This document shows, piece after piece, positions 1 to 64,000 of a stretch of DNA of 64,000 nt (position 1 is the stretch's first letter; each line of letters starts with the position of its first letter). Position numbers and translations under genes: made by a program. The DNA lies in assembly GCA_021307315.1 (NCBI GenBank), contig JAJSPD010000021.1, positions 186,001 to 250,000 on the forward strand. Direction: 5' to 3'. The notes under the pieces are model-generated. The model was given only the letters and a program-made list of their open reading frames with translations, did not search any database and was not told the DNA's origin. This stretch comes from Bisporella sp. PMI_857. Taxonomy: Eukaryota > Ascomycota > Leotiomycetes > Helotiales > Helotiaceae.

Positions 1-40
1 CATGTCCCAAAATATGCCTCCAACCCCTAATCTGCGGAAC

Positions 41-2875
41 CTAGATCTCCTTCACAAATCCCACCTCGACCAGGTTATCGAAAGGAATATTCATGTCCGC
101 CATCTTAGTCCTGCTATTCTCTCGAATCCACAAGAATGCAAGTAATACAATCTTCCGAAAGATATTTGTTCCCTTCCTGATATTCATCTGCTCCTTGCCC
201 ATCACGTATACCGTCTGTGCTTCCGCGGCCCTTTTCAGAATAGCCGACTCTGAATCGACCCCTGGGGAGCGCGACCTCAATGAAGTATTCTCAGGAGCTG
301 AAGCGTTGCTCTTGCTAATGAAAAGCATAAGCTGTTCGACAATCAAACGGCCAAGATCCGGACTCAAGATCATATCCATATACCCGTGACGAATGGTGAG
401 TCTGTAACATCCCGGAATCGTCGTTCGCTGCATCACGTAACGCTCCTCTTCTGGAACCGTCGGCGTGGAGAGCGGACGCATGTGGAAGAAGATGATGATC
501 TCAGGTCTGCAGCTGAACTTGCGGACGAACTGCGCAAAGACAATGGGCACATTATGGCCAACTTTATCGAAGAATATGCCAACCCCATTAACGGTTGAGA
601 TCGTGCCACCGCCAAAGGCAGCCGTGAGTTTGGTGTCACCTTGGCCCGTTGGAGGTGCAAGGAGGTGGCTTGGTTGAAAGCGGTCTTCTGCTTCGGCAGA
701 CCATTGCTTTTCCTTACCGAATCGCCAAATAACGAAGATAATGGACAAGATAGCCGCGAGGAGCAGGGTAAACCAGGCGCCTTTGGGGACTTTGGTGAGT
801 GCTGAGCTGAGATACATTCCGTCAAGGGCAGCGTAAAAGTGGAAGACGAAGGCTACAACTAGAAAGTTGATTTTCCAAATAACGATCGCGACGAGTGCGA
901 CCATGCAAGTTGTGATAAATGTGACAAATATCACACAAACACCGTATGCGTTCCCAAGTCGTGTTGTCTGCCCAAATTAGATTTAACTTAGTGATACCTG
1001 GGGTTCAAGACATACATCACTGTAGACGGCGGTAACAACAACAGTCCCGATCATCAAAAGCCAATTGGCGAGAGGCATGTATATTTGACCATGGAACTTC
1101 TTCGAGGTGTGAACTGTTTTGATGTGTGGAAAGTAGGACATTGTCATGACTTGTGCCAGGAGCCTAGAATATAAGTCAATCACTAAACAGGAATATCGAT
1201 CACGGAAAATAGCGAGGGTGGCTCACTGGAAACTAGCGGTGACTATAAACATGATATATTAGCAAGTATCAATGGAACCGGTAGATGGGCGTACTCATGG
1301 CTTGAGATGCCACAATGGCTGCCAGAATTGCAATGACCAGACTGAAGTAAAAAGTCCCAGGAATAACTGTGTTGAAGAATGGGTTCGTGAATGCCTCTTC
1401 AGTAGGATCTCGAGAGATGTATGCAGCTTGGCCGATGTATGCTAACAACAGGCAAGGGAAAGCGAAACAAAGCCAGGAAAGCTGGATTGCTCTTTTGTTA
1501 AAAGCGCCAAGATCTGCGAATAATGCTTCCACACCGGTGCTGTATAGAGTGAGTAAGAATGCCTCATGGAGCAACCCAAAGATATCTGTTTTGATCTTGA
1601 GAAAAGAGACCCCCGAAGGTCTAAATTCTGCACCAAGAAAATTCACTTACAATGCGAGTAGTAAGCCACCAAGCGACCTCCATCCTTCCTCACCATTTCT
1701 TATTAAATACTGAAAAGCATAATTAGGGTTGAACGCTCGCAGAACACTATGGTCGAACAGGGCGAGATTATAAATTCCGCAGCACATATTGAAAAGAAGC
1801 CATATCATAACAATTGGTGCGAATGTGGTTGCCAATTTTGTGGTTCCGAAAGGTTGAATGGCAAACAGTAGGACGAGGATCGTACAAGTAACGCCGATTA
1901 TCGTCGCAGTACTAATATCTGGGGCTGCCACCTTGATACCTTGAATTGCGCCTAGGACAGATTGCGCTGGAGTCAAAACACCATCGCTACGATGTGTTAC
2001 CGCAGTTCTATGAAATAAAAGGGAAGTTGAACTAACCTCATAACCATAGAAACACCAAATACTCCGAGGACTTTTAGAAAAACTCTAGCCGCCTTAGATT
2101 TCTCGATGAAGGACCGGACACCTTTGTTGACCGGCTTCAGGTCGCTGGTTAGGTGACGCTCCAATCTCAAAGATCCATTTAGAACATTGGGGTCACGCCT
2201 AACAATGTTTGCGTAGCGTGCCAGTAAGCTGTATAGTGCAAAGGTTCCTCCTTCGCCATCGTCCTGTATATCATGAAATTAGCTTCTCATCAACTGGGAG
2301 GTTTCATGTGCGGCGGCACACTCTCGTCCACCGATGGCGAGAACAAGTAGTTCACATACATCTGCTTCCAACACAATGAAGGCGTATTTGATGGATACCA
2401 AAAGGGTGAGAGTCCATATGATGATCGAAAGAGCGCCAACAAGATCTTGGTATGATGGTTGTGATGTAAAGGTTGAAGAAAATACATAGAGCGGGCTTGT
2501 GCCTATGTCACCGTATACTACACCAATGCTCTGGAATCCTAGATAGCACACAGTCCATGCTGAGAAGTTCTGCGATGATTAGTACTGTACCTTAATGATA
2601 CATTTAATGTAGGAATAGGGTTTGCCACAAAAACAGCCCAATAAAAGATTGTACTAGCTGAGTGTACTACAAGAAACAATCTCACATACCTGCTTCTTCT
2701 TGCGATGTAGGTCGTCTTCAGCAGAAACACCTTCCGCTTCAAGATCAATCTCCTGGTACTTCTCAGAGAAGGACGCTGGGAGCTCTTTCTTTGCAGGGGA
2801 TTCTACACCTGTAGAATTTACTTGAGCAGGATTATCTCCAAACCGAATTCGTTGAGTTTCATTAGAATCTGCCAT
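41..2875 (-). CDS. hak1: HAK/KUP-type high-affinity potassium transporter, 8 exons
   Basis: Predicted plasma-membrane K+ transporter of the KUP/HAK family (in the family, usually proton-coupled K+ uptake). Splicing eight exons at GT-AG sites gives an unbroken 764-aa protein: complement of 2690-2875, 2360-2569, 2037-2263, 1651-1986, 1295-1539, 1227-1242, 1016-1163 and 41-967. The family signature GVVYGDIGTSPLYVF lies at about residues 75-90, followed by DDGEGGTFALYSLLAR, DGVLTPAQSVLGA and FTGVEALFADLGAF, all typical KUP blocks. About a dozen hydrophobic segments run to about residue 570, and the rest is a cytosolic C-terminal tail. Length is normal for fungal members. Exon 6 is only 16 nt but is needed to keep frame and to encode part of the conserved TASFQL segment. 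The start is the first ATG of a hydrophilic N-terminus. Family assignment is very secure; substrate affinity is inferred from the family. Confidence 0.95.
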
Positions 2876-3892
2876 GCCTGAGGATTCTGAGAAGCCGAAG
2901 CTTCGGAGCTTGAGTACTGATTGAAAATTCTAAGAAGACCACGGCCGAGAAGAGCACGCAACTTGTAAAAAAGTTTCAATAATGAAAGAGGAAAGAAGAC
3001 AGCTACTTATCCTCGCTTGACAATAAACCTCTCTGGCGGCCTCAGACGAACGTGTTCAGCCTACCCCCACAGTCAAGCCGCCAACAGCTCGAACTACTAT
3101 GAAAGTATAGCACAACCAGCATAATCCAGACTCGGACGGAATCACGACTCTGTGGGATTGAGGAAATCAACATGTGATTGCAGAGATAACGGTGATTGAT
3201 GCTTATCCTCGAAACCAGATTCGAGGAGGCAAAAATCCCGCATCTTGAGAATGAATCGCTTATATGTGTCAAAAACGCCACAAAAATTTCCTTGTTCTGG
3301 CCGATGGCAGATAAAAAATAGGTTATTAAATGAGCCTGGGCTTTTATGTTGTAGACTACCTTCGGCATATGACTGAAGACATCAAACGTTGCTGGATGCT
3401 GGTTCTCTCATGTCAACAATATTTTTTGCTAGCCGGTCCTACAGATCAGCCTCCAGGGGCAATTGTGAAATTTTTTGGGCTAATGAAACCTGGTGCTTTA
3501 GTAGATTGAGACTAGTGGTTTAGCAGAATTGTTACCATCAAAATAAATGTTTGATTAAGCTCTAGAGCACTTACGCTAACGAAACTTTAAAAGGATGACC
3601 TTGTCATCAGTGAAAAAGGATACTTCCATACACTAGAGAGAATCATCAAACTGCAAAAAGAACAGATATCACTTTTGAAAGACAGCTCTGTGACAACTGG
3701 CACTTAACTTCGACTTTGAATAAGGATGTCCCGTCTTCGGCCCTTGATCTGCGTTTAAAATTGAATACTAGGATCTCTCCAAATTAACTAACGCTGGAGT
3801 ATCAACACAACGTCCATAAAGCTTCATAAAACCCACCCACAGATCCGTGAACCTCTCTTACAGACGAAGCGCCAAAATATCAGCAGCAACGA
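2876..3892. other. Intergenic region upstream of the K+ transporter
   Basis: About 1 kb between the transporter start and the stop of the Rab5 gene, both on the minus strand. It should hold the transporter promoter and 5' leader and the Rab5 3' end. Short open frames here (for example 3042-3368 minus) show no recognisable domain. I see no RNA gene or repeat. Confidence 0.5.
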
Positions 3893-4718
3893 TCAGCATG
3901 CACATCCCTCCTTGGATGCATTGTCCCTTGGTCCTGTCAGATTAACCCTCGATTGATCCTCAGATCTAGCTGAAGCTGGAGTGGCGCCAGGACCTCGGGC
4001 CCCCTTCAACGACGTTTCTGGAATAGCATTCGCGATAGCTGTAAAAACGTCCGTAACGTTCGTGCCCAGCTTCGCACTGGTCTCGAAGAAAAGTAAACCC
4101 TCTTCCTCCGCATAAGATTTCGCCTCAGCTGTCGAAACCTTTCTGGCATCTCCATCCGCATCCTCTCCATCCGCAGTATCTTCTTCTCCATCATCTCCTA
4201 ATGGAGTATTCGAACTTCCAGCTTCGTTTGTCAAGTCTAGTTTGTTGCCAACCAATGCGATAACAATACCTGGTGACGCCTGCCTTTGTAGTTCTGCGAC
4301 CCAGTGCTTGGCTTTGACGAGAGATGTAGGTTTCGTGAGATCATATACAACCAAGGCTGATTGCGCATTCCGATAGTACATTGGGGCCAGAGATGCGAAG
4401 CGTTCCTGTCCTGCAGTATCCCATATTTCAAATTTGATTGTCCGTGTGGGGAGATTACATTTCTGGGTTAAGAAAGCAGCTGTAATCTGAATTAGTGATT
4501 TGAATACCTCGTGTTGGATGTCACCTACCTCCGATAGTTGGCTCCTTGTTCTCCTGGAAATCATTGTTCACAAATCGTAGAACGAGCGACGACTGAATTT
4601 TATTAGCATATAAAATCCTTAGCTCAGCACTCTCGAAGCCTACCTTTCCCACTGCTGCCTCACCAAGTAGAACCAGCTTCACACTCGAACTCGGCTTCGG
4701 TGCTGTCGAATCTGCCAT
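3893..4718 (-). CDS. ypt5: Rab5-type (Ypt5/Vps21) small GTPase
   Basis: Early-endosomal Rab GTPase controlling vesicle docking and homotypic fusion (family knowledge). Three exons (complement of 4644-4718, 4529-4592 and 3893-4479) give 241 aa. The P-loop GEAAVGKSS is at about residues 18-26, the Rab5-typical TIGAAFLTQ effector region is present, followed by WDTAGQERF (switch II), NKLDL (base recognition) and ETSAK. The C-terminus ends in CAC, a double-geranylgeranylation motif. The Rab5-specific run [20 protein letters not shown] supports the subfamily. An acidic insert of about 25 residues lies between NKLDL and the [11 protein letters not shown] helix, making the protein longer than the usual 210-220 aa. 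The second intron acceptor was chosen at ATTACAG because it restores the conserved IGAAF. Confidence 0.95.
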
Positions 4719-5034
4719 CTTCGAACTTGTTCTTGTCGTTTGAGAGCTCTTCGGAAGGAAGTACTGATGGAAATATAGCTTGTGAGGAGTTTGAGGTAAT
4801 GCCTGGAAATTAACGGCACAAGAAAGATTGTTTAGGTTACAGGATTGTTACTTCACGGCCATGACGAGCAATGCGGCAGGTCCATCACGTGAAGCTATCC
4901 ATCCAGTGTACTAAACCTTATTCACACTAGCTCAGCCTTGCAGGGTCCATATTAATTTTTATTTTTCCTTGGGTGCTCAATTGTGGAAGAAAGCCCAGCT
5001 ACGAATTTTTTAAATAGTAAAGAGTGAAAGCACT

Positions 5035-7008
5035 ATGGCAAAACGGAAAGCGGAAATTCTGACTGAGGATCCATCTGCTGTCAGCAGTAAAAAAGTCAAA
5101 CATGTCGAAATTACCAAACCAATCAAACCGTCCCTTCTGGACGATAGCGACTCTTGGTCCAGCGAGGATGATTCTGGAGGGGTTGATCTACAGGAGCCTG
5201 GCTTCAAAATCAACGAGGAGTATGCCAAGCGGTTTGAGCATAATAAGAAGCGGGAAGAGCTCCAGAGATGTTCGTCCATCTTCCCCATTTGGGCTAACAG
5301 ATGTTAACATATATTAGTGGAGGAGAAATTCAACAAGTCTGCTAAGCCAATAAAGGCCCAATATGGCGACAAGTATGACGATGATTCTGAGGACTCGGAT
5401 GATACTGATGAGGATGATGAGGGAATTCTCGCGACGGAGGCTTTGGACGCTGAGATTTCTGCGACACTTCAAGCTATTCGCGCGAAGGATCCTCGGGTAT
5501 ATGACGAGAAAGTTACATTTTATGCCCCAATAGAGGAGAATGGTGGTGCCGAAAGACCGTCTACTACGAAGCAGAAACCGATATTTCTAAACGATTACCA
5601 CCGAGAGAACCTCTTGAAGGGACATATTGGGGCAGACGAAGAAGAGGATGATGCTCCAAAGACTTTTGTTCAGGAACAAGCAGATCTCAAGAGGAATATT
5701 ACCAAAGAGATCCATGCCGCAGCCGATAATGTCTCCGATGATAGCGAAGATGATGACGGAGGGTTTCTCAAACCAAAATCGAGACCAGAGGCTTCCAATC
5801 AAGGAGTACACCCAATGCGTGCCGCTAAAGTCAAGGTGGACGTTAAAGTCGCTGACAAGGATCCAGAGACATTTCTCTCAAATTTCATGGCAGCTCGTGC
5901 TTGGCTTCCCACTGACGAAGCACGCTTCGAGCCTTTAATATCAGACGATGATGAGGAGGTCGAGAGAGCAGAGAAATTTGAGGCGGCTTATAATCTCCGG
6001 TTTGAGGATCCAAAAGGTAGCAATGAGATGCTAAAGTCCTACGCGAGAGATATTGCTGCAGCGAAGTCAGTGCGTCGTGAGGAACCAAATAGTAGGAAGA
6101 AGCAGCGAGATGCTCGGCGAGAGAAGAAGGAAGCTGAGCACACGGAAAGAGAGCAAGAGAAGGCGCAATTAAGGAAATTGAAGATTGAGGAGATGGAAGA
6201 GAAGCTCAAAAAGATAAAGCAGGCAGCAGGTTTGAGAGGCAAAACTCTTCAACTAGATGAGTGGACGAAGTTCTTGGATGATGGTTATGATGATGATAAA
6301 TGGGATATAGAGTTCTCCAAACATTTTGGGGAAGACTATTATGCACAGCAAGAAGGTGCCTCTGAAAGTGAAGACGAAGAGGATCAAACTAAGAGAAAGA
6401 AGAAGGTCAAGAAGCCGAAGTGGGATGATGATATCGATATTAAAGACCTCATTCCGGATTTTGTCGAGGAAGAGCAATTACAGAACGATCCCAACTTTGC
6501 ATTATCCGACAACGGAGAAGACGATCAGGATAGTGAAGAACCAAAGCCGAAGTCAAGTAAAGATCGCCAGAAAGAAAAAGAAGCCAAGAAAAGGGCAGCA
6601 CGAATTGAGCGGAAACACATTGAAGACCTCGTCGACAGCCGTCTCGAGCTTGACATGCCCATGAAATCACAAAAAGCCACATTCCGCTACCGCGAGACAT
6701 CTCCTAAGTCATTCGGGTTAACAGCAAAGGATATATTGATGGCGAGCGACAGTAAGTTAAATGAATTTGCGGGACTAAAGAAGATTGCCAGTTTTAGGGA
6801 TCCTGAGAAAAAAAGGAAGGATAAGAAGTTTCTGGGGAAGAAGGCGAGGCTGAGAGAGTGGAGGAAGGAGACTTTTGGGAATGAGGACGGGCCGGAGATT
6901 GTGATTGGAGAAAGGGTGACCGAAGCAGATGTTGGTGATGGCGTTGATATTGTGGAGGGCAGGAAGAAGAGGAGGTCGAGAAAAAATAAGACGAAGATGG
7001 AAGCCTGA
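5035..7008 (+). CDS. kri1: KRI1-like ribosome biogenesis protein
   Basis: Predicted nucleolar protein of the KRI1 family, required for 40S subunit assembly through the KRR1 processome interaction (family knowledge). Two exons (5035-5269 and 5318-7008) separated by a 48-nt intron give 641 aa. The N-terminal EEYAKRFEHNKKREELQRLEEKF and the following acidic DEDDEG tracts, then DPRVYDEKVTFY, DEWTKFLDDGYDDDKWD and the C-terminal TFRYRETSPKSFGLTAKDILMA are the recognisable Kri1 blocks. The body is highly charged, with coiled-coil-like K/E stretches at about residues 320-410. The intron donor (GTTCGT) was chosen because it yields the conserved RLEEKF junction. The gene is convergent with the FIT gene; about 236 bp separate the stops. 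Confidence 0.92.
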
Positions 7009-7244
7009 CTATGTTAAAGGGATAATGTAGGGAAATGTAAAACTATCTCTGCATGAATTTCCACAAAGTAGGCTGAAAGATAACCTTTTAATATCTTGGA
7101 TAATGTGTGGAAGTGTATTAACCAGCCGATGCCATAATCTACTGATGTGCGTTAAGTATCGATTCAAAGTTTCCAAGAATATTACGATGCTTCGAATTTC
7201 ATATATTATTTCTACATTCTGTACATTATATTAATTCCTTCGTC

Positions 7245-8336
7245 TTACACGCCTGGCATTCCAATGATGCTTCTGAAGCCTGGTACTATCCGTGGTAAGA
7301 AATATACAATGAATATTCCACTCAGCGCAACTGTAAGGCCAGTGAACTATATAAATATCAGCATCCGGTTTGAAGCTTAAACCATCAACTTTGGATAAGG
7401 GCATACCTTTTCAAACCAAGTATGGAAATAAGCGGCTGTCATTAGCAGCATATAGACACTCAATGTTGCAACGCCCAGTACCCCTTTCGCAGCAAAAGTC
7501 CACTCCCCGCTTCTTTCCAATATACTCTCCGGCTGCGCCTCCACAAATGCACTCTTAACGGCGCCATCTGCCATGACTACAGTCCGTTCCTCTCTTGTCC
7601 TCGCATCTCTCCATACCACATTTAGCACCTCTTCTAACAAGAACATGCTTCCCAACACTAGCAAGAAGACGTGCCCAGAGATATCATGCCCGCCTTTCCA
7701 CTTCCCACCTGCGGCTTTGCATGCTAAGCCAGTCAAAAATTGTTCCGCAGAACCCATCTTCACCACTCCCGCGTCCGCCAGTTCCACGAGCTCACATTTC
7801 CCGCCCGTAAGCAAAAATCCCCGATCAATTATTGCGGGGCCAAAAAACCACTGCGTGATAAATATCCACCACGCCGTCAAGATTCCCCATCTCAGCGCTC
7901 CTTTTATACGCTTTGTCGTGAGTTGAAGTGAAGGTCCTGTGGAAGGGTGGGTGAACAGAAAAAAGAAGTAGCTGAAGGTAACCCATGCCCAACCTTTTTT
8001 CACAAACAGAACATTGAAGAGATTGGTCTTTTTTGCAAAGTAGGACGGCGCAGTGTTCGCATAGTGGGACTGTGTGGCAGCGTTGTAAGGCGAGCTGCGC
8101 GTAGCGGGATCAAGGAGCCCGAAGAGGGTACCTATTATTAAGGTTGCCGGATATATCGACAAAAGACCTGTTTCCAAGGTGGTTGGCAGAAAAGGCGATC
8201 TCCTAGATGGCATTTTCGGAGTGGATGTTGGTGTTGAGGTTGTAAAAGTGTTATTTGCCTCTGGAATTGAAGAAGATTGAGCTGTTTGGTTCTGGACTCT
8301 TTGTGAGCGTCGAGGTGTCACAGACGGTGAGTCCAT
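7245..8336 (-). CDS. FIT-family (fat storage-inducing) ER membrane protein, Scs3/Yft2-like
   Basis: Predicted ER multi-pass protein acting in lipid-droplet emergence and ER lipid homeostasis; family members are lipid phosphatase-like acyl-CoA diphosphatases (family knowledge). Two exons (complement of 7407-8336 and 7245-7346) give 343 aa. A Ser/Thr-rich cytosolic N-terminus of about 50 residues precedes six or so membrane segments. The two histidines expected at the FIT active site are visible: DISGHVFLL (His at about 221) and AAYFHTWFEK (about 305). The short second exon encodes the last membrane helix, LTVALSGIFIVYFLPRIVPG. Without it the frame would end prematurely in PYPKLMV, so the splice is strongly supported. 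It is divergent from the next gene across about 346 bp. Confidence 0.9.
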
Positions 8337-8682
8337 TTGATTGTATGTTATAACATGAGGATTCTAGAGCTAGATTGAATAGAGGTATCGTGAAGAAGTG
8401 GCAAAGCAATGTTGTCGAGGACAGATGTTCCCGTGTTGGAGGAATTTTGCTTTCAAGTAGCTCGATGACGTTGCGGAAAAGTGCCCTGCCTTGCCAAGAC
8501 CTCCAGCCTCGGGGCATAACAAACCACGCGATATAACCGCTCCCCACATTTTGGCACAACGCTGGCTAAATTCGATGGTACGACTGCTGACCCGACTTTG
8601 CACGAAGCTATTGTTTATAAACAAAAAAATTAATTCAGCCGCTTATAGAGCTTGGAGCAGCCTTTCGCTTTAAAAAAACACC
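8337..8682. promoter_or_regulatory. Shared divergent promoter region
   Basis: About 346 bp between the divergently transcribed FIT gene and the EXPERA-like gene. It must hold both promoters and 5' leaders. I saw no clear TATA box or repeat. The plus-strand start context is CACCATGG, a strong translation start. Confidence 0.5.
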
Positions 8683-9523
8683 ATGGTTTCAACTCGAGGC
8701 CACCCCCAAGAATTCGCCGAACCTGACTTGGCGTCATCGAAGTCTAGTCCAACTAATCGTAAGGACGTCATACGCAGCCACAAATGGGCCCACACTCCAT
8801 CGAATCTGACACTCATATGGCTCTTTATCTCGCTGCCTTTGGTTGTATGGGACGCCGGTTATGTTTTGCTACGACCTCATAGCATGCCTGGCGGAAAATA
8901 CCATTGGCCTCTCTGGCAGCCATATGAATTGTATGGACGAGTGGACTACATATATGGATGGAAAGCGTTTAACGCCAAGAATGGATTCACAGCCGCACAA
9001 ACCTCATTGAATGTCGTTGAGACATTGATGTATATATATTATCTATACATTGTATTTGTGCATGGCAAATCGTCAGTGGCGCCCGGCCGAGGTGTTCCAG
9101 ACGTATCAAAGGTTGGCTTTTTGGGCCAGCAACGCTCTGTGAGTGGTCCAGCAGGCATACTCGCATTACTGGTGGTGTACAGTGCTGCCGTTATGACCCT
9201 CAGCAAGACAGCTCTATACTGTTAGTTTGTTCTTGACTTACTAAAGTTCCTCATTGACTTATACCAGGGGCAAACGAGTACTATTCTGGCTTTGACAATA
9301 TCGGCCACAACAATGCCAGGGATCTGCTTTTCTTGTGGATCATTCCAAAGTAAGTTGATATGAAGAATCTGCGAATGAAGCTTACTCTTTCAGTGGTGCC
9401 TGGCTCGTCCTTCCCGCCTATATTATCTATGTGGCTGGAAGTGAGATATCTCAAGGTCTCTTGGCTTCTGCTGGGGCACCCGTCAATTCATCTGAGGAGA
9501 AGTCCTCTGGGAAAGCAGAGTAA
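8683..9523 (+). CDS. Multi-pass membrane protein, EXPERA/emopamil-binding-like (tentative)
   Basis: Three exons (8683-9220, 9268-9349, 9394-9523) give a 249-aa protein with about four or five hydrophobic segments. The N-terminal 45 residues are hydrophilic; the segment LIWLFISLPLVVWDAGYVLL is the first helix. The stretch YELYGRVDYIYGW followed by SLNVVETLMYIYYLYIVFVHG recalls the EXPERA fold of emopamil-binding and TMEM97-like proteins (aromatic/acidic residues before a helix with a conserved Glu), but this is a weak resemblance read by eye. The last exon adds a helix and a Ser/Glu tail. I cannot assign a reaction. Both introns have GT-AG ends and preserve the frame exactly, so the gene model is firmer than the family call. 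Confidence 0.75.
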
Positions 9524-10031
9524 TGGAATGCCAATCGTGTTCCAGGGGCAAAATAGTTTTGAAAGCTTTATATGGTCTGGAAAACCATATTCTGTTTGGC
9601 GTAAATCCTCTTGTATTCATATCAATAAATTTAAACTGTACCTTATAGTCTTGAACAGCAAGTCAGAAGGTAGTGCTGCTTCTAGAAATATTGTTTATCA
9701 TATTCCTGATAGTGCTTGCAAGTTTGCAGTCACTGTTCTTAACCTTATACGTGAGAAGTTGAGCTGACAGGCCAACAGGGAAGTATTTTAAGAGAATATC
9801 TACATTAAGTGGCGTGACCCAATTAAGTAGTGTGATTTCTCAGCATTGGCCCCCAATTCGTTTCTGGTGTACAGTCTTGTTTTTAGGAGCTTCCGTCTTG
9901 TACCTGCCATAAATAGAACCTTGCTAGTTTAGAAGGGTGTGGATTTGAGTTCGAGCTTTGGACACAGGACTTGTTGCCTCAGGCTTTAGTGATATTAAAA
10001 ATAATAAAAAACATGTGACACAAAACAGCTT
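9524..10031. other. Intergenic region, nothing recognised
   Basis: About 500 bp of AT-rich sequence between the EXPERA-like gene and the tRNA gene. A short open frame crosses it (9360-9767) but has no recognisable content and mostly reflects read-through of the previous gene's last intron. The final 60 bases are A-rich, suitable as the upstream region of a Pol III gene. Confidence 0.5.
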
Positions 10032-10059
10032 GCCTTCATGGCGCAGTGGTAACGCGTCG

Positions 10060-10108
10060 GTATGTTCTGAGCACATTTCGTAACCTATTCATTACTAACA
10101 TTATCTAG
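10060..10108 (+). other. Spliceosomal-intron-like insert within the tRNA anticodon stem
   Basis: A 49-nt insert begins GTATGT, has the branch-site-like TACTAAC near its 3' end and finishes with CTAG. Its removal restores a perfect anticodon stem. Size and signals match protein-gene introns in this window, for example the 46-nt DRS1 intron that ends CACTAACATACCTATAG. The junction is ambiguous by one base (a G at either end). Excision by the spliceosome is inferred, not shown. Confidence 0.7.
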
Positions 10109-10116
10109 CACTTGTA

Positions 10117-10140
10117 TGAGTGTTGCACCACTCTTCGTAA
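10117..10140 (+). other. Canonical tRNA intron (after position 37)
   Basis: A 24-nt insert lies one base 3' of the UGU anticodon, the standard site cut by the tRNA splicing endonuclease. It can form a hairpin, GAGTG (10118-10122) with CACTC (10129-10133), around a six-base loop. The exact ends could shift by one base. Confidence 0.75.
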
Positions 10141-10180
10141 ATGCGAAGATCCCTAGTTCAATTCTGGGTGAAGGCAATGA

Positions 10181-10186
10181 TTTTTT
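10181..10186 (+). terminator. Pol III terminator (T6)
   Basis: A run of six T residues starts five bases after the discriminator base of the tRNA gene, the usual RNA polymerase III stop signal. Confidence 0.7.
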
Positions 10187-12409
10187 ATATTTTGGACTTG
10201 TTTTTAAATGCAAAATTATCGATTCAGCCGCTGTTCATTCATTCATTCACTATTACACAAGTTGTTGTAATACTATTTTATGGCGGTGGGATTGTGTGTG
10301 CTATTGAACAGTGTTTACGCTAAGTCAATAAGCGAGTAGCTTATAGGGGTAGGAAGCGCAACCCAGTCACCCAGTGTGAGTTTTATCCTCACAATGTAAT
10401 TAAATTTCACATGTCGAAGTAATTCTAGCAAAGCTCTGGTGAATTGCTGAAATCTTTTGGCACTTTGCTAATCCTCACAACTCCTCTGAGATATTTTGAA
10501 AGTGGGCCATGGAACACTAATACATTTCAGTTTACGTGATCATTGATATCTCTCACTTCTAACATGATTGCCTTGTTTCTCAACTTACCTCACCCGCATA
10601 TTATTCTCACTGCGGCGGCCTGGTCGGAGCCATTTAGGGTCTTCATTGACCTTTGTGGAAGGCATGGGCAGCTCGTGAAAGCGAGACATTGGTCTGAAGT
10701 TACTAGCCAATGAGCAAGCGGCAGAATCACGATTCAGTAAGCCTGTGCATGAGAGGGTAGATAGGTCCATGCGTTGAACATTTTTCATTACCTACGTATG
10801 GCATCATTGCAAAATTTAAGGCAATGCCACACATGAGAAGGAATATTTGAAGCTTTCTTGTTGCTCACGGTTAGTTAACGCCAAGACTTCTCAGGATAAG
10901 TTGGTTGTAGAATTGACCTGAATGCACTTGTATCTGATGAGATTACTGTATGAAAACATCATCTGCTTTTAAGATATCCTTAATATATATATCGTACATT
11001 AGCCATATTTCGTACCGCCTCTCATCTTCGACTCGTTGTTCTCGTCTCACGACTCGTACTCAATCAAGTGCCAAGCTTCCTCCCACTCCAGAGCAATGGT
11101 TGAGCATTGTTAGCTTCCCGTCGGATGACCAAGTCAGGAACAGCTTCCAGGCCATGTGCGCGTACTTCAGCCTCGAGGAGCGCCATGCTGACGATTGGAT
11201 TCTCGCCTACCACACCCAATACTCTTTCCCTCCCCGCCGCACTTTTTGTTTTTCCATCGGACCGCTTGTGCCACCTCCATACCAACACTGAACACTCCAG
11301 TCAGACAAAGATATATAGTGGTTCTCTCCTAACCTTTTCACCATCGGGGAATGTTATGGCTTAACCGCCCATCCTGATCCTAACACAGATACATATGGTA
11401 TCGATATGCTGCTATGAGAAAGTAATAAGTGTCTGCAGAGGCAGGTAAGGGATGAATGGTGAAAGGCTTGGCTTCGGCTGGTCCGTCTCGGTCCACCTTT
11501 TTTTGTTTGCAGGCTGCAGAAAATAAGGGCCGTTTCTGGTTGCATGCTCAGCATCTTTACCTTTCCCCCCCAGGCCGCCTTGCATCTCCTTGCATCAATT
11601 CTTCCCGGATAAAGAAGTTGAATGACAAGAGAGAGTGAGCTATAGGTTGTCTTTTGGGTCGGCCTCATCCTAGCACAAGAGTGGCTGCATCAAGGGTTCA
11701 CTGTCGGACTCACTAAAAAAATACCCCAGGGGGAATTCCTCCTGCTTCTTTCTTTCACATCGATATCTCATCATCATCATCATCGTCCTCCTTTGCCCTT
11801 CATCTCCTTCCTCTCGATCCCCATTCACTTTCGGGATACTGTCGCGTGCCTGTTGACAGGTGATGCTGAAGTGAGACCTTTCTTCGACCCCTCCAAAGCC
11901 ACGATAAGGACCCCTACAATCGATAACAACCCCCTGTATCCCACTCTGAATCACGCCAAATGTCTGGCATATGACCTTTCTATGTGCGATACTCCATTGA
12001 AATCTAAGATATCTCGAATTTCTTTATCGATGTTCGCAAATATTCGCAAAACATAGATGTATGTGGTGTCCCAACGTTGGGGACTGTCAGAGTTAGGGCA
12101 TTCTTACAGCGCAACCATCCGCATATCCTACTACCTGCTTATTTGTCTGACTATACGCGCCTCTTAGGCAGTAAACAACAATCCCACGGTGCCCTGGGCA
12201 ATTAAGATCCAGATTCTTTCCTTTGCGGAGTATCTTTATCTAGCTTATTGCTGTTGGGATTCTGGTAGGAACCTTACAGCAACTGCGGAACAGATATTTC
12301 TATGGGGTTTACCCCGCCCTTCGAAGACGCCGAGAAGATCCTCCCATCACCTCATATCAGCGACTTTTGATCGGGCATTGAGTAGCAGAGCTACGTCGAT
12401 TTATTAGTG
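10187..12409. other. Gene-poor stretch and probable long leader of the F-box gene
   Basis: About 2.2 kb without a convincing protein gene. Frames at 10116-10323, 10585-10788, 10950-11291 and 11793-12056 are short and show no domain. A pyrimidine-rich section with a (TCA)n run at about 11765-11785 and several C/T-rich blocks between 11000 and 12000 looks like fungal promoter and 5' leader sequence for the F-box gene that follows. No second RNA gene was recognised. Confidence 0.45.
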
Positions 12410-14557
12410 ATGGCTAGCTCTGTGGCAGAGATCAGTCCTATGGCGGCGGACAGCGAGGACATACCGATCGAGCATTCCGCAGCCATCCCTATCGAGCAGC
12501 CAGCAAAGCTCAAAGGACGAGCGAAGCTCTTACATAACCTCCAACGAATTTCCTCATCTCCATCTCTCGCACAGCTGAGTCGAAAAAGAGCAGTAAGCAA
12601 CCCATACACTGTTGGCAGCACCCGAAGCACATTATCGTGCGTTAGTTTGGCATCTCCAAGCTCTCCTCGAAACTATGACAATTCCTACTCGTCCCAGTGG
12701 TCCAACGGTGGATACTCCACTGCTCCTACTTCTGCACCAGGTACACCTGGACTAGAAAGCCCATTATTCGATGGCTCGAATAATCGAGTTGTGATACGGA
12801 AGGTAGAACATGGAGATTTTTCACAAGGAACATCGGCTTCAACAAGTCCGCTCCCATCCGATATAAAGGTCATGGCACGAGGAGGACAATCTCCCTTCTT
12901 GGCTCATTCAGTCATGCCTGAAATTCAGGAAGATTATTTTTCAATGCCAGTCGCACAAGCAAAGCGAGTAAGACGTCTAAACTTCGATTTCTGGGGGGAG
13001 ATGCCGAATGAAATCAAGTTGGCTATATTCTCTTTCTTGAAACCAAAGGAACTCATCCGAATCTCAATTGTGAGCAAGCACTTTCACAAAGTTTGTTTCG
13101 ATGGTCAACTATGGACGCGCTTTGACGCCTCGAAATTTCATATGGAGATACCGGCTGAATCTCTTGCAAAAATCATTGTCTCAGCTGGACCATTCGTTAA
13201 AGATTTAAATTTGCGAGGATGTGTGCAAGTGGAACACTACAAGCGGGCGGAGATCGTGGTGAAAGCTTGCGAGAATCTTATCATGGCAACACTCGAGGGG
13301 TGTAAAAATTTGCAAAGATCTACACTACATAACCTCCTGAAGTCTAACGGCAGGTTGGCTCATTTGAATCTTACAGGATTGTCAACAGTCACAAATCAGA
13401 CTTGCCGGATCATTGCCAAGTCCTGCCCATCGCTGGAAGTTTTCAATGTCTCGTGGTGTGACCGCATGGATGCTCAGGGCATCAAGTATGTTATTCTCGG
13501 CTGCCCCAGATTGAGAGATGTTCGAGCTGGTGAAGTCAAAGGATTTGGAGACAAGCACCGAGATGTCGCTCAAGCCTTATTCGAGACCAATGGGCTGGAG
13601 AGACTCGAACTTCCAGGCTCCGATATCAGCGATCACAGTCTGCAGACCCTAATATCTGGAATGGATCCCGAAATTGATATTTTGACTGATCTTCCAATGG
13701 TACCCGCCCGGAAATTACGATTCCTCAATCTTAGTCGCTGCAGTCGCCTCACGACCGTAGGTGTAAAAAGCATAGCACATAATGTTCCAGACCTCGAAGC
13801 TCTACAACTCAGCGGCTGCACTTCCCTTACAGACGCCGCTATCTCTGGCATCCTAGCCACAGCTCCTCGTCTCACCCATCTGGATATCGAAGACCTGGCT
13901 GAGCTAACCAACGCATTGTTCATTGAGCACCTCGCTAAAGCCCCGTGCGCACCAACTCTCGAGCACTTCTCGATCAGCTACTGCGAGAATGTCGGCGATA
14001 CGGGCATCCTCCCTGCAATCCACGCCTGCAGCTCCCTCCGCAGCGTCAAGCTAGACAACACCCGAATCGGTGACCTCGTCCTCGCAGAAGCTGCATCAAT
14101 GGTCCGTTCCCGCTCCTCGCGCACCTCCTCGCCACATACCCGTCCTCTTGTCGGACTGCGCATGGAGGTGTACGACTGCCAAAATGTGACCTGGACCGGT
14201 ATTCGCGAGGTCCTTTCCAGAAATGCAGAGGTGAGGAAGCCATCTGGTGGAGAAGCTACGTATCCGACTGAGATCATCGAATTGAAGTGTTTCTATGGCT
14301 GGCAAGACACCGTACGCGAGCACCAAAAGCGTGTATTGAGGGGCGATCTCCCAGCCGCAGGCAGACTGGAGAGGAAGTGGGCAGAATATATGATGGCGAA
14401 TGAAGAAGCTGGTGCTGGCGGTGCGGGTGTGAGGCGGAGGAGGAGGCGCGCCAGGGAGGCGCAGATGTTGCATGCCGACGAGGAAGAGGGAGGGATGGGG
14501 ATGGGCGGTGTCGGAAGACGAAGGAGGGCACGAAGTAGTGGATGTGCAATCATGTGA
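12410..14557 (+). CDS. F-box/leucine-rich-repeat protein with C-terminal CaaX box
   Basis: Predicted substrate receptor of an SCF ubiquitin ligase. The 715-aa protein is encoded by one uninterrupted frame; the ATG at 12410 is used because the frame's extra upstream codon is only GTG. The first 180 residues are Ser/Pro-rich and disordered-looking. The F-box is at about residues 190-245 (WGEMPNEIKLAIFSFLKPKEL ... VSKHFHKVC). About ten cysteine-containing LRRs follow to about residue 600 (repeats such as LRFLNLSRCSRLTTVGVKSIA and LEALQLSGCTSLTDAAISGIL). The tail is Gly/Arg-rich and ends CAIM, a prenylation CaaX box, suggesting membrane tethering as for mammalian FBXL2 and FBXL20. It resembles the GRR1/Pof2 group, but the ortholog is not certain. 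Confidence 0.9.
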   Translation: MASSVAEISPMAADSEDIPIEHSAAIPIEQPAKLKGRAKLLHNLQRISSSPSLAQLSRKRAVSNPYTVGSTRSTLSCVSLASPSSPRNYDNSYSSQWSNGGYSTAPTSAPGTPGLESPLFDGSNNRVVIRKVEHGDFSQGTSASTSPLPSDIKVMARGGQSPFLAHSVMPEIQEDYFSMPVAQAKRVRRLNFDFWGEMPNEIKLAIFSFLKPKELIRISIVSKHFHKVCFDGQLWTRFDASKFHMEIPAESLAKIIVSAGPFVKDLNLRGCVQVEHYKRAEIVVKACENLIMATLEGCKNLQRSTLHNLLKSNGRLAHLNLTGLSTVTNQTCRIIAKSCPSLEVFNVSWCDRMDAQGIKYVILGCPRLRDVRAGEVKGFGDKHRDVAQALFETNGLERLELPGSDISDHSLQTLISGMDPEIDILTDLPMVPARKLRFLNLSRCSRLTTVGVKSIAHNVPDLEALQLSGCTSLTDAAISGILATAPRLTHLDIEDLAELTNALFIEHLAKAPCAPTLEHFSISYCENVGDTGILPAIHACSSLRSVKLDNTRIGDLVLAEAASMVRSRSSRTSSPHTRPLVGLRMEVYDCQNVTWTGIREVLSRNAEVRKPSGGEATYPTEIIELKCFYGWQDTVREHQKRVLRGDLPAAGRLERKWAEYMMANEEAGAGGAGVRRRRRRAREAQMLHADEEEGGMGMGGVGRRRRARSSGCAIM

Positions 14558-17238
14558 ACATTTGTTAAGGTGGTATGGTATGATATGAATTTTACGAGCG
14601 ATAGGCATTACGGACATATGGGATGGCGCTCGGTTTGAGGGTTTTGGGCACCAGGTAGAGGGTTGAGTGTTTTGGGTTGGGATGCACTTGGTTGAGAATG
14701 AAACATGGACAACAGAGTCCTTTTATTTTGTGATTTATTCATATGTCTATACATACAATCACAAACTACTCCATCACATAAATTGTGCTTGAGCGACTGT
14801 AATCTTGTGTCATTCAAGAAATTTCCTAGATTCAGAGTGCTTAAAATCCACATCAAAGAAGAAGCGCATGATTTAACTGCTTTATTTCTGTAATTAGAGT
14901 TGGGTGCTGCGGCAAATGGCTGATGAGAAGTTTTGCTAGTGAAAAATATAGTGATAACGACGACGAAGAGGTGAGCAGACACGCGCTTCCAGGGCGTGTC
15001 ATTAAGATGACTACGCTGATCGCCTTTTGCCCAAAGTGGAATGTCCATGAATGTAAGGCCATAAAACCCCAAAACTGAGATTGTTCCCGTTCTATTATTA
15101 GCTGTGGCTTTTGAAACGCTTCCGGAGCTATTTGGCACAAATATGGCAGATAGTTTTGTGAGAAATTCAATAGAGAATCCAAAGCCCAGCATTGCATGCA
15201 GCATGTGCTAGCGCTTCGTTTCTCCGCATTATTGCTTTCCGAAGTTGAATGTCTGAAAACCACTCCACGCACTTAATTTCTATCTCTGGAGTTGTAAAAG
15301 TTTTGCCTCTCTGCCGAAAGCAACCCAACTGAAAGAGCACACTGTCTTTGATTACGCTGCCCGGATTATCAGAGTAAGCCAATGTCGGACGCTATTTGAA
15401 TTTTTGGCCAATATTCGAACATTCTCGACATTCGCAAGGTTGGAGATGATCCTGGCGATATTCTCTATTTGAAACAAGTCGAGCTTGGTGATGCTGAAAT
15501 AGAGCCGGCGAACCGTTGCATTATGCACTGTTCTTGGAAAGGATCATTGAAAGACGATGCTCAACCAGTCCCAGCGACAGTTCACTTGGGCTTAAGTATA
15601 GCGTATCAACACTTGAGTCGAAATAGATGGGGGCACAATTTCTTGGGTTACGAGGTAGGACTTGATACATTTTAAGGCTCTCTTCTCGAGACTCTCTGCA
15701 GGTTCTTAAAATGGCTGGCGTTGGAGTATATGCAACCAGACTCCTGCCGTGTGCTTTCCTCTTTGCACCGACGTTGGCGGAGGCGATGTCAGCGACAAGA
15801 TCAGCCTCAGCGATCTGTGGTCCAGGGTGTGCTGCAGCTCAGGTCTCGAGACGGAGCTTTGGGGGCCGAGAGAAGAGCAGGAAGGTCCCGAGGATACCAT
15901 TCTTAGTAGAGGCTATGGCAATTTCGTTGATTCCAGCAGTGCTTGCAGTAGGCTTCAATACATTCACGTTCATTGTGACGTCCTTGACAGAGGTAGCTGA
16001 GGTACTGTAACGTTGTGAGTGGTTCCATATATACCTACAGTACTTTCAGAGTCATGATTTATTGCCAGCAGGAACCGCTTAGATTGAGGTGCCATTGTGG
16101 GTGACGATGAGCTCGAAGTGATTAGTAGTTGTGCTAATACGTTGACGGGGAACGAAATATATAGTGTTTGTGGCAGACAGGAAGATATGGATGTGGAGGC
16201 TGGTTAGAAGCTAGTAATGACTTTTTGAATTCAGCGCAATAGTAGGCAGATTCTGTGCTATTGCTTTAGCTTTGAGATGAAGCAAAATGTTGTTAGTATA
16301 TCTCGAGCTGGTAGTTCGGTTTAGACTGATATTCAAGTCAAAGAAGTCAAGTACGATTTATAGACAAGATTCTTTCTCCCTTATAGGCTCCAGTGTGACA
16401 GACTCTAAAACTGATAGGCAAGCAAAAAAGGAGAAGAAGATTCTAGTGATTTTGTTTTGCTTGAAATTCATATATTAGAAACTCTGCGTGATGTAGCTAA
16501 TTACCAGAGGCTAAGAGTCATGACAAAGTATTGATAGTTGCTTAAGCGCCACTACACATGCTAGCGCTATCGGTATTCTGTTGTTATTCTTCTAACATAT
16601 TCAATGTTGTTACTTCTTACTTCATCCTCATGAGCCCCCTCTAGGGCTATGAACATTTCAGTCCTGCTCTAGGACAGCTCTTAAAAGCCCTGAAGCTATA
16701 AGCGTAGCGAGTTTAAACAAGCTTTTGATTTTTCGACTAGGCGTAGAAACACTAACACGTGTATTGTTTTACACAAGGCATTCTGGGGAGCTTTGACAAA
16801 AAAGGCAGAGCGCATTAATCACTAACTCCCTTTCCATGAAGAACTACTCAGCTTCTTTCACTGTTTGATCACACACATTCTAGGTTTGTTTGAGTATGGA
16901 TTCTGAGACTTTCTACAAATCATATGAAAAGCTGAGCTGTAGAGGGTTGTATTTGGGCATGAGAATTTACCTATCGAGAGTTTTCGAATCAGGTGGTGAC
17001 TAAAGCTCCCAAGCGTGAATCCAACAAAGAGAATAACATTTGACTATCACGTTTGTCACACTAGCAGATGATTAACAGATTGAAGCGTTTACGAATTCTT
17101 ATAAGCGTACGTTTTTCTCAGACGTTTATCTCCTAACAAATTCTAAGTCAAGACATCTTTTCACGTAGGACAATTCCAAGATAAAAGCGATATCAAGCTC
17201 GCTATTTATTATATATGTTAAGACTCGCAAACGCAATC
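14558..17238. other. Gene-poor stretch
   Basis: About 2.7 kb between the F-box gene and the secreted-protein gene. The largest open frames, 14608-15204 (minus, 198 aa) and 15711-16010 (plus, 99 aa), have no recognisable domain, and the second overlaps competing frames, so I do not call them genes. The region 16000-17200 is AT-rich with stops in all frames. A decayed gene between about 15400 and 16000 is possible but not demonstrable by eye. Confidence 0.45.
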
Positions 17239-17863
17239 ATGCATTTCACAAAGATCTGCCTTTCCATCCTCACTCTCACATCGACTATGATCAGCTCCAT
17301 CAGCGCAAGTCCTATCACTGTCAATAGCAATATTGGGGCAGGTAATGAGCCTGTAGCTGCAACCTTAAGTGAATATCTTGACTCGTCCAACTTCACTCAT
17401 GGCCTGATCCATTCTCGACTTCCTGTAATTTGCTCATTTTCCACTTTGAATCAGAATTATACTAAAATACCTTTTGTAGGCCCCTCCTGCGATCTGTGAC
17501 CAAGTTGAGGGAGAATATTGCGAGGCAGATGATGTCACCAAAGGTATAAAATTTCTTCTGGAAAAAGGAGTAGACCGCAAGGACTGTGACTGTGGTCCCA
17601 AATTTTGTCGTCGTCTTACTTGCAATGACGGCGCTTCAATTTTTGTTTGCAATAATGTAGGTGCCCCATGTTCGCTTCGAGGCATGTATTAACCAGTCTC
17701 TTAGAATGACTATGGTATTGGAGTCAGCTGTCGCACTGCTTCAGACTATGCACAGGATATCAATGACAGGTGCAGGCGTCGCATGAACGGCAAAGATTGG
17801 GTCAAAGGCCAATATTTTGACACAGCTGGTTGGAACGTCGTTGTCCGAGACGACAAGTGCTAA
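17239..17863 (+). CDS. Small secreted cysteine-rich protein (effector-like)
   Basis: Three exons (17239-17424, 17480-17656, 17705-17863) give 173 aa. A signal peptide is clear: MHFTKICLSILTLTSTMIS with an Ala/Ser-rich cleavage area near residue 24. The mature part has ten cysteines, an even number suited to five disulfides, and a C-terminal section ending in a Trp-Asn-Val-Val-Val run and a final Cys. One N-glycosylation sequon (NFT) is present. The start was chosen at the second ATG because it places the hydrophobic signal segment at the N-terminus. Introns are 55 and 48 nt with GT-AG ends. The C-terminal pattern is vaguely like small secreted fungal proteins of the KP4-like type, but I do not claim that. 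It sits in an AT-rich, gene-poor setting, common for effector candidates. Function unknown. Confidence 0.8.
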
Positions 17864-18585
17864 AAAAATCAAATCAAATTTGGTAGATTGGTTGGAAGAG
17901 ACTCTATTTTGCATGGCTTTTAACATTATTGGGTGGCAGAACGTCGAGAAAAGGAATTTTAAATGGTATTCTTGTTTGAAATAAATTGGTAGGAGGGAGT
18001 TGATACATGATAATTCAAACACATAGATCCATCATTCGAACAGTTTCGAGTCCCATAATACGTTATGCTTTCTTGACCTGTGACAGCAAAATTGAATAGT
18101 CTATACAAGCGTTAAACACTTGACACGAAACCATTTCGTTACGTTCCAGTACAAAATATGCAATAAAGATGGAGCATTTATATTTGATTAATATGATTAT
18201 CAAGTCCAGAAGTTCTTGAGTACGACTGAGAAATAGAAGGCTGATATGTGACACAGTTATTGCTTTCACTTTATTATTCTATAGACTTTTAACAATGTAA
18301 ATTAATTGCTCGTATTATTTAAAAGAAATCTAACATCCAAACATTGATTGCAATAAAAAGATTAAGTATTGGCAGATAGTTATAAGATCGGCTGCCTATC
18401 TCTCAACCAGAGAGGTCTCCACAAAGAAAACCCCTGGATTAAGCGAACAACGATTGCCAAGCCTCAGTGGCTAAGCTTTTTGACCGCCCTACAATTCTGC
18501 CTCTTCGGCCAGAAAAAAAAGTTCCTGTGCGGGCCCCTCTTATCACTATCTGACACCAGAACAAAGAGATTGAAAGCAAGTAACA
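17864..18585. other. Intergenic region upstream of DRS1
   Basis: About 720 bp of AT-rich sequence holding the 3' end of the secreted-protein gene and the DRS1 promoter and leader. Frames at 17741-18022 and 18063-18269 (minus) are small with no recognisable content. Confidence 0.5.
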
Positions 18586-21064
18586 ATGGCGGCTTCTACG
18601 AAGAGGAGAATCAATGATGATTTCATTCTCACAATCTCCGATAACGAAGAAGACCTCGAAAATGTCGAGGAAGAGGTCGCATCTCTACCTCACTCTAGCA
18701 AGAAACGCAAGCGCGAAGAAACCTCGAATGGAACCTCAAAGAAGAGCAAGAAGTCGAAAAAGAACAAACACCAGGTAGAAGAGGAGACAGAAAATGGGGA
18801 GAATGAAGGCATATGGGGCGCGAAGGAGGAAGACGATGGAGCTATGGACTCTGATTTTGAGTTTGCTCTCGAGGCGGATGGAGATAATAATGGTTTGGAA
18901 GAATTCGAAGGCTGGGGATTTGAGAGTGCTAAAAAGAGTCTCAATGGCAGCAAAGGCGACAAGAAAGCTGTCGACATTGACGAAATTATCGCGCGCCGAA
19001 GGGAGAAAAAGAATGGTAGAAAACCTGTGGATGCAGACGCAGAAGGAGCTAAAGTAGAGGAGGAGAAGGAAGCAGACAGTGACTCAGACAGGGGATCAGA
19101 AGTTCAAGATGAGGATTTGGAAGAAATAGACCTCGAAAATGCTGAGGACGAATTCTTAGCTGAAGATGGTTTCGGAATGGGTGTGGGCTCAGATGAGGAA
19201 GAATCTGGGAAAGAAGATATCATCGAAGAATCGGATAACGAAGAGAATGAAGCGGAAGAGGGAGAGTCAGACGAAGATTCTGTTGCTTCAGCTGTTCCAC
19301 ATCCGGATGATCTGGACTCAGACGCATCCTCAGACGAAGGAGAGAAGGATGATCCAGAGGAAGCTGCTCGTAGAGAAGCATTCTTTGCTCCAGAAGAGAA
19401 GCCCGCAAAAGGATCAAAGCCATCAATTTCGTCGACATTTCAGACCATGTCATTGTCACGACCTATTCTACGAGGCCTTTCGGCTGTCGGTTTCACTCAA
19501 CCTACACCAATTCAGGCAAAGACAATCCCTGTTGCTTTGCTTGGTAAGGATGTGGTTGGAGGAGCAGTCACTGGTTCAGGTAAAACCGCCGCGTTTATTG
19601 TTCCAGTTCTGGAACGTCTGCTTTATCGCCCAAAGAAGGTACCTACCAGTAGAGTTGTTATCCTTATGCCCACTCGTGAATTGGCTATCCAATGTCATGC
19701 GGTAGCTACAAAGCTGGCAAGCCATACAGATATCAAATTTTGTTTAGCAGTCGGAGGTCTCAGTCTCAAGGTGCAAGAAGCAGAGTTGAGACTTCGCCCA
19801 GATGTGATTATCGCTACTCCTGGACGTTTCATCGATCATATGCGCAATTCTCCAAGCTTTACAGTGGATACGCTTGAAATTCTTGTGCTAGATGAGGCTG
19901 ATAGGATGCTTGAAGCTGGTTTTGCTGACGAATTGAATGAGATTCTCACCACTATTCCGAAGTCGAGACAAACTATGTTGTTCTCTGCGACCATGACTTC
20001 ATCTGTAGATACCCTAATTCGAGTTGGTCTCAATAGGCCAGTCCGACTAATGGTTGATTCTCAGAAGCAGACCGTAGGAACATTAGTGCAAGAGTTCATC
20101 CGCCTACGGCCCGGAAGAGAGAAGAAGCGAATGGGATATCTTTTGAATTTATGTTCCAATGTCTACACTGATCGAGTAATTGTCTTCTTCCGACAAAAGA
20201 AGGAGGCACATAGAGCGCGAATCATCTTTGGTCTCTCTGGTCTCAAAGCTACCGAGTTACACGGTAGCATGAGCCAAGAACAGGTAAGACAGCTTCCTGT
20301 ACTGAATCGCAGCACTAACATACCTATAGCGTATTGCAAGCATGGAAGCATTCCGCGATGGGAAAGCTTCCTTTCTCCTTGCCACGGATCTGGCATCCCG
20401 TGGTCTTGATATAAAAGGCGTTGACACAGTAATAAACTACGAAGCCCCGCAATCTCACGAGATCTACCTCCACAGAGTCGGTCGTACCGCAAGAGCAGGG
20501 CGTAACGGACGAGCCTGCACCCTAGCCGCGGAACCTGACCGCAAGATTGTAAAGGCAGCCGTAAAGAGCGGACGCGCACAGGGGGCAAAAATAGTGTCTC
20601 GTGTCGTGGAAGCTGCGGAGGCGGATGTGTGGGCTGAAAAAGTAGATGAGATGGAAGAGGAGATTGAGGAAATTCTCAAGGATGAAAAGGAAGAGAAGGT
20701 ATTGCAGCAGGCGGAGATGGAACTCAGGAAGGGGGAGAATTTCGTCAATCACGAGGATGAGATAAAGGGTAGACCTAAAAGGACGTGGTTCGAGAGCGAG
20801 GCTGAGAAGAGGGCTGCGAAGAAGACTGGGAGGGCGGAGTTGAATGGTGTGGAGAGTATACTGAAAAAGAAGCCTGGGAAATTGAGTAACAAGGATAAAA
20901 AGAAACTTAATGATAGAGACCTGAGGAGTGATGGAAAGGTGTGGAAGAAGGGACGCGCGGAGAGGGATGGTAAAGGTGCGCTAGAGAAGGGAAAGAAGAA
21001 GGTCAAGGGAGGTAAACCTGCAAAGACTGGTGCGAGGCCAAGCAAGTTTGGGAAGAAAAGATAG
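18586..21064 (+). CDS. drs1: DRS1-type DEAD-box RNA helicase (60S ribosome assembly)
   Basis: ATP-dependent RNA helicase of the Drs1/DDX27 group, acting in nucleolar 27S pre-rRNA processing and 60S assembly (family knowledge). Two exons (18586-20283 and 20330-21064; 46-nt intron) give 810 aa. An acidic N-terminus of about 280 residues precedes the helicase core: Q motif GFTQPTPIQ (about 300), Walker A TGSGKT (about 329), PTRELA, TPGR, DEAD in VLDEADRML (about 435), SAT (about 466), then across the splice [11 protein letters not shown] and [14 protein letters not shown] (about 613). The C-terminus is Lys-rich with a coiled-coil-like Glu/Lys stretch typical of Drs1. Reading through the intron would truncate the helicase at 607 aa without motif VI, so the splice is required. 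Confidence 0.95.
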
Positions 21065-21986
21065 CTGTCTAATTTAATGGCTGGAGTACCGGTAAAACGG
21101 TAATTTTTTCGTCAAAGGCATCTTATTAGCTTCAGTGTCTAGTGTGAAGTTTATACCGGACGAGTGGATCTTGATGTGAGCATTTAGCGTGACACTAGAA
21201 ATGTTAAAAACATGCAGAAAGACATCAGAGGAAGTCAGAGCCGTTACTCGAACCTCAATATGGTGCAGCAAGATCGATCTAGGCTGCTCCAGTACTTGAA
21301 GAATTTATTATCCTCTGCATTTCTACATCGGTTATCCGGATAATGTCGCATCTAAATTTCTCTTGTGTTATTCATGATGGACGGAGATAGTCCTTTAGTA
21401 TATGGAGACTTTCTTATCCTCAAGGGGAGAAGGTCTTAGGTAGCATTTGTGATTTGAACTCCACACTTTACATTCAACAAATCAGCACAGACATATTCAC
21501 TACAATGCTATAATGCTATGGTATCACTAAAGGAGAAGATATGGGGATCACTTGAGAGGATTTTCATTTATTCTGTCTGCAAAACCTAGCTACGATTCTG
21601 GTTCAAGTCACACTCTGCAGCATTGCGCAGATGATGCTGTAGGATGTAATATGTAAGAGCCTGTGCTCTCGAAATATGCGCAGGTCCGAACAAAACCATG
21701 CTTCAAAGATACTGCAATGAATGGAAGGTAGCTCTTGGCAATAGCAATTTCCTTTTCCAGTGCGGATTCTGTGGCATGATAAAAATAAACGCAATTTGAA
21801 AGAAAAGAAAATGTGATTTAAGAAAGATCCCTGGCATTGGTTTTGAAGGTAATACTACAGAAATCTGGTCAGTCAAAATAACGCACAGCTTGAAATACGG
21901 ACAATGTTTGACTTACCTCATGACGTTGCTACAATTGTGTCAACTTATCAAATATGGATATCTGACTATGGTGTCCATCTCTGTGC
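21065..21986. other. Intergenic region between convergent genes
   Basis: About 920 bp between the stops of DRS1 (plus) and the PAM2-repeat/GNAT-like gene (minus). It contains only short frames and AT-rich sequence. Nothing recognised. Confidence 0.5.
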
Positions 21987-24900
21987 TTAAGCAAATCGTG
22001 ACAATTCGCCGATCAAGCTAACCACCTTCGAAAACATGACCGTATCGTTGAATTCAGGAGCGGCGCGCTTATTGTCGCTGCGTCCAAAACGCTTGAGGGT
22101 AACATCCTCATAGAAAGTGTTGTTCAAAAGCATCTCTGAGATGCCCTTATAATATTGGTCTAGAACCTTGTTCTCGGTGCTGAGGAGCACAATAACCTGA
22201 TGAACTGCGTGAACTCCACCGCGTTCACTGAGAAGTGTTAGAATTTTCGTGACACCAAAAGAAGCCAGGGGAGGATTGTGCCAGCGTCTAGACCACAGTT
22301 TACCAGCCAGCTTTAGATGCGAATTGACTTACTACGTATCGTCCTTATCAGGATTCATCCAGGCATATCCATCCTTAGCTCCATAGCTGCGTGATACGCA
22401 CTGCAGGAGACGATCAAGAAGACTACGACCAACGCCATTGCGAGTGAATTTCTCATGAACATAAAACTGTATGTCTAGGTTAAGCCGTGAGCGGCCTGTG
22501 CGACGGTTCCCAATACCATAAGCATATGGCTGTCCAAAACCGAAGCCGACGACGGCCTCGTCCTGGGGAATGGTAGCTTTGCCCTTTCCTGGACGACCTC
22601 GCTTTTCGGCAACCCCGATAGGCATACCTACCTTCACGGCAACTATAAAGGGCAGCTGCTCCTTTTTAAGATATTCAAGTAGATATTTCATGTCATCCTC
22701 TGTGACAGCCTCTTGATCCTCTGTGAGGATTGTATTCAATGCATCTGTGTAAATTTAGCAGACGTACCCAAGTATTGAAATTATTTGGTGTGTATACTTA
22801 CAGTGATTATAGATTTTTGTAATCTGGGAGATGTCTTTAGCCTGACGAACACTCAGTCAGCATCAATCTCATTATATGAGGAGAAGTGAGGTCATGTCAT
22901 GCAGCGGCAACCTTCAAGCAACGGTACTCGACATACCACAGCTGGTCTCAAATAGATATCAATCTTTGGAGCGAATGGATGAGGACCAATCTCCATTTCT
23001 TCAATCTCCCTACGACGCATGGCCTGGGACTTCCGCCAATGCTGCTTAGTACTAAGTTTGTTGTCCTTTGTGGTTCTAAACTCTTGTGTCGCTGATTCGG
23101 ATGTTTGGAACAGTCTCTTCTTCTCAATAAGTTCGTCGTCTTCGACTTCTTTCGGAGAATTAGCTTTCTCACCTCTGCAAGATACACTAAAGTGTTTACA
23201 TACCCGGAATTGTGATTTCATGAGCGAACGGTTCGGCCAATGTAAGGAAACTGACTGGTGCGGCTCCCGAGACGAATGCAGGGTCAGTTAAGCCAAATTT
23301 AGCATCGCCAGGGTAAACAGCAGGTTGCCAGTCCTCATAGATATATCTGTTAATGTAACTGTTGTCATATTTCATGCGATCTTCCCAATCACATGGTGGT
23401 GGGCGCCAGCTCTTGTCCCAATCAAGAAGCTCCTCAGCCGCATCCTGTCCTTGTGTGCCTCGAATATTCTCCTTCGGGTGACTTGAAAAGTACAAGTCAC
23501 TAACTCTATCATCAAAAACATCAGACTTTTCACCTGCAGCAGGTCCAAAAATCTTTGTGAGGATAGCTTCAGTCAACGGCTCAGCCATGTGTATTGACGG
23601 TGCTTCACATGCATCTGCAATAGGTGGGGTGGTGACTTTCTTGTGATCAGGCGGGGCAATAACAGCTTTGGCTCCACGCTCCTCAGATGATGGATTATCA
23701 GCTGAAGCAGGCTGTTTGACAGCTGGATCTGAGATATTATTTCCACCCAATGTAGAAATTTGTGACTTGCTCGCTGCTCTAGCTTTTGCCGCGGCTAAGT
23801 CGGTGGCCGTCTTCTCCTTTAGCCAAGTCAAGAAAGTATCATGGGCTACATCAACACCCACCTCCACAGGCTTGGTCTTAATAGGTGTTGTCTCAGGTTT
23901 TATCTCAGACTCGATAATTTTTGAGTAGTGAAGACCGGAATCAACACATATAGAGTCGGCAAGCTTAGTGTTCAAGTAGTTGATCTTGCTACCATCTGCA
24001 TCAGGAAATTGGCTTTGTTCTAGGTGTGTAGCGCATGATGTCTTTTCGGCATCGACACGGTAGGAGTTCCGATCGCCCTCAATAGGGAATTCGTAGTGCT
24101 CGACACGAGACTTTGGGTGAATACTGTTAGCTGCAGAAGACTTGTTGTTGGTTATATTGCTCTCCTTGTTTCTCGATTGACTTGGGGAAGAATCTTGACG
24201 TATGAAGCCGCACGACCCAACAACGGATGAATCAGGTTGTACAGATATGGGCATTTGGGATTTCTCTGCCATTCTTATCTGTCTAGTGGCGGCAGGTTTG
24301 TAATTCATCCATTCAAGGAATTTTTCTTCTGCAGATAGAGGCTTTGGCTCGGGGATCTTTGTATTACCAGCCCCGTCGGGTATCATTCGCTCCGTAGTAT
24401 TTGTTGGCGAAGCAGGTAGAATCGGGTCTACGCCACACTCCCTGCGTGGAGCGCAAGGAGGAGTACTAGCGCATAATTTGCTGCTTGGGCCAGCATTTTC
24501 ATCTGGAGAGGTTGCGGGGTTAGATATGGCTCGCGCGTTGAGCATGCTAGATGAGGCCGCAACTACTGATGCTGAAGGAGAAGGCTTGAACACCTTCGCA
24601 TCTGCATTCAGCTTCAATGATGTTAATTGTGGAGAAAATGGCTTGAACTCCTTTGACCTAGCAGACAACTTTGATGATGGGGACTCTGGTGATGATGATT
24701 TGAATGCCTTAGTCATCATGCTTAACATTGAGGGTTGGAATACTAGAGAGGGGGACTTGAATTCCTGTGCATCTCCGCCCAGCTCTGATGAAATCGATTC
24801 TGGAGGAGATGTCTTGAATTCCTCAGCACCAGAACTCAACTTGGATGATAGGCAAGCGACTTGTAATGGCTTGAATGATGCTGCTAACGGATCTAGATCT

Positions 24901-26367
24901 CCTGACGAACGTGATGAGACCGGTGATATGGCAGAAGGCTTGAATGGCTTTGCAATTGGGGAGAGCTTTGATGCTAATGAAAATGGAGGCGATGCTTCGA
25001 ATGGCTCGGTAGCGGGATTAACGTTGCTGCTTCCACGCTTGGCTGTCATCATGTATTTCTTGCCATTAACAATAGGTGTAGTATCCTTTGCTTTTAAGAA
25101 CTCCTCAAAAGCCGAGTTACCTGCGATGACGGAGGTGCGGTCAGTACTTGCGCAAACGAAGTTCAAGTTTGCTCAGTTCCACGGAACGACTCACTAGCAG
25201 CGTTGAGTGGAGCACGGAAATGACTATGAATAGGAACAGCGACAACTCGAGCCGCAGAGGCTTGTCCCCAGCCAGTGGCAACACCGTTAGAACTAAACAG
25301 TTAGTGGCTTACTGGGAAAGATATAAGGCATGAACTTACGATTCTTTCTTAGCTATCTTGGCATGCGCAGCACTCTTGTCCATTTCGATCTTCTTTTCTA
25401 GCCAGGTCTCGAACTTTGTAATATCGCTATCTGGTGTAGATGTTGATCCCGGGAAAGCTGCAACTGGTTCTGATGCTGGAACAGTCCTACAGGTAGTTAG
25501 CACGTGGTATTTTGATTCACATTACGGAGAAGTACTCACTCTTGGTGGGAAGGCTCTTGCTTGATTGCAGTGAGCTGCGCAGCAATAGGAAGCTGAGAAG
25601 ATAGCTCATTCTTATGGACCGTTTGCTTAGACGCAGCACGTTGAGCGACAACACGTAGGTGAGGCGGTAAGATCTCCTTTTGGAGGTCTCGATTAGGTGA
25701 CGAAGATTTAGCCATGGTTCGGAGGTGGGGTGGGACATATGGAGTGGAAGGCTTTAAATTGATCGAAGCAGGCGTAGCCATCGGTTCTGGGTGTGGAGAT
25801 TTGATGTTTTGGGGCTGTTTCTTGGGTGTAAAGATTTGCGCACCTCCTCGCAATTGTGGTTGTGCCCATCGAGAGGACGCAAGCCCGCTTGTGGTGGACT
25901 GCATTCTTGTCAGCATTATGAGAAGCTCAAGTTCTAATATGTTTATAAGGCGTGATGTGCTGTGAATGAGACGAGAAGAGGGGAAGGTAACCTACATTTT
26001 CCAAGTTGCTCATATTGTTCATATCGTTGGCGGCAGTCTTGAAGATGGTAGCGGCGTTGCGTTGTTGAAGGAAAGCCTTTTCTCGGGCGCGTCTCTTGGA
26101 CGAATTTCCTGGTGCAAAAATCGAGTCCTTCAGAGAAGCGCCTCTACCGCTCCCGTTCTGCTGTCCGAATCCAAAGGCTTTTTCTAATAGGAGAAACTTC
26201 TGGTCAGTAGTTGGAAAGAGTGTGGCGATCTGGGATTGCATATCAGGATGGTCGAGAGTTATATTGTCGAATTTGGGGTCGCCATTGGCGACGATGGTGT
26301 GGAGAAAGGTCTCGATCAGACTAATGTCAGAGGAGCCGCTGCTGCCCAGAAATGAACGATCAGACAT
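21987..26367 (-). CDS. Large protein with tandem PAM2-like motifs and a GNAT-like C-terminus
   Basis: Nine exons are supported (complement of about 25996-26367, 25540-25925, 25340-25486, 25195-25292, 23204-25120, 22937-23172, 22802-22841, 22336-22744, 21987-22287), giving about 1,300 aa; the first intron's ends are uncertain and an alternative pair keeps frame too. Visible content: two PPHLR motifs in exon 2 (YVPPHLR and ILPPHLR, as in Ded1/DDX3 N-termini); three F-x-x-W-L/M-x-x-K segments; about eight tandem degenerate L-[NSD]-x-x-A-x-x-F-K-P motifs (genomic 24580-25036), the best being LNADAKVFKP, LDPLAASFKP and LSPIAKPFKP, which fit the PAM2 consensus for binding the poly(A)-binding protein MLLE domain. 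The C-terminal 300 residues contain YVHEKFTRNGVGRSLLDRLL, like the acetyl-CoA-binding motif A of GNAT acetyltransferases. I infer an mRNA/translation-linked role; acetyltransferase activity is unproven. Confidence 0.8.
24580..25036 (-). repeat. Coding tandem repeat of about 18-20 aa, PAM2-like
   Basis: Inside the large exon, about eight successive units share a Ser-rich linker, then Leu, a variable x-x-x-[A/S/T], two residues, Phe-Lys and Pro/Ser. Units include LSPIAKPFKP, LDPLAASFKP, LSSGAEEFKT, LGGDAQEFKS, LSMMTKAFKS, LSARSKEFKP and LNADAKVFKP. The first unit (VNPATEPFEA) is the most diverged. Spacing is close to 19 residues in the second half. Confidence 0.75.
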
Positions 26368-26895
26368 GTTGTCAAGATGTCTCCAAAGGAGAATGGGAAT
26401 GGTGGGTTTTTTCCAATTGAGGGCCAATTGTGTCGGAGTCGGCACTTGGGAATTTGGTAAAAGGGTGCTGAGGGTCAAGAAAGGTTTGGACTTATAATGT
26501 ACTTGGTTTTAACTTTAGCGCAAGGTTTCACCTATTTTGAGTCGACAACAGAAAGGCATTTCAAGTAAAAGTGAAGTGAAATGTTACAAAGGTGAAGGTG
26601 AGATGATGGAGGACCTGGTTTTTGCATGTACTCGCATTGTCCCATTCTTCGAACAACCGTGCCCCTTGCAAAGTAAGAATTCTAAGCCCTACCTTTATCC
26701 GTAGTCTTAATTCTGCTCTCTTATAAATCCCCTATATGTATCTCTCTCTCTTAAAGATGATAACGGTACGACTAACCCTCCAGGTAGCAGTTAACGCGAA
26801 CACACGTGACCTACCAAACAAACCTCTAGATTGGCAGATGAGAAATCCGAATTGTGCCTTGTAGCTAAACATAGCCAATTTTCAATAATACGAAT
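26368..26895. promoter_or_regulatory. Divergent promoter region
   Basis: About 530 bp between the PAM2-repeat gene (minus) and ARL2 (plus). A minus-strand frame continues upstream of the chosen start to 26478 but without conserved content, so the ATG at 26367 (MSDRSF) was preferred. A short CT-rich run (about 26740-26755) may be promoter sequence. Confidence 0.45.
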
Positions 26896-27751
26896 ATGCT
26901 CTCCATCCTACGAAAAGCTAGGCTTAAGGATAAGGAGATGCGAATTCTGATGCTGTAATGACAACGTATGGGAGCCATGACCTGGAGTTACTGACTCCTC
27001 ATAGTGGTCTGGACAATGCTGGGAAGACAACCATCGTGAAGAGGATCATGGACGAAGATGTCAACAGCGTCAGTCCGACACTGGGCTTCATCATCAAGAC
27101 TATTGACCATGAAGGGTATGAGGTCAATTATTCAAAGCTCTCTACGATTGACCTAACAGAATTGCAGATATAAACTAAACATCTGTGAACCAAAAGCAAA
27201 ACGCCTCCGCCTTTGATCATGGTCACTGATTCATCCTAGGGGACGTTGGAGGGCAGAAAACACTACGCTCTTACTGGAGGAATTACTTTGAGAAGACTGA
27301 TGCTCTGATATGGGTGGTGGATGCGACAGACCGACTGAGAATCGAAGATTGCCGTGAGGAGTTGCATGGACTGTTACAGGAAGAGGCGAGCGAGAGCCGT
27401 TCTCAAAATCAACTTCCTTGCTAACACATTTCATAGAGGCTCTCTGGAGCGAGTCTGCTGGTTTTCTCCAACAAGACGGACGTAAACGGGTGCATGGACG
27501 AGACAGAGATCCGCGGGGTGGGTCAAGAACGTTTTTCTTTTTCTTTTCATGTCGTTGAGATTTGGCGTCTATTCTCTTGGCTTCCTTTTGACCATGCACG
27601 CTAACCTTAACACTGGCAGAGCCTCCAACTTGACACCATCAAGACACATCGTTGGCAGATTGTCCAGTGCAGCGCAATCACAGGAGAACATCTGCAAGAA
27701 GGTCTTGGTTGGGTAGTGCAAGATGCGAAGAGCAGATTGTTCTTATTTTAA
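26896..27751 (+). CDS. arl2: ARL2-type ADP-ribosylation-factor-like GTPase, 6 exons
   Basis: ARF-like GTPase of the ARL2 group, which works with tubulin cofactors in microtubule biogenesis (family knowledge). Six exons (26896-26954, 27005-27115, 27168-27184, 27240-27385, 27437-27517, 27620-27751) give 181 aa. Motifs: [10 protein letters not shown] (P-loop), SPTLGF, KLNIWDVGGQ (switch II), [22 protein letters not shown] (typical ARL2), NKTD and CSAITGE. The N-terminus is MLSIL, lacking the Gly2 needed for myristoylation, as in ARL2. Exon 3 is only 17 nt and encodes the YKLNI part of the conserved core. The fourth intron (27386-27436) appears to use a GC donor (GAG|GCGAGC ... ATAG), the only arrangement found that restores the [11 protein letters not shown] block. 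The assignment is secure. Confidence 0.93.
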
Positions 27752-28202
27752 AAGTGCTGTAGCAAACGATGGGTCTTCTATTGACAACACCATTACTCGT
27801 AATTGGTTCGATTGCAGGGTTGTCTCTTCGTGATCTCACTGACTTAGTTGTGGAAATACCATCGATAATAAACAAACTCAACAACATAAATAATGAAGAT
27901 TTTGCTAGCTGTATATGGACTGCGTGAATGGCATTTTCCCCATCAAATCAGAATAGGTATATCTCTAGTCGACTGAGTTTGTTGCTTTTATGAATGAACT
28001 CATGAGTAAAGTCATTGTATGATACATGGGTAGTAACCCTTGGCGGATTAGGTAAGGCGAGTAAGGCAAGATCTTGAATGTCTGAGGGGAGCCCTCGAGC
28101 CCGCGAACGCACTACCCTCTTATTTGATCCCGCTGGCGGATGACCTTCCTTTTCTTTGGCCGTTAGCTGCATCTCCTGAATATCCTATAACAAAAAATCG
28201 AC
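27752..28202. other. Intergenic region upstream of the gelsolin gene
   Basis: About 450 bp between two plus-strand genes. It contains small minus-strand frames without recognisable content. Nothing else seen. Confidence 0.5.
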
Positions 28203-31200
28203 ATGTCGTCCTCTCCAACTGAAAGCTCAGGGGATGTTAAGGAGTTTTTGAAAGAAATCCAAGGACTTTCGCGTTCCCAGGTTGAGGAAGACGAATTGAG
28301 GAACAAAATGCTTGAAGAAGAAATTTTACAGGGAAGAAAGGAAAGGCAGGCTCGTCGAGCGGGTACGTTCATGCAATTAGCATTTTGCTTTCAAAGCGGG
28401 GATTGTTTGGAAGCCCAGCTTCACTCGTTTCAATGTTGACTTCTGTTCCGCAGAGCGCGCCAGGTCTATATCTCCCACGAAATCGTCACCTGGGAATACT
28501 CCAAATACATCGAGGGTATCTACCGCACAGTTTAGTAATCTATCCGAAGCCACCACCCCAACAATCCGCCCACAGGCCCAGCGGCCACCACGCGACGAGG
28601 CTATTGAAGACGCGACGGGATCCTCCACCTTACCAAAGGAAGCCCGAGGCCAAATCTCAGAGGACAATGAAGATCCCGGATTAGTTCTGAGGCCACAATC
28701 TCCATCAAAATCATCGCCCTCTACTGCAATGCCCTCCAGGTCTTCTCTCAGTTGGCAGAGACGCCCAACATCCCAAACTCCACGATCAAGACCGTTGTCA
28801 ATGGTAGCCACCGAGAACGCTGCCCGGTCTCCTCGTGCTACGCCAGAACCTTCTCCAGCTCCTACAGAGGATGCAGTTTTATCGCGTGAACAAATTGCTC
28901 AATCACTGGCTTCGAAGGACCCCGCTTGGTTCCGACAAACTGCAGATAGAGGGGCAAATTCACCAGCATACAGGCGTAATCAGGTGGAGGACGAGGATAG
29001 ATTAGAACACGGGCTTAGTCTATCAAGAGTACAAATGCCGGGAATGTCGCAGAACACCTCCACATCAGTCACAATGCCAGAGGATTCGGTCCCCTCTACC
29101 TCTCCAGCGAAACCTGATGCTGGGAGCTACAGAAGTGCGGGGTTTGGATCGCCCCTTCCACTTACGAGCGCACAAAGATTCGACCCTCCTAGCTCGGACT
29201 CTAGGTCTGAAGCTCGAGGATTAGCTATGTCCCCTGCCCAAGGTCGAATCTCGCCAGAAAGGTTAGATCGTCCCGCCTCGCCAACCAAAGGCATGGGAGG
29301 ATTTGTTCAGAGCGCGATGATGAAGAGATCTGATAGTGTGAACAAGAGATGGAGTGTTCAGTCTCCTCCAGGCCTTAGTCGTGGTAACTCGGTTATTGGT
29401 AATCGAAGTAGTCATGAATCAAACACCCCATTGAGTAATGTTGCCAATGCAACAGGATTGGCATCGAGGCCGAGCAGCTTAAGTAGAGACAACTCACCGC
29501 TACCATCCTCGCGACCGACCTCAAGTCATAGCACCGCTCCAGTTGCGCAAGAGGGCAGACCGGGCACTACAAGCCCAGTAAAGAGTAGTGTGGCTGAATC
29601 AACAAACAGCGGTGATTTTGCTAAACCTGAGTTGCTAGCTTTGCGGTCGGCGCAGCATCAAGATCCAGTCTCCATCCCAAAAAGCAATCCCCAACACAGA
29701 AAGTCTGTAACAGAAGTAACACCGCCTACAAGCCCATCCAAGAGTGTGGATACCAAAAGATGGAGTCCTACAAAGTCAAGCTGGCTGGAAAGCGCATTAA
29801 ACAAACCTGACTCTCCCAAACCAAAAACTACAGCTCCTTCCCAACAGCCCGCTTGGATGTCTGAAATCAATAAAGCTAAGCAGAAAGCTAGTATTGATCT
29901 GGGCCGAAAGCCAAGCAATACTCCTAAACATGAAGTCAGTATTGGTGGGCTAATGAGATCTCCTCCACCAGGAAGCCATGGGAAGACCATTAGTGTCAGT
30001 GGATTACCGGCTGGATTTCACTCTGGTGTAACTGCCAAGTCGCGATCAGAGAGTGTCACTTCGATAGACGAAAAATCACTGTCTCCTCAAGATGAATCAA
30101 CCCGAATTTTAAGCTCTGTATCAACTTCAACAACAAAGCCAACTATGCAAATTAAGCCGAAACCTGAAACCCCCCCAAAGAAGGACTTCAGAGCAAATCT
30201 AAAACCACGTGCCCTTCCCGATGTAGAAAAGAAAGACGAACCGGAATTTAAGAACGTATTTAGTCAACTTCGCCACACGAAAACCCAGAACTATGTTGCT
30301 CCTGATGAATTGAAGAATAATATTACCAGAGGAAAGGCGGCACTAAATATCACTGGTGGCCCGAAGAAGACTGAACGCGTGGATGAATTCAAAGAGGCAA
30401 TTTTGAAAAAGAAAGAAGAATTCAAAAAGGCACAATTGGAAGGCAAAGGTGTTGTTAAATCTGACATTGCAGCGAGCTCAGAGCCTGTTCTCCCCGAGGC
30501 TCTCGCAAAGAGGAGAGCTTTAGGCAAGAAGGATATGAGCGTACTAGAGTCCAAAAGTTCCCCTTCAGATTCTAGTTCACTAAGGACAGATGATGCCCAG
30601 CCTACTGCATCTATTCGTACACCAACCCCCACCCTACGAAAGGAAACTGGTAACAGTAAGCTTGCAAATCGATTCAATCCAGCTCTTGCTGGACTTCTCG
30701 CTCGTGGCCCACCTTCAATGGCTAGCGAGACTTCTCGAGCGCCAAGCTCTACGTCCTCACAACGTACAGCCAGTGTAAGCACCTCTACAACTGCTGAGAG
30801 CTCAGAACCAGGACCGCAGCTTACACATATGACCAAAAGTCGTGCTAGAGGACCTCGTCGAAAGGCTCCCTCCTCAGTTCCGAGCACATCTGCAGCTCCT
30901 GAGGCTTTTAGTGGTATTGATATTTCCGTGCGGAGATCGAATGTCCCAAGCTCAACTGTGATCGAATTCACGACGCCTTCGGAAACGTCATTGTTCAAGA
31001 CGAAGTCATTAACTTCGTCTCCAGTCAAGGCTGTTTCACCCGTCTCACGGCAAGATGAAGCAGAGAACATTCCGTCGCAGCCATCATCTCCCAAGAAACT
31101 CGATCTAAAGAGACGCTCACAGTTTCTGCAGGAATCAATCAGTAAAAATAATATAGGAGAATATCAGTTGGGATCCGCTAAGCCCTTATCACCTACCAAG

Positions 31201-33178
31201 AAGGTTAATATGGCTGAGACAAAATTCAATGACCCATCTTCTAGAGATGTCCCAGAGAGCAAACCCAAGCCAGTAACTCCTATTAAATCTCCTTCCCTCG
31301 CAGCAAATGCCTTCCCTGCAAAGCCTAAATCTTCTCGGCAGGCGGACGACTTGCGATCGTATGATTCTTCCGGGCCAGATGTCTCGGATGTATCTGCAAA
31401 TTTACCATATACAGAACCAGAGTCTTTGAATAAGCCTGAATTGCTTGATTCCAAGGACGCAGAAACTGGCAGAATTCGCCCTTCCCCATTATCTATCAGA
31501 AAAAGTGCCTTCAATACGCTTCCTAAGGATAAAAAATTGCCACTTACTGAGATTGAACATAACCTTACCGAGATTGAGCGCAGTCAGCATGTGTATTCTA
31601 ACGACGGATCACAAACTTCGGCGTCTGTCAAAAATGCTGCAGCGTCGTGGGATCGCCCGTCTGTCCACCAAACTGTCCAAGGTGCACGAGCGCCTTCTCC
31701 TATCAAGTTGCCTACGCGGGATGATGAGAAAGCAGCAATGATCGGAGCTGGTCTACGACCATCAAGCCCTATCAAAATCATAGGTCAAATCACCTCTGAA
31801 TCAGGATCGTCACGGCCACTGCCAATACTTCCACTGAAGAGCCAGTTATCTCCGCCTGTACGCACACCTACAAAGACCATCAACTCGCCAGTGACACCAA
31901 TGTCAGAAGCATCAACGCCAGTCACAGATTTTTTCGATACCCAGAGTTCACCCCTTGCTTTTGCAGTCGATACTGGTAAATTACTGGCTGCACGTCCAAA
32001 CCAAGACACAACTATAACAACATTGCGGTCGAGCTTGTATCAGTTATCAGGTGATGGCAAAAAGCAGCCTGTTCCGAGCCACCAAGAGCGACTTCTGTTT
32101 GAAGGGAATATGTATATCTGTGTTCACTCCTTTGTCAATGCAGGCGGAAAGAAAACGACAGAAGTATATTTCTGGATCGGTGACGAAGTACCAGCATCAA
32201 CAGCGGATGAAGTAACCATATTTGCCCAAAGAGAAGCTAGAGCAGCAGGTGGCAACCTGATCAAGATGCAACAAGGGAAAGAATCCCCCGAGTTTTTCCA
32301 GGCTCTTGGAGGCATCATTATCATTAGAAGAGGGTCTTCTAGTAAATATGATTCCCTTGCGCCGCATATACTATGCGGACGTAAGCATTTCGGCCAGATA
32401 GCGTTCGATGAGGTGGATTTCTCTCCTGCCAGCCTTTGTTCGGGGTTTCCCTATCTTATATCGACACAATCTGGCAAATCATACTTGTGGAAGGGTAGGG
32501 GTAGTGCTATCGATGAACTCAGCTGCGCTAGGCTCATCGGAATGGACTTCGGTGTGATGGGTGAAATCGAGGAAATTGGAGATGGTCAAGAGCCAGCTTC
32601 TTTCCTCGATTCCGTCTTCGGTAATGACGCAAAGATCCCACAATCAGCTAATCATTGGAGAATGAAGCCTAATTATAACAAGTACTGCGGCCGACTGTTC
32701 CTTGCAAATTCTACAGTTCAATCACAGGTCAGCCTTTTTCTATATACGTATATATATATATGTGTGTGTGTTTGTATGTATCCTCGTTCAAATACTGATT
32801 AGATCTTAGATTGTTGAAATAACTCCATTCTGCCAAGCCGATGTGTCTCCGAGAAACGTCTATATCCTAGATGCATTCTTCGAGATATACATCATTGTGG
32901 GATCGAAAGCCCAATCCCAGTACCCAGCTTTCCACAACGCGCTTACATTTGCGCAGGAGTTCAGCATTCTTGCGGCTGGTAGTGAAGACCGTCCCTATGT
33001 TCCTGTAACAACTGTCGTCTTGGAAGGTATACCAAAGGACATGAAGAGTGTGTTCCGAAAGTGGACGGAAGGGCTAACGCCAACTATAATGCGACCAATG
33101 AGTCCTGGGCTGAAAAGAGGGCGCAGCCTGAGAGTTATACCCCTCAATACTGCTCTAGAAGCTACACGAAAAGTTTAG
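28203..33178 (+). CDS. DUF4045/gelsolin-repeat protein
   Basis: Three exons (28203-28362, 28454-32727, 32810-33178) give 1,600 aa. The first 1,200 residues are Ser/Pro-rich and disordered-looking with many SP/TP sites, matching the fungal DUF4045 type; a charged segment KNVFSQLRHTKTQNYVAPDELK followed by a Lys/Glu helix lies at about residues 690-770. The last 380 residues are gelsolin-like repeats: RLLFEGNMYICVHSF ... EVYFWIGDE ... ADEVTIFAQREA, then LICGRKHFGQ-like and PYLISTQSGKSYLWKGRGS, then the third-exon VEITPFCQADVSPRNVYILDAF. Gelsolin repeats bind actin and Ca2+ in characterised proteins; actin binding here is inferred. The N-terminus MSSSPTESSGDVKEFLKEIQGL with a short coiled coil is preserved by the first splice. 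Confidence 0.85.
32741..32780 (+). repeat. (TA)n/(TG)n microsatellite inside the last intron of the gelsolin gene
   Basis: A run of TA dinucleotides followed by TG dinucleotides occupies half of the 82-nt intron 32728-32809. It lies between the donor and the branch region and so may vary in length between strains. Confidence 0.75.
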
Positions 33179-33975
33179 GAGGCTTGGTCGGGCATGGCGT
33201 TTTTGGAAAGGGGACAACTAAGCAACTTCTTAATTGCTGCATTTGGAACTTGTTCATATCAATTCTTTGTAAATAATAGGATCGCTGTACAGCGTCAGAG
33301 TCTTCATGGCTTATGATGACTAGTTGGCCAGAGATGAGCAAATAATGGGCATACGAAATGATTGCTGAATGGTGTGTAATAATTTTTGATAGGCGACTTG
33401 CCTTTAAAACCTAGCTGGCTCAGAGGATAGAGCGCTCTGAAGGCTAAAGGATACAGTATCCCGCGACCTGCTGGCCGCAGATAGCACCATTCTCAAAGGC
33501 ATGATTAGCATTATATTAGAAATATATTTGTGCGTAGGTTTGTGGTCATAAGATGCCATATATTGGATACCTAATTCTTGCTTAATAAGCCCGTAATGTT
33601 GATGTGGGGTGCGCAGTCATTTACCTTTCGCGATTGACTAACAATCTCTTTCCTTAATCTCAATTTTTTCATCCGGCAATACTGTAATACACAATAGATA
33701 CTATCACGTACGCAGTCAAGGATTAACTTGTTTTGGAGGCCTCTTGCGTGTCTCATCGGGTCGTGCCAGGATGCTTCTCGCATATCAATGGCTTGACCGC
33801 AGCATAACTGTGCCGCAACCTATGCTTCAAAGCTGCAAATGAGCCTCCTTAACACGCGTGCGTGTTTAGCCAAATGTTTATATATCAGTATAATGCCTGC
33901 TCAAGGCATAATTAGCTCATTGCCCTGGCGGTCGGTCTCTTCGTTCTTTTTTGGCAATCATATATTGTTCATAAT
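33179..33975. other. Intergenic region with a tRNA-like A-box fragment
   Basis: About 800 bp. Around 33410-33440 a segment TGGCTCAGAGGATAGAGCG resembles the D arm and A box of a tRNA, but no TTCRA-type B box or matching acceptor strand follows, so it is at most a 5' fragment. Otherwise AT-rich and empty. Confidence 0.35.
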
Positions 33976-36056
33976 ATGGATACGGCTCTGAAGCCTTACA
34001 GAAAAAGACAATGCAAGCTGAAAGTGCGTAGTGGCTGCTTGACCTGCAAGTAAGTCTAATACACTACCCTTCACTCTAACAATACAATATCTCCAGTCTG
34101 GACGCTGACAAATAAGCAGAATAAGACGCGTCAAATGTGATGAAGGAAAACCTACATGCAATCGCTGCACCTCTACCGGTCGCAAATGCGATGGCTATGC
34201 TCCCAAACCATCAGCGATGGAGCTTGACGATGGTCCCACGATGATACTGCAGAATTTGTCTCTGCGACTGTCAGGAACTACAGCTGAGAAGAGAGGCTTC
34301 AATTATTTCTTAGTGAATACGGCATCGGAACTCTCAGGCTATTTTACCACAGACTTTTGGGGGCGCCTCGTACTGCAAGCATCAGCTGCCGAACCAAGTC
34401 TGCAGCATGCTGTCATAGCAATTGGTTCCTTGCATGAAGGTTTCACAAAAGATAATGCAATACAAGCAGCACACAACTCGGGGTTTGCGGGGAAGCAATA
34501 TGCGAAGGCTATTGGTTACTTGAGAAAATCATTGGCTAGCGGCAAGAATACTCTATTAACGACATTGATGTCCTGTGTCCTTTTTGTCTGTTTTGATTCA
34601 ATACGAGGAGCCTTTTCTGCGGCTATGATTCATATCAAAAGTGGGCTTAGGATAATGGGAGAGCTAAGATCCAGCCCTAAACTTAGTTCAGAAGACAGAC
34701 ACCTTATAGAACACACTATAGCTCCTCTGTTCATGAATACCGCCCTCCAGGCTATTTTATATGTCGATACAAGAGATACACCGGACCGGCGGGCATTCTC
34801 TTTTGAGATGTCGCAGGCGAATGAAAGTGATGTGCAGATACCTATAGCATTCAAGACGCTAGATGAGGCTCGCTACAGCATGAATCAGGCTACGGAGGGA
34901 CTTTTTCGCACTTTCTTCATGTATGACGGTGCGTATCTTCCCTTAGTCTGTGGTTATGTGCTCAGGAAGATGTGCATTTCCGTCTGTCTTAGTTTTGTAA
35001 CGGAACTGGAACTACTTTCAGGTGCTCGTTCTAAAGAAATGAAAACCTTGCTGATTCAGTCGTTCTTCTAGGTGAGCTTCCGCTCTGCTATCAGCCAGCT
35101 GAAGCCCTGGCGCTACATCTACGGTATGCTGAAAGGCTCCGGCAATGGAAGAAGTCGTTCGAAAAGTTTATGGTCACATATTCCAAGTATCTCTCAAGCA
35201 AAGAGCTACGAGGAGCAGCGCTCCTGAAGATACAGCATACTTGTGTGACGATCATGGCTGATTCGACCCCACTGGATATGGAGGACCCCAGGCCACTCGA
35301 GCTGGTGTCTAATAGCCCGGATTCATTCTTGCGACTTGAGAATGACTTCCGCATGATAGTGGATTTGTCAAGATCACTTATATCAGCCGCAGAGCTCGAT
35401 GCAAAGGAAGGCAGGTCAAGCCTTAGATTCTCCGCTGAAATGGGTGTTGTTGCACCTTTATTTTACGTAGCTCAGCATTGTACCAATCGAGAAGTGGGAC
35501 AAGCTGCTATTAAGCTTTTGGAACACTGTCCAAGACGAGAGGGCATGTGGGATAGTGCAATGGCGATCAAGATAGTGAAGCAGTTGTGGGATATCGAGGA
35601 TTGCTATGCGCCATCGCAATCAAATCCCCTTGATGCGAAGTCTACGCATAAGCTTGTGGACTTGGAAGTTCATGATGGCACAAATTGGGAATGGAAATGG
35701 AAGGAGTAAGTTATCTCAACGCTCAATTCTGGATCATAGTCTTTACCAGCACAATGCAGGAGGACGGATTTGAAGACTTCACGTCCAATTAATATACTAA
35801 CATAGATTCTCTTAGTCCTAAAAATAATTTAGCACCGTCACCAGTTTCAGACTGGGAGTGTGTTGTCTCCAAGACAGACAACGAGTCTCTCCCAGCTTCA
35901 TACGCGCCAGACTTGGTGATTCAGCCTCGGTGGGAAGAATTAACAAATTCTTCATTTTCGAGAATTTACGATCAGCAAATTTTGGACTTTGACTCAATAA
36001 CACCTAAATTAGAAAGTGAGCTTAACCTTCCAGAAAACAGTCACATAGTTCCTTGA
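33976..36056 (+). CDS. Zn2Cys6 transcription factor
   Basis: Fungal-specific regulator. Four exons (33976-34049, 34120-34928, 35072-35705, 35816-36056) give 585 aa. The binuclear zinc cluster is C20-x2-C23-x6-C30-x6-C37-x2-C40-x6-C47, interrupted by the first intron just after C23, a frequent intron position in this family. The remainder resembles the fungal transcription-factor domain (DUF3468-like), with ASAAEPSLQHAVIAIGSLHE at about residues 135-155 typical of this subgroup. If the last intron (110 nt, with a TACTAAC branch site) were retained, the protein would stop two codons later at TAA, losing about 80 residues, so two isoforms are possible. No neighbouring biosynthetic cluster is evident and the target is unknown. 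Confidence 0.88.
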
Positions 36057-36930
36057 GCTATGCAGATAGGAGCAACACACAAGGATAGCCGCACAAACTG
36101 GAAAAATATCGGTCATAAACTATCCTATAGGTGTATAGGTACACACCCCAGGCAATGTAGATTCCAGAGTCGTGGGTAGCAGACCTGCGCTGAAAGGTGA
36201 TACCACTGGTTGAAACGGATAGGACGACCTCTTCGTCTATGCATGTCCAGACGTTGGACAAATTGATCAAGGGGCCAGCTAGAAATACATAAGAGTATAC
36301 GAAACAGCACATGAGTATGGAACTCACTTGTCACATGTAGAGCCGAATTGTCAATGTAACCGCTATGTGCTTCATACACTTTGGCACATAGTCTCAGCAT
36401 GTACATATCTTAGCTTACCATTGCATATTCCATTGTGTGTTTATTCTGTCACTTTTATTATGTTCATTTCCGGAATGGTCCTTAACATACCCCATCGCTT
36501 TTTTCATTCGTTATCCTTGTTGAAGAATAAAAATGTATAGGACGTCTTATTGATGAGAACCATAGAATTGAGCTACCAGGATATGCATTTCTGAACTTTG
36601 CCTTCCTTATTGGAATTCTGATTACTTGATCTATTTTTCGCTTGATTTATAGCTGGAGAGGGGGGGGGGTTTATTAAAAAAAATCATCTTGTCCACTGCC
36701 TTCAAAGCCTCCGTTGCTAGAACAATCAAACAGATCTCCACCCACTCACAAATTACAAGCATTCTAATCATCAGTTCACCAATTCTCCGGGCTAAATTTC
36801 CATGTATCATCCATTTCCGCTAAAACGCGCCGTATATACAAATTATTATCCCACCACGATCAACTATATATACAGCCAAATATAGAGGTAAACATTACAT
36901 CCTTCTGTGTTCTTTCTCAAGCCTTTCACA
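36057..36930. other. Intergenic region between convergent genes, with a G10 run
   Basis: About 870 bp between the stops of the Zn2Cys6 gene and the Mid2-like gene. Short frames only (36058-36406 minus, 36328-36540 plus) without recognisable content. A run of ten G residues occurs at 36660-36669. Confidence 0.5.
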
Positions 36931-38533
36931 TCACGCAAGTTCATGATGATAATTCTCATTCAGCGGATTCCCTGACATATCCATTGCTGCACTTTGCCGT
37001 ACCGGCCGTCGCGGGATATTTCCTGTCCCGTTTAATTCCTGCGTCCCTGGATTGGGGACATTTGGTTGGTATGCTGCGTACTGCTGCTGTGCAGGATTCG
37101 CTCCAAGCTCACTCGGAGGCGGAGGAGCGGGCGCAGATGGGGCAAAGGTGCCGGGATTGCTCTGAGAGGGGCTGGATGTGGGATTGTAGCCGGGCGTGTT
37201 TGCTCCGGCAGGACTATAGAGACTCGTTGGACTCGTAGGGGTGAGGCTGTTCCTCCCCGTGTTCGCGAGCTCCGTGTAGTTACTATGTGGAGAATTTGGT
37301 TGCAGTGAGCTGTGTGCAACCGGCTGTGCGTATACCGGTGGTGGGCTCTGCGGATTAGGGCTGCCAGGACCACTAAACTCTACACCATGCGGTCGATACT
37401 CCTGGGCTACGCTATTAAACCCTGCCTTGTCTCCGCCAGCATAATATTCAGCACCAGGTGGAGGGGCAAATGCCGCTGCTGGAGGTTTAGGCTGAGCTCC
37501 TAATTCCGAGTACCGTTGCTGATTGGCAAAAGCAGAATCAGATTGCTGTTGTAGCATTTGAGGTTGCGCTTGCATCACAGTATTCTCTTTCTCTTCCTTC
37601 TTCTTACGGATGCAGAACCATGCTAGCAGTACAATGGCCACAATAAGCACTATACCACCAACGGCGCCTCCTATAATGGCTCCTAATGGGACCTTCTTCT
37701 TGTTTTTTTTGAGATTTAGCGGGACCGGTGTGGAGCTACCTTTCGAGAACTGGGTGGTTGTTGGTTCTTCGGTGGCTGTTGGCGGGAAAGTAGTGTATGG
37801 ATCACGAGTTACAGTTATGGTCTCTGCGTCGACTGTTGCGCCTCCATTTCCTAATAAGCCATTACTTGTTGATACCAGTCTTGCGGTGGAGAAGTAGCTT
37901 GTTGTGGAGCAGCCGAAATTCCAGAATGTTAGGCCGATGTCGTATACGAATGCATAGTATCCGCATGCTGGAGCGGACGAAGGGCTATATAATTATTAAT
38001 CACGGAAGATTGAGGCTAGTTTCGGATATTTTCTACCAGAATGTTTGGCTTGCCGGTGCAGCGCCTATCTGCGTCTGTGGCCATGGCCAACACTGTGTCA
38101 CCCATTCATACCTAATACTTGTTTGACCGCAACCTTCGTAGAGGAATCCATCTGGCGCGCTGGTGAACAAGCACGTTTGTGAGAAATCGCAGAATGGAGT
38201 TCCACCTATTGTCAACTCATCAGAACATATTATACCTAACCACAAGAGATGATCTAATAGTCTACGTCCTGAAAGCTCGGGCCGTCCAGGATCGGTTCAT
38301 GTATAATGGAAGTACTGACCAAGTCCATCCAGCGTCCATTCTGAGCAAGTATTTGTGAGTGCTCTCTTATCCAGTTTTTTCTTCACCAGCTCAATTTTAG
38401 GTGCTTCTGTGGGCCGAATCTCAAAGAACGGTGTTCCTACACCGATTGTCTGTGACGGCATCTCGCCAATCGAGTATCCATAAACAGCAGAAACCATGGC
38501 AGCTAACGCCGCATAACGTATTGTAGAAGCCAT
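36931..38533 (-). CDS. Mid2-like single-pass cell-surface protein
   Basis: Three exons (complement of 38320-38533, 38112-38205, 36931-37984) give 453 aa. A signal peptide (MASTIRYAALAAMVSAVYGYS) leads an ectodomain of about 190 residues with six cysteines and a dibasic KR site (DKRAL) soon after the start, followed by a Thr/Pro-rich stalk and one transmembrane helix (AIIGGAVGGIVLIVAIVLLAW). A KKKEEKE stop-transfer and a Pro/Gln/Asn-rich cytosolic tail of about 210 residues follow. This layout matches the Mid2/Wsc-like sensors and related fungal proteins with SKG6/Mid2-like TM segments that report cell-wall stress (family knowledge), though no WSC domain is present. The ATG at 38533 follows a TTG codon in the same frame and is the first true start. 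Confidence 0.82.
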
Positions 38534-41500
38534 ATTCAACTTCCAATGTCCAAAAAAAGCGAAAGAAATCGGAAATCAGGATCAGCCAAAGGGAAAGTGT
38601 ATATATGGCTGCAAAGAACCCCAACATCGACCTAGGCATGCAAGCCGCGTGGGGTTCTCGTCGCTCGTTCACTCGGCCGACGATGGTGTGTTCTCCATCC
38701 AAAAACGCCTTATTGAGCTCAAAAGGGCTTTAGTGCACCCATTGCGGCTCTCCCGTCACATTTGACACTTTTGATTTGAGAGATGCGAGTGATCGGACCT
38801 GGGATACCTTGCCAGGATGGCATAGTGGTCATTCTGATAGAGCTTGGCTTCTTAAGAGGGAGCCTTGGGCTTTCTTCTTTCTAAGGTAGACCCGCATAAT
38901 CTCGTCTCTTCTCCCCGTTCGCGTGTGTAACAGAAAATAGGGTTGATTCTCTGGACGCTTGGCACAGAGCTGAAAGATGGTGAAAGGTTGGCGGCCAATG
39001 GGAAGGGATTCAGCTGAAGAGTTGAATGTTAGGGACCCAGGAGAATAAAATACGGGTTCCGGGGGTCCGGGGTCCGTTCACAAGCGACGAGTCCACATAC
39101 ATGTATTAATAGATTGCGAGCAGGGAAGGATATATCTGCTGATCGTCAAGACGGTCAAGGCGCAGAATTCGAACTTCTGTCTTCGTCTGTGCAATAATCT
39201 TATATAGATCAGGTAATCATCTCTTTACAAGATGGAAAAGTAGAAGTTGAGTCGATATAAGGCGCTGACCGGATTTGTGATCGGCCACTCTGTGCGACGC
39301 GAGTCAGTGCCAAGACAATGGGAAGTTCCAACATCTTTTGCTTTTTCTGCTGCCACCTTCGATGTCCAATTCAGGCTTGATACTTCAACAAATAGGGAAT
39401 TTCCTTGAAGATATGATCTTTACGGTTCAACTAGCCTACAATATCAATATATTACAACGTAGAATGTTCATATCCTAAGATCTGATAAACTGCATGAAAA
39501 TACGCATTTCCTAACCACTACATACAAAACTTCTTTAATATATAAGTCTAAAATGTATATTCTCTGCAGTAGCAAGTCCTTCTTGATCGGCTTTCTTGTT
39601 TACACCCTTGAAATATAATGTCATAACAATCACGAGAATGGAAAGCAGTAATAGCGCCGCCACAGTGCACCCAGACTCCTGTTCGATATGATGATACCTC
39701 CTTCGGCGTGGAAGTGCATGAGACATAGATATCCCCAATGACTGCAAATTCAAATTGAACACCACTTCTAACTGCTCTTCGACCGTCAATACGCACATTG
39801 TTGCTTTGGGAAGCGATAATGGCTAGGAGATTGCCGTTACATCCTGATACTTCAAGAAAGACTCTAAAATACCAGACGCCCTCGTTCTGGTTGATTATTA
39901 GTTGTGTATAGTATGGGAAAGCCGTGAACTTGATACAATCAGCAGAAGAATTTCAACGAGCGTGTTGAACACTTTCAAAACCATGTATAGAACGTCAAAC
40001 TCATCTTGTCTGCCGCTCATGCCACAATAATCCAAAGCGCACTAAACAGATATGGTGATGCACATAAGGACACAACAGCGGTCGAATAACTCCTCATCTT
40101 CAAAATCGTCTAGATGAAGTATGCAAACGCATAAATAGGAGCAGAGCAGCCAGGAACATGAAGCCATGCACCCGCAGCCGCCACTAAATGACATGGCGTA
40201 GGAACTTCGCCCGTGTGGCTTTACCTAGTAGCGAGTTTCCCCATTGCACCCACGCAGCTGAGAATTGCTTCGGTTCCGCTTGGTTAAGCTAAACTCCTTT
40301 TCTAGATGCAAGAATGCTATCGGGAAAGTTGAGTACGATGAAGTAGTCGATGGTGGCTACGCCGATTATAAAGGCACCTTCGATCTTGAGGGATATAAAG
40401 GTGAGAATAGATGACGGTAGGAGGGAGAACATACACGAAGATCCATCTCCAGCTAGCAGTCCATAAGCACTGTTAAGCTTCATAGTGGCGAGGCAAGAAT
40501 ACTATCAATTGCTGACACCAATAAGTTGATAATATATCAGAGCGCCATGATCGCGAAGCATTCGTTGATGTCCTTCCGCAGGTATCGAGCTACTTGCCCT
40601 CTCTGAGCTTCATATATCTGACGACAACAAGATTGGAGGTACATACAATATGGTAATAAACCTGCAAGACACAAAAAAGGCAAATTTCAAATGTTCTGCA
40701 CCATATCAAACCTTCAAGAATATGAATCTCTCCATCTTCAAAAAGGAAATCACACCAGCCTCAAAGCCCAAATCAACATTCAACCAACCAAAATGAACCC
40801 GCACTCAATCGCCGAATCCACCCCTAACATCACCGTTCCCTCACCCACAGCCAGTGCAGAAAGCTATATGTTAGGGCCATTATACCGCATGGCCAACGCA
40901 GATGACATTTCAAACAAAAAAACAAGTGATGGAAATTCAGCGGAGCGATAGAGCGGCGATTGTCAATGTTAAAACAGAGGTCCCCGTGCATGCCAGAGAC
41001 ATGTGCGTTGGAGAAATACATGCGATCCAGACCTGCGACAGAGTAGAGGATTCCAGGATGGGAATGAGCCGCTAGTCTACCTTACGACTGGCGGTGTTAG
41101 CGGTTGACGGAAAGGGAGGTCAAAGGAAGAAAAAGAGCCATATGATGGGTGCTTCCATCTGCCCATTGTGTGAGAGAGGTATCTGCTTATACTATCCTAC
41201 ACCTACCGCTCCTCTCTTTATTCCCAATGGCCTCCTCCTCAGTCGCGTTGTGTTTCTCCATGTTTGCTGAATTGTTGCCAATATACCCGTCAAAAGACTG
41301 TCATTTTAGCAGTGAAGATTTTGTATTTAAAATTTACAGAGAAAAAAAACCACGAAGATGTTTGATCAGATCGTTCATATCATTCTATATAAAAGACACT
41401 CCATAGGCTATTATTTTTCACATGAGCTCATGCACTCCACCAGTCACATCAGTATCATAAGAGGTCCGATTAAAATAAAACAAAACGCTGTTAGTGTGGA

Positions 41501-41730
41501 GGAATCCTCATGAAACAATTCACCATTGATTATGGGTAGAATTACAATATTCCCGTCCCACACTTGCTAAATTTGGCATATCAACGCTTTGTCAAGTACA
41601 TTTCAAATGTTGACAGATTGAATTACAAATATATAACGCGCCTGTCTTTAACATTATAAGAACTGAGCCAAAAGTAGATAGTACGAAAATAATGTAAATA
41701 GAAAAGTGTAGAACGTATACTCGAAACTCT
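38534..41730. other. Gene-poor stretch upstream of the Mid2-like gene
   Basis: About 3.2 kb. The first part, to about 39300, should hold the Mid2-like promoter, including a G-rich GGTCCGGGG repeat near 39065-39080. Two minus-strand frames could be remnants: 39535-39798 (87 aa with one hydrophobic helix) and 40289-40483 (64 aa, hydrophobic). Neither can be tied to a family or extended by convincing splices. A 3'-proximal plus frame at 40691-40951 has no recognisable content. Confidence 0.4.
39535..39798 (-). CDS. Doubtful small ORF with one membrane helix
   Basis: An 87-aa open frame with a basic RRRRYHH patch before a hydrophobic segment TVAALLLLSILVIVMTLYF. The predicted topology is single-pass. 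There is no homology I recognise, and an overlapping frame (39548-39796) is almost as long, so this may be chance or a gene relic. Confidence 0.2.
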   Translation of the reverse strand: MCVLTVEEQLEVVFNLNLQSLGISMSHALPRRRRYHHIEQESGCTVAALLLLSILVIVMTLYFKGVNKKADQEGLATAENIHFRLIY

Positions 41731-44700
41731 TCAAATGATAGTAATAGTCTGCTTGTCCCAGAGGTCGTAATCTCTATCCGCAGGGAATGTCCAGAATATC
41801 CCAACTCTTGAATATGTATCAGGCGATTGGGACCGAATTTTTCTTAACAATAGTCCGCAACCGGGAAAAATTTGCAAGCAGAAGACTTCTATAAAATATC
41901 GCTTCTTATGTTTTGAGTCGTGTGTAAGCGGAAGTGGATAATCCAGGGCATCCCAGCGTGCTGACGCAAAAGACCTGAGAGTATTGCTCTCCAGCAAATC
42001 GTTGGCATATGGTTGTGTAAAGACCGCCTTGCTTAGGGGTCCTTTCATAATTAGACTCCCGCCAAGTACACCTCCATATGGAGAGATCTTTGAGACTGGT
42101 GTTATTTCACAATGTAGAATATCGATAGAACTTTCGGCGTCATTGTAACCAACTGCTTCCGACCAACTGACTGCGCCGTTAACCGAAGCCCATGACCAAC
42201 TTGGAGCCGGGTATTCAGAAGGACGAGGGACTGGGATTGTAGAGAAGTCTCGGCACCACAAGAGATCATACACTAATTCCTCCCTCCATAGGCCTGCGAT
42301 ATATGACAAGCCATCATTAACACCGATTCTTGCCGCTATACCTGCTATTGCTATCAATTTATCCCGTTCAAGAGTCAAATGCAGTTTTGAATATACGCGC
42401 ACAATCTGCCGCCATATATCCTGGGACCTGGAAACTACGAGGCCATCATTATCATCGCAGTCCGTCCTCTTCCGAACTTTCATGTCGACAGATTTATGAT
42501 CCATTGACTCCCGCAACATGCTGACAGCATCTGTGGCGCAATTTCTATATCTACATTCCCAAAACATATTTGTAGATGAATAATGGAGCACACGAGGTGA
42601 CAGTAAACGTTCTTGGAATACCCACGCTCGAGAATACAAAGGCGAGTTAAGAAGCATAGTCGATGCTGTGTTGTTGATAAGAGGCTTGAAAGCGCCGTAG
42701 TTCTCATGACATGTTGTACAACCTGGGGTTATATTGCGTTCTTTCAGACTCAAAACGTCCAGATCACAATTAGAAACTTGCTCAGTGGTACTTGTAACAC
42801 ATATGGTGAGGGTGCTATTGGAATAAACTTGGTTCATCGTGGCTGACTCGTATAACCAGTCCTCGTTTGAGTCCTGTATAATGCAAAGAGAGTCAATCCA
42901 CAAGTAAGAGTATCCTAGCAGGCGCGTGATCATGACTGCATCTCTGAAAGTTCTCGAAAGCGAAGACGTATGGATCCCGATAGACATCATTTCTGCCAAG
43001 GATTCTTTTGTTGTCCTTGGGACAGATTCCACTCCCCAACAATGGCTGAGGGTGAGATAGGAAGATGTGAACTTTGATTTTCTAGCTTGCAGATGTATAT
43101 AATCTCCATCCGCAGGAATCGCCAAAATCCGAGTTGGAAAGAAGTTGGAAGCCGAGTATGCAGAGTGATCGTGATATTGCAAGCAGTCATCCAGCCAGAG
43201 TGATGCAATTTTTATTAGCTCAATAGCTGTCCTTTCTCCGGTAGCAGCCAAGAAGTAATCTGTGTCTCTCTGTAACTTAGTTTCAATGATTTCATGTTGC
43301 TGGCACAATATTTGAATTCTCCGAGCTGAAGGCCGATTCTCCATATTGATGCTCATCATGTCCCCAATAAGCTGAAACTCTTTCTGAATTCCTAGACCAA
43401 AACTACTACTGATGTCTTGCAATTTATCGATCCAAATCAGGGATTTTTCTATGTTCACATAGTATGCTCCACTTTTCATGTTGAAAGACCGGAAGTCGTT
43501 AAAGACCTGCAAAGAAACTCCATGAATGGTGGTGGCCATTTCCAAAAAGATACACCCGAGGGAGAATATATCACTGGCTGATGTCGCAAGCTTTGAACCG
43601 ACCTGACCTAGAATTTCTGGGGCGCAATACATGGGTGTAACCACCAAATCCGTTTCCTTGGAAGTCAGCTCATGGCTAGCTGTAATCTGTTGTACACTGC
43701 CAAAGTCCGATATTAATACCCGGTTGTCGACAATGAGGATATTCGCGGGCTTTAGATCTAAATGACAGTAAGATGCTGCATGTATATAGGCCACCGCAGA
43801 TGTTAGACAACCCCACCAAACTGATATGAGAGATCTTGCTTCAGCAGACCTCCATTGATCACTGTGCATGAATTCAGATAGGTTGTAATTCGCCACAGGA
43901 TATATGATAAAGGAGAACTGATCCTGAGACTGCAGGGAGGCTACAACTTTGACAATATGTTCATGCTTCAGTTTCCTCAAGGCAATCAGTTCTTTCTGAG
44001 CCTTATCAACAGTGAGAAAGGAGCTGGACGGTCGTATTTGAATTGCTTTCCTTGCGAAGTGCTTTCTAGTGAGCGTGTGTTCAACTTCGTCGACAATACC
44101 GAAAGATCCATAACCGAGTTTCCGAACAAATCTAAATGTTTCAGATTGTTGATGATGCACATGTTTCAGGACCTGCCCTGATGACTGTGAGTCCAGATCG
44201 TCAAAACTGGGACCCCTTCTGATCTGAATCTGGCTCAAGGCCTGAGCTGTTCGCCCCCTGCGTTTTGCTCCGTTGCATTTTGAAGTATCATTTCTACCGC
44301 TCTCACCTGAGAAATCTGTTGAAGATTTCCTATGATCCTCCAAATTACTCTCATCACCACCCAAAGCACTGTCACCATTGTCTCCTTCTTTGTTGTGTAT
44401 GTTATCGTCATCATTATCATCGTCGTCATCGTTGCCGCCATTATCAGAATCGTTATCAGAATTTTGGCCAACATCGCCACCCCATGGATCTCTCCAATCT
44501 GGTACCATTCTCTTTCCTTCCAAAAAGTGGTCCCCAATGTGACGGCATCGCGTGTCCCAATGGGAGAATGTCGCACCGCAAAATCCACACTGTCTCTTCC
44601 AGGCCGAAGAAACACCATGATGCCAGCCATCTATCGTCACCTGACATTCATGCGTACCGCTGATATGTTCCAATAGTTTGTCTTTGCGGGCAAATCTGTG

Positions 44701-46385
44701 ACCTTGACGGAATCGATCTGCGATACAAGATTGGTGATTCGCCGAATTGATGCCTCTTCTGCAGACGGAACAAATTGCGCTCATGCCTGTCCCTTCAACT
44801 AAACAGCCCCATTCTTTTGTAGGCCAATGAACCTCTTCATGCCTTTTCCAGTCGGTGTAATTTTTGGACAGCAAAAGACAATAAGACCCATCTTCTTTGA
44901 TAAATGTGCACTCGTGAAATCTAGAATTCCTCCGTGATCGAGCACTAGTCCTCAGTTTCTTCCTGGGTCTTGTATAATCGTTATCAGTATTGATCTTGGA
45001 CTGATAAGCAGAATCATTAGTATTGCATTGAGGAGTGCTGTAGGGTTGCATTGCCAAAAACCATTGGGTAATATAATCTGGTGGCAGTTGATGTCGGCTA
45101 GCCTCTTCTGAGAGTTGTTTCAGGACTGGTTCCATTCGCTTATTCATATTGATGAGCGAATCAAGTTTATCAGAATCAATACTAAGGAGACTGGCCAGGT
45201 TTTGCTTGTGATCAGCGCTCATGTGTGAGTTCCGCCGTAGCTCTAAGTTTATATAATTCTGTGCCCGGATGAAATCATCGCACTCCATGGAGATCGACCC
45301 TGGAAGATTTGGATTTCCGATTAGGTGGGATCTTGAACTACGGCCTCTTTTGTTGCCACGAAGACCTTGGGCGGGATCAGGACGATGAGATCTATAACCT
45401 GACGTTGTCGGAGAATAATAGTCTAAGTGAGCTTGCGAATCGCGATCATAGATCGGAGGACAGGGCGTTCGCTCTGAAAAATTCGCAGTAGTGACTGAGT
45501 TATTCTGATTGCCTAAAAAGTTCAGATAACTTGGCTGAGAGGAAGTAGTGGCGAAACTCGAGTTTATATCATGAGAAGTATAAATTGGCTGCGAAGTGCC
45601 ACAGCTAAAATTACGAAATGGGAGGCTAGACGCGACCTGGGACGTGCCAAAAGTTGTGTTTGCCGGGGGATCAAGATTTGGTGATCCGCAAATTGAATCG
45701 TAAGTATATTGTGTATTCGGTCTGGTCAAAACCTCACTCTGTTCTGTGTGCCTCGACACTCCCGAAGACAACGGCAATGAGTTTCCCAGCCTGCCGGTAT
45801 TGATCAGAACAGAATTATCGCAGGATGAGCAATGGCATGTATATTCTGATCCGGCTCCTGAACCGGCAAGACAGAAATTAAAATTCTCTTGAGAATTATC
45901 AGCATTTGTACAACCATCTATAGGGGGCTTATATACCCTGCCGTCTGGTATATAACGAAGAATTGTGCTCTAATCCAACGCTCCAACCATAAACTGACTA
46001 TAGCAATGGTTAACTTCGAATCTTTCAAGAAGTCATCATTGTGGCTTTCATTCCTACCACCTGGCCCTCAAGCCCTCTCAGAATTTAGGAGCCTACGTAC
46101 TGGATGTGTGTCAAAATTATTGCTGGAATAATGTAAGTCTGTCTGAGAACTACTCGGTTGTTGGAATCCTTGCGAACGATGTTTACGGGTTTCATTATCA
46201 AGCATAGTATGGGAGAATGTGGTACAATCTAAGGCAGTGTCATCATAAATAGAGTCTGGCGGAACCACGGAGCTATCAAGGCTGGAAGGCTGCAGGAGGC
46301 ATCCAGTGTCAGAGTTGCGGATCATATCCCGAGATTGTGGTATCAATGTCAAACCATCTGACAAGCCAGGTGCAGTATTAGACAT
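41731..46385 (-). CDS. C2H2-like zinc finger - protein kinase - HET domain fusion protein
   Basis: Two exons (complement of 46101-46385 and 41731-45969; 132-nt intron, donor GTACGT) give 1,507 aa. The long exon has no in-frame ATG upstream of its conserved part, which is why a first exon is inferred; the intron ends keep phase exactly. Layout: disordered N-terminus (1-400); C2H2-like fingers (about 440-580, best CGFCGATFSHWDTRCRHIGDH); acidic Asp/Asn tract (about 600); Ser/Thr-kinase domain (about 705-960) with glycine loop LGYGSFGIVDEV, Lys in ARKAIQ, catalytic HLDLKPAN (HLD instead of HRD), DFG and APE; then a HET domain (about 1065-1220) with LSHCWG, LWIDSLCIIQD and an AWVFQERLLSPRVLHY block, ending near an APSWSWASV motif. 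HET domains trigger heterokaryon incompatibility cell death. The kinase may gate the HET domain, which is inference. Confidence 0.88.
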
Positions 46386-46589
46386 GGCGATGAAGGCTTT
46401 AAGATCAGCCAGACCACCGGATTTCATTATAGTAATCGCTTATCGTACAAGTAAAGGTTATACTGGGCAAGGTCGGAGAGAGGGTCAGTATTTGGATCAA
46501 GCTGGGCTTCAGAGCCTCAATTCCCTTTATCGTATATGGTTTTGGATATAGGTTTGATTCGCGGTCATTGAGGATGTGCTTCCGGCCGC

Positions 46590-46658
46590 AGGGGCGGGAA
46601 GGGCGGTATGAGGGCAGCCCGAGGCAGCTCGAGGGCGGGCGGAGGGCGGGCAGAGGCG
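46590..46658 (+). promoter_or_regulatory. G-rich, G-quadruplex-capable block upstream of the kinase-HET gene
   Basis: A 70-bp GC island in AT-rich surroundings, 205-275 bp upstream of the kinase-HET start codon. GGGCGGGCGGAGGGCGGG (46633-46650) has four GGG runs with short loops, a canonical G-quadruplex pattern on the strand opposite the coding strand. A second G-rich piece lies at 46591-46606. A regulatory effect is inferred. Confidence 0.55.
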
Positions 46659-47603
46659 GTGCACATTGAACAAATACAGGCGACAAATCAAGATTCCGGA
46701 TATAGAGTGGTTAGGCAATTAGGCGGCTAAGATGTAATAGCACATGAAAGAAGGGCACCTGCTTCTGATGGCACAACCCTGGGTTGGAAGTTGTGTGTAT
46801 CTTGAGCTGAAGTTTGCTCACCTACACAGTATATAAGAATGGACGAAATCCACAATGTCAACACTAAGTCCAAGCATACAACCAACACAATTACAATACA
46901 GCAAGGCAGCTCATACTCTTAGGTTCAGACATGCAATGCGATGATTGATATGCTTTAGACAGGCGATGTGCCAAAATGGTGCGAGGTGACTGCCCTCATA
47001 AGACCCTTTGCCACCAGAAGACTGCATTGAATACGTTGAATACACCACAACATGATATACCTAGATATCTCTTGTAGTGAGCCTAACTGGTGATGCTTGC
47101 TTGCTGGCGAGGCTGATTTGATGGATGGGTGTCTTCGGGGGCGTGCGAGGGCAACAGCTTTCAATGATGGTCACCCGACGCACTGCCCTCTCTTGCCCTA
47201 TCATCCCCAGAGCTGTTCATACATGGAAAGGAAATGTAGGTAAGTCTTCATCGTGGTTCGCCTCTCGTTCGCTCAATCCTTTGGATTTCTGGCAGCAGAT
47301 TTTCTACTACGTTAGATATATCTTGGCAAGGCTAATCCCTAAAGGGTTCAGCCCCATTATTTTGTGTAACGTTGAAGAAGTGGCACTGCCTCCCTGGCTA
47401 CAAGCCTCCCTGAATGAATGGAAAGATTGTTGTTAGTTAGGACTTCTTGCGAGAGGGAGAGTCTAATCATTCCTATAGTATATTATATTTAGCTCATCAT
47501 ATGAATTTGACACCAGCGATACCGCTTTCTACCATGTTTGGTACTACATTCCATGCTATCTTTAGCAGAGAGTTAATTAGCATATGCATCGTATACGATT
47601 CTC
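46659..47603. other. Intergenic region, nothing recognised
   Basis: About 950 bp between the G-rich block and the APP1 stop. Plus-strand frames (47125-47436, 47447-47890) have no recognisable content, and the second mostly shadows the APP1 3' end. A TATATAAG sequence occurs near 46830 on the plus strand without a gene behind it that I can support. Confidence 0.4.
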
Positions 47604-50159
47604 TTAATCATGGCTTGGCTTTGTGGTTTTCATATTGCCTGCACCATCTCCAGACGGCCTCTTCATGTCTTTCGTCTTCATCTCACCACCGCCCTCCCCA
47701 GTTTTCCCTTTGCCAGTATCCTTTCCATAACCTTCCACACCCATATTGGTTAGCGTCTTCTCAATCAGCTGTACAGCTTCGTGAGCGATATCACTCCCAC
47801 CACGCCATGTTCGAAGGGTTACGCCTTGGGCATCAAGGACGTCTTTTGCACGCTTCCATCTTCGTTTCCAAAGATCAAGTTTCTTGTTGACTGGTACATT
47901 GCTGGGTCTTTCATCCTCAGAAGTATCTGTGCTGTTCCAAGACATGCGATTTGTAATGCTGGATGCTGATGTGCCAGTACGTCTTGGAGGCAGTCCTGGG
48001 GCGCGCTCTGCAGAGGCTATAGAGGAGGCATCGGAGTTTTGACGAGTAGGTATGTAGGACTTGACTTCAGGGAGAGCATTGTATGCTGCTGAAACCTTCT
48101 GCCTGGCACTGTAAATGTACCCCTCATTGGCCTCATTGGGTTCTGTTGAACTCGGTACTGCTGAGAGCGGTCGACGCGACGGTGGTGGTGGCGGAGCTGG
48201 CCCGCGTTTACTAGGTATGGGTGCCTCACCGGCTGTAGATAATCCTCGGAGAGCAGCTGGTTTTGCAGGTCGTGGAGGTGGCACTCGACCAGCAGGACTT
48301 TCGGGTGCTGACTTTCGAGGTCCTGTGGTCTGTGTTTCGAGATCAGAAGCAGAACGAGGTATGATTCGACGATGAGACTCATGCACAGTTATATTCTCTG
48401 GTTCATCGTCGAAGTTAATCAATTTGCCCATTGTAGGTCCACTACTTGTCTGAGGTACTGCTTCTGTCAAAACTCGGGGAGGTAGGACAGGCCTTAGCTC
48501 TGGAGCGTCTGAATCTTTTGTTGATGGTCGTAGGTTCAATTCGATAGAAGAGGTCCTAGCTGATCCCCTGGAAATTCTCTCTCTAGAACGCTCTCCGCTT
48601 AGAGGACCCATCGCTGAATCGAAGAAATGACTCTCCGGTGTGGTAACATCGCGGATAAAAATTGCCAGAATCATACCAGGGTGCGAGAGAGCAATATCGG
48701 TATACACCTCCAGATCAGCTTCACCACTATCTCCGATAAGTACAAATCTTCTCTCTGGGAAATCTCGCATAATCTTTGTGAGAGTTCCTTTCTTCCTTTC
48801 CGCCACGGGCTCGAATATGCCCTGTAACATCCCGCTATACTGTTTTAAGTGGTATGACCCTGGAGGTAGACCAGCTATCTGGAAGAAGCTAACCAGAACT
48901 GGGAACAACTGCCATGGCGAATTTGAGACATAGTGAAAGCCAATGCCCATGTTATACATGGTATTATACCATTCCTTTACTCCATCGATGGTGAGGTCGC
49001 CAAGATCGCGAATGAAGGCATTCCTAAATATTTCTCTGGCTCCACTCCCAATAGAGGAGTGCTTAATAGTATCGTCAACATCGCTGATTACGCTGACACC
49101 TTTCGGCTGGGTAATTTTAACCTCCTCAGTTGCTGACAAGTGCTCGGAGGCCAATACCCTCACATGAGTTGGAACAAAGTCTAAAGAGGCTCTCAAGACA
49201 AAGTGACCAGATTCATTGGTCCTTACCGTTCTTGAAACAGAGGTTTTCTCGTCATAGAAAAAAATCGTAACCGGAGTTTGAACCAGAGGATTGGTCATAA
49301 ATGGCTTTATACGAGCCATCAAGTGTGCATTTGCGGCCAATAACTCTGCCTGGGACATTTCGTCCGGATGATTCCATGAAGCTCGCTTCGGTAGGTGTCC
49401 TGGTCCAGGCGGCTCTACCAGTGAGGGCGTTTGCTCTCGAGAGCTCCTACCACGATGGCTTCGTATGCTTTCACTGTCCGAATCCTCCTTTGGGTTTTCG
49501 CTATAGGCTCCACGAGCAGCAGCCTTCTCTTCCGCCGCACCTTTCTTCAGAATACGTTCAGCCTCACGTGCGATATTCTCTTCTTCACGGCGTGCCTCGT
49601 GCTCTTGATGTCTTGCATGCAGTGATTGTGGCGAGTCTGGGCTGTCGTTTCTATGCGGTGTTGGTGGGGCTGGGATACCGCTAAGCTTTCGAGCAAGGCC
49701 TATGAGCATCCTATTCTTGCGGGATATCGGCCCACGATGAGGCGAGTATATCCAGCCCTTAACATCTACATCAACTAGGGCCCTATCATCTTCGAATTTT
49801 TGCCATTCTCTCGCCCAATATTCCGCGTCGCCAGAAGAGTCCGAGTCATCTTCCTTCCCGTTTCTTGCATCCGGATTTGGCTCCACTTTCGTATGATTCC
49901 TCGCATATGAAGGGAACAAGATGAGCTGTTCATCGCCGTGGGATACGATAGCTACATCAGGGAAAGAACCTGGTATAGTCGTATCGTCAAGGTCCAGGTC
50001 GTTTTGGCCTTGCCATTTCTGCACAGCAGATTGCTGATATGATTGTCTAATTTCATTGGCAGCCGCCAAATAACCCGCCAGTTTCTTCCTTCGTGAGCCA
50101 CGTTCACGTCCTTCACCGCCCGTATCTATCCCGCCTCGGCCGGGCAGCGATCCAGACAT
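47604..50159 (-). CDS. app1: APP1-like phosphatidate phosphatase
   Basis: Predicted Mg2+-dependent phosphatidate phosphatase of the App1 type (DUF2183), which in yeast acts at cortical actin patches on endocytic membranes (family knowledge). One exon of 851 aa from the ATG at 50159; a GTG two codons earlier was ignored. The catalytic DxDxT motif DVDDT is at about residue 360, in SVISDVDDTIKHSS, and is followed by GFHYVSNSPWQLFP, PPGSYHLKQYSG and RRFVLIGDSGEADLEVY (about 471), all App1 signatures. The N-terminal part has a charged ARREEENIAREAERILKK helix and an IPAPPTP stretch. The C-terminal 300 residues are Pro/Ser-rich with PAPPPPPSRRP (about 658) and other SH3-ligand-like motifs, consistent with binding actin-patch SH3 proteins. 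Confidence 0.92.
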   Translation of the reverse strand: MSGSLPGRGGIDTGGEGRERGSRRKKLAGYLAAANEIRQSYQQSAVQKWQGQNDLDLDDTTIPGSFPDVAIVSHGDEQLILFPSYARNHTKVEPNPDARNGKEDDSDSSGDAEYWAREWQKFEDDRALVDVDVKGWIYSPHRGPISRKNRMLIGLARKLSGIPAPPTPHRNDSPDSPQSLHARHQEHEARREEENIAREAERILKKGAAEEKAAARGAYSENPKEDSDSESIRSHRGRSSREQTPSLVEPPGPGHLPKRASWNHPDEMSQAELLAANAHLMARIKPFMTNPLVQTPVTIFFYDEKTSVSRTVRTNESGHFVLRASLDFVPTHVRVLASEHLSATEEVKITQPKGVSVISDVDDTIKHSSIGSGAREIFRNAFIRDLGDLTIDGVKEWYNTMYNMGIGFHYVSNSPWQLFPVLVSFFQIAGLPPGSYHLKQYSGMLQGIFEPVAERKKGTLTKIMRDFPERRFVLIGDSGEADLEVYTDIALSHPGMILAIFIRDVTTPESHFFDSAMGPLSGERSRERISRGSARTSSIELNLRPSTKDSDAPELRPVLPPRVLTEAVPQTSSGPTMGKLINFDDEPENITVHESHRRIIPRSASDLETQTTGPRKSAPESPAGRVPPPRPAKPAALRGLSTAGEAPIPSKRGPAPPPPPSRRPLSAVPSSTEPNEANEGYIYSARQKVSAAYNALPEVKSYIPTRQNSDASSIASAERAPGLPPRRTGTSASSITNRMSWNSTDTSEDERPSNVPVNKKLDLWKRRWKRAKDVLDAQGVTLRTWRGGSDIAHEAVQLIEKTLTNMGVEGYGKDTGKGKTGEGGGEMKTKDMKRPSGDGAGNMKTTKPSHD

Positions 50160-51422
50160 CGTCACCTTCTCTCGGCGAAGGATTTCATTGTCTTTATGGT
50201 TCCAGAGTATGCGCCTACCCCGCTTGCGGAGAATATCAACAATCCTAGTCCCAGCAGCTTTCTTCCTCTGTCTTTTTAGTATGTAGTTGTATATGCGTGA
50301 TTGTGCACGATGCGTGTAGAAAGGTAACGTCTCAAAGCGGAAATTGGTAAATCTCTCGCGCGCAGTTTGTCTTGGATGAGGAAAGAGATATCGAAGGAGA
50401 CTTAGGCGGTGGTGAGGATAGCCTACTCTGCGCAGCGGTGGTGGAGCCAGTTTTGACGAGTGTTGCAGAGGTTGGTAACTACCACCGAGGGGTAGTGATC
50501 AGATTGATGTCAGGATCTTACTTGTGGAGACGAGCCGCATTCAGGATAACAAGTCACATCCAAGGAAGAAACTTAAAAGAAATGAAAATCAGGTTCGGGA
50601 CAAGTCCAACAATAGTCCTTAAGATGTAGAAAAGTGTGAAATGTGCAGACCGCCAGCCTGTCTTGGGATGTTGCTGCCTCGCTCTTTTCTGAAGAGTGAG
50701 GTTCAATTACGTCAGTCACAAAATTACTCCTCATACCCCTGGCCGACCTTAGACTCCTTCACTACTCAGTCTAGAACTCGGACTCGACATAGGCAACAAT
50801 AAAATTTACTTATATATCTTCCACGTGCGACAACAATTAATTTCATAATTAACCGGAAGTAGTTTGTTTTGTAAGAGACCGTGGTCCCGAAATCGATTTG
50901 CATTTGTTTGCTAGATACACTGACTGATCTATTGGCTATCTGGCCTTCTAATTCTTACTTTCGCCAGTTGTCTGTCCCATATGCCTATAAGAGGTATTGA
51001 GGACTCTCCAGAAACGCCGACGCTAAATGGTGTGTGAAGACAAGTCGTGGAAGGTCAAAGATATCATCTTTGCCTACAATTCAGATTCTGCATGATTCTT
51101 CCAAGTAGCAGGAGAAGGTGCATGGTGCTGAGGAATTACTTAGCCAGTTGCTGGGTTTTGCAAGTAGCTGATCTTAGTTAGTAGGTTTCGCAAAAAATAC
51201 TAGTGGTGCTAGGTGATTATTGTCGTATGAATAGGGGTGGTGGTGCGTCGTTGGGAATTGGTCGTTGCTGAGCCATCCTATCGTTAGATGCAGATCACCA
51301 AGGAGAATAAGGAGTGTTATGGAACTTGGGAGAACTCCGCACAAAAACTATCCTGCCGCTGTCAAAGACGTCTGCTGACGCTTCGCTGGCGCAGCGCCAG
51401 AATCCTACACAGGAAGTTAGCT
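50160..51422. other. Intergenic region upstream of APP1
   Basis: About 1.26 kb between APP1 and the stop of the poly(A) polymerase gene, both minus strand. It should contain the APP1 promoter and leader; a plus-strand frame (50372-50629) has no recognisable content. Nothing else seen. Confidence 0.5.
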
Positions 51423-53479
<2,057 letters not shown>

Positions 53480-53788
53480 GTCAACTTGGATTTCGATATT
53501 ATGTCTTACAGACAAAAGAGAAAACGAAGGAAGTGCTCTGTTGTTGTTTGCTTGATGCCTGGTCGCCAGAATATTGCTTGGCTTTGTGATTGAATTGCTT
53601 AGTAATACAACGGGTCCCACTTTAACCCAGCCAATAATAGAGCTAAAGGCCAAGCTCTCGAATGTTGATTTGGATGTCGAACTTATTTCCTTGATGACTT
53701 TTCACTTCAAGAAAGCTTTTAGAAATAGATCCACATTGTGAAACTCCCTTGAGTCATTTTGTGTCCATAATCTGAGCTTCATGTCAAC
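53480..53788. promoter_or_regulatory. Divergent promoter between poly(A) polymerase and methyltransferase genes
   Basis: 309 bp separate the two divergent start codons, so promoters and leaders must be shared or abutting. No clear TATA box or repeated motif was seen. Confidence 0.5.
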
Positions 53789-55420
53789 ATGTCGAGAACC
53801 GAGTGGGAAGGAGGTGAGCAGATCTCTGCAAGTGAACCAGAGGAGAGACGAGTACTTTTCGGGGCATTAGACTCTTTTTAGTGAGTCAAAAGTTCACTAC
53901 GGCTCACCTATCTTTTGATTGTACTTACAGTGGGAAGAATATACCCTGAATGTCTTATAGTTCTAGACATGTGCTCATTTGTTAAGCTTTGAAAACGCAT
54001 ATATATTGCCAATATGTCAGGTCTCAAGGAACATGTTATATTTCTTCTCTAAACCTACTTTAATTCCATTAGTAACACTTCAAACAGTCAATACGCACAA
54101 GTGGCCCATTATAATACAACTCATGTGCGACGACAGGCATTCTACGCACTCTCAAGACATCATCTACAAATATTATCAGAGCCTCCATTTTCATATTTGG
54201 ATACCTTGAATGCTGTGGATGATTGCATAGACAATAATACTGAGCTCGCATTAGCCATCAATCAATCCGGCCTCCTCTCCTTTGGAAATGGCTTTGAGTC
54301 TCAAGAATGGCGTGGAACGGCGACCTCGAATGACTTAGAGAAAGCAAGAAGTACCATTCGGCAGTTCTATCGAGATGTAAGTTTAGACGGCGAGAATCAA
54401 CAAAGAGTTTATATTTAGTAAAAAGTAACTGAAACTTTTATGCGTTAGTGGTCCGAGGAAGGCAGTGCAGAAAGGAAAGCCTGCAACGGCCCTGTCCTCC
54501 AAGCTCTTCGAGCAGAGCGTCAGCAGCGCGATCCCTCATCATCACCTCTTCGAGTTCTAGTCCCGGGCGCCGGCCTAGGTAGGCTAGTTTTCGATCTCTG
54601 CTGTGACGGCTTTGACACAGAAGGAAACGAGATCAGCTACCATCAACTCCTCGCTAGCTCCTACATCCTCAACATATGTCAATCCGCAAAGAGGCATACC
54701 GTCCATCCCTGGGTCCATTCATTCTCGAACCACAAAACCCGCTCTAATCAGCTGAGATCAGTGCTCGTACCCGATATCCACCCGGCAACCGTGTTAGGAG
54801 AGGTAGAAGAACCTGGAGCAATGAGCATGACGGCTTCAGATTTCTTGTGCTTATATGGGAACGAGGATCGGAAAGAGTCTTTCGATGCTGTTGCCACAGT
54901 CTTCTTTCTGGATACTGCGCCCAATGTTATTCGGTATCTAGAGACCATCAAGAGTTGTTTGAAGCCGGGGGGGCTGCTTATTAACATCGGACCGTTGCAG
55001 TGGCATTTTGAGAATAATCGTTCGGGCCAACGAAAGAGCCGTGGGATGGGCGATGATAGTAATGAAGGACATAGCCTTGAAGGACATAGCCATGAAGGAC
55101 ACGGCCATAGCCATGGAGAAGACGGCGCGGAGCACAGCCACGATTCAACTTGCAGCGTTCCACAAGTTTCAACCTGGTCAACCATAGATCAAGGTAACTT
55201 CCCTTCTGCCGTATTGAGATTCTACTAACGTAGCGTTCAAGGTATCGCCGACCCAGGGAGTTTTGAGCTCACAGACGATGAAGTAGTTGCCCTGTTAGAG
55301 AAATTGGGCTTCATGATTGAAAAGAAGGAAGACGGTATCATAGCGCCATATATACATGACACAGAGAGCATGTTACAGACGAGATACAAAGCCAGCCACT
55401 GGGTCGCCAGAAAACGGTAG
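53789..55420 (+). CDS. Carnosine N-methyltransferase-like (N2227 family) with His-rich insert
   Basis: SAM-dependent methyltransferase of the N2227/CARNMT1 family, which methylates carnosine and related histidine peptides or residues in other organisms (family knowledge; fungal substrate unknown). Four exons (53789-53880, 54088-54376, 54449-55193, 55242-55420) give 434 aa. LRVLVPGAGLGRLVFDLCCDGFDTEGNEIS is the SAM-binding motif, followed by NICQSAKRHTVHPWVHSFSN, VPDIHP, the catalytic-area VATVFFLDTAPNVIRYLETI and LKPGGLLINIGPLQWHF. After QWHF a His/Gly/Glu-rich insert (about residues 330-358) has nine histidines, encoded by imperfect 15-bp repeats. The start at 53789 was chosen over an ATG eight bases upstream because only it is in frame. 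Intron 1 is unusually long here (207 nt). Confidence 0.9.
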
Positions 55421-55500
55421 AGTTGAATAGAACGGAAGGGGCTTGCAGGATAAACTGGATTTGCACCTGTAGAGCGTAAATGCACCATATAAAACTTTCT

Positions 55501-55589
55501 ATTCTTCTATACAACACCATGTGTGCTCTAATCTTCTATACAACATCCACGTGTGCTCTAATCTTCTACACAACACCATGTGTGCTCTA
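55501..55589. repeat. Three tandem ~30-bp repeats between convergent genes
   Basis: Copies at 55501-55530, 55531-55560 and 55561-55589 share the core CTTCTATACAACACCATGTG followed by TGCTCTA, with a few substitutions and one 29-bp copy. They lie in the 176-bp gap between the stops of the methyltransferase (plus) and SDR (minus) genes, so they form part of both 3' regions. Confidence 0.85.
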
Positions 55590-55596
55590 ACCATGA

Positions 55597-56582
55597 TCAA
55601 AGTTTGGCCGTTGGCTCAGCAGGAGCCTCTTCAATTAGCGTGGTCTTCCCCAAAATCTCCCCGCCATCCACCTTGATGGTCGCTCCGTTAATATGGCTCG
55701 CGGCCCTGCTACTCAAGAACACCACGAGTCCCGCGATATCCTCCGGCCGTCCCAGCCTCTTACTCGGGTTCGCAGCTGCCACTTTCTCCACTCCCCCATT
55801 CATCTCCAACAACTCGTTCGCCATCTTCGAGGGAAAAAAGCCGGGGGCGATCATGTTGGTAAGGATATGTCGTGGGCCGAGCTCAACGGCCAGGTTCTTG
55901 CCTAGGTGGATCACAGCCGCTTTGGAGGCAGAGTATCCGTATGTTCCGTGTTTGCCGATGGTGCCAACCCCGATGCCGGCCACGGAAGCGGTTATGAGAA
56001 CACGGGAAGGGTCGTCAATTGTGGCTCTCTTCTCTAGTAACGGCGCAAACCTATCCGTCAGTCAGCAAGCTGCTTTTTTCCTGAGACAAGAGCCAAGGCT
56101 TACAATCGTATGGTGTTGAACACGCTCTTAACATTCAAATCCATAACCTTTGCAAATGCTTCGTCAGGATGCTCGTCGAACGCCGCTCCCCACGTTGCGC
56201 CTGCATTCGCAAACAGGATATCCACATGGTCTGTTGTCTTCGACACCTCATCCACTAGATACTGCACACCTGCAATCTTTGCGCTGTCTGCCGGTATGCT
56301 GATAGCTTTCGCCCCAGGGGCGAGATTGGGGAGCTTGTTGAGAGCCGCGACGGCTTCTTCGCATGCTTTTGCTTTTCGGGAGGTTATGTAAACTTTGGAA
56401 GCGCCGGCTTGCAGAAATCTTATGTTCATCAGTGTCATAGATCTGTCTCTAAGAAGGGCCTGGGCTTACCCTGAAGCAGCATGTAATCCTAATCCCCGCG
56501 AACCTCCTGTCACCACAACTACCTTGCCCTTCAGCGAGAAGATGCTTGGGAAATCCTTGAGCTCTGTGTCGTAGCTTGACAT
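55597..56582 (-). CDS. Short-chain dehydrogenase/reductase (SDR)
   Basis: Classical SDR oxidoreductase. Three exons (complement of 56470-56582, 56104-56418, 55597-56050) give 293 aa. Cofactor motif VTGGSRGLGLHAA is at about residues 23-35, NAG at about 112, catalytic Ser165 (ITASVAG), and Tyr182-x3-Lys186 in YGYSASKAA. The GGEI region and the preceding PGFFPSKM, RLGRPEDIAGLVVFLSS and HINGATIKVDGG are typical of the gluconate-5-dehydrogenase/RhlG-like 3-oxoacyl reductase group; the substrate cannot be read from sequence. The Arg after TGGS-x suggests NADP(H). The frame continues upstream in the first exon to about 56789 but the ATG at 56582 (MSSYDTEL) has the expected distance to the Rossmann motif. 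Confidence 0.92.
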
Positions 56583-59500
56583 CGTGAGAAAAACTAAAAC
56601 AGTGATATGCAATTGAGTACGAAATGAAAAGGAATTTGAAGTCTGAAAGCAAAGAAAAGAATATCGCAAGAGAACTTGAGGGGGTCTAATGCGTACAGCC
56701 GGACCAGAGCTGCAAGCCTCGGCTCGATCCAACTGCCAAATTAGCAAAGCTTTAGATATTACAGCTTTAGCAACAAACTTGTATCTCACCTCGATCTAAA
56801 CGCAAATGGTTGAAATAAACGTAGAGATCCATCATAGCTAAGAGCCCCTATGTTCCACTGCTCTTCGCTTGGTGCTCTAGAACATAATTTGAACTTTGAA
56901 GTTTGGTTGATAGGTTGGCGTGAGATTATAAATATAAGCTTCCTTTGTTATGCTCACATCTCGTGCCAATATTATTTGATAGGCACCGTCCTCGTCTCCT
57001 TTCTGGATAAGCGAACCCATTATAAATCTGCTATGCGCAGATCCTCGCTTGGTCATTCTGACTTATGGAACTCAGGAAACATAGTATCCTTCCTGTTAAT
57101 GTCTAGCCTAAGGACTATCTTACTATAGACACCTTCTTGGTAATCTACAGAGTCGATGGATTCGATGTTTCTCTATGTTTAAAGCTCAGGTGTCTAGTAT
57201 GACCAAAATAGGATTCAATTACACGAATTTTGAATCCCAAGTTCTCTCTTTATGAGGCACTTCTCTCGGATACTCATCATTTGTTATTAACGCGCAATTA
57301 ACCCTTCTGATGTCCTCCCAATCCGTCAGCTATATTTGGGTTTTGGATCCAGAGAGTTCTGTTTCCTCGAGAATCCTGCCTAATTTGGTTAGATAGGTGA
57401 ATACTAAAGACTCCGAGCGCAGTGTCTTGAGATCAGAAGCACTCACTAAATGAGTAGGTCGAAATATGAAGACTGTTTATACTACGTTAATCGCTTACAC
57501 TCTCTCCTTATCATATTTCTCCCATATCCACACGGCATTCAAGATTCTGCATCGTCAATTAAGATGCTTTCAAAAGCCATCCGTCCTTCCGCGATACAGC
57601 ATAATAAACTCAGGCTCTAACGTGCTTGAGCTACTCGCAGCTACTAGAATTCTCTATCAAAGTCTCTTCCCTTCATTCCAATATCTCTAACGGTCCCTTA
57701 TGAGATCAAGCTAGGAAGCTCAACTGGAACAATCTCGAGCCCGCCACGAGAGATCACCTCGTGGTGCCGGGAGATACCATCGGGCATGAAAACCCCGATT
57801 CCCTAAACGGCAAGATGCTGAAAGGTGCTCATGTCTTCCACGCAGCGGGAGACACCATTCCTTTGAACTATAACTAGGGATGAGGCTCCTACTTCCACTC
57901 CCAGGATGTTGATAACGGTCTTACATGTCTTGCAAAAGCAGGAAGATTAACGAGATCCCTAATGTTCGAAAGAGTCCTTTGAACCAACTATCATCACGAA
58001 CATTCTCACAACACAATTCACCACGTCAGTGCTTGTGCCCCAAGCCACACCTCTCTCCTTCATATCCGGCAACAGCGCACTCCCACTTAATCCCGACTCA
58101 TCACCCAAATCTTAACACGTGCACTCCAACATCGACTTCGCACACCCAGAGAGTCCGTTCGCGCTCCTCGCCAACGTGACTCTCGTCAAGATGACAAAGG
58201 GAATTGACGGCACAGAAGTCTAGCTCGGCACACACAATGCGTCTCTCACACCTCGAGAGGAAGCACATAGTGACCGTCTGTGAGGAAGGGAGGCATGGTG
58301 ATTGCGATTTGAGACTCTGGCATGCCGGGAAGCAGAAATTTACAGACAGGACGAGGTCACACTTGCCGTGATCCATTTCGCTCGTGGCCTCAGCGTGTTG
58401 TCCTGTCTAGCGACTGAGTAGTCCGAGGATAGAGTATGCCAACATTTGTGTAGCAGTGCGATGGAAATTGAGGTTTCTGGAAAACCGAAACCGCATTGGA
58501 GCATGAGGCTAAAAGCCTTCAATGTCGGCTGAATTAAGTAGCAGAGGATGTCGTTCCCGAGAGTTATTTGAAGCGAGGATATGGTAATTCGTATGGCTTC
58601 GATCGGAAGAAACCATTAGATAGTGTATTTTAGGCACTTCCTGGTATTTCTCCTACTTCCAGTCAGCCCTATCCCATCAGTGAGAGCAATTAACGATCTA
58701 TACCAGTTATCATTTCATGAGACCTAAGCAAGCAAGCGGTAGCCAAATACTGGTTTCGCAATTCTAGCCTTACATCGCTCGTTTCCTGTAATAAATCGTG
58801 ATTACAAGGAGCGGGAAAAGCGTGGTCAACTTCCTGAGAAGTTCGTGAGATCCTGCTCTTGTGATATGCTGAGAACGTGATCAATGCTAATCTGGGCTCA
58901 GCAACAGTCAGAGAATCAATTTCATATTGCTATAGCTTAAGAAAATGTGGCACTGTATTTCGGAGCACATAGCCTCAAAGAACTGCGTTAAAATCCCTTC
59001 GAAATAACTGACTTGTGAATCTCCGACGTGCGTGACAATCCTTACGCCATCGTCAGCACCTTCGCAGGTTCTGATGCCTCTGGCACAATTGTGGCATACA
59101 GGCCTCAGTCAATCGACTGGCGCATATTCTCAGCCAATGAATATATGAACTGTTTCAAAAGGAAATACATTTGATTTTCCCGCGGTACCAAGTCGCACTA
59201 CGACGTCATCACTCATTCTCAGTCACTTTCTCGTACACTAGAAGATCTGTACCAAGGTGTCCTATTATTTTAGTATGTAATGGCACGTCAGCTGTTTCAC
59301 TGCCACCTACAGTTGATGGGCGGATAACACGGCATCAGAGAATTTACGCTGTTTAGACTCCAAGCTTGGTGCTCCTCTCGTTGTTAAATGACGTAAGTAG
59401 CACGACTTCGAAGTAGTATTTAGCTTAGCAGAAGAATGCCGAGAGAAGTGTCTCATCAGAAAATCAATAAGCTAACTTTCTTTTCTCGGATGCTATGTGG

Positions 59501-60854
59501 AAGGTATAGTGAAGCCATCAGACATTGGTGGAAGCCGGAACTTTTCTGCCTGAGGCCTCCGTCCGAGTCCTTTCCCGCCAAGTTTCGCAAACATTAGATA
59601 TAGCTTCCGTAAATACAAGCAGCCAGGATGAAACATATAATTACAAGATTACCAAAAATATTAACCGTGCTTGACATAAATTGCATTCACACCGCTTATG
59701 CAAACTAAGATCTGATATGCAGAACATGGTCCCAACCGTTTATTTCAAATGGGAGAAAGGCTTTTCGATGAGCGGTGAGATTATGCAAAAACAACCCAAA
59801 AAAAAAGCCACAAAATATCCCCAAGCAGCCGCTCATCATACGATATTGTACACCGGGAAATATGGCTGATCGCGCGTAACCGCGCAGCAGCCAAGGAAAC
59901 CGTTCGTGGCGCGACGAAAAAAAACCAGGTGGGGAACGAAAAATGCGCCGAGCAGACACTGCATTTTTCTTTGCTGTTTGATACCAAGAAGGACAAGCAC
60001 GTACGGCAGCCGCCACGATTGAATCCCCGAGACATGGCCAAGCGCGTGGTGCAGTACATCTGCCAGGCCGCGACGACGGTTACGACGCAACGAGACACGG
60101 CAGGTACGGGCTCTTTTTAAGGAGAATAAGGGACGCGGGCGAGGACTATGACGGGTCGAGTGTTCGGCCCAAGACAGCAAAGGCTGTATAGCATTAGCCA
60201 TGAGATCATGGTATCAGCGGCACTTAGGAAATAGACAGCAGACACAAGCATAAGGACGAGGAACACAACAACTGGAGTCCAAATATCAAAGGCAATATGC
60301 AACATCATGCCAGCCACGAAGCTGCAGGACTTGCTTACAAATGAACATAAACATATGGAAAGATGCGTGAGAGTGCATTGATACGAGCTTCGATTGTGAA
60401 ACTACCGTAGTCTTCCTCCTCTCGCCCGCTACCTTCTTCTCTGTTCCCTTGCCTAGCCATCCCCACGCACATCTCCTCTCGTGCATCCAGGTATATCCAT
60501 CCGTAAAAAAACTAGAACACCACTCCCCGCCATGAAGTACCCTTATGCACCATGCAATGCAATGCACCTACGGCCTCGGTCCAGAAAACAATGACCGCAA
60601 AAAAAAATGTAAAAAAGTTCGCTCCTCGTAGAAAATGCATCGAAGAGTATTGCCCGCCCAGTGGTAATATGTGATGCAATCGATCCAAGGGAAATGTTAT
60701 AGTAGAAAAAGTGTTTGTTGGTGGATGGAAAGTTGGATATGTACAGATACTGTATTCCTTCTGTACCATGCTCCCAAAATCTCGTATTTACAAGTGAATA
60801 TAATGGTGTAGAATGAGACGAGACTGGTCTCAAGTCATTATTTCGAAGGGTATA
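56583..60854. other. Long gene-poor stretch with possible gene relics
   Basis: About 4.3 kb without a supportable gene. A frame at 57466-57690 begins like a signal peptide (MKTVYTTLIAYTLSLSYFS) but ends after 74 aa, and from about 57720 to 58180 a plus-strand frame continues to look protein-like (for example GAHVFHAAGDTIPLNYN) across stops, as if a secreted-protein gene had decayed. Frames at 59705-60201 overlap each other on both strands and carry no domain. The segment 60400-60700 is CT-rich and probably belongs to the 3' side of the next gene. Confidence 0.4.
57466..58180 (+). pseudogene. Possible decayed secreted-protein gene
   Basis: An N-terminal signal-peptide-like frame (57466-57690) is followed by stretches of protein-like reading interrupted by stops at about 57690, 57875 and 57985. 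I cannot identify the family. It could also be chance; the evidence is only open frames and composition. Confidence 0.2.
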
Positions 60855-63170
60855 TTAAGCAGATAACACGTATTGTTCGTCATCATGCCCACCGGGCTTG
60901 CCGGCCATGAATAGACCAAGCTCTCGCATTCTCTCTGCTCCTTTTCCAGGTTGAGGTTTTTTCCCTGGTCCTTTTTTTCGTGGATGCTTTCCGTAACATT
61001 TCTCCTTTCGCCGCTGGCGTTTCATATCTAAACCTTTGACAATATCAATGGCACCTCGTACATGGCCATCACTAGTGTCAGCATTGTGAGTTCCATTTGC
61101 TGCAATCAGGCGAGAAGCCCGATATGCGCGGCAGAAGGCATTTGGAGTTCGAGGTAGGGATTTCGTATGAGTTAACCCGGGTCGGGAACCCAACGGAGCG
61201 AAAGCAATGGCGGCACTGCTTGTGTGTGTTGTTGGAGATGCTGGGGGGGAGCGAATCGCACGCGCTGGCGGAGGAGAGTGAATGCGCCTTGGAGAGCCAC
61301 CAAAAAGCTTACGAGGCGGAGGGGAACGAAGCCTCGTCTTTACAGGTGGTGGTGAGTGAAGCCTTTTGGAAGGAGCCGGTGAGCGTAGTCGCTTTGGAGA
61401 ATCCACTGGAGATCTTCGGTGACCAGACCTCTTTCGACTTGGCCTCTCATCACCCGAGTCCTCAAATTTGCCATGCAGCCAAACATGTTCATCACTATCG
61501 CGGCCTGACTGAACCACATCATCATCCTCGTCCTCTTCTTCATCAATGTCTGATGTAGGAAAGCTGGGGTCGATATCCTGAGGCGTTTGCTTGTGTTTCA
61601 TGTCTTTCCGAATTTTAAGACAAGAAACGTAAGCATCCTCGAGCGGACGGTCTTCATCAAGAGTACCACAGACGAAATCAGTGCTATCCGGCAAGTCAGG
61701 TGTCCCAGGGCGGATTTTCATCAGCTTTCGGCGAATTCTCTTCGTCTCATTGTCGCGACCTGGACTCGGACCATGTAAAGAATCGAGAGACGAAGCAGAT
61801 AAGACTTTCTCGTTGGAAGAAACACTTCGATCATTCGCTGAGGCACGATACGGAATTGGTTCTGCTGGTCGCTTGCTTGGGTCAGTCCGATGAGGAGTCC
61901 AGAAATCGTACTCTCCATCATCGTCATCAGAATCGGCAAATCCAGCCTCATTATCAGTTTCATTGCCGTCTGAGTTATTATCATCATCTGAGCCCTCCAG
62001 AGAATCTTCGTCGATACCATCATCCTCAAATCCTTCTGTCTCCTCATCAGACTCGTTGTCACTGGACTCGCGCCCCTCGTCTTCATCTTCATCTTCACCC
62101 TCTTCTAGAGCTTCCGCTTCTGCCTCGGTGCCGAGTTTACGAATAGCGTTTTCCTTCCTCAAAGTATCATTGATGGTGAGCTTCTTCTCTGGATGATCCA
62201 GCTCCTTTCGAATCCAGTCATCCTCAAAGAGTTCTCCACTGGCAAATTCGTGAAATCTGGTAGCGTTGGATGATAGTGTCGCTTCATCAGCAACAATATA
62301 CTTTGGCTTAATCCGAACAGCAACTGGGCTCTGAGAAGAACGTCGGTTTACAGACGAACGAAGTGATAATCCAAACCGAGGGGATTTACGTGTTAGAGAT
62401 GGCGATCGACCTCCCGCCTTCTTTGGTGTGTCGGCTTTGCTTGACTCGGGGGTTTGAAGATCAAGTTTAGATGGCTTGTCCGTGTATTTAGGACCCGGGC
62501 ACATAAATTTAATCATGGGTTTTCGTTTTGCTAGTGGGGCCGCGTCAACTTGTGCTTGCTGTGCCTGTTGTGGTGCTGGCCGTGCTGACTGTGTAACCGG
62601 AGTTGCCCTTGCACCGCATGCGAACGTGATACATCGCTTCTTGGGTGCGACCTCGACAGGGGCTTGGGCTTTCGGCGAGAGGCTGATGGCTTCTGGGAGC
62701 ATGGGTATCGATTCCTTTATGTCGAAATTGGCTGATAGTGCCAGTCGGTCAGGCTTTGGCTCTGTTCCTAACGAATACGGAGCGAAATTTGTATATGTGG
62801 TACTTGGGAATGGCGGACTAGGTGTATTTGTACGGGCAGGACTTGTTAGGCCTCCATCGCTGGTGAGCTCAGCTGTAGATGCTATACTAGCATTGCTCAG
62901 CATCGATCGTCTCCTAGACAAGTCGGTTGTGAGACGTATTTCTGTTGTAGTAGATTTTGGCTCAGGATTTTGAAGGGCTTGTGTCAGAAGAGATTGCTTC
63001 CGGATCGTGGCTTGAGAAGCAATAGACGCTTTGTGGAAATCTTCCTGATTCTTTTCTTTTATATGATCCGGAGGTTCGTCCACGTCTGCGACTAGATCTT
63101 CGTCTGCAACGGCTGGCATACTGACGGTTTGTGGCTTTGTCCCCCAGCTGAATATGTCTTGAAGCCCCAT
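60855..63170 (-). CDS. Acidic low-complexity fungal protein with SPPP repeats (DUF2457-like, tentative)
   Basis: One exon of 771 aa from the ATG at 63170 (MGLQDIFSWGTK); the frame is open further upstream to 63455 but with no earlier ATG. Visible content: Ser/Thr-rich N-terminus; two conserved-looking motifs KKRCITFACGARA and KRKPMIKFMCPGPKY; a segment RFHEFASGELFEDDWIRKELDH; a long Glu/Asp tract (about residues 340-410) ending GEYDFWTPHRTDPS; a basic SPPP repeat area (SPxxKRLRSP, SPPPVKTRLRSPPPRK, SPPPARAIRSPPASP; about 560-640); and a Lys-rich tail MKRQRRKEKCYGKHPRKKGPGKK. This matches my memory of the fungal DUF2457 family, which has no known function. Nuclear location is inferred from the basic tail and SR-like repeats. 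Confidence 0.8.
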   Translation of the reverse strand: MGLQDIFSWGTKPQTVSMPAVADEDLVADVDEPPDHIKEKNQEDFHKASIASQATIRKQSLLTQALQNPEPKSTTTEIRLTTDLSRRRSMLSNASIASTAELTSDGGLTSPARTNTPSPPFPSTTYTNFAPYSLGTEPKPDRLALSANFDIKESIPMLPEAISLSPKAQAPVEVAPKKRCITFACGARATPVTQSARPAPQQAQQAQVDAAPLAKRKPMIKFMCPGPKYTDKPSKLDLQTPESSKADTPKKAGGRSPSLTRKSPRFGLSLRSSVNRRSSQSPVAVRIKPKYIVADEATLSSNATRFHEFASGELFEDDWIRKELDHPEKKLTINDTLRKENAIRKLGTEAEAEALEEGEDEDEDEGRESSDNESDEETEGFEDDGIDEDSLEGSDDDNNSDGNETDNEAGFADSDDDDGEYDFWTPHRTDPSKRPAEPIPYRASANDRSVSSNEKVLSASSLDSLHGPSPGRDNETKRIRRKLMKIRPGTPDLPDSTDFVCGTLDEDRPLEDAYVSCLKIRKDMKHKQTPQDIDPSFPTSDIDEEEDEDDDVVQSGRDSDEHVWLHGKFEDSGDERPSRKRSGHRRSPVDSPKRLRSPAPSKRLHSPPPVKTRLRSPPPRKLFGGSPRRIHSPPPARAIRSPPASPTTHTSSAAIAFAPLGSRPGLTHTKSLPRTPNAFCRAYRASRLIAANGTHNADTSDGHVRGAIDIVKGLDMKRQRRKEKCYGKHPRKKGPGKKPQPGKGAERMRELGLFMAGKPGGHDDEQYVLSA

Positions 63171-64000
63171 CTTGCAAGAGTGTCGCGAAACAAGGCCCCT
63201 GTGTGTAGAATTGAGGAGTAATGGAGGAGATCCCGCCGTGGGTAGGCGTAGACTCTCAACTAATTGTTCTTGTTGTTGGCGGGGGTGACGGGGAATAGTG
63301 GCGAATTGCTGCGAAAGAGACGAAAAGCGAGGTGAAACCCGACGCGAAGAAGAGTATTCTTCGTATGAATGAATAATCGAGACTGCTATGAGTAAATCAA
63401 CAGCTTCCCCTGGAAGTGATTGTTGTTGATGAATGCTGTTTGCACAAGGCTCCAAAACCCCGTTTGTGTGGCGTCCCTAGGGACCGTTATGCTATAAATT
63501 GAAGGACATTTTGTATTGCGAATGGGAGGCAATCCGGATTGTGTTTTTGTTTCGAGGAGAAGGACGAGCGCACGAGAAGATGTGTTGTCGATCGGAAGAA
63601 TGTGTGGTGGTGGATGGGCGAGGTGGGCGTAGCAGAGTGGAGAGTGTAATGTGCTGGTGATGGGGATCGACTGTGTCTGGCGTTTGGCGTGGGAGTTTAA
63701 GAAGCAAAAGACGGGCCAAGGCTTATTATGTTTTTGCCGTTTCGCTGGTGGGATGGATGGGGGGGGGAGAAAGGTTCAAGGGACTTTTAGGAAGGGAAGG
63801 GAAGGGGGGTAAGGGATAAAATGGGTGACCCACAGAGCTGGTGAAATAAGGCGCTAATGACGTGAGTTTTTTTAAAAAGGGCTCAGCCAGCGAAAAATCG
63901 ACAACAAGGGGGCAATAATAATAATTACTTATTGGAAGGAAGGACAAAATGGAAAAACAGGAAAATAAAAAAATCATCTATATCTCTTCTCCCCCTGCTC
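63171..64000. promoter_or_regulatory. Upstream region of the DUF2457-like gene
   Basis: About 830 bp to the window edge. Minus-strand frames here (63492-63719, 63726-63977) have no recognisable content. On the coding strand it is strongly pyrimidine-rich, including a C9 run (complement of 63759-63767) and long CT tracts, as often seen in fungal promoters and 5' leaders. Confidence 0.5.

Follow-up and report, generated by a model that had tools for sequence, protein, structure and literature searches.

A 49-nt insert in the tRNA-Thr(UGU) gene of the window (the whole 64-kb stretch of DNA that was analysed) is best read as a spliceosomal intron, one of nine such inserts spread over eight of the genome's tRNA genes, and the maturation of this tRNA would need the spliceosome and then the tRNA endonuclease (TSEN); we give this reading a probability of about 0.88. 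A spliceosomal intron had been proposed by the sequence-only reading for the window gene, and the proposal is supported by eight more inserts of the same grammar in seven other tRNA genes, by the borders that an unbroken Lys paralogue sets, and, as a weak test, by the absence of a full bulge-helix-bulge at any insert. In total, nine GT-AG inserts are found in two Thr(UGU) genes, one gene each for Lys(UUU), Arg(UCU), Val(UAC) and His(GUG), and two Ala(CGC) genes. The feature is therefore recurrent across the genome, beyond the single gene of that earlier view, and from the sequences we infer splicing of all nine.

The tRNA-Thr(UGU) gene lies at 10032-10176 on the plus strand, with sequence and coordinates confirmed as first given. 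Its first exon (10032-10059) holds tRNA positions 1-29, that is, the 5′ strand of the acceptor stem, the D arm and the first three bases of the anticodon stem, and includes an A-box-like element, TGGCGCAGTGG (10039-10049), which from its motif we take to be part of the internal Pol III promoter. The 49-nt spliceosomal-type intron (10060-10108) comes next and interrupts the anticodon stem between positions 29 and 30, and its removal restores the tRNA. It begins with a predicted 5′ splice site GTATGT (10060-10065), shared with the second Thr(UGU) copy described below, carries the branch-site motif TACTAAC (10093-10099) with the A 10 nt from the insert 3′ end, and ends in a predicted 3′ splice site TAG (10106-10108). 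An 8-nt stretch (10109-10116; positions 30-37, anticodon TGT at 10113-10115), the same in the second copy, separates it from a 24-nt ordinary intron of the tRNA-endonuclease type (10117-10140), which sits at 37/38 of an otherwise complete tRNA and measures 29 nt in the second copy. The last exon (10141-10176; positions 38-73) supplies the 3′ strand of the anticodon stem, the T arm and the 3′ strand of the acceptor stem, and contains what is presumably, by its motif, a B-box-like element, GTTCAATTC (10156-10164). A T6 run at 10181-10186, also on the plus strand, is a likely Pol III terminator.

The earlier claim that two removals leave a complete tRNA is borne out. Excision of 10060-10108 and 10117-10140 gives a 72-nt product that ARAGORN calls as tRNA-Thr(tgt), with fully paired acceptor (7/7), T (5/5) and anticodon stems (TCGCA/TGCGA, 5/5). 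When only the 49-nt insert is taken out, the fixed-position intron option of ARAGORN returns Thr(tgt) with a 24-nt intron at 37/38, and the remaining options return His(atg) or Stop(tta). If the 49-nt insert stays in, ARAGORN returns His(atg), Gln(ctg), Val(aac), Arg(tct) or no tRNA, and Thr is obtained under no setting. Two registers of the insert lead to the identical spliced product, and GT...AG is one of them. An Rfam scan of the 64-kb window gave nothing above thresholds.

A second Thr(UGU) gene was found on contig C46, the sole other place in the genome (55.6 Mb, 284 contigs) matched by the spliced tRNA, and it was located by exon similarity, with no use of splice motifs. It carries inserts at both sites occupied in the window gene: one of 53 nt at 29/30 (GTATGT...CTCTAAC...CAG) and one of 29 nt at 37/38. 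The two genes differ at four exon bases, all in the acceptor stem, which make up two compensatory pairs (T5-A68 to C5-G68 and C6-G67 to G6-C67); accordingly, 2 of the 28 bases of exon 1 and 2 of the 36 bases of the last exon differ, each within a compensated pair. The interiors of the two larger inserts have diverged, and the copies are taken as old paralogues because their flanks are unlike by eye in the alignment. We take both paralogues to have kept the insert and its signals while the insert interior drifted.

In both Thr precursors lacking the larger insert, the lowest-energy fold is not the cloverleaf (-37.0 versus -29.7 kcal/mol for the window gene, -39.3 versus -33.6 kcal/mol for the C46 gene). 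The 3′ end of the 37/38 intron (CTTCGTA in one gene, CTTCGCA in the other) can form about 7 bp with the anticodon stem's 3′ strand; this pairing rivals the true 5′ strand and appears in the lowest-energy folds (window region 10109-10156 and locus L010).

The other UGU tRNA-Thr gene is thus insert-bearing too, and an intact one was found in none of the searches made for it. A DNA search of the genome with the spliced tRNA found no intact gene. An intronless Thr(UGU) pattern gave 26 matches (63 in the control), none of which ARAGORN calls as a tRNA. A pattern allowing the 37/38 intron only gave 29 matches (35 in the control); 12 of these were left out as incomplete or repeated, and among the 17 checked none has a 5/5 anticodon stem and two have 4/5. 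A piece of the Thr exon scanned against collections of viral contigs and of genome contigs found no match.

Six further genes carry inserts of this kind, at positions numbered by hand following the tRNA convention. The Lys(UUU) gene on contig C213, which started as a partial RF00005 match, has a 54-nt insert (GTAAGA...TCTAAC...CAG) at 9/10, and with the insert removed it equals an unbroken Lys(UUU) paralogue (L054) across the entire tRNA; the insert contains a T5 run that could stop Pol III. The Arg(UCU) gene on C241 has a 53-nt insert at 21/22 and a matching copy on C263. These two contigs also share several identical pattern matches in reverse order, and by eye the Arg(UCU) locus is alike on both, a likeness that could reflect either uncollapsed haplotypes or a recent large duplication. 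One Ala(CGC) gene (Ala1, on C2) has a 54-nt insert at 21/22, and the other (Ala2, on C217) has a 52-nt insert at 20/21 together with a 20-nt 37/38 intron. The Val(UAC) gene on C167 combines a 53-nt insert at 10/11 with a 21-nt 37/38 intron set by hand. The His(GUG) gene on C35 has three introns: 52 nt at 19/20, 20 nt at 37/38 (set by hand) and 56 nt (GTATGT...TAG) at 64/65. With all three removed, ARAGORN calls His(gtg), and the acceptor stem pairs 7/7 (GTCGGGA/TCCCGAC); with the 37/38 intron kept, the call becomes Thr(tgt). Compared with an unbroken His gene (L069), it shows a compensatory change from T7-A66 to A7-T66. An ordinary 37/38 intron is thus also present in five of the eight genes (both Thr, Ala2, Val and His).

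When fully spliced, all eight genes are called by ARAGORN with the right anticodon; when the 37/38 introns are removed and the GT-AG inserts kept, none is. The raw Ala2 locus is nonetheless called as Ala(cgc), although the intron assigned (57 nt) is wrong and the product is 85 bases long. Against the Rfam tRNA family, two of the eight raw loci give no match, one scores 26.8 bits (cut-off 29) and five score 30.1-41.3, compared with 58.9 for the unbroken Lys paralogue.

The nine inserts share a common grammar. They are 49-56 nt long; between one and three registers of each yield the same product, and one of these is GT...AG. Eight begin with GTAAGT, GTAAGA or GTATGT, and the first His insert begins with GTTGGT. 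The branch-site-like motif is CTAAC in eight and TTAAT in the second His insert, and its A lies 10-12 nt from the 3′ end in all nine. The borders of the Lys insert and of the first His insert are fixed by the unbroken paralogue, and those of the Thr, Val and second His inserts by paired stems. For the D-loop inserts ARAGORN alone leaves the borders loose (for Arg, Arg(tct) results whether 49, 53 or 56 nt are taken out, and several Ala1 removals give some call), and the borders were chosen so that the D arm of Arg(UCU) equals that of Arg(CCU) (L070) and the D arms of the two Ala genes equal each other. The inserts show three sequence features expected of a U2-type intron, namely exon-fixed GT...AG borders, a host-like 5′ splice site (in eight of nine) and a placed branch-site motif, six of the inserts having been selected by motif.

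As a yardstick outside the tRNA genes we used the intron of a DRS1-like helicase gene in the window (20284-20329, plus strand; 46 nt, GTAAGA...CACTAAC...TAG), whose removal joins both helicase halves in frame (motifs by eye). The sequence-only reading had likened the Thr insert to this mRNA intron, and with the intron checked by in-frame joining the comparison holds: the inserts resemble it in length, 5′ splice site, CTAAC and branch-to-3′ distance. Further candidate mRNA introns measure 46-76 nt. They differ from it in their host, a tRNA gene with Pol III signals, and in the Lys gene only 9 nt of tRNA (plus leader) precede the insert. Elsewhere in the window, on the minus strand at 41731-45288, an open frame of 1185 aa encodes a protein kinase domain and, after it, a HET (heterokaryon incompatibility) domain. 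Among named relatives, the proteins nearest to one window protein come from Helotiales-type fungi such as Cudoniella acicularis (59% identity), with unnamed proteins reaching 68%, and the host is probably a member of the Leotiomycetes.

The inserts fall at seven places (9/10, 10/11, 19/20, 20/21, 21/22, 29/30 and 64/65), and none of the nine is at 37/38. This scatter of places suggests several separate intron gains by tRNA genes. No shared insert family is evident, since z rises above 2 for only 3 of the 36 pairs of interiors (Lys-Val 3.8, Thr1-Thr2 2.3, Lys-His2 2.1) and the Ala pair stands at 0.1; a common origin as introner-like copies was rejected on these values. Self-splicing group I or group II introns were likewise rejected: Rfam has no match above threshold in the window, at the insert loci it finds nothing but tRNA and two weak matches below threshold, and the inserts are 49-56 nt long.

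Among the other explanations, the inserts could be tRNA-endonuclease introns at ectopic places, with TSEN cutting them at bulge-helix-bulge sites as it does in the red alga Cyanidioschyzon merolae, where, in the account given in parts of PMC9602550, tRNA-Ile(UAU) has several introns in the D, anticodon and T arms with hBHBh′ motifs. The ordinary 37/38 intron in five of the eight genes here is in keeping with such an origin. Whichever of the equivalent registers is taken, however, none of the nine inserts has all four central-helix pairs (4/4), and a TSEN substrate leaves unexplained why GT, a branch motif and AG recur at near-constant spacing in all nine. A bulge-helix-bulge at the insert ends had been named as the sign that would speak against the spliceosome, and the full motif is found in 0/9, although this is a weak test because the two Thr 37/38 introns also miss the strict motif. 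With 0/9 inserts at 37/38 and 0/9 with the full motif (a weak test, as said), the TSEN-type class was rejected for the 49-56-nt inserts, and we consider this origin very unlikely.

Acceptor stems are paired in all eight genes, 7/7 in seven of them and, in Lys, by drawing of the cloverleaf; a fixed-offset count gives Lys 3/7 for the acceptor and 3/5 for the T stem, being one base too long, and gives Arg 3/5 for the T stem, owing to its six-nt T loop. In Val and His an outer anticodon-stem pair is mismatched (by eye). Both Ala genes retain G3.U70. Runs of T4 or longer lie downstream of all eight genes, and A and B boxes can be read by eye, the A box being cut by the Lys and Val inserts. A cloverleaf after removal, promoter boxes and a terminator, the attributes of a functional nuclear tRNA gene, thus appear to be in place, and the compensated acceptor pairs of Thr and His, the G3.U70 pairs and the paired acceptors may be read as signs of selection. 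Speaking against function are the short T loop of Arg, the mismatched pairs in Val and His, the T5 run within the Lys insert, the interrupted A boxes of Lys and Val, and the Thr precursors' lowest-energy folds, which are not cloverleaves.

These observations weigh on the alternative that we are looking at dying tRNA genes with insertions that are never removed, their work in the cell being done by other, intact genes. For Lys(UUU) and His(GUG) such intact genes do exist in the genome, and the tRNA inventory is partial: it comprises at least 49 RF00005 matches, with 63 of 2170 first-look candidates scored. Single-sequence searches, moreover, miss diverged copies, as a search with Ala1 failed to find Ala2. 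Against this, the stem changes in Thr and His are compensatory, both Ala genes keep their G3.U70, and the acceptors are paired in 8/8. Thr(UGU), Arg(UCU), Ala(CGC) and Val(UAC) are all absent among the 47 RF00005 loci called by ARAGORN, and further searches found no intact Thr(UGU) and, for Arg(UCU), only the insert-bearing gene. AGA, which Arg(UCU) reads, is the commonest Arg codon (101 of 439) in seven open frames of the window, and random insertions would not have splice signals in common. We therefore regard gene decay as very unlikely, and the cell likely depends on the insert-bearing genes; we rate this dependence no higher than likely because the inventory is partial (63/2170), the Ala1 search missed Ala2, and the isoacceptor-specific searches covered Thr(UGU), Arg(UCU) and Ala(CGC).

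Two other tRNA-like loci were seen along the way. At locus L118 (G000:C230:973900-974600, minus strand), a tRNA-Gly(UCC)-like sequence has a D-arm segment, TGGTCTAATGGT, twice in tandem, 11 nt apart, and dropping one TGGTCTAATGGT unit leaves a complete tRNA by eye; this has the look of a small duplication that spans the A box and not of a GT-AG insert. A Glu(UUC)-like tRNA with a 37/38 intron was noticed by eye among the pattern matches at G000:C243:230083-230161, and the RF00005 list is incomplete because this gene is absent from it.

How the inserts were found matters for how their motifs are read. The second Thr gene was located via exon similarity and the second His insert via a hunt for the missing acceptor strand, and the inserts of Arg, Ala1, Ala2 and Val and the first of His were found through CTAAC...YAG patterns. 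The pattern CTAACN{2,18}YAGN{18,48}GTTCRANYC gave 56 matches versus 129 in a reversed control, a variant with N{49,79} gave 71 versus 138, a further pattern 61 versus 120, and the GTATGT form 16 versus 9. A pattern match alone has no meaning, since the reversed controls mostly give more matches, and most of the other matches, judged from the printed letters, are mostly chance, as the controls indicate. More insert-bearing tRNA genes may exist because the patterns demand both CTAAC and a T loop of the form GTTCRANYC. ARAGORN calls no tRNA at seven other TTCTAA loci, and C208:494237, Pro-like at first look, yields no tRNA. In 2395 trial removals of GT...CTRAY...YAG at 117 loci, a new tRNA call across the joint appeared only in the two Thr genes and Lys; in the Thr genes the anticodons were wrong since the 37/38 intron remained, and adjacent GT starts also yielded calls.

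CTAAC and YAG are therefore not independent evidence for six inserts, five being found by pattern and Lys coming from a motif-bound trial, and what is independent of the selection is the GT starts of the five pattern-found inserts, the spliced products and the Lys paralogue. That the likeness to mRNA introns is due to chance, aided by searching for it, is hardly credible even with six inserts selected in this way: the second Thr insert, found by exon similarity, displays every element of the grammar, the paralogue fixes the Lys borders, shuffles (n = 20,000) give GT..AG with a placed CTAAC at a fraction of only 0.0001 for the second Thr insert and 0.0002 for the Lys insert, and all five pattern-found inserts begin with GT though the pattern has no GT.

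Inserts of this kind have relatives and contrasts among known systems. The U6 snRNA genes of some fungi besides fission yeast also have an mRNA-type intron. The Schizosaccharomyces pombe U6 intron is described in parts of PMC10484740, citing Tani and Ohshima 1989, 1991, and is the nearest precedent, being a spliceosomal intron within a fungal Pol III transcript, as is predicted here. U6, however, is itself part of the spliceosome, and its intron lies near the catalytic bases and is believed to derive from reverse splicing, whereas here seven different positions in six kinds of tRNA carry inserts. A U6 intron as a local precedent was rejected: five U6 matches occur in this genome, each spanning the whole family length.

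Ordinary TSEN introns have counterparts in the same genes, namely the 24- and 29-nt introns of Thr and the 20-21-nt introns of Ala2, Val and His, all at 37/38. The nine GT-AG inserts, in contrast, lie away from 37/38 and break the D, anticodon or T arms, which are the parts that TSEN measures from. Like the multi-intron tRNAs of archaea and C. merolae, as treated in parts of PMC4090602 and PMC9602550, these genes can hold several introns, outside 37/38; unlike them, they lack a full bulge-helix-bulge and have splice-site and branch-site signals instead. The main text of the review PMC4090602 contains no word starting with "spliceosom", the available parts of PMC6461891 do not mention spliceosomal introns in tRNA, and those of PMC11782384 name nuclear tRNA genes with archaeal-type introns. 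No report of spliceosomal introns in tRNA genes came up in our searches of the open-licence PMC literature.

For the window Thr gene we propose that Pol III would transcribe the entire gene, inserts included, and that the nuclear spliceosome would excise the 49-nt insert as a lariat, rebuilding the 5′ strand of the anticodon stem. TSEN would then cut at 37/38, which would be possible only after the spliceosome step, and ligation would come last. The spliceosome is placed first because the insert interrupts the anticodon stem, which TSEN uses as the reference for its cuts; in yeast, TSEN measures cut sites from the folded tRNA body and anticodon stem. The budding-yeast enzyme sits at mitochondria, and an order from nuclear spliceosome to TSEN would be the natural one in space too.

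Taken together, these results suggest that the nuclear tRNA genes of this lineage have probably been invaded by spliceosomal introns, with several isoacceptors made only via the spliceosome and some also needing the tRNA endonuclease. Within the scope of our searches Thr(UGU), Arg(UCU), Ala(CGC) and Val(UAC) have no intact copy, and under the same reading the three-intron His gene would need both enzymes. Nuclear tRNA introns are taught as a class cut by protein enzymes alone, at one fixed place. If the reading is true, two splicing systems meet in one RNA, and the spliceosome would be able to act on Pol III transcripts that are short, have no cap and begin with a first exon of very few bases (for Lys and Val, 9-10 nt of tRNA together with the leader). 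The inserts would be a fresh case of intron gain outside mRNA, and tRNA annotation centred on 37/38 would overlook or miscall such genes, as the low Rfam scores of the raw loci illustrate. Translation capacity, including the decoding of the affected codons, would be tied directly to spliceosome activity.
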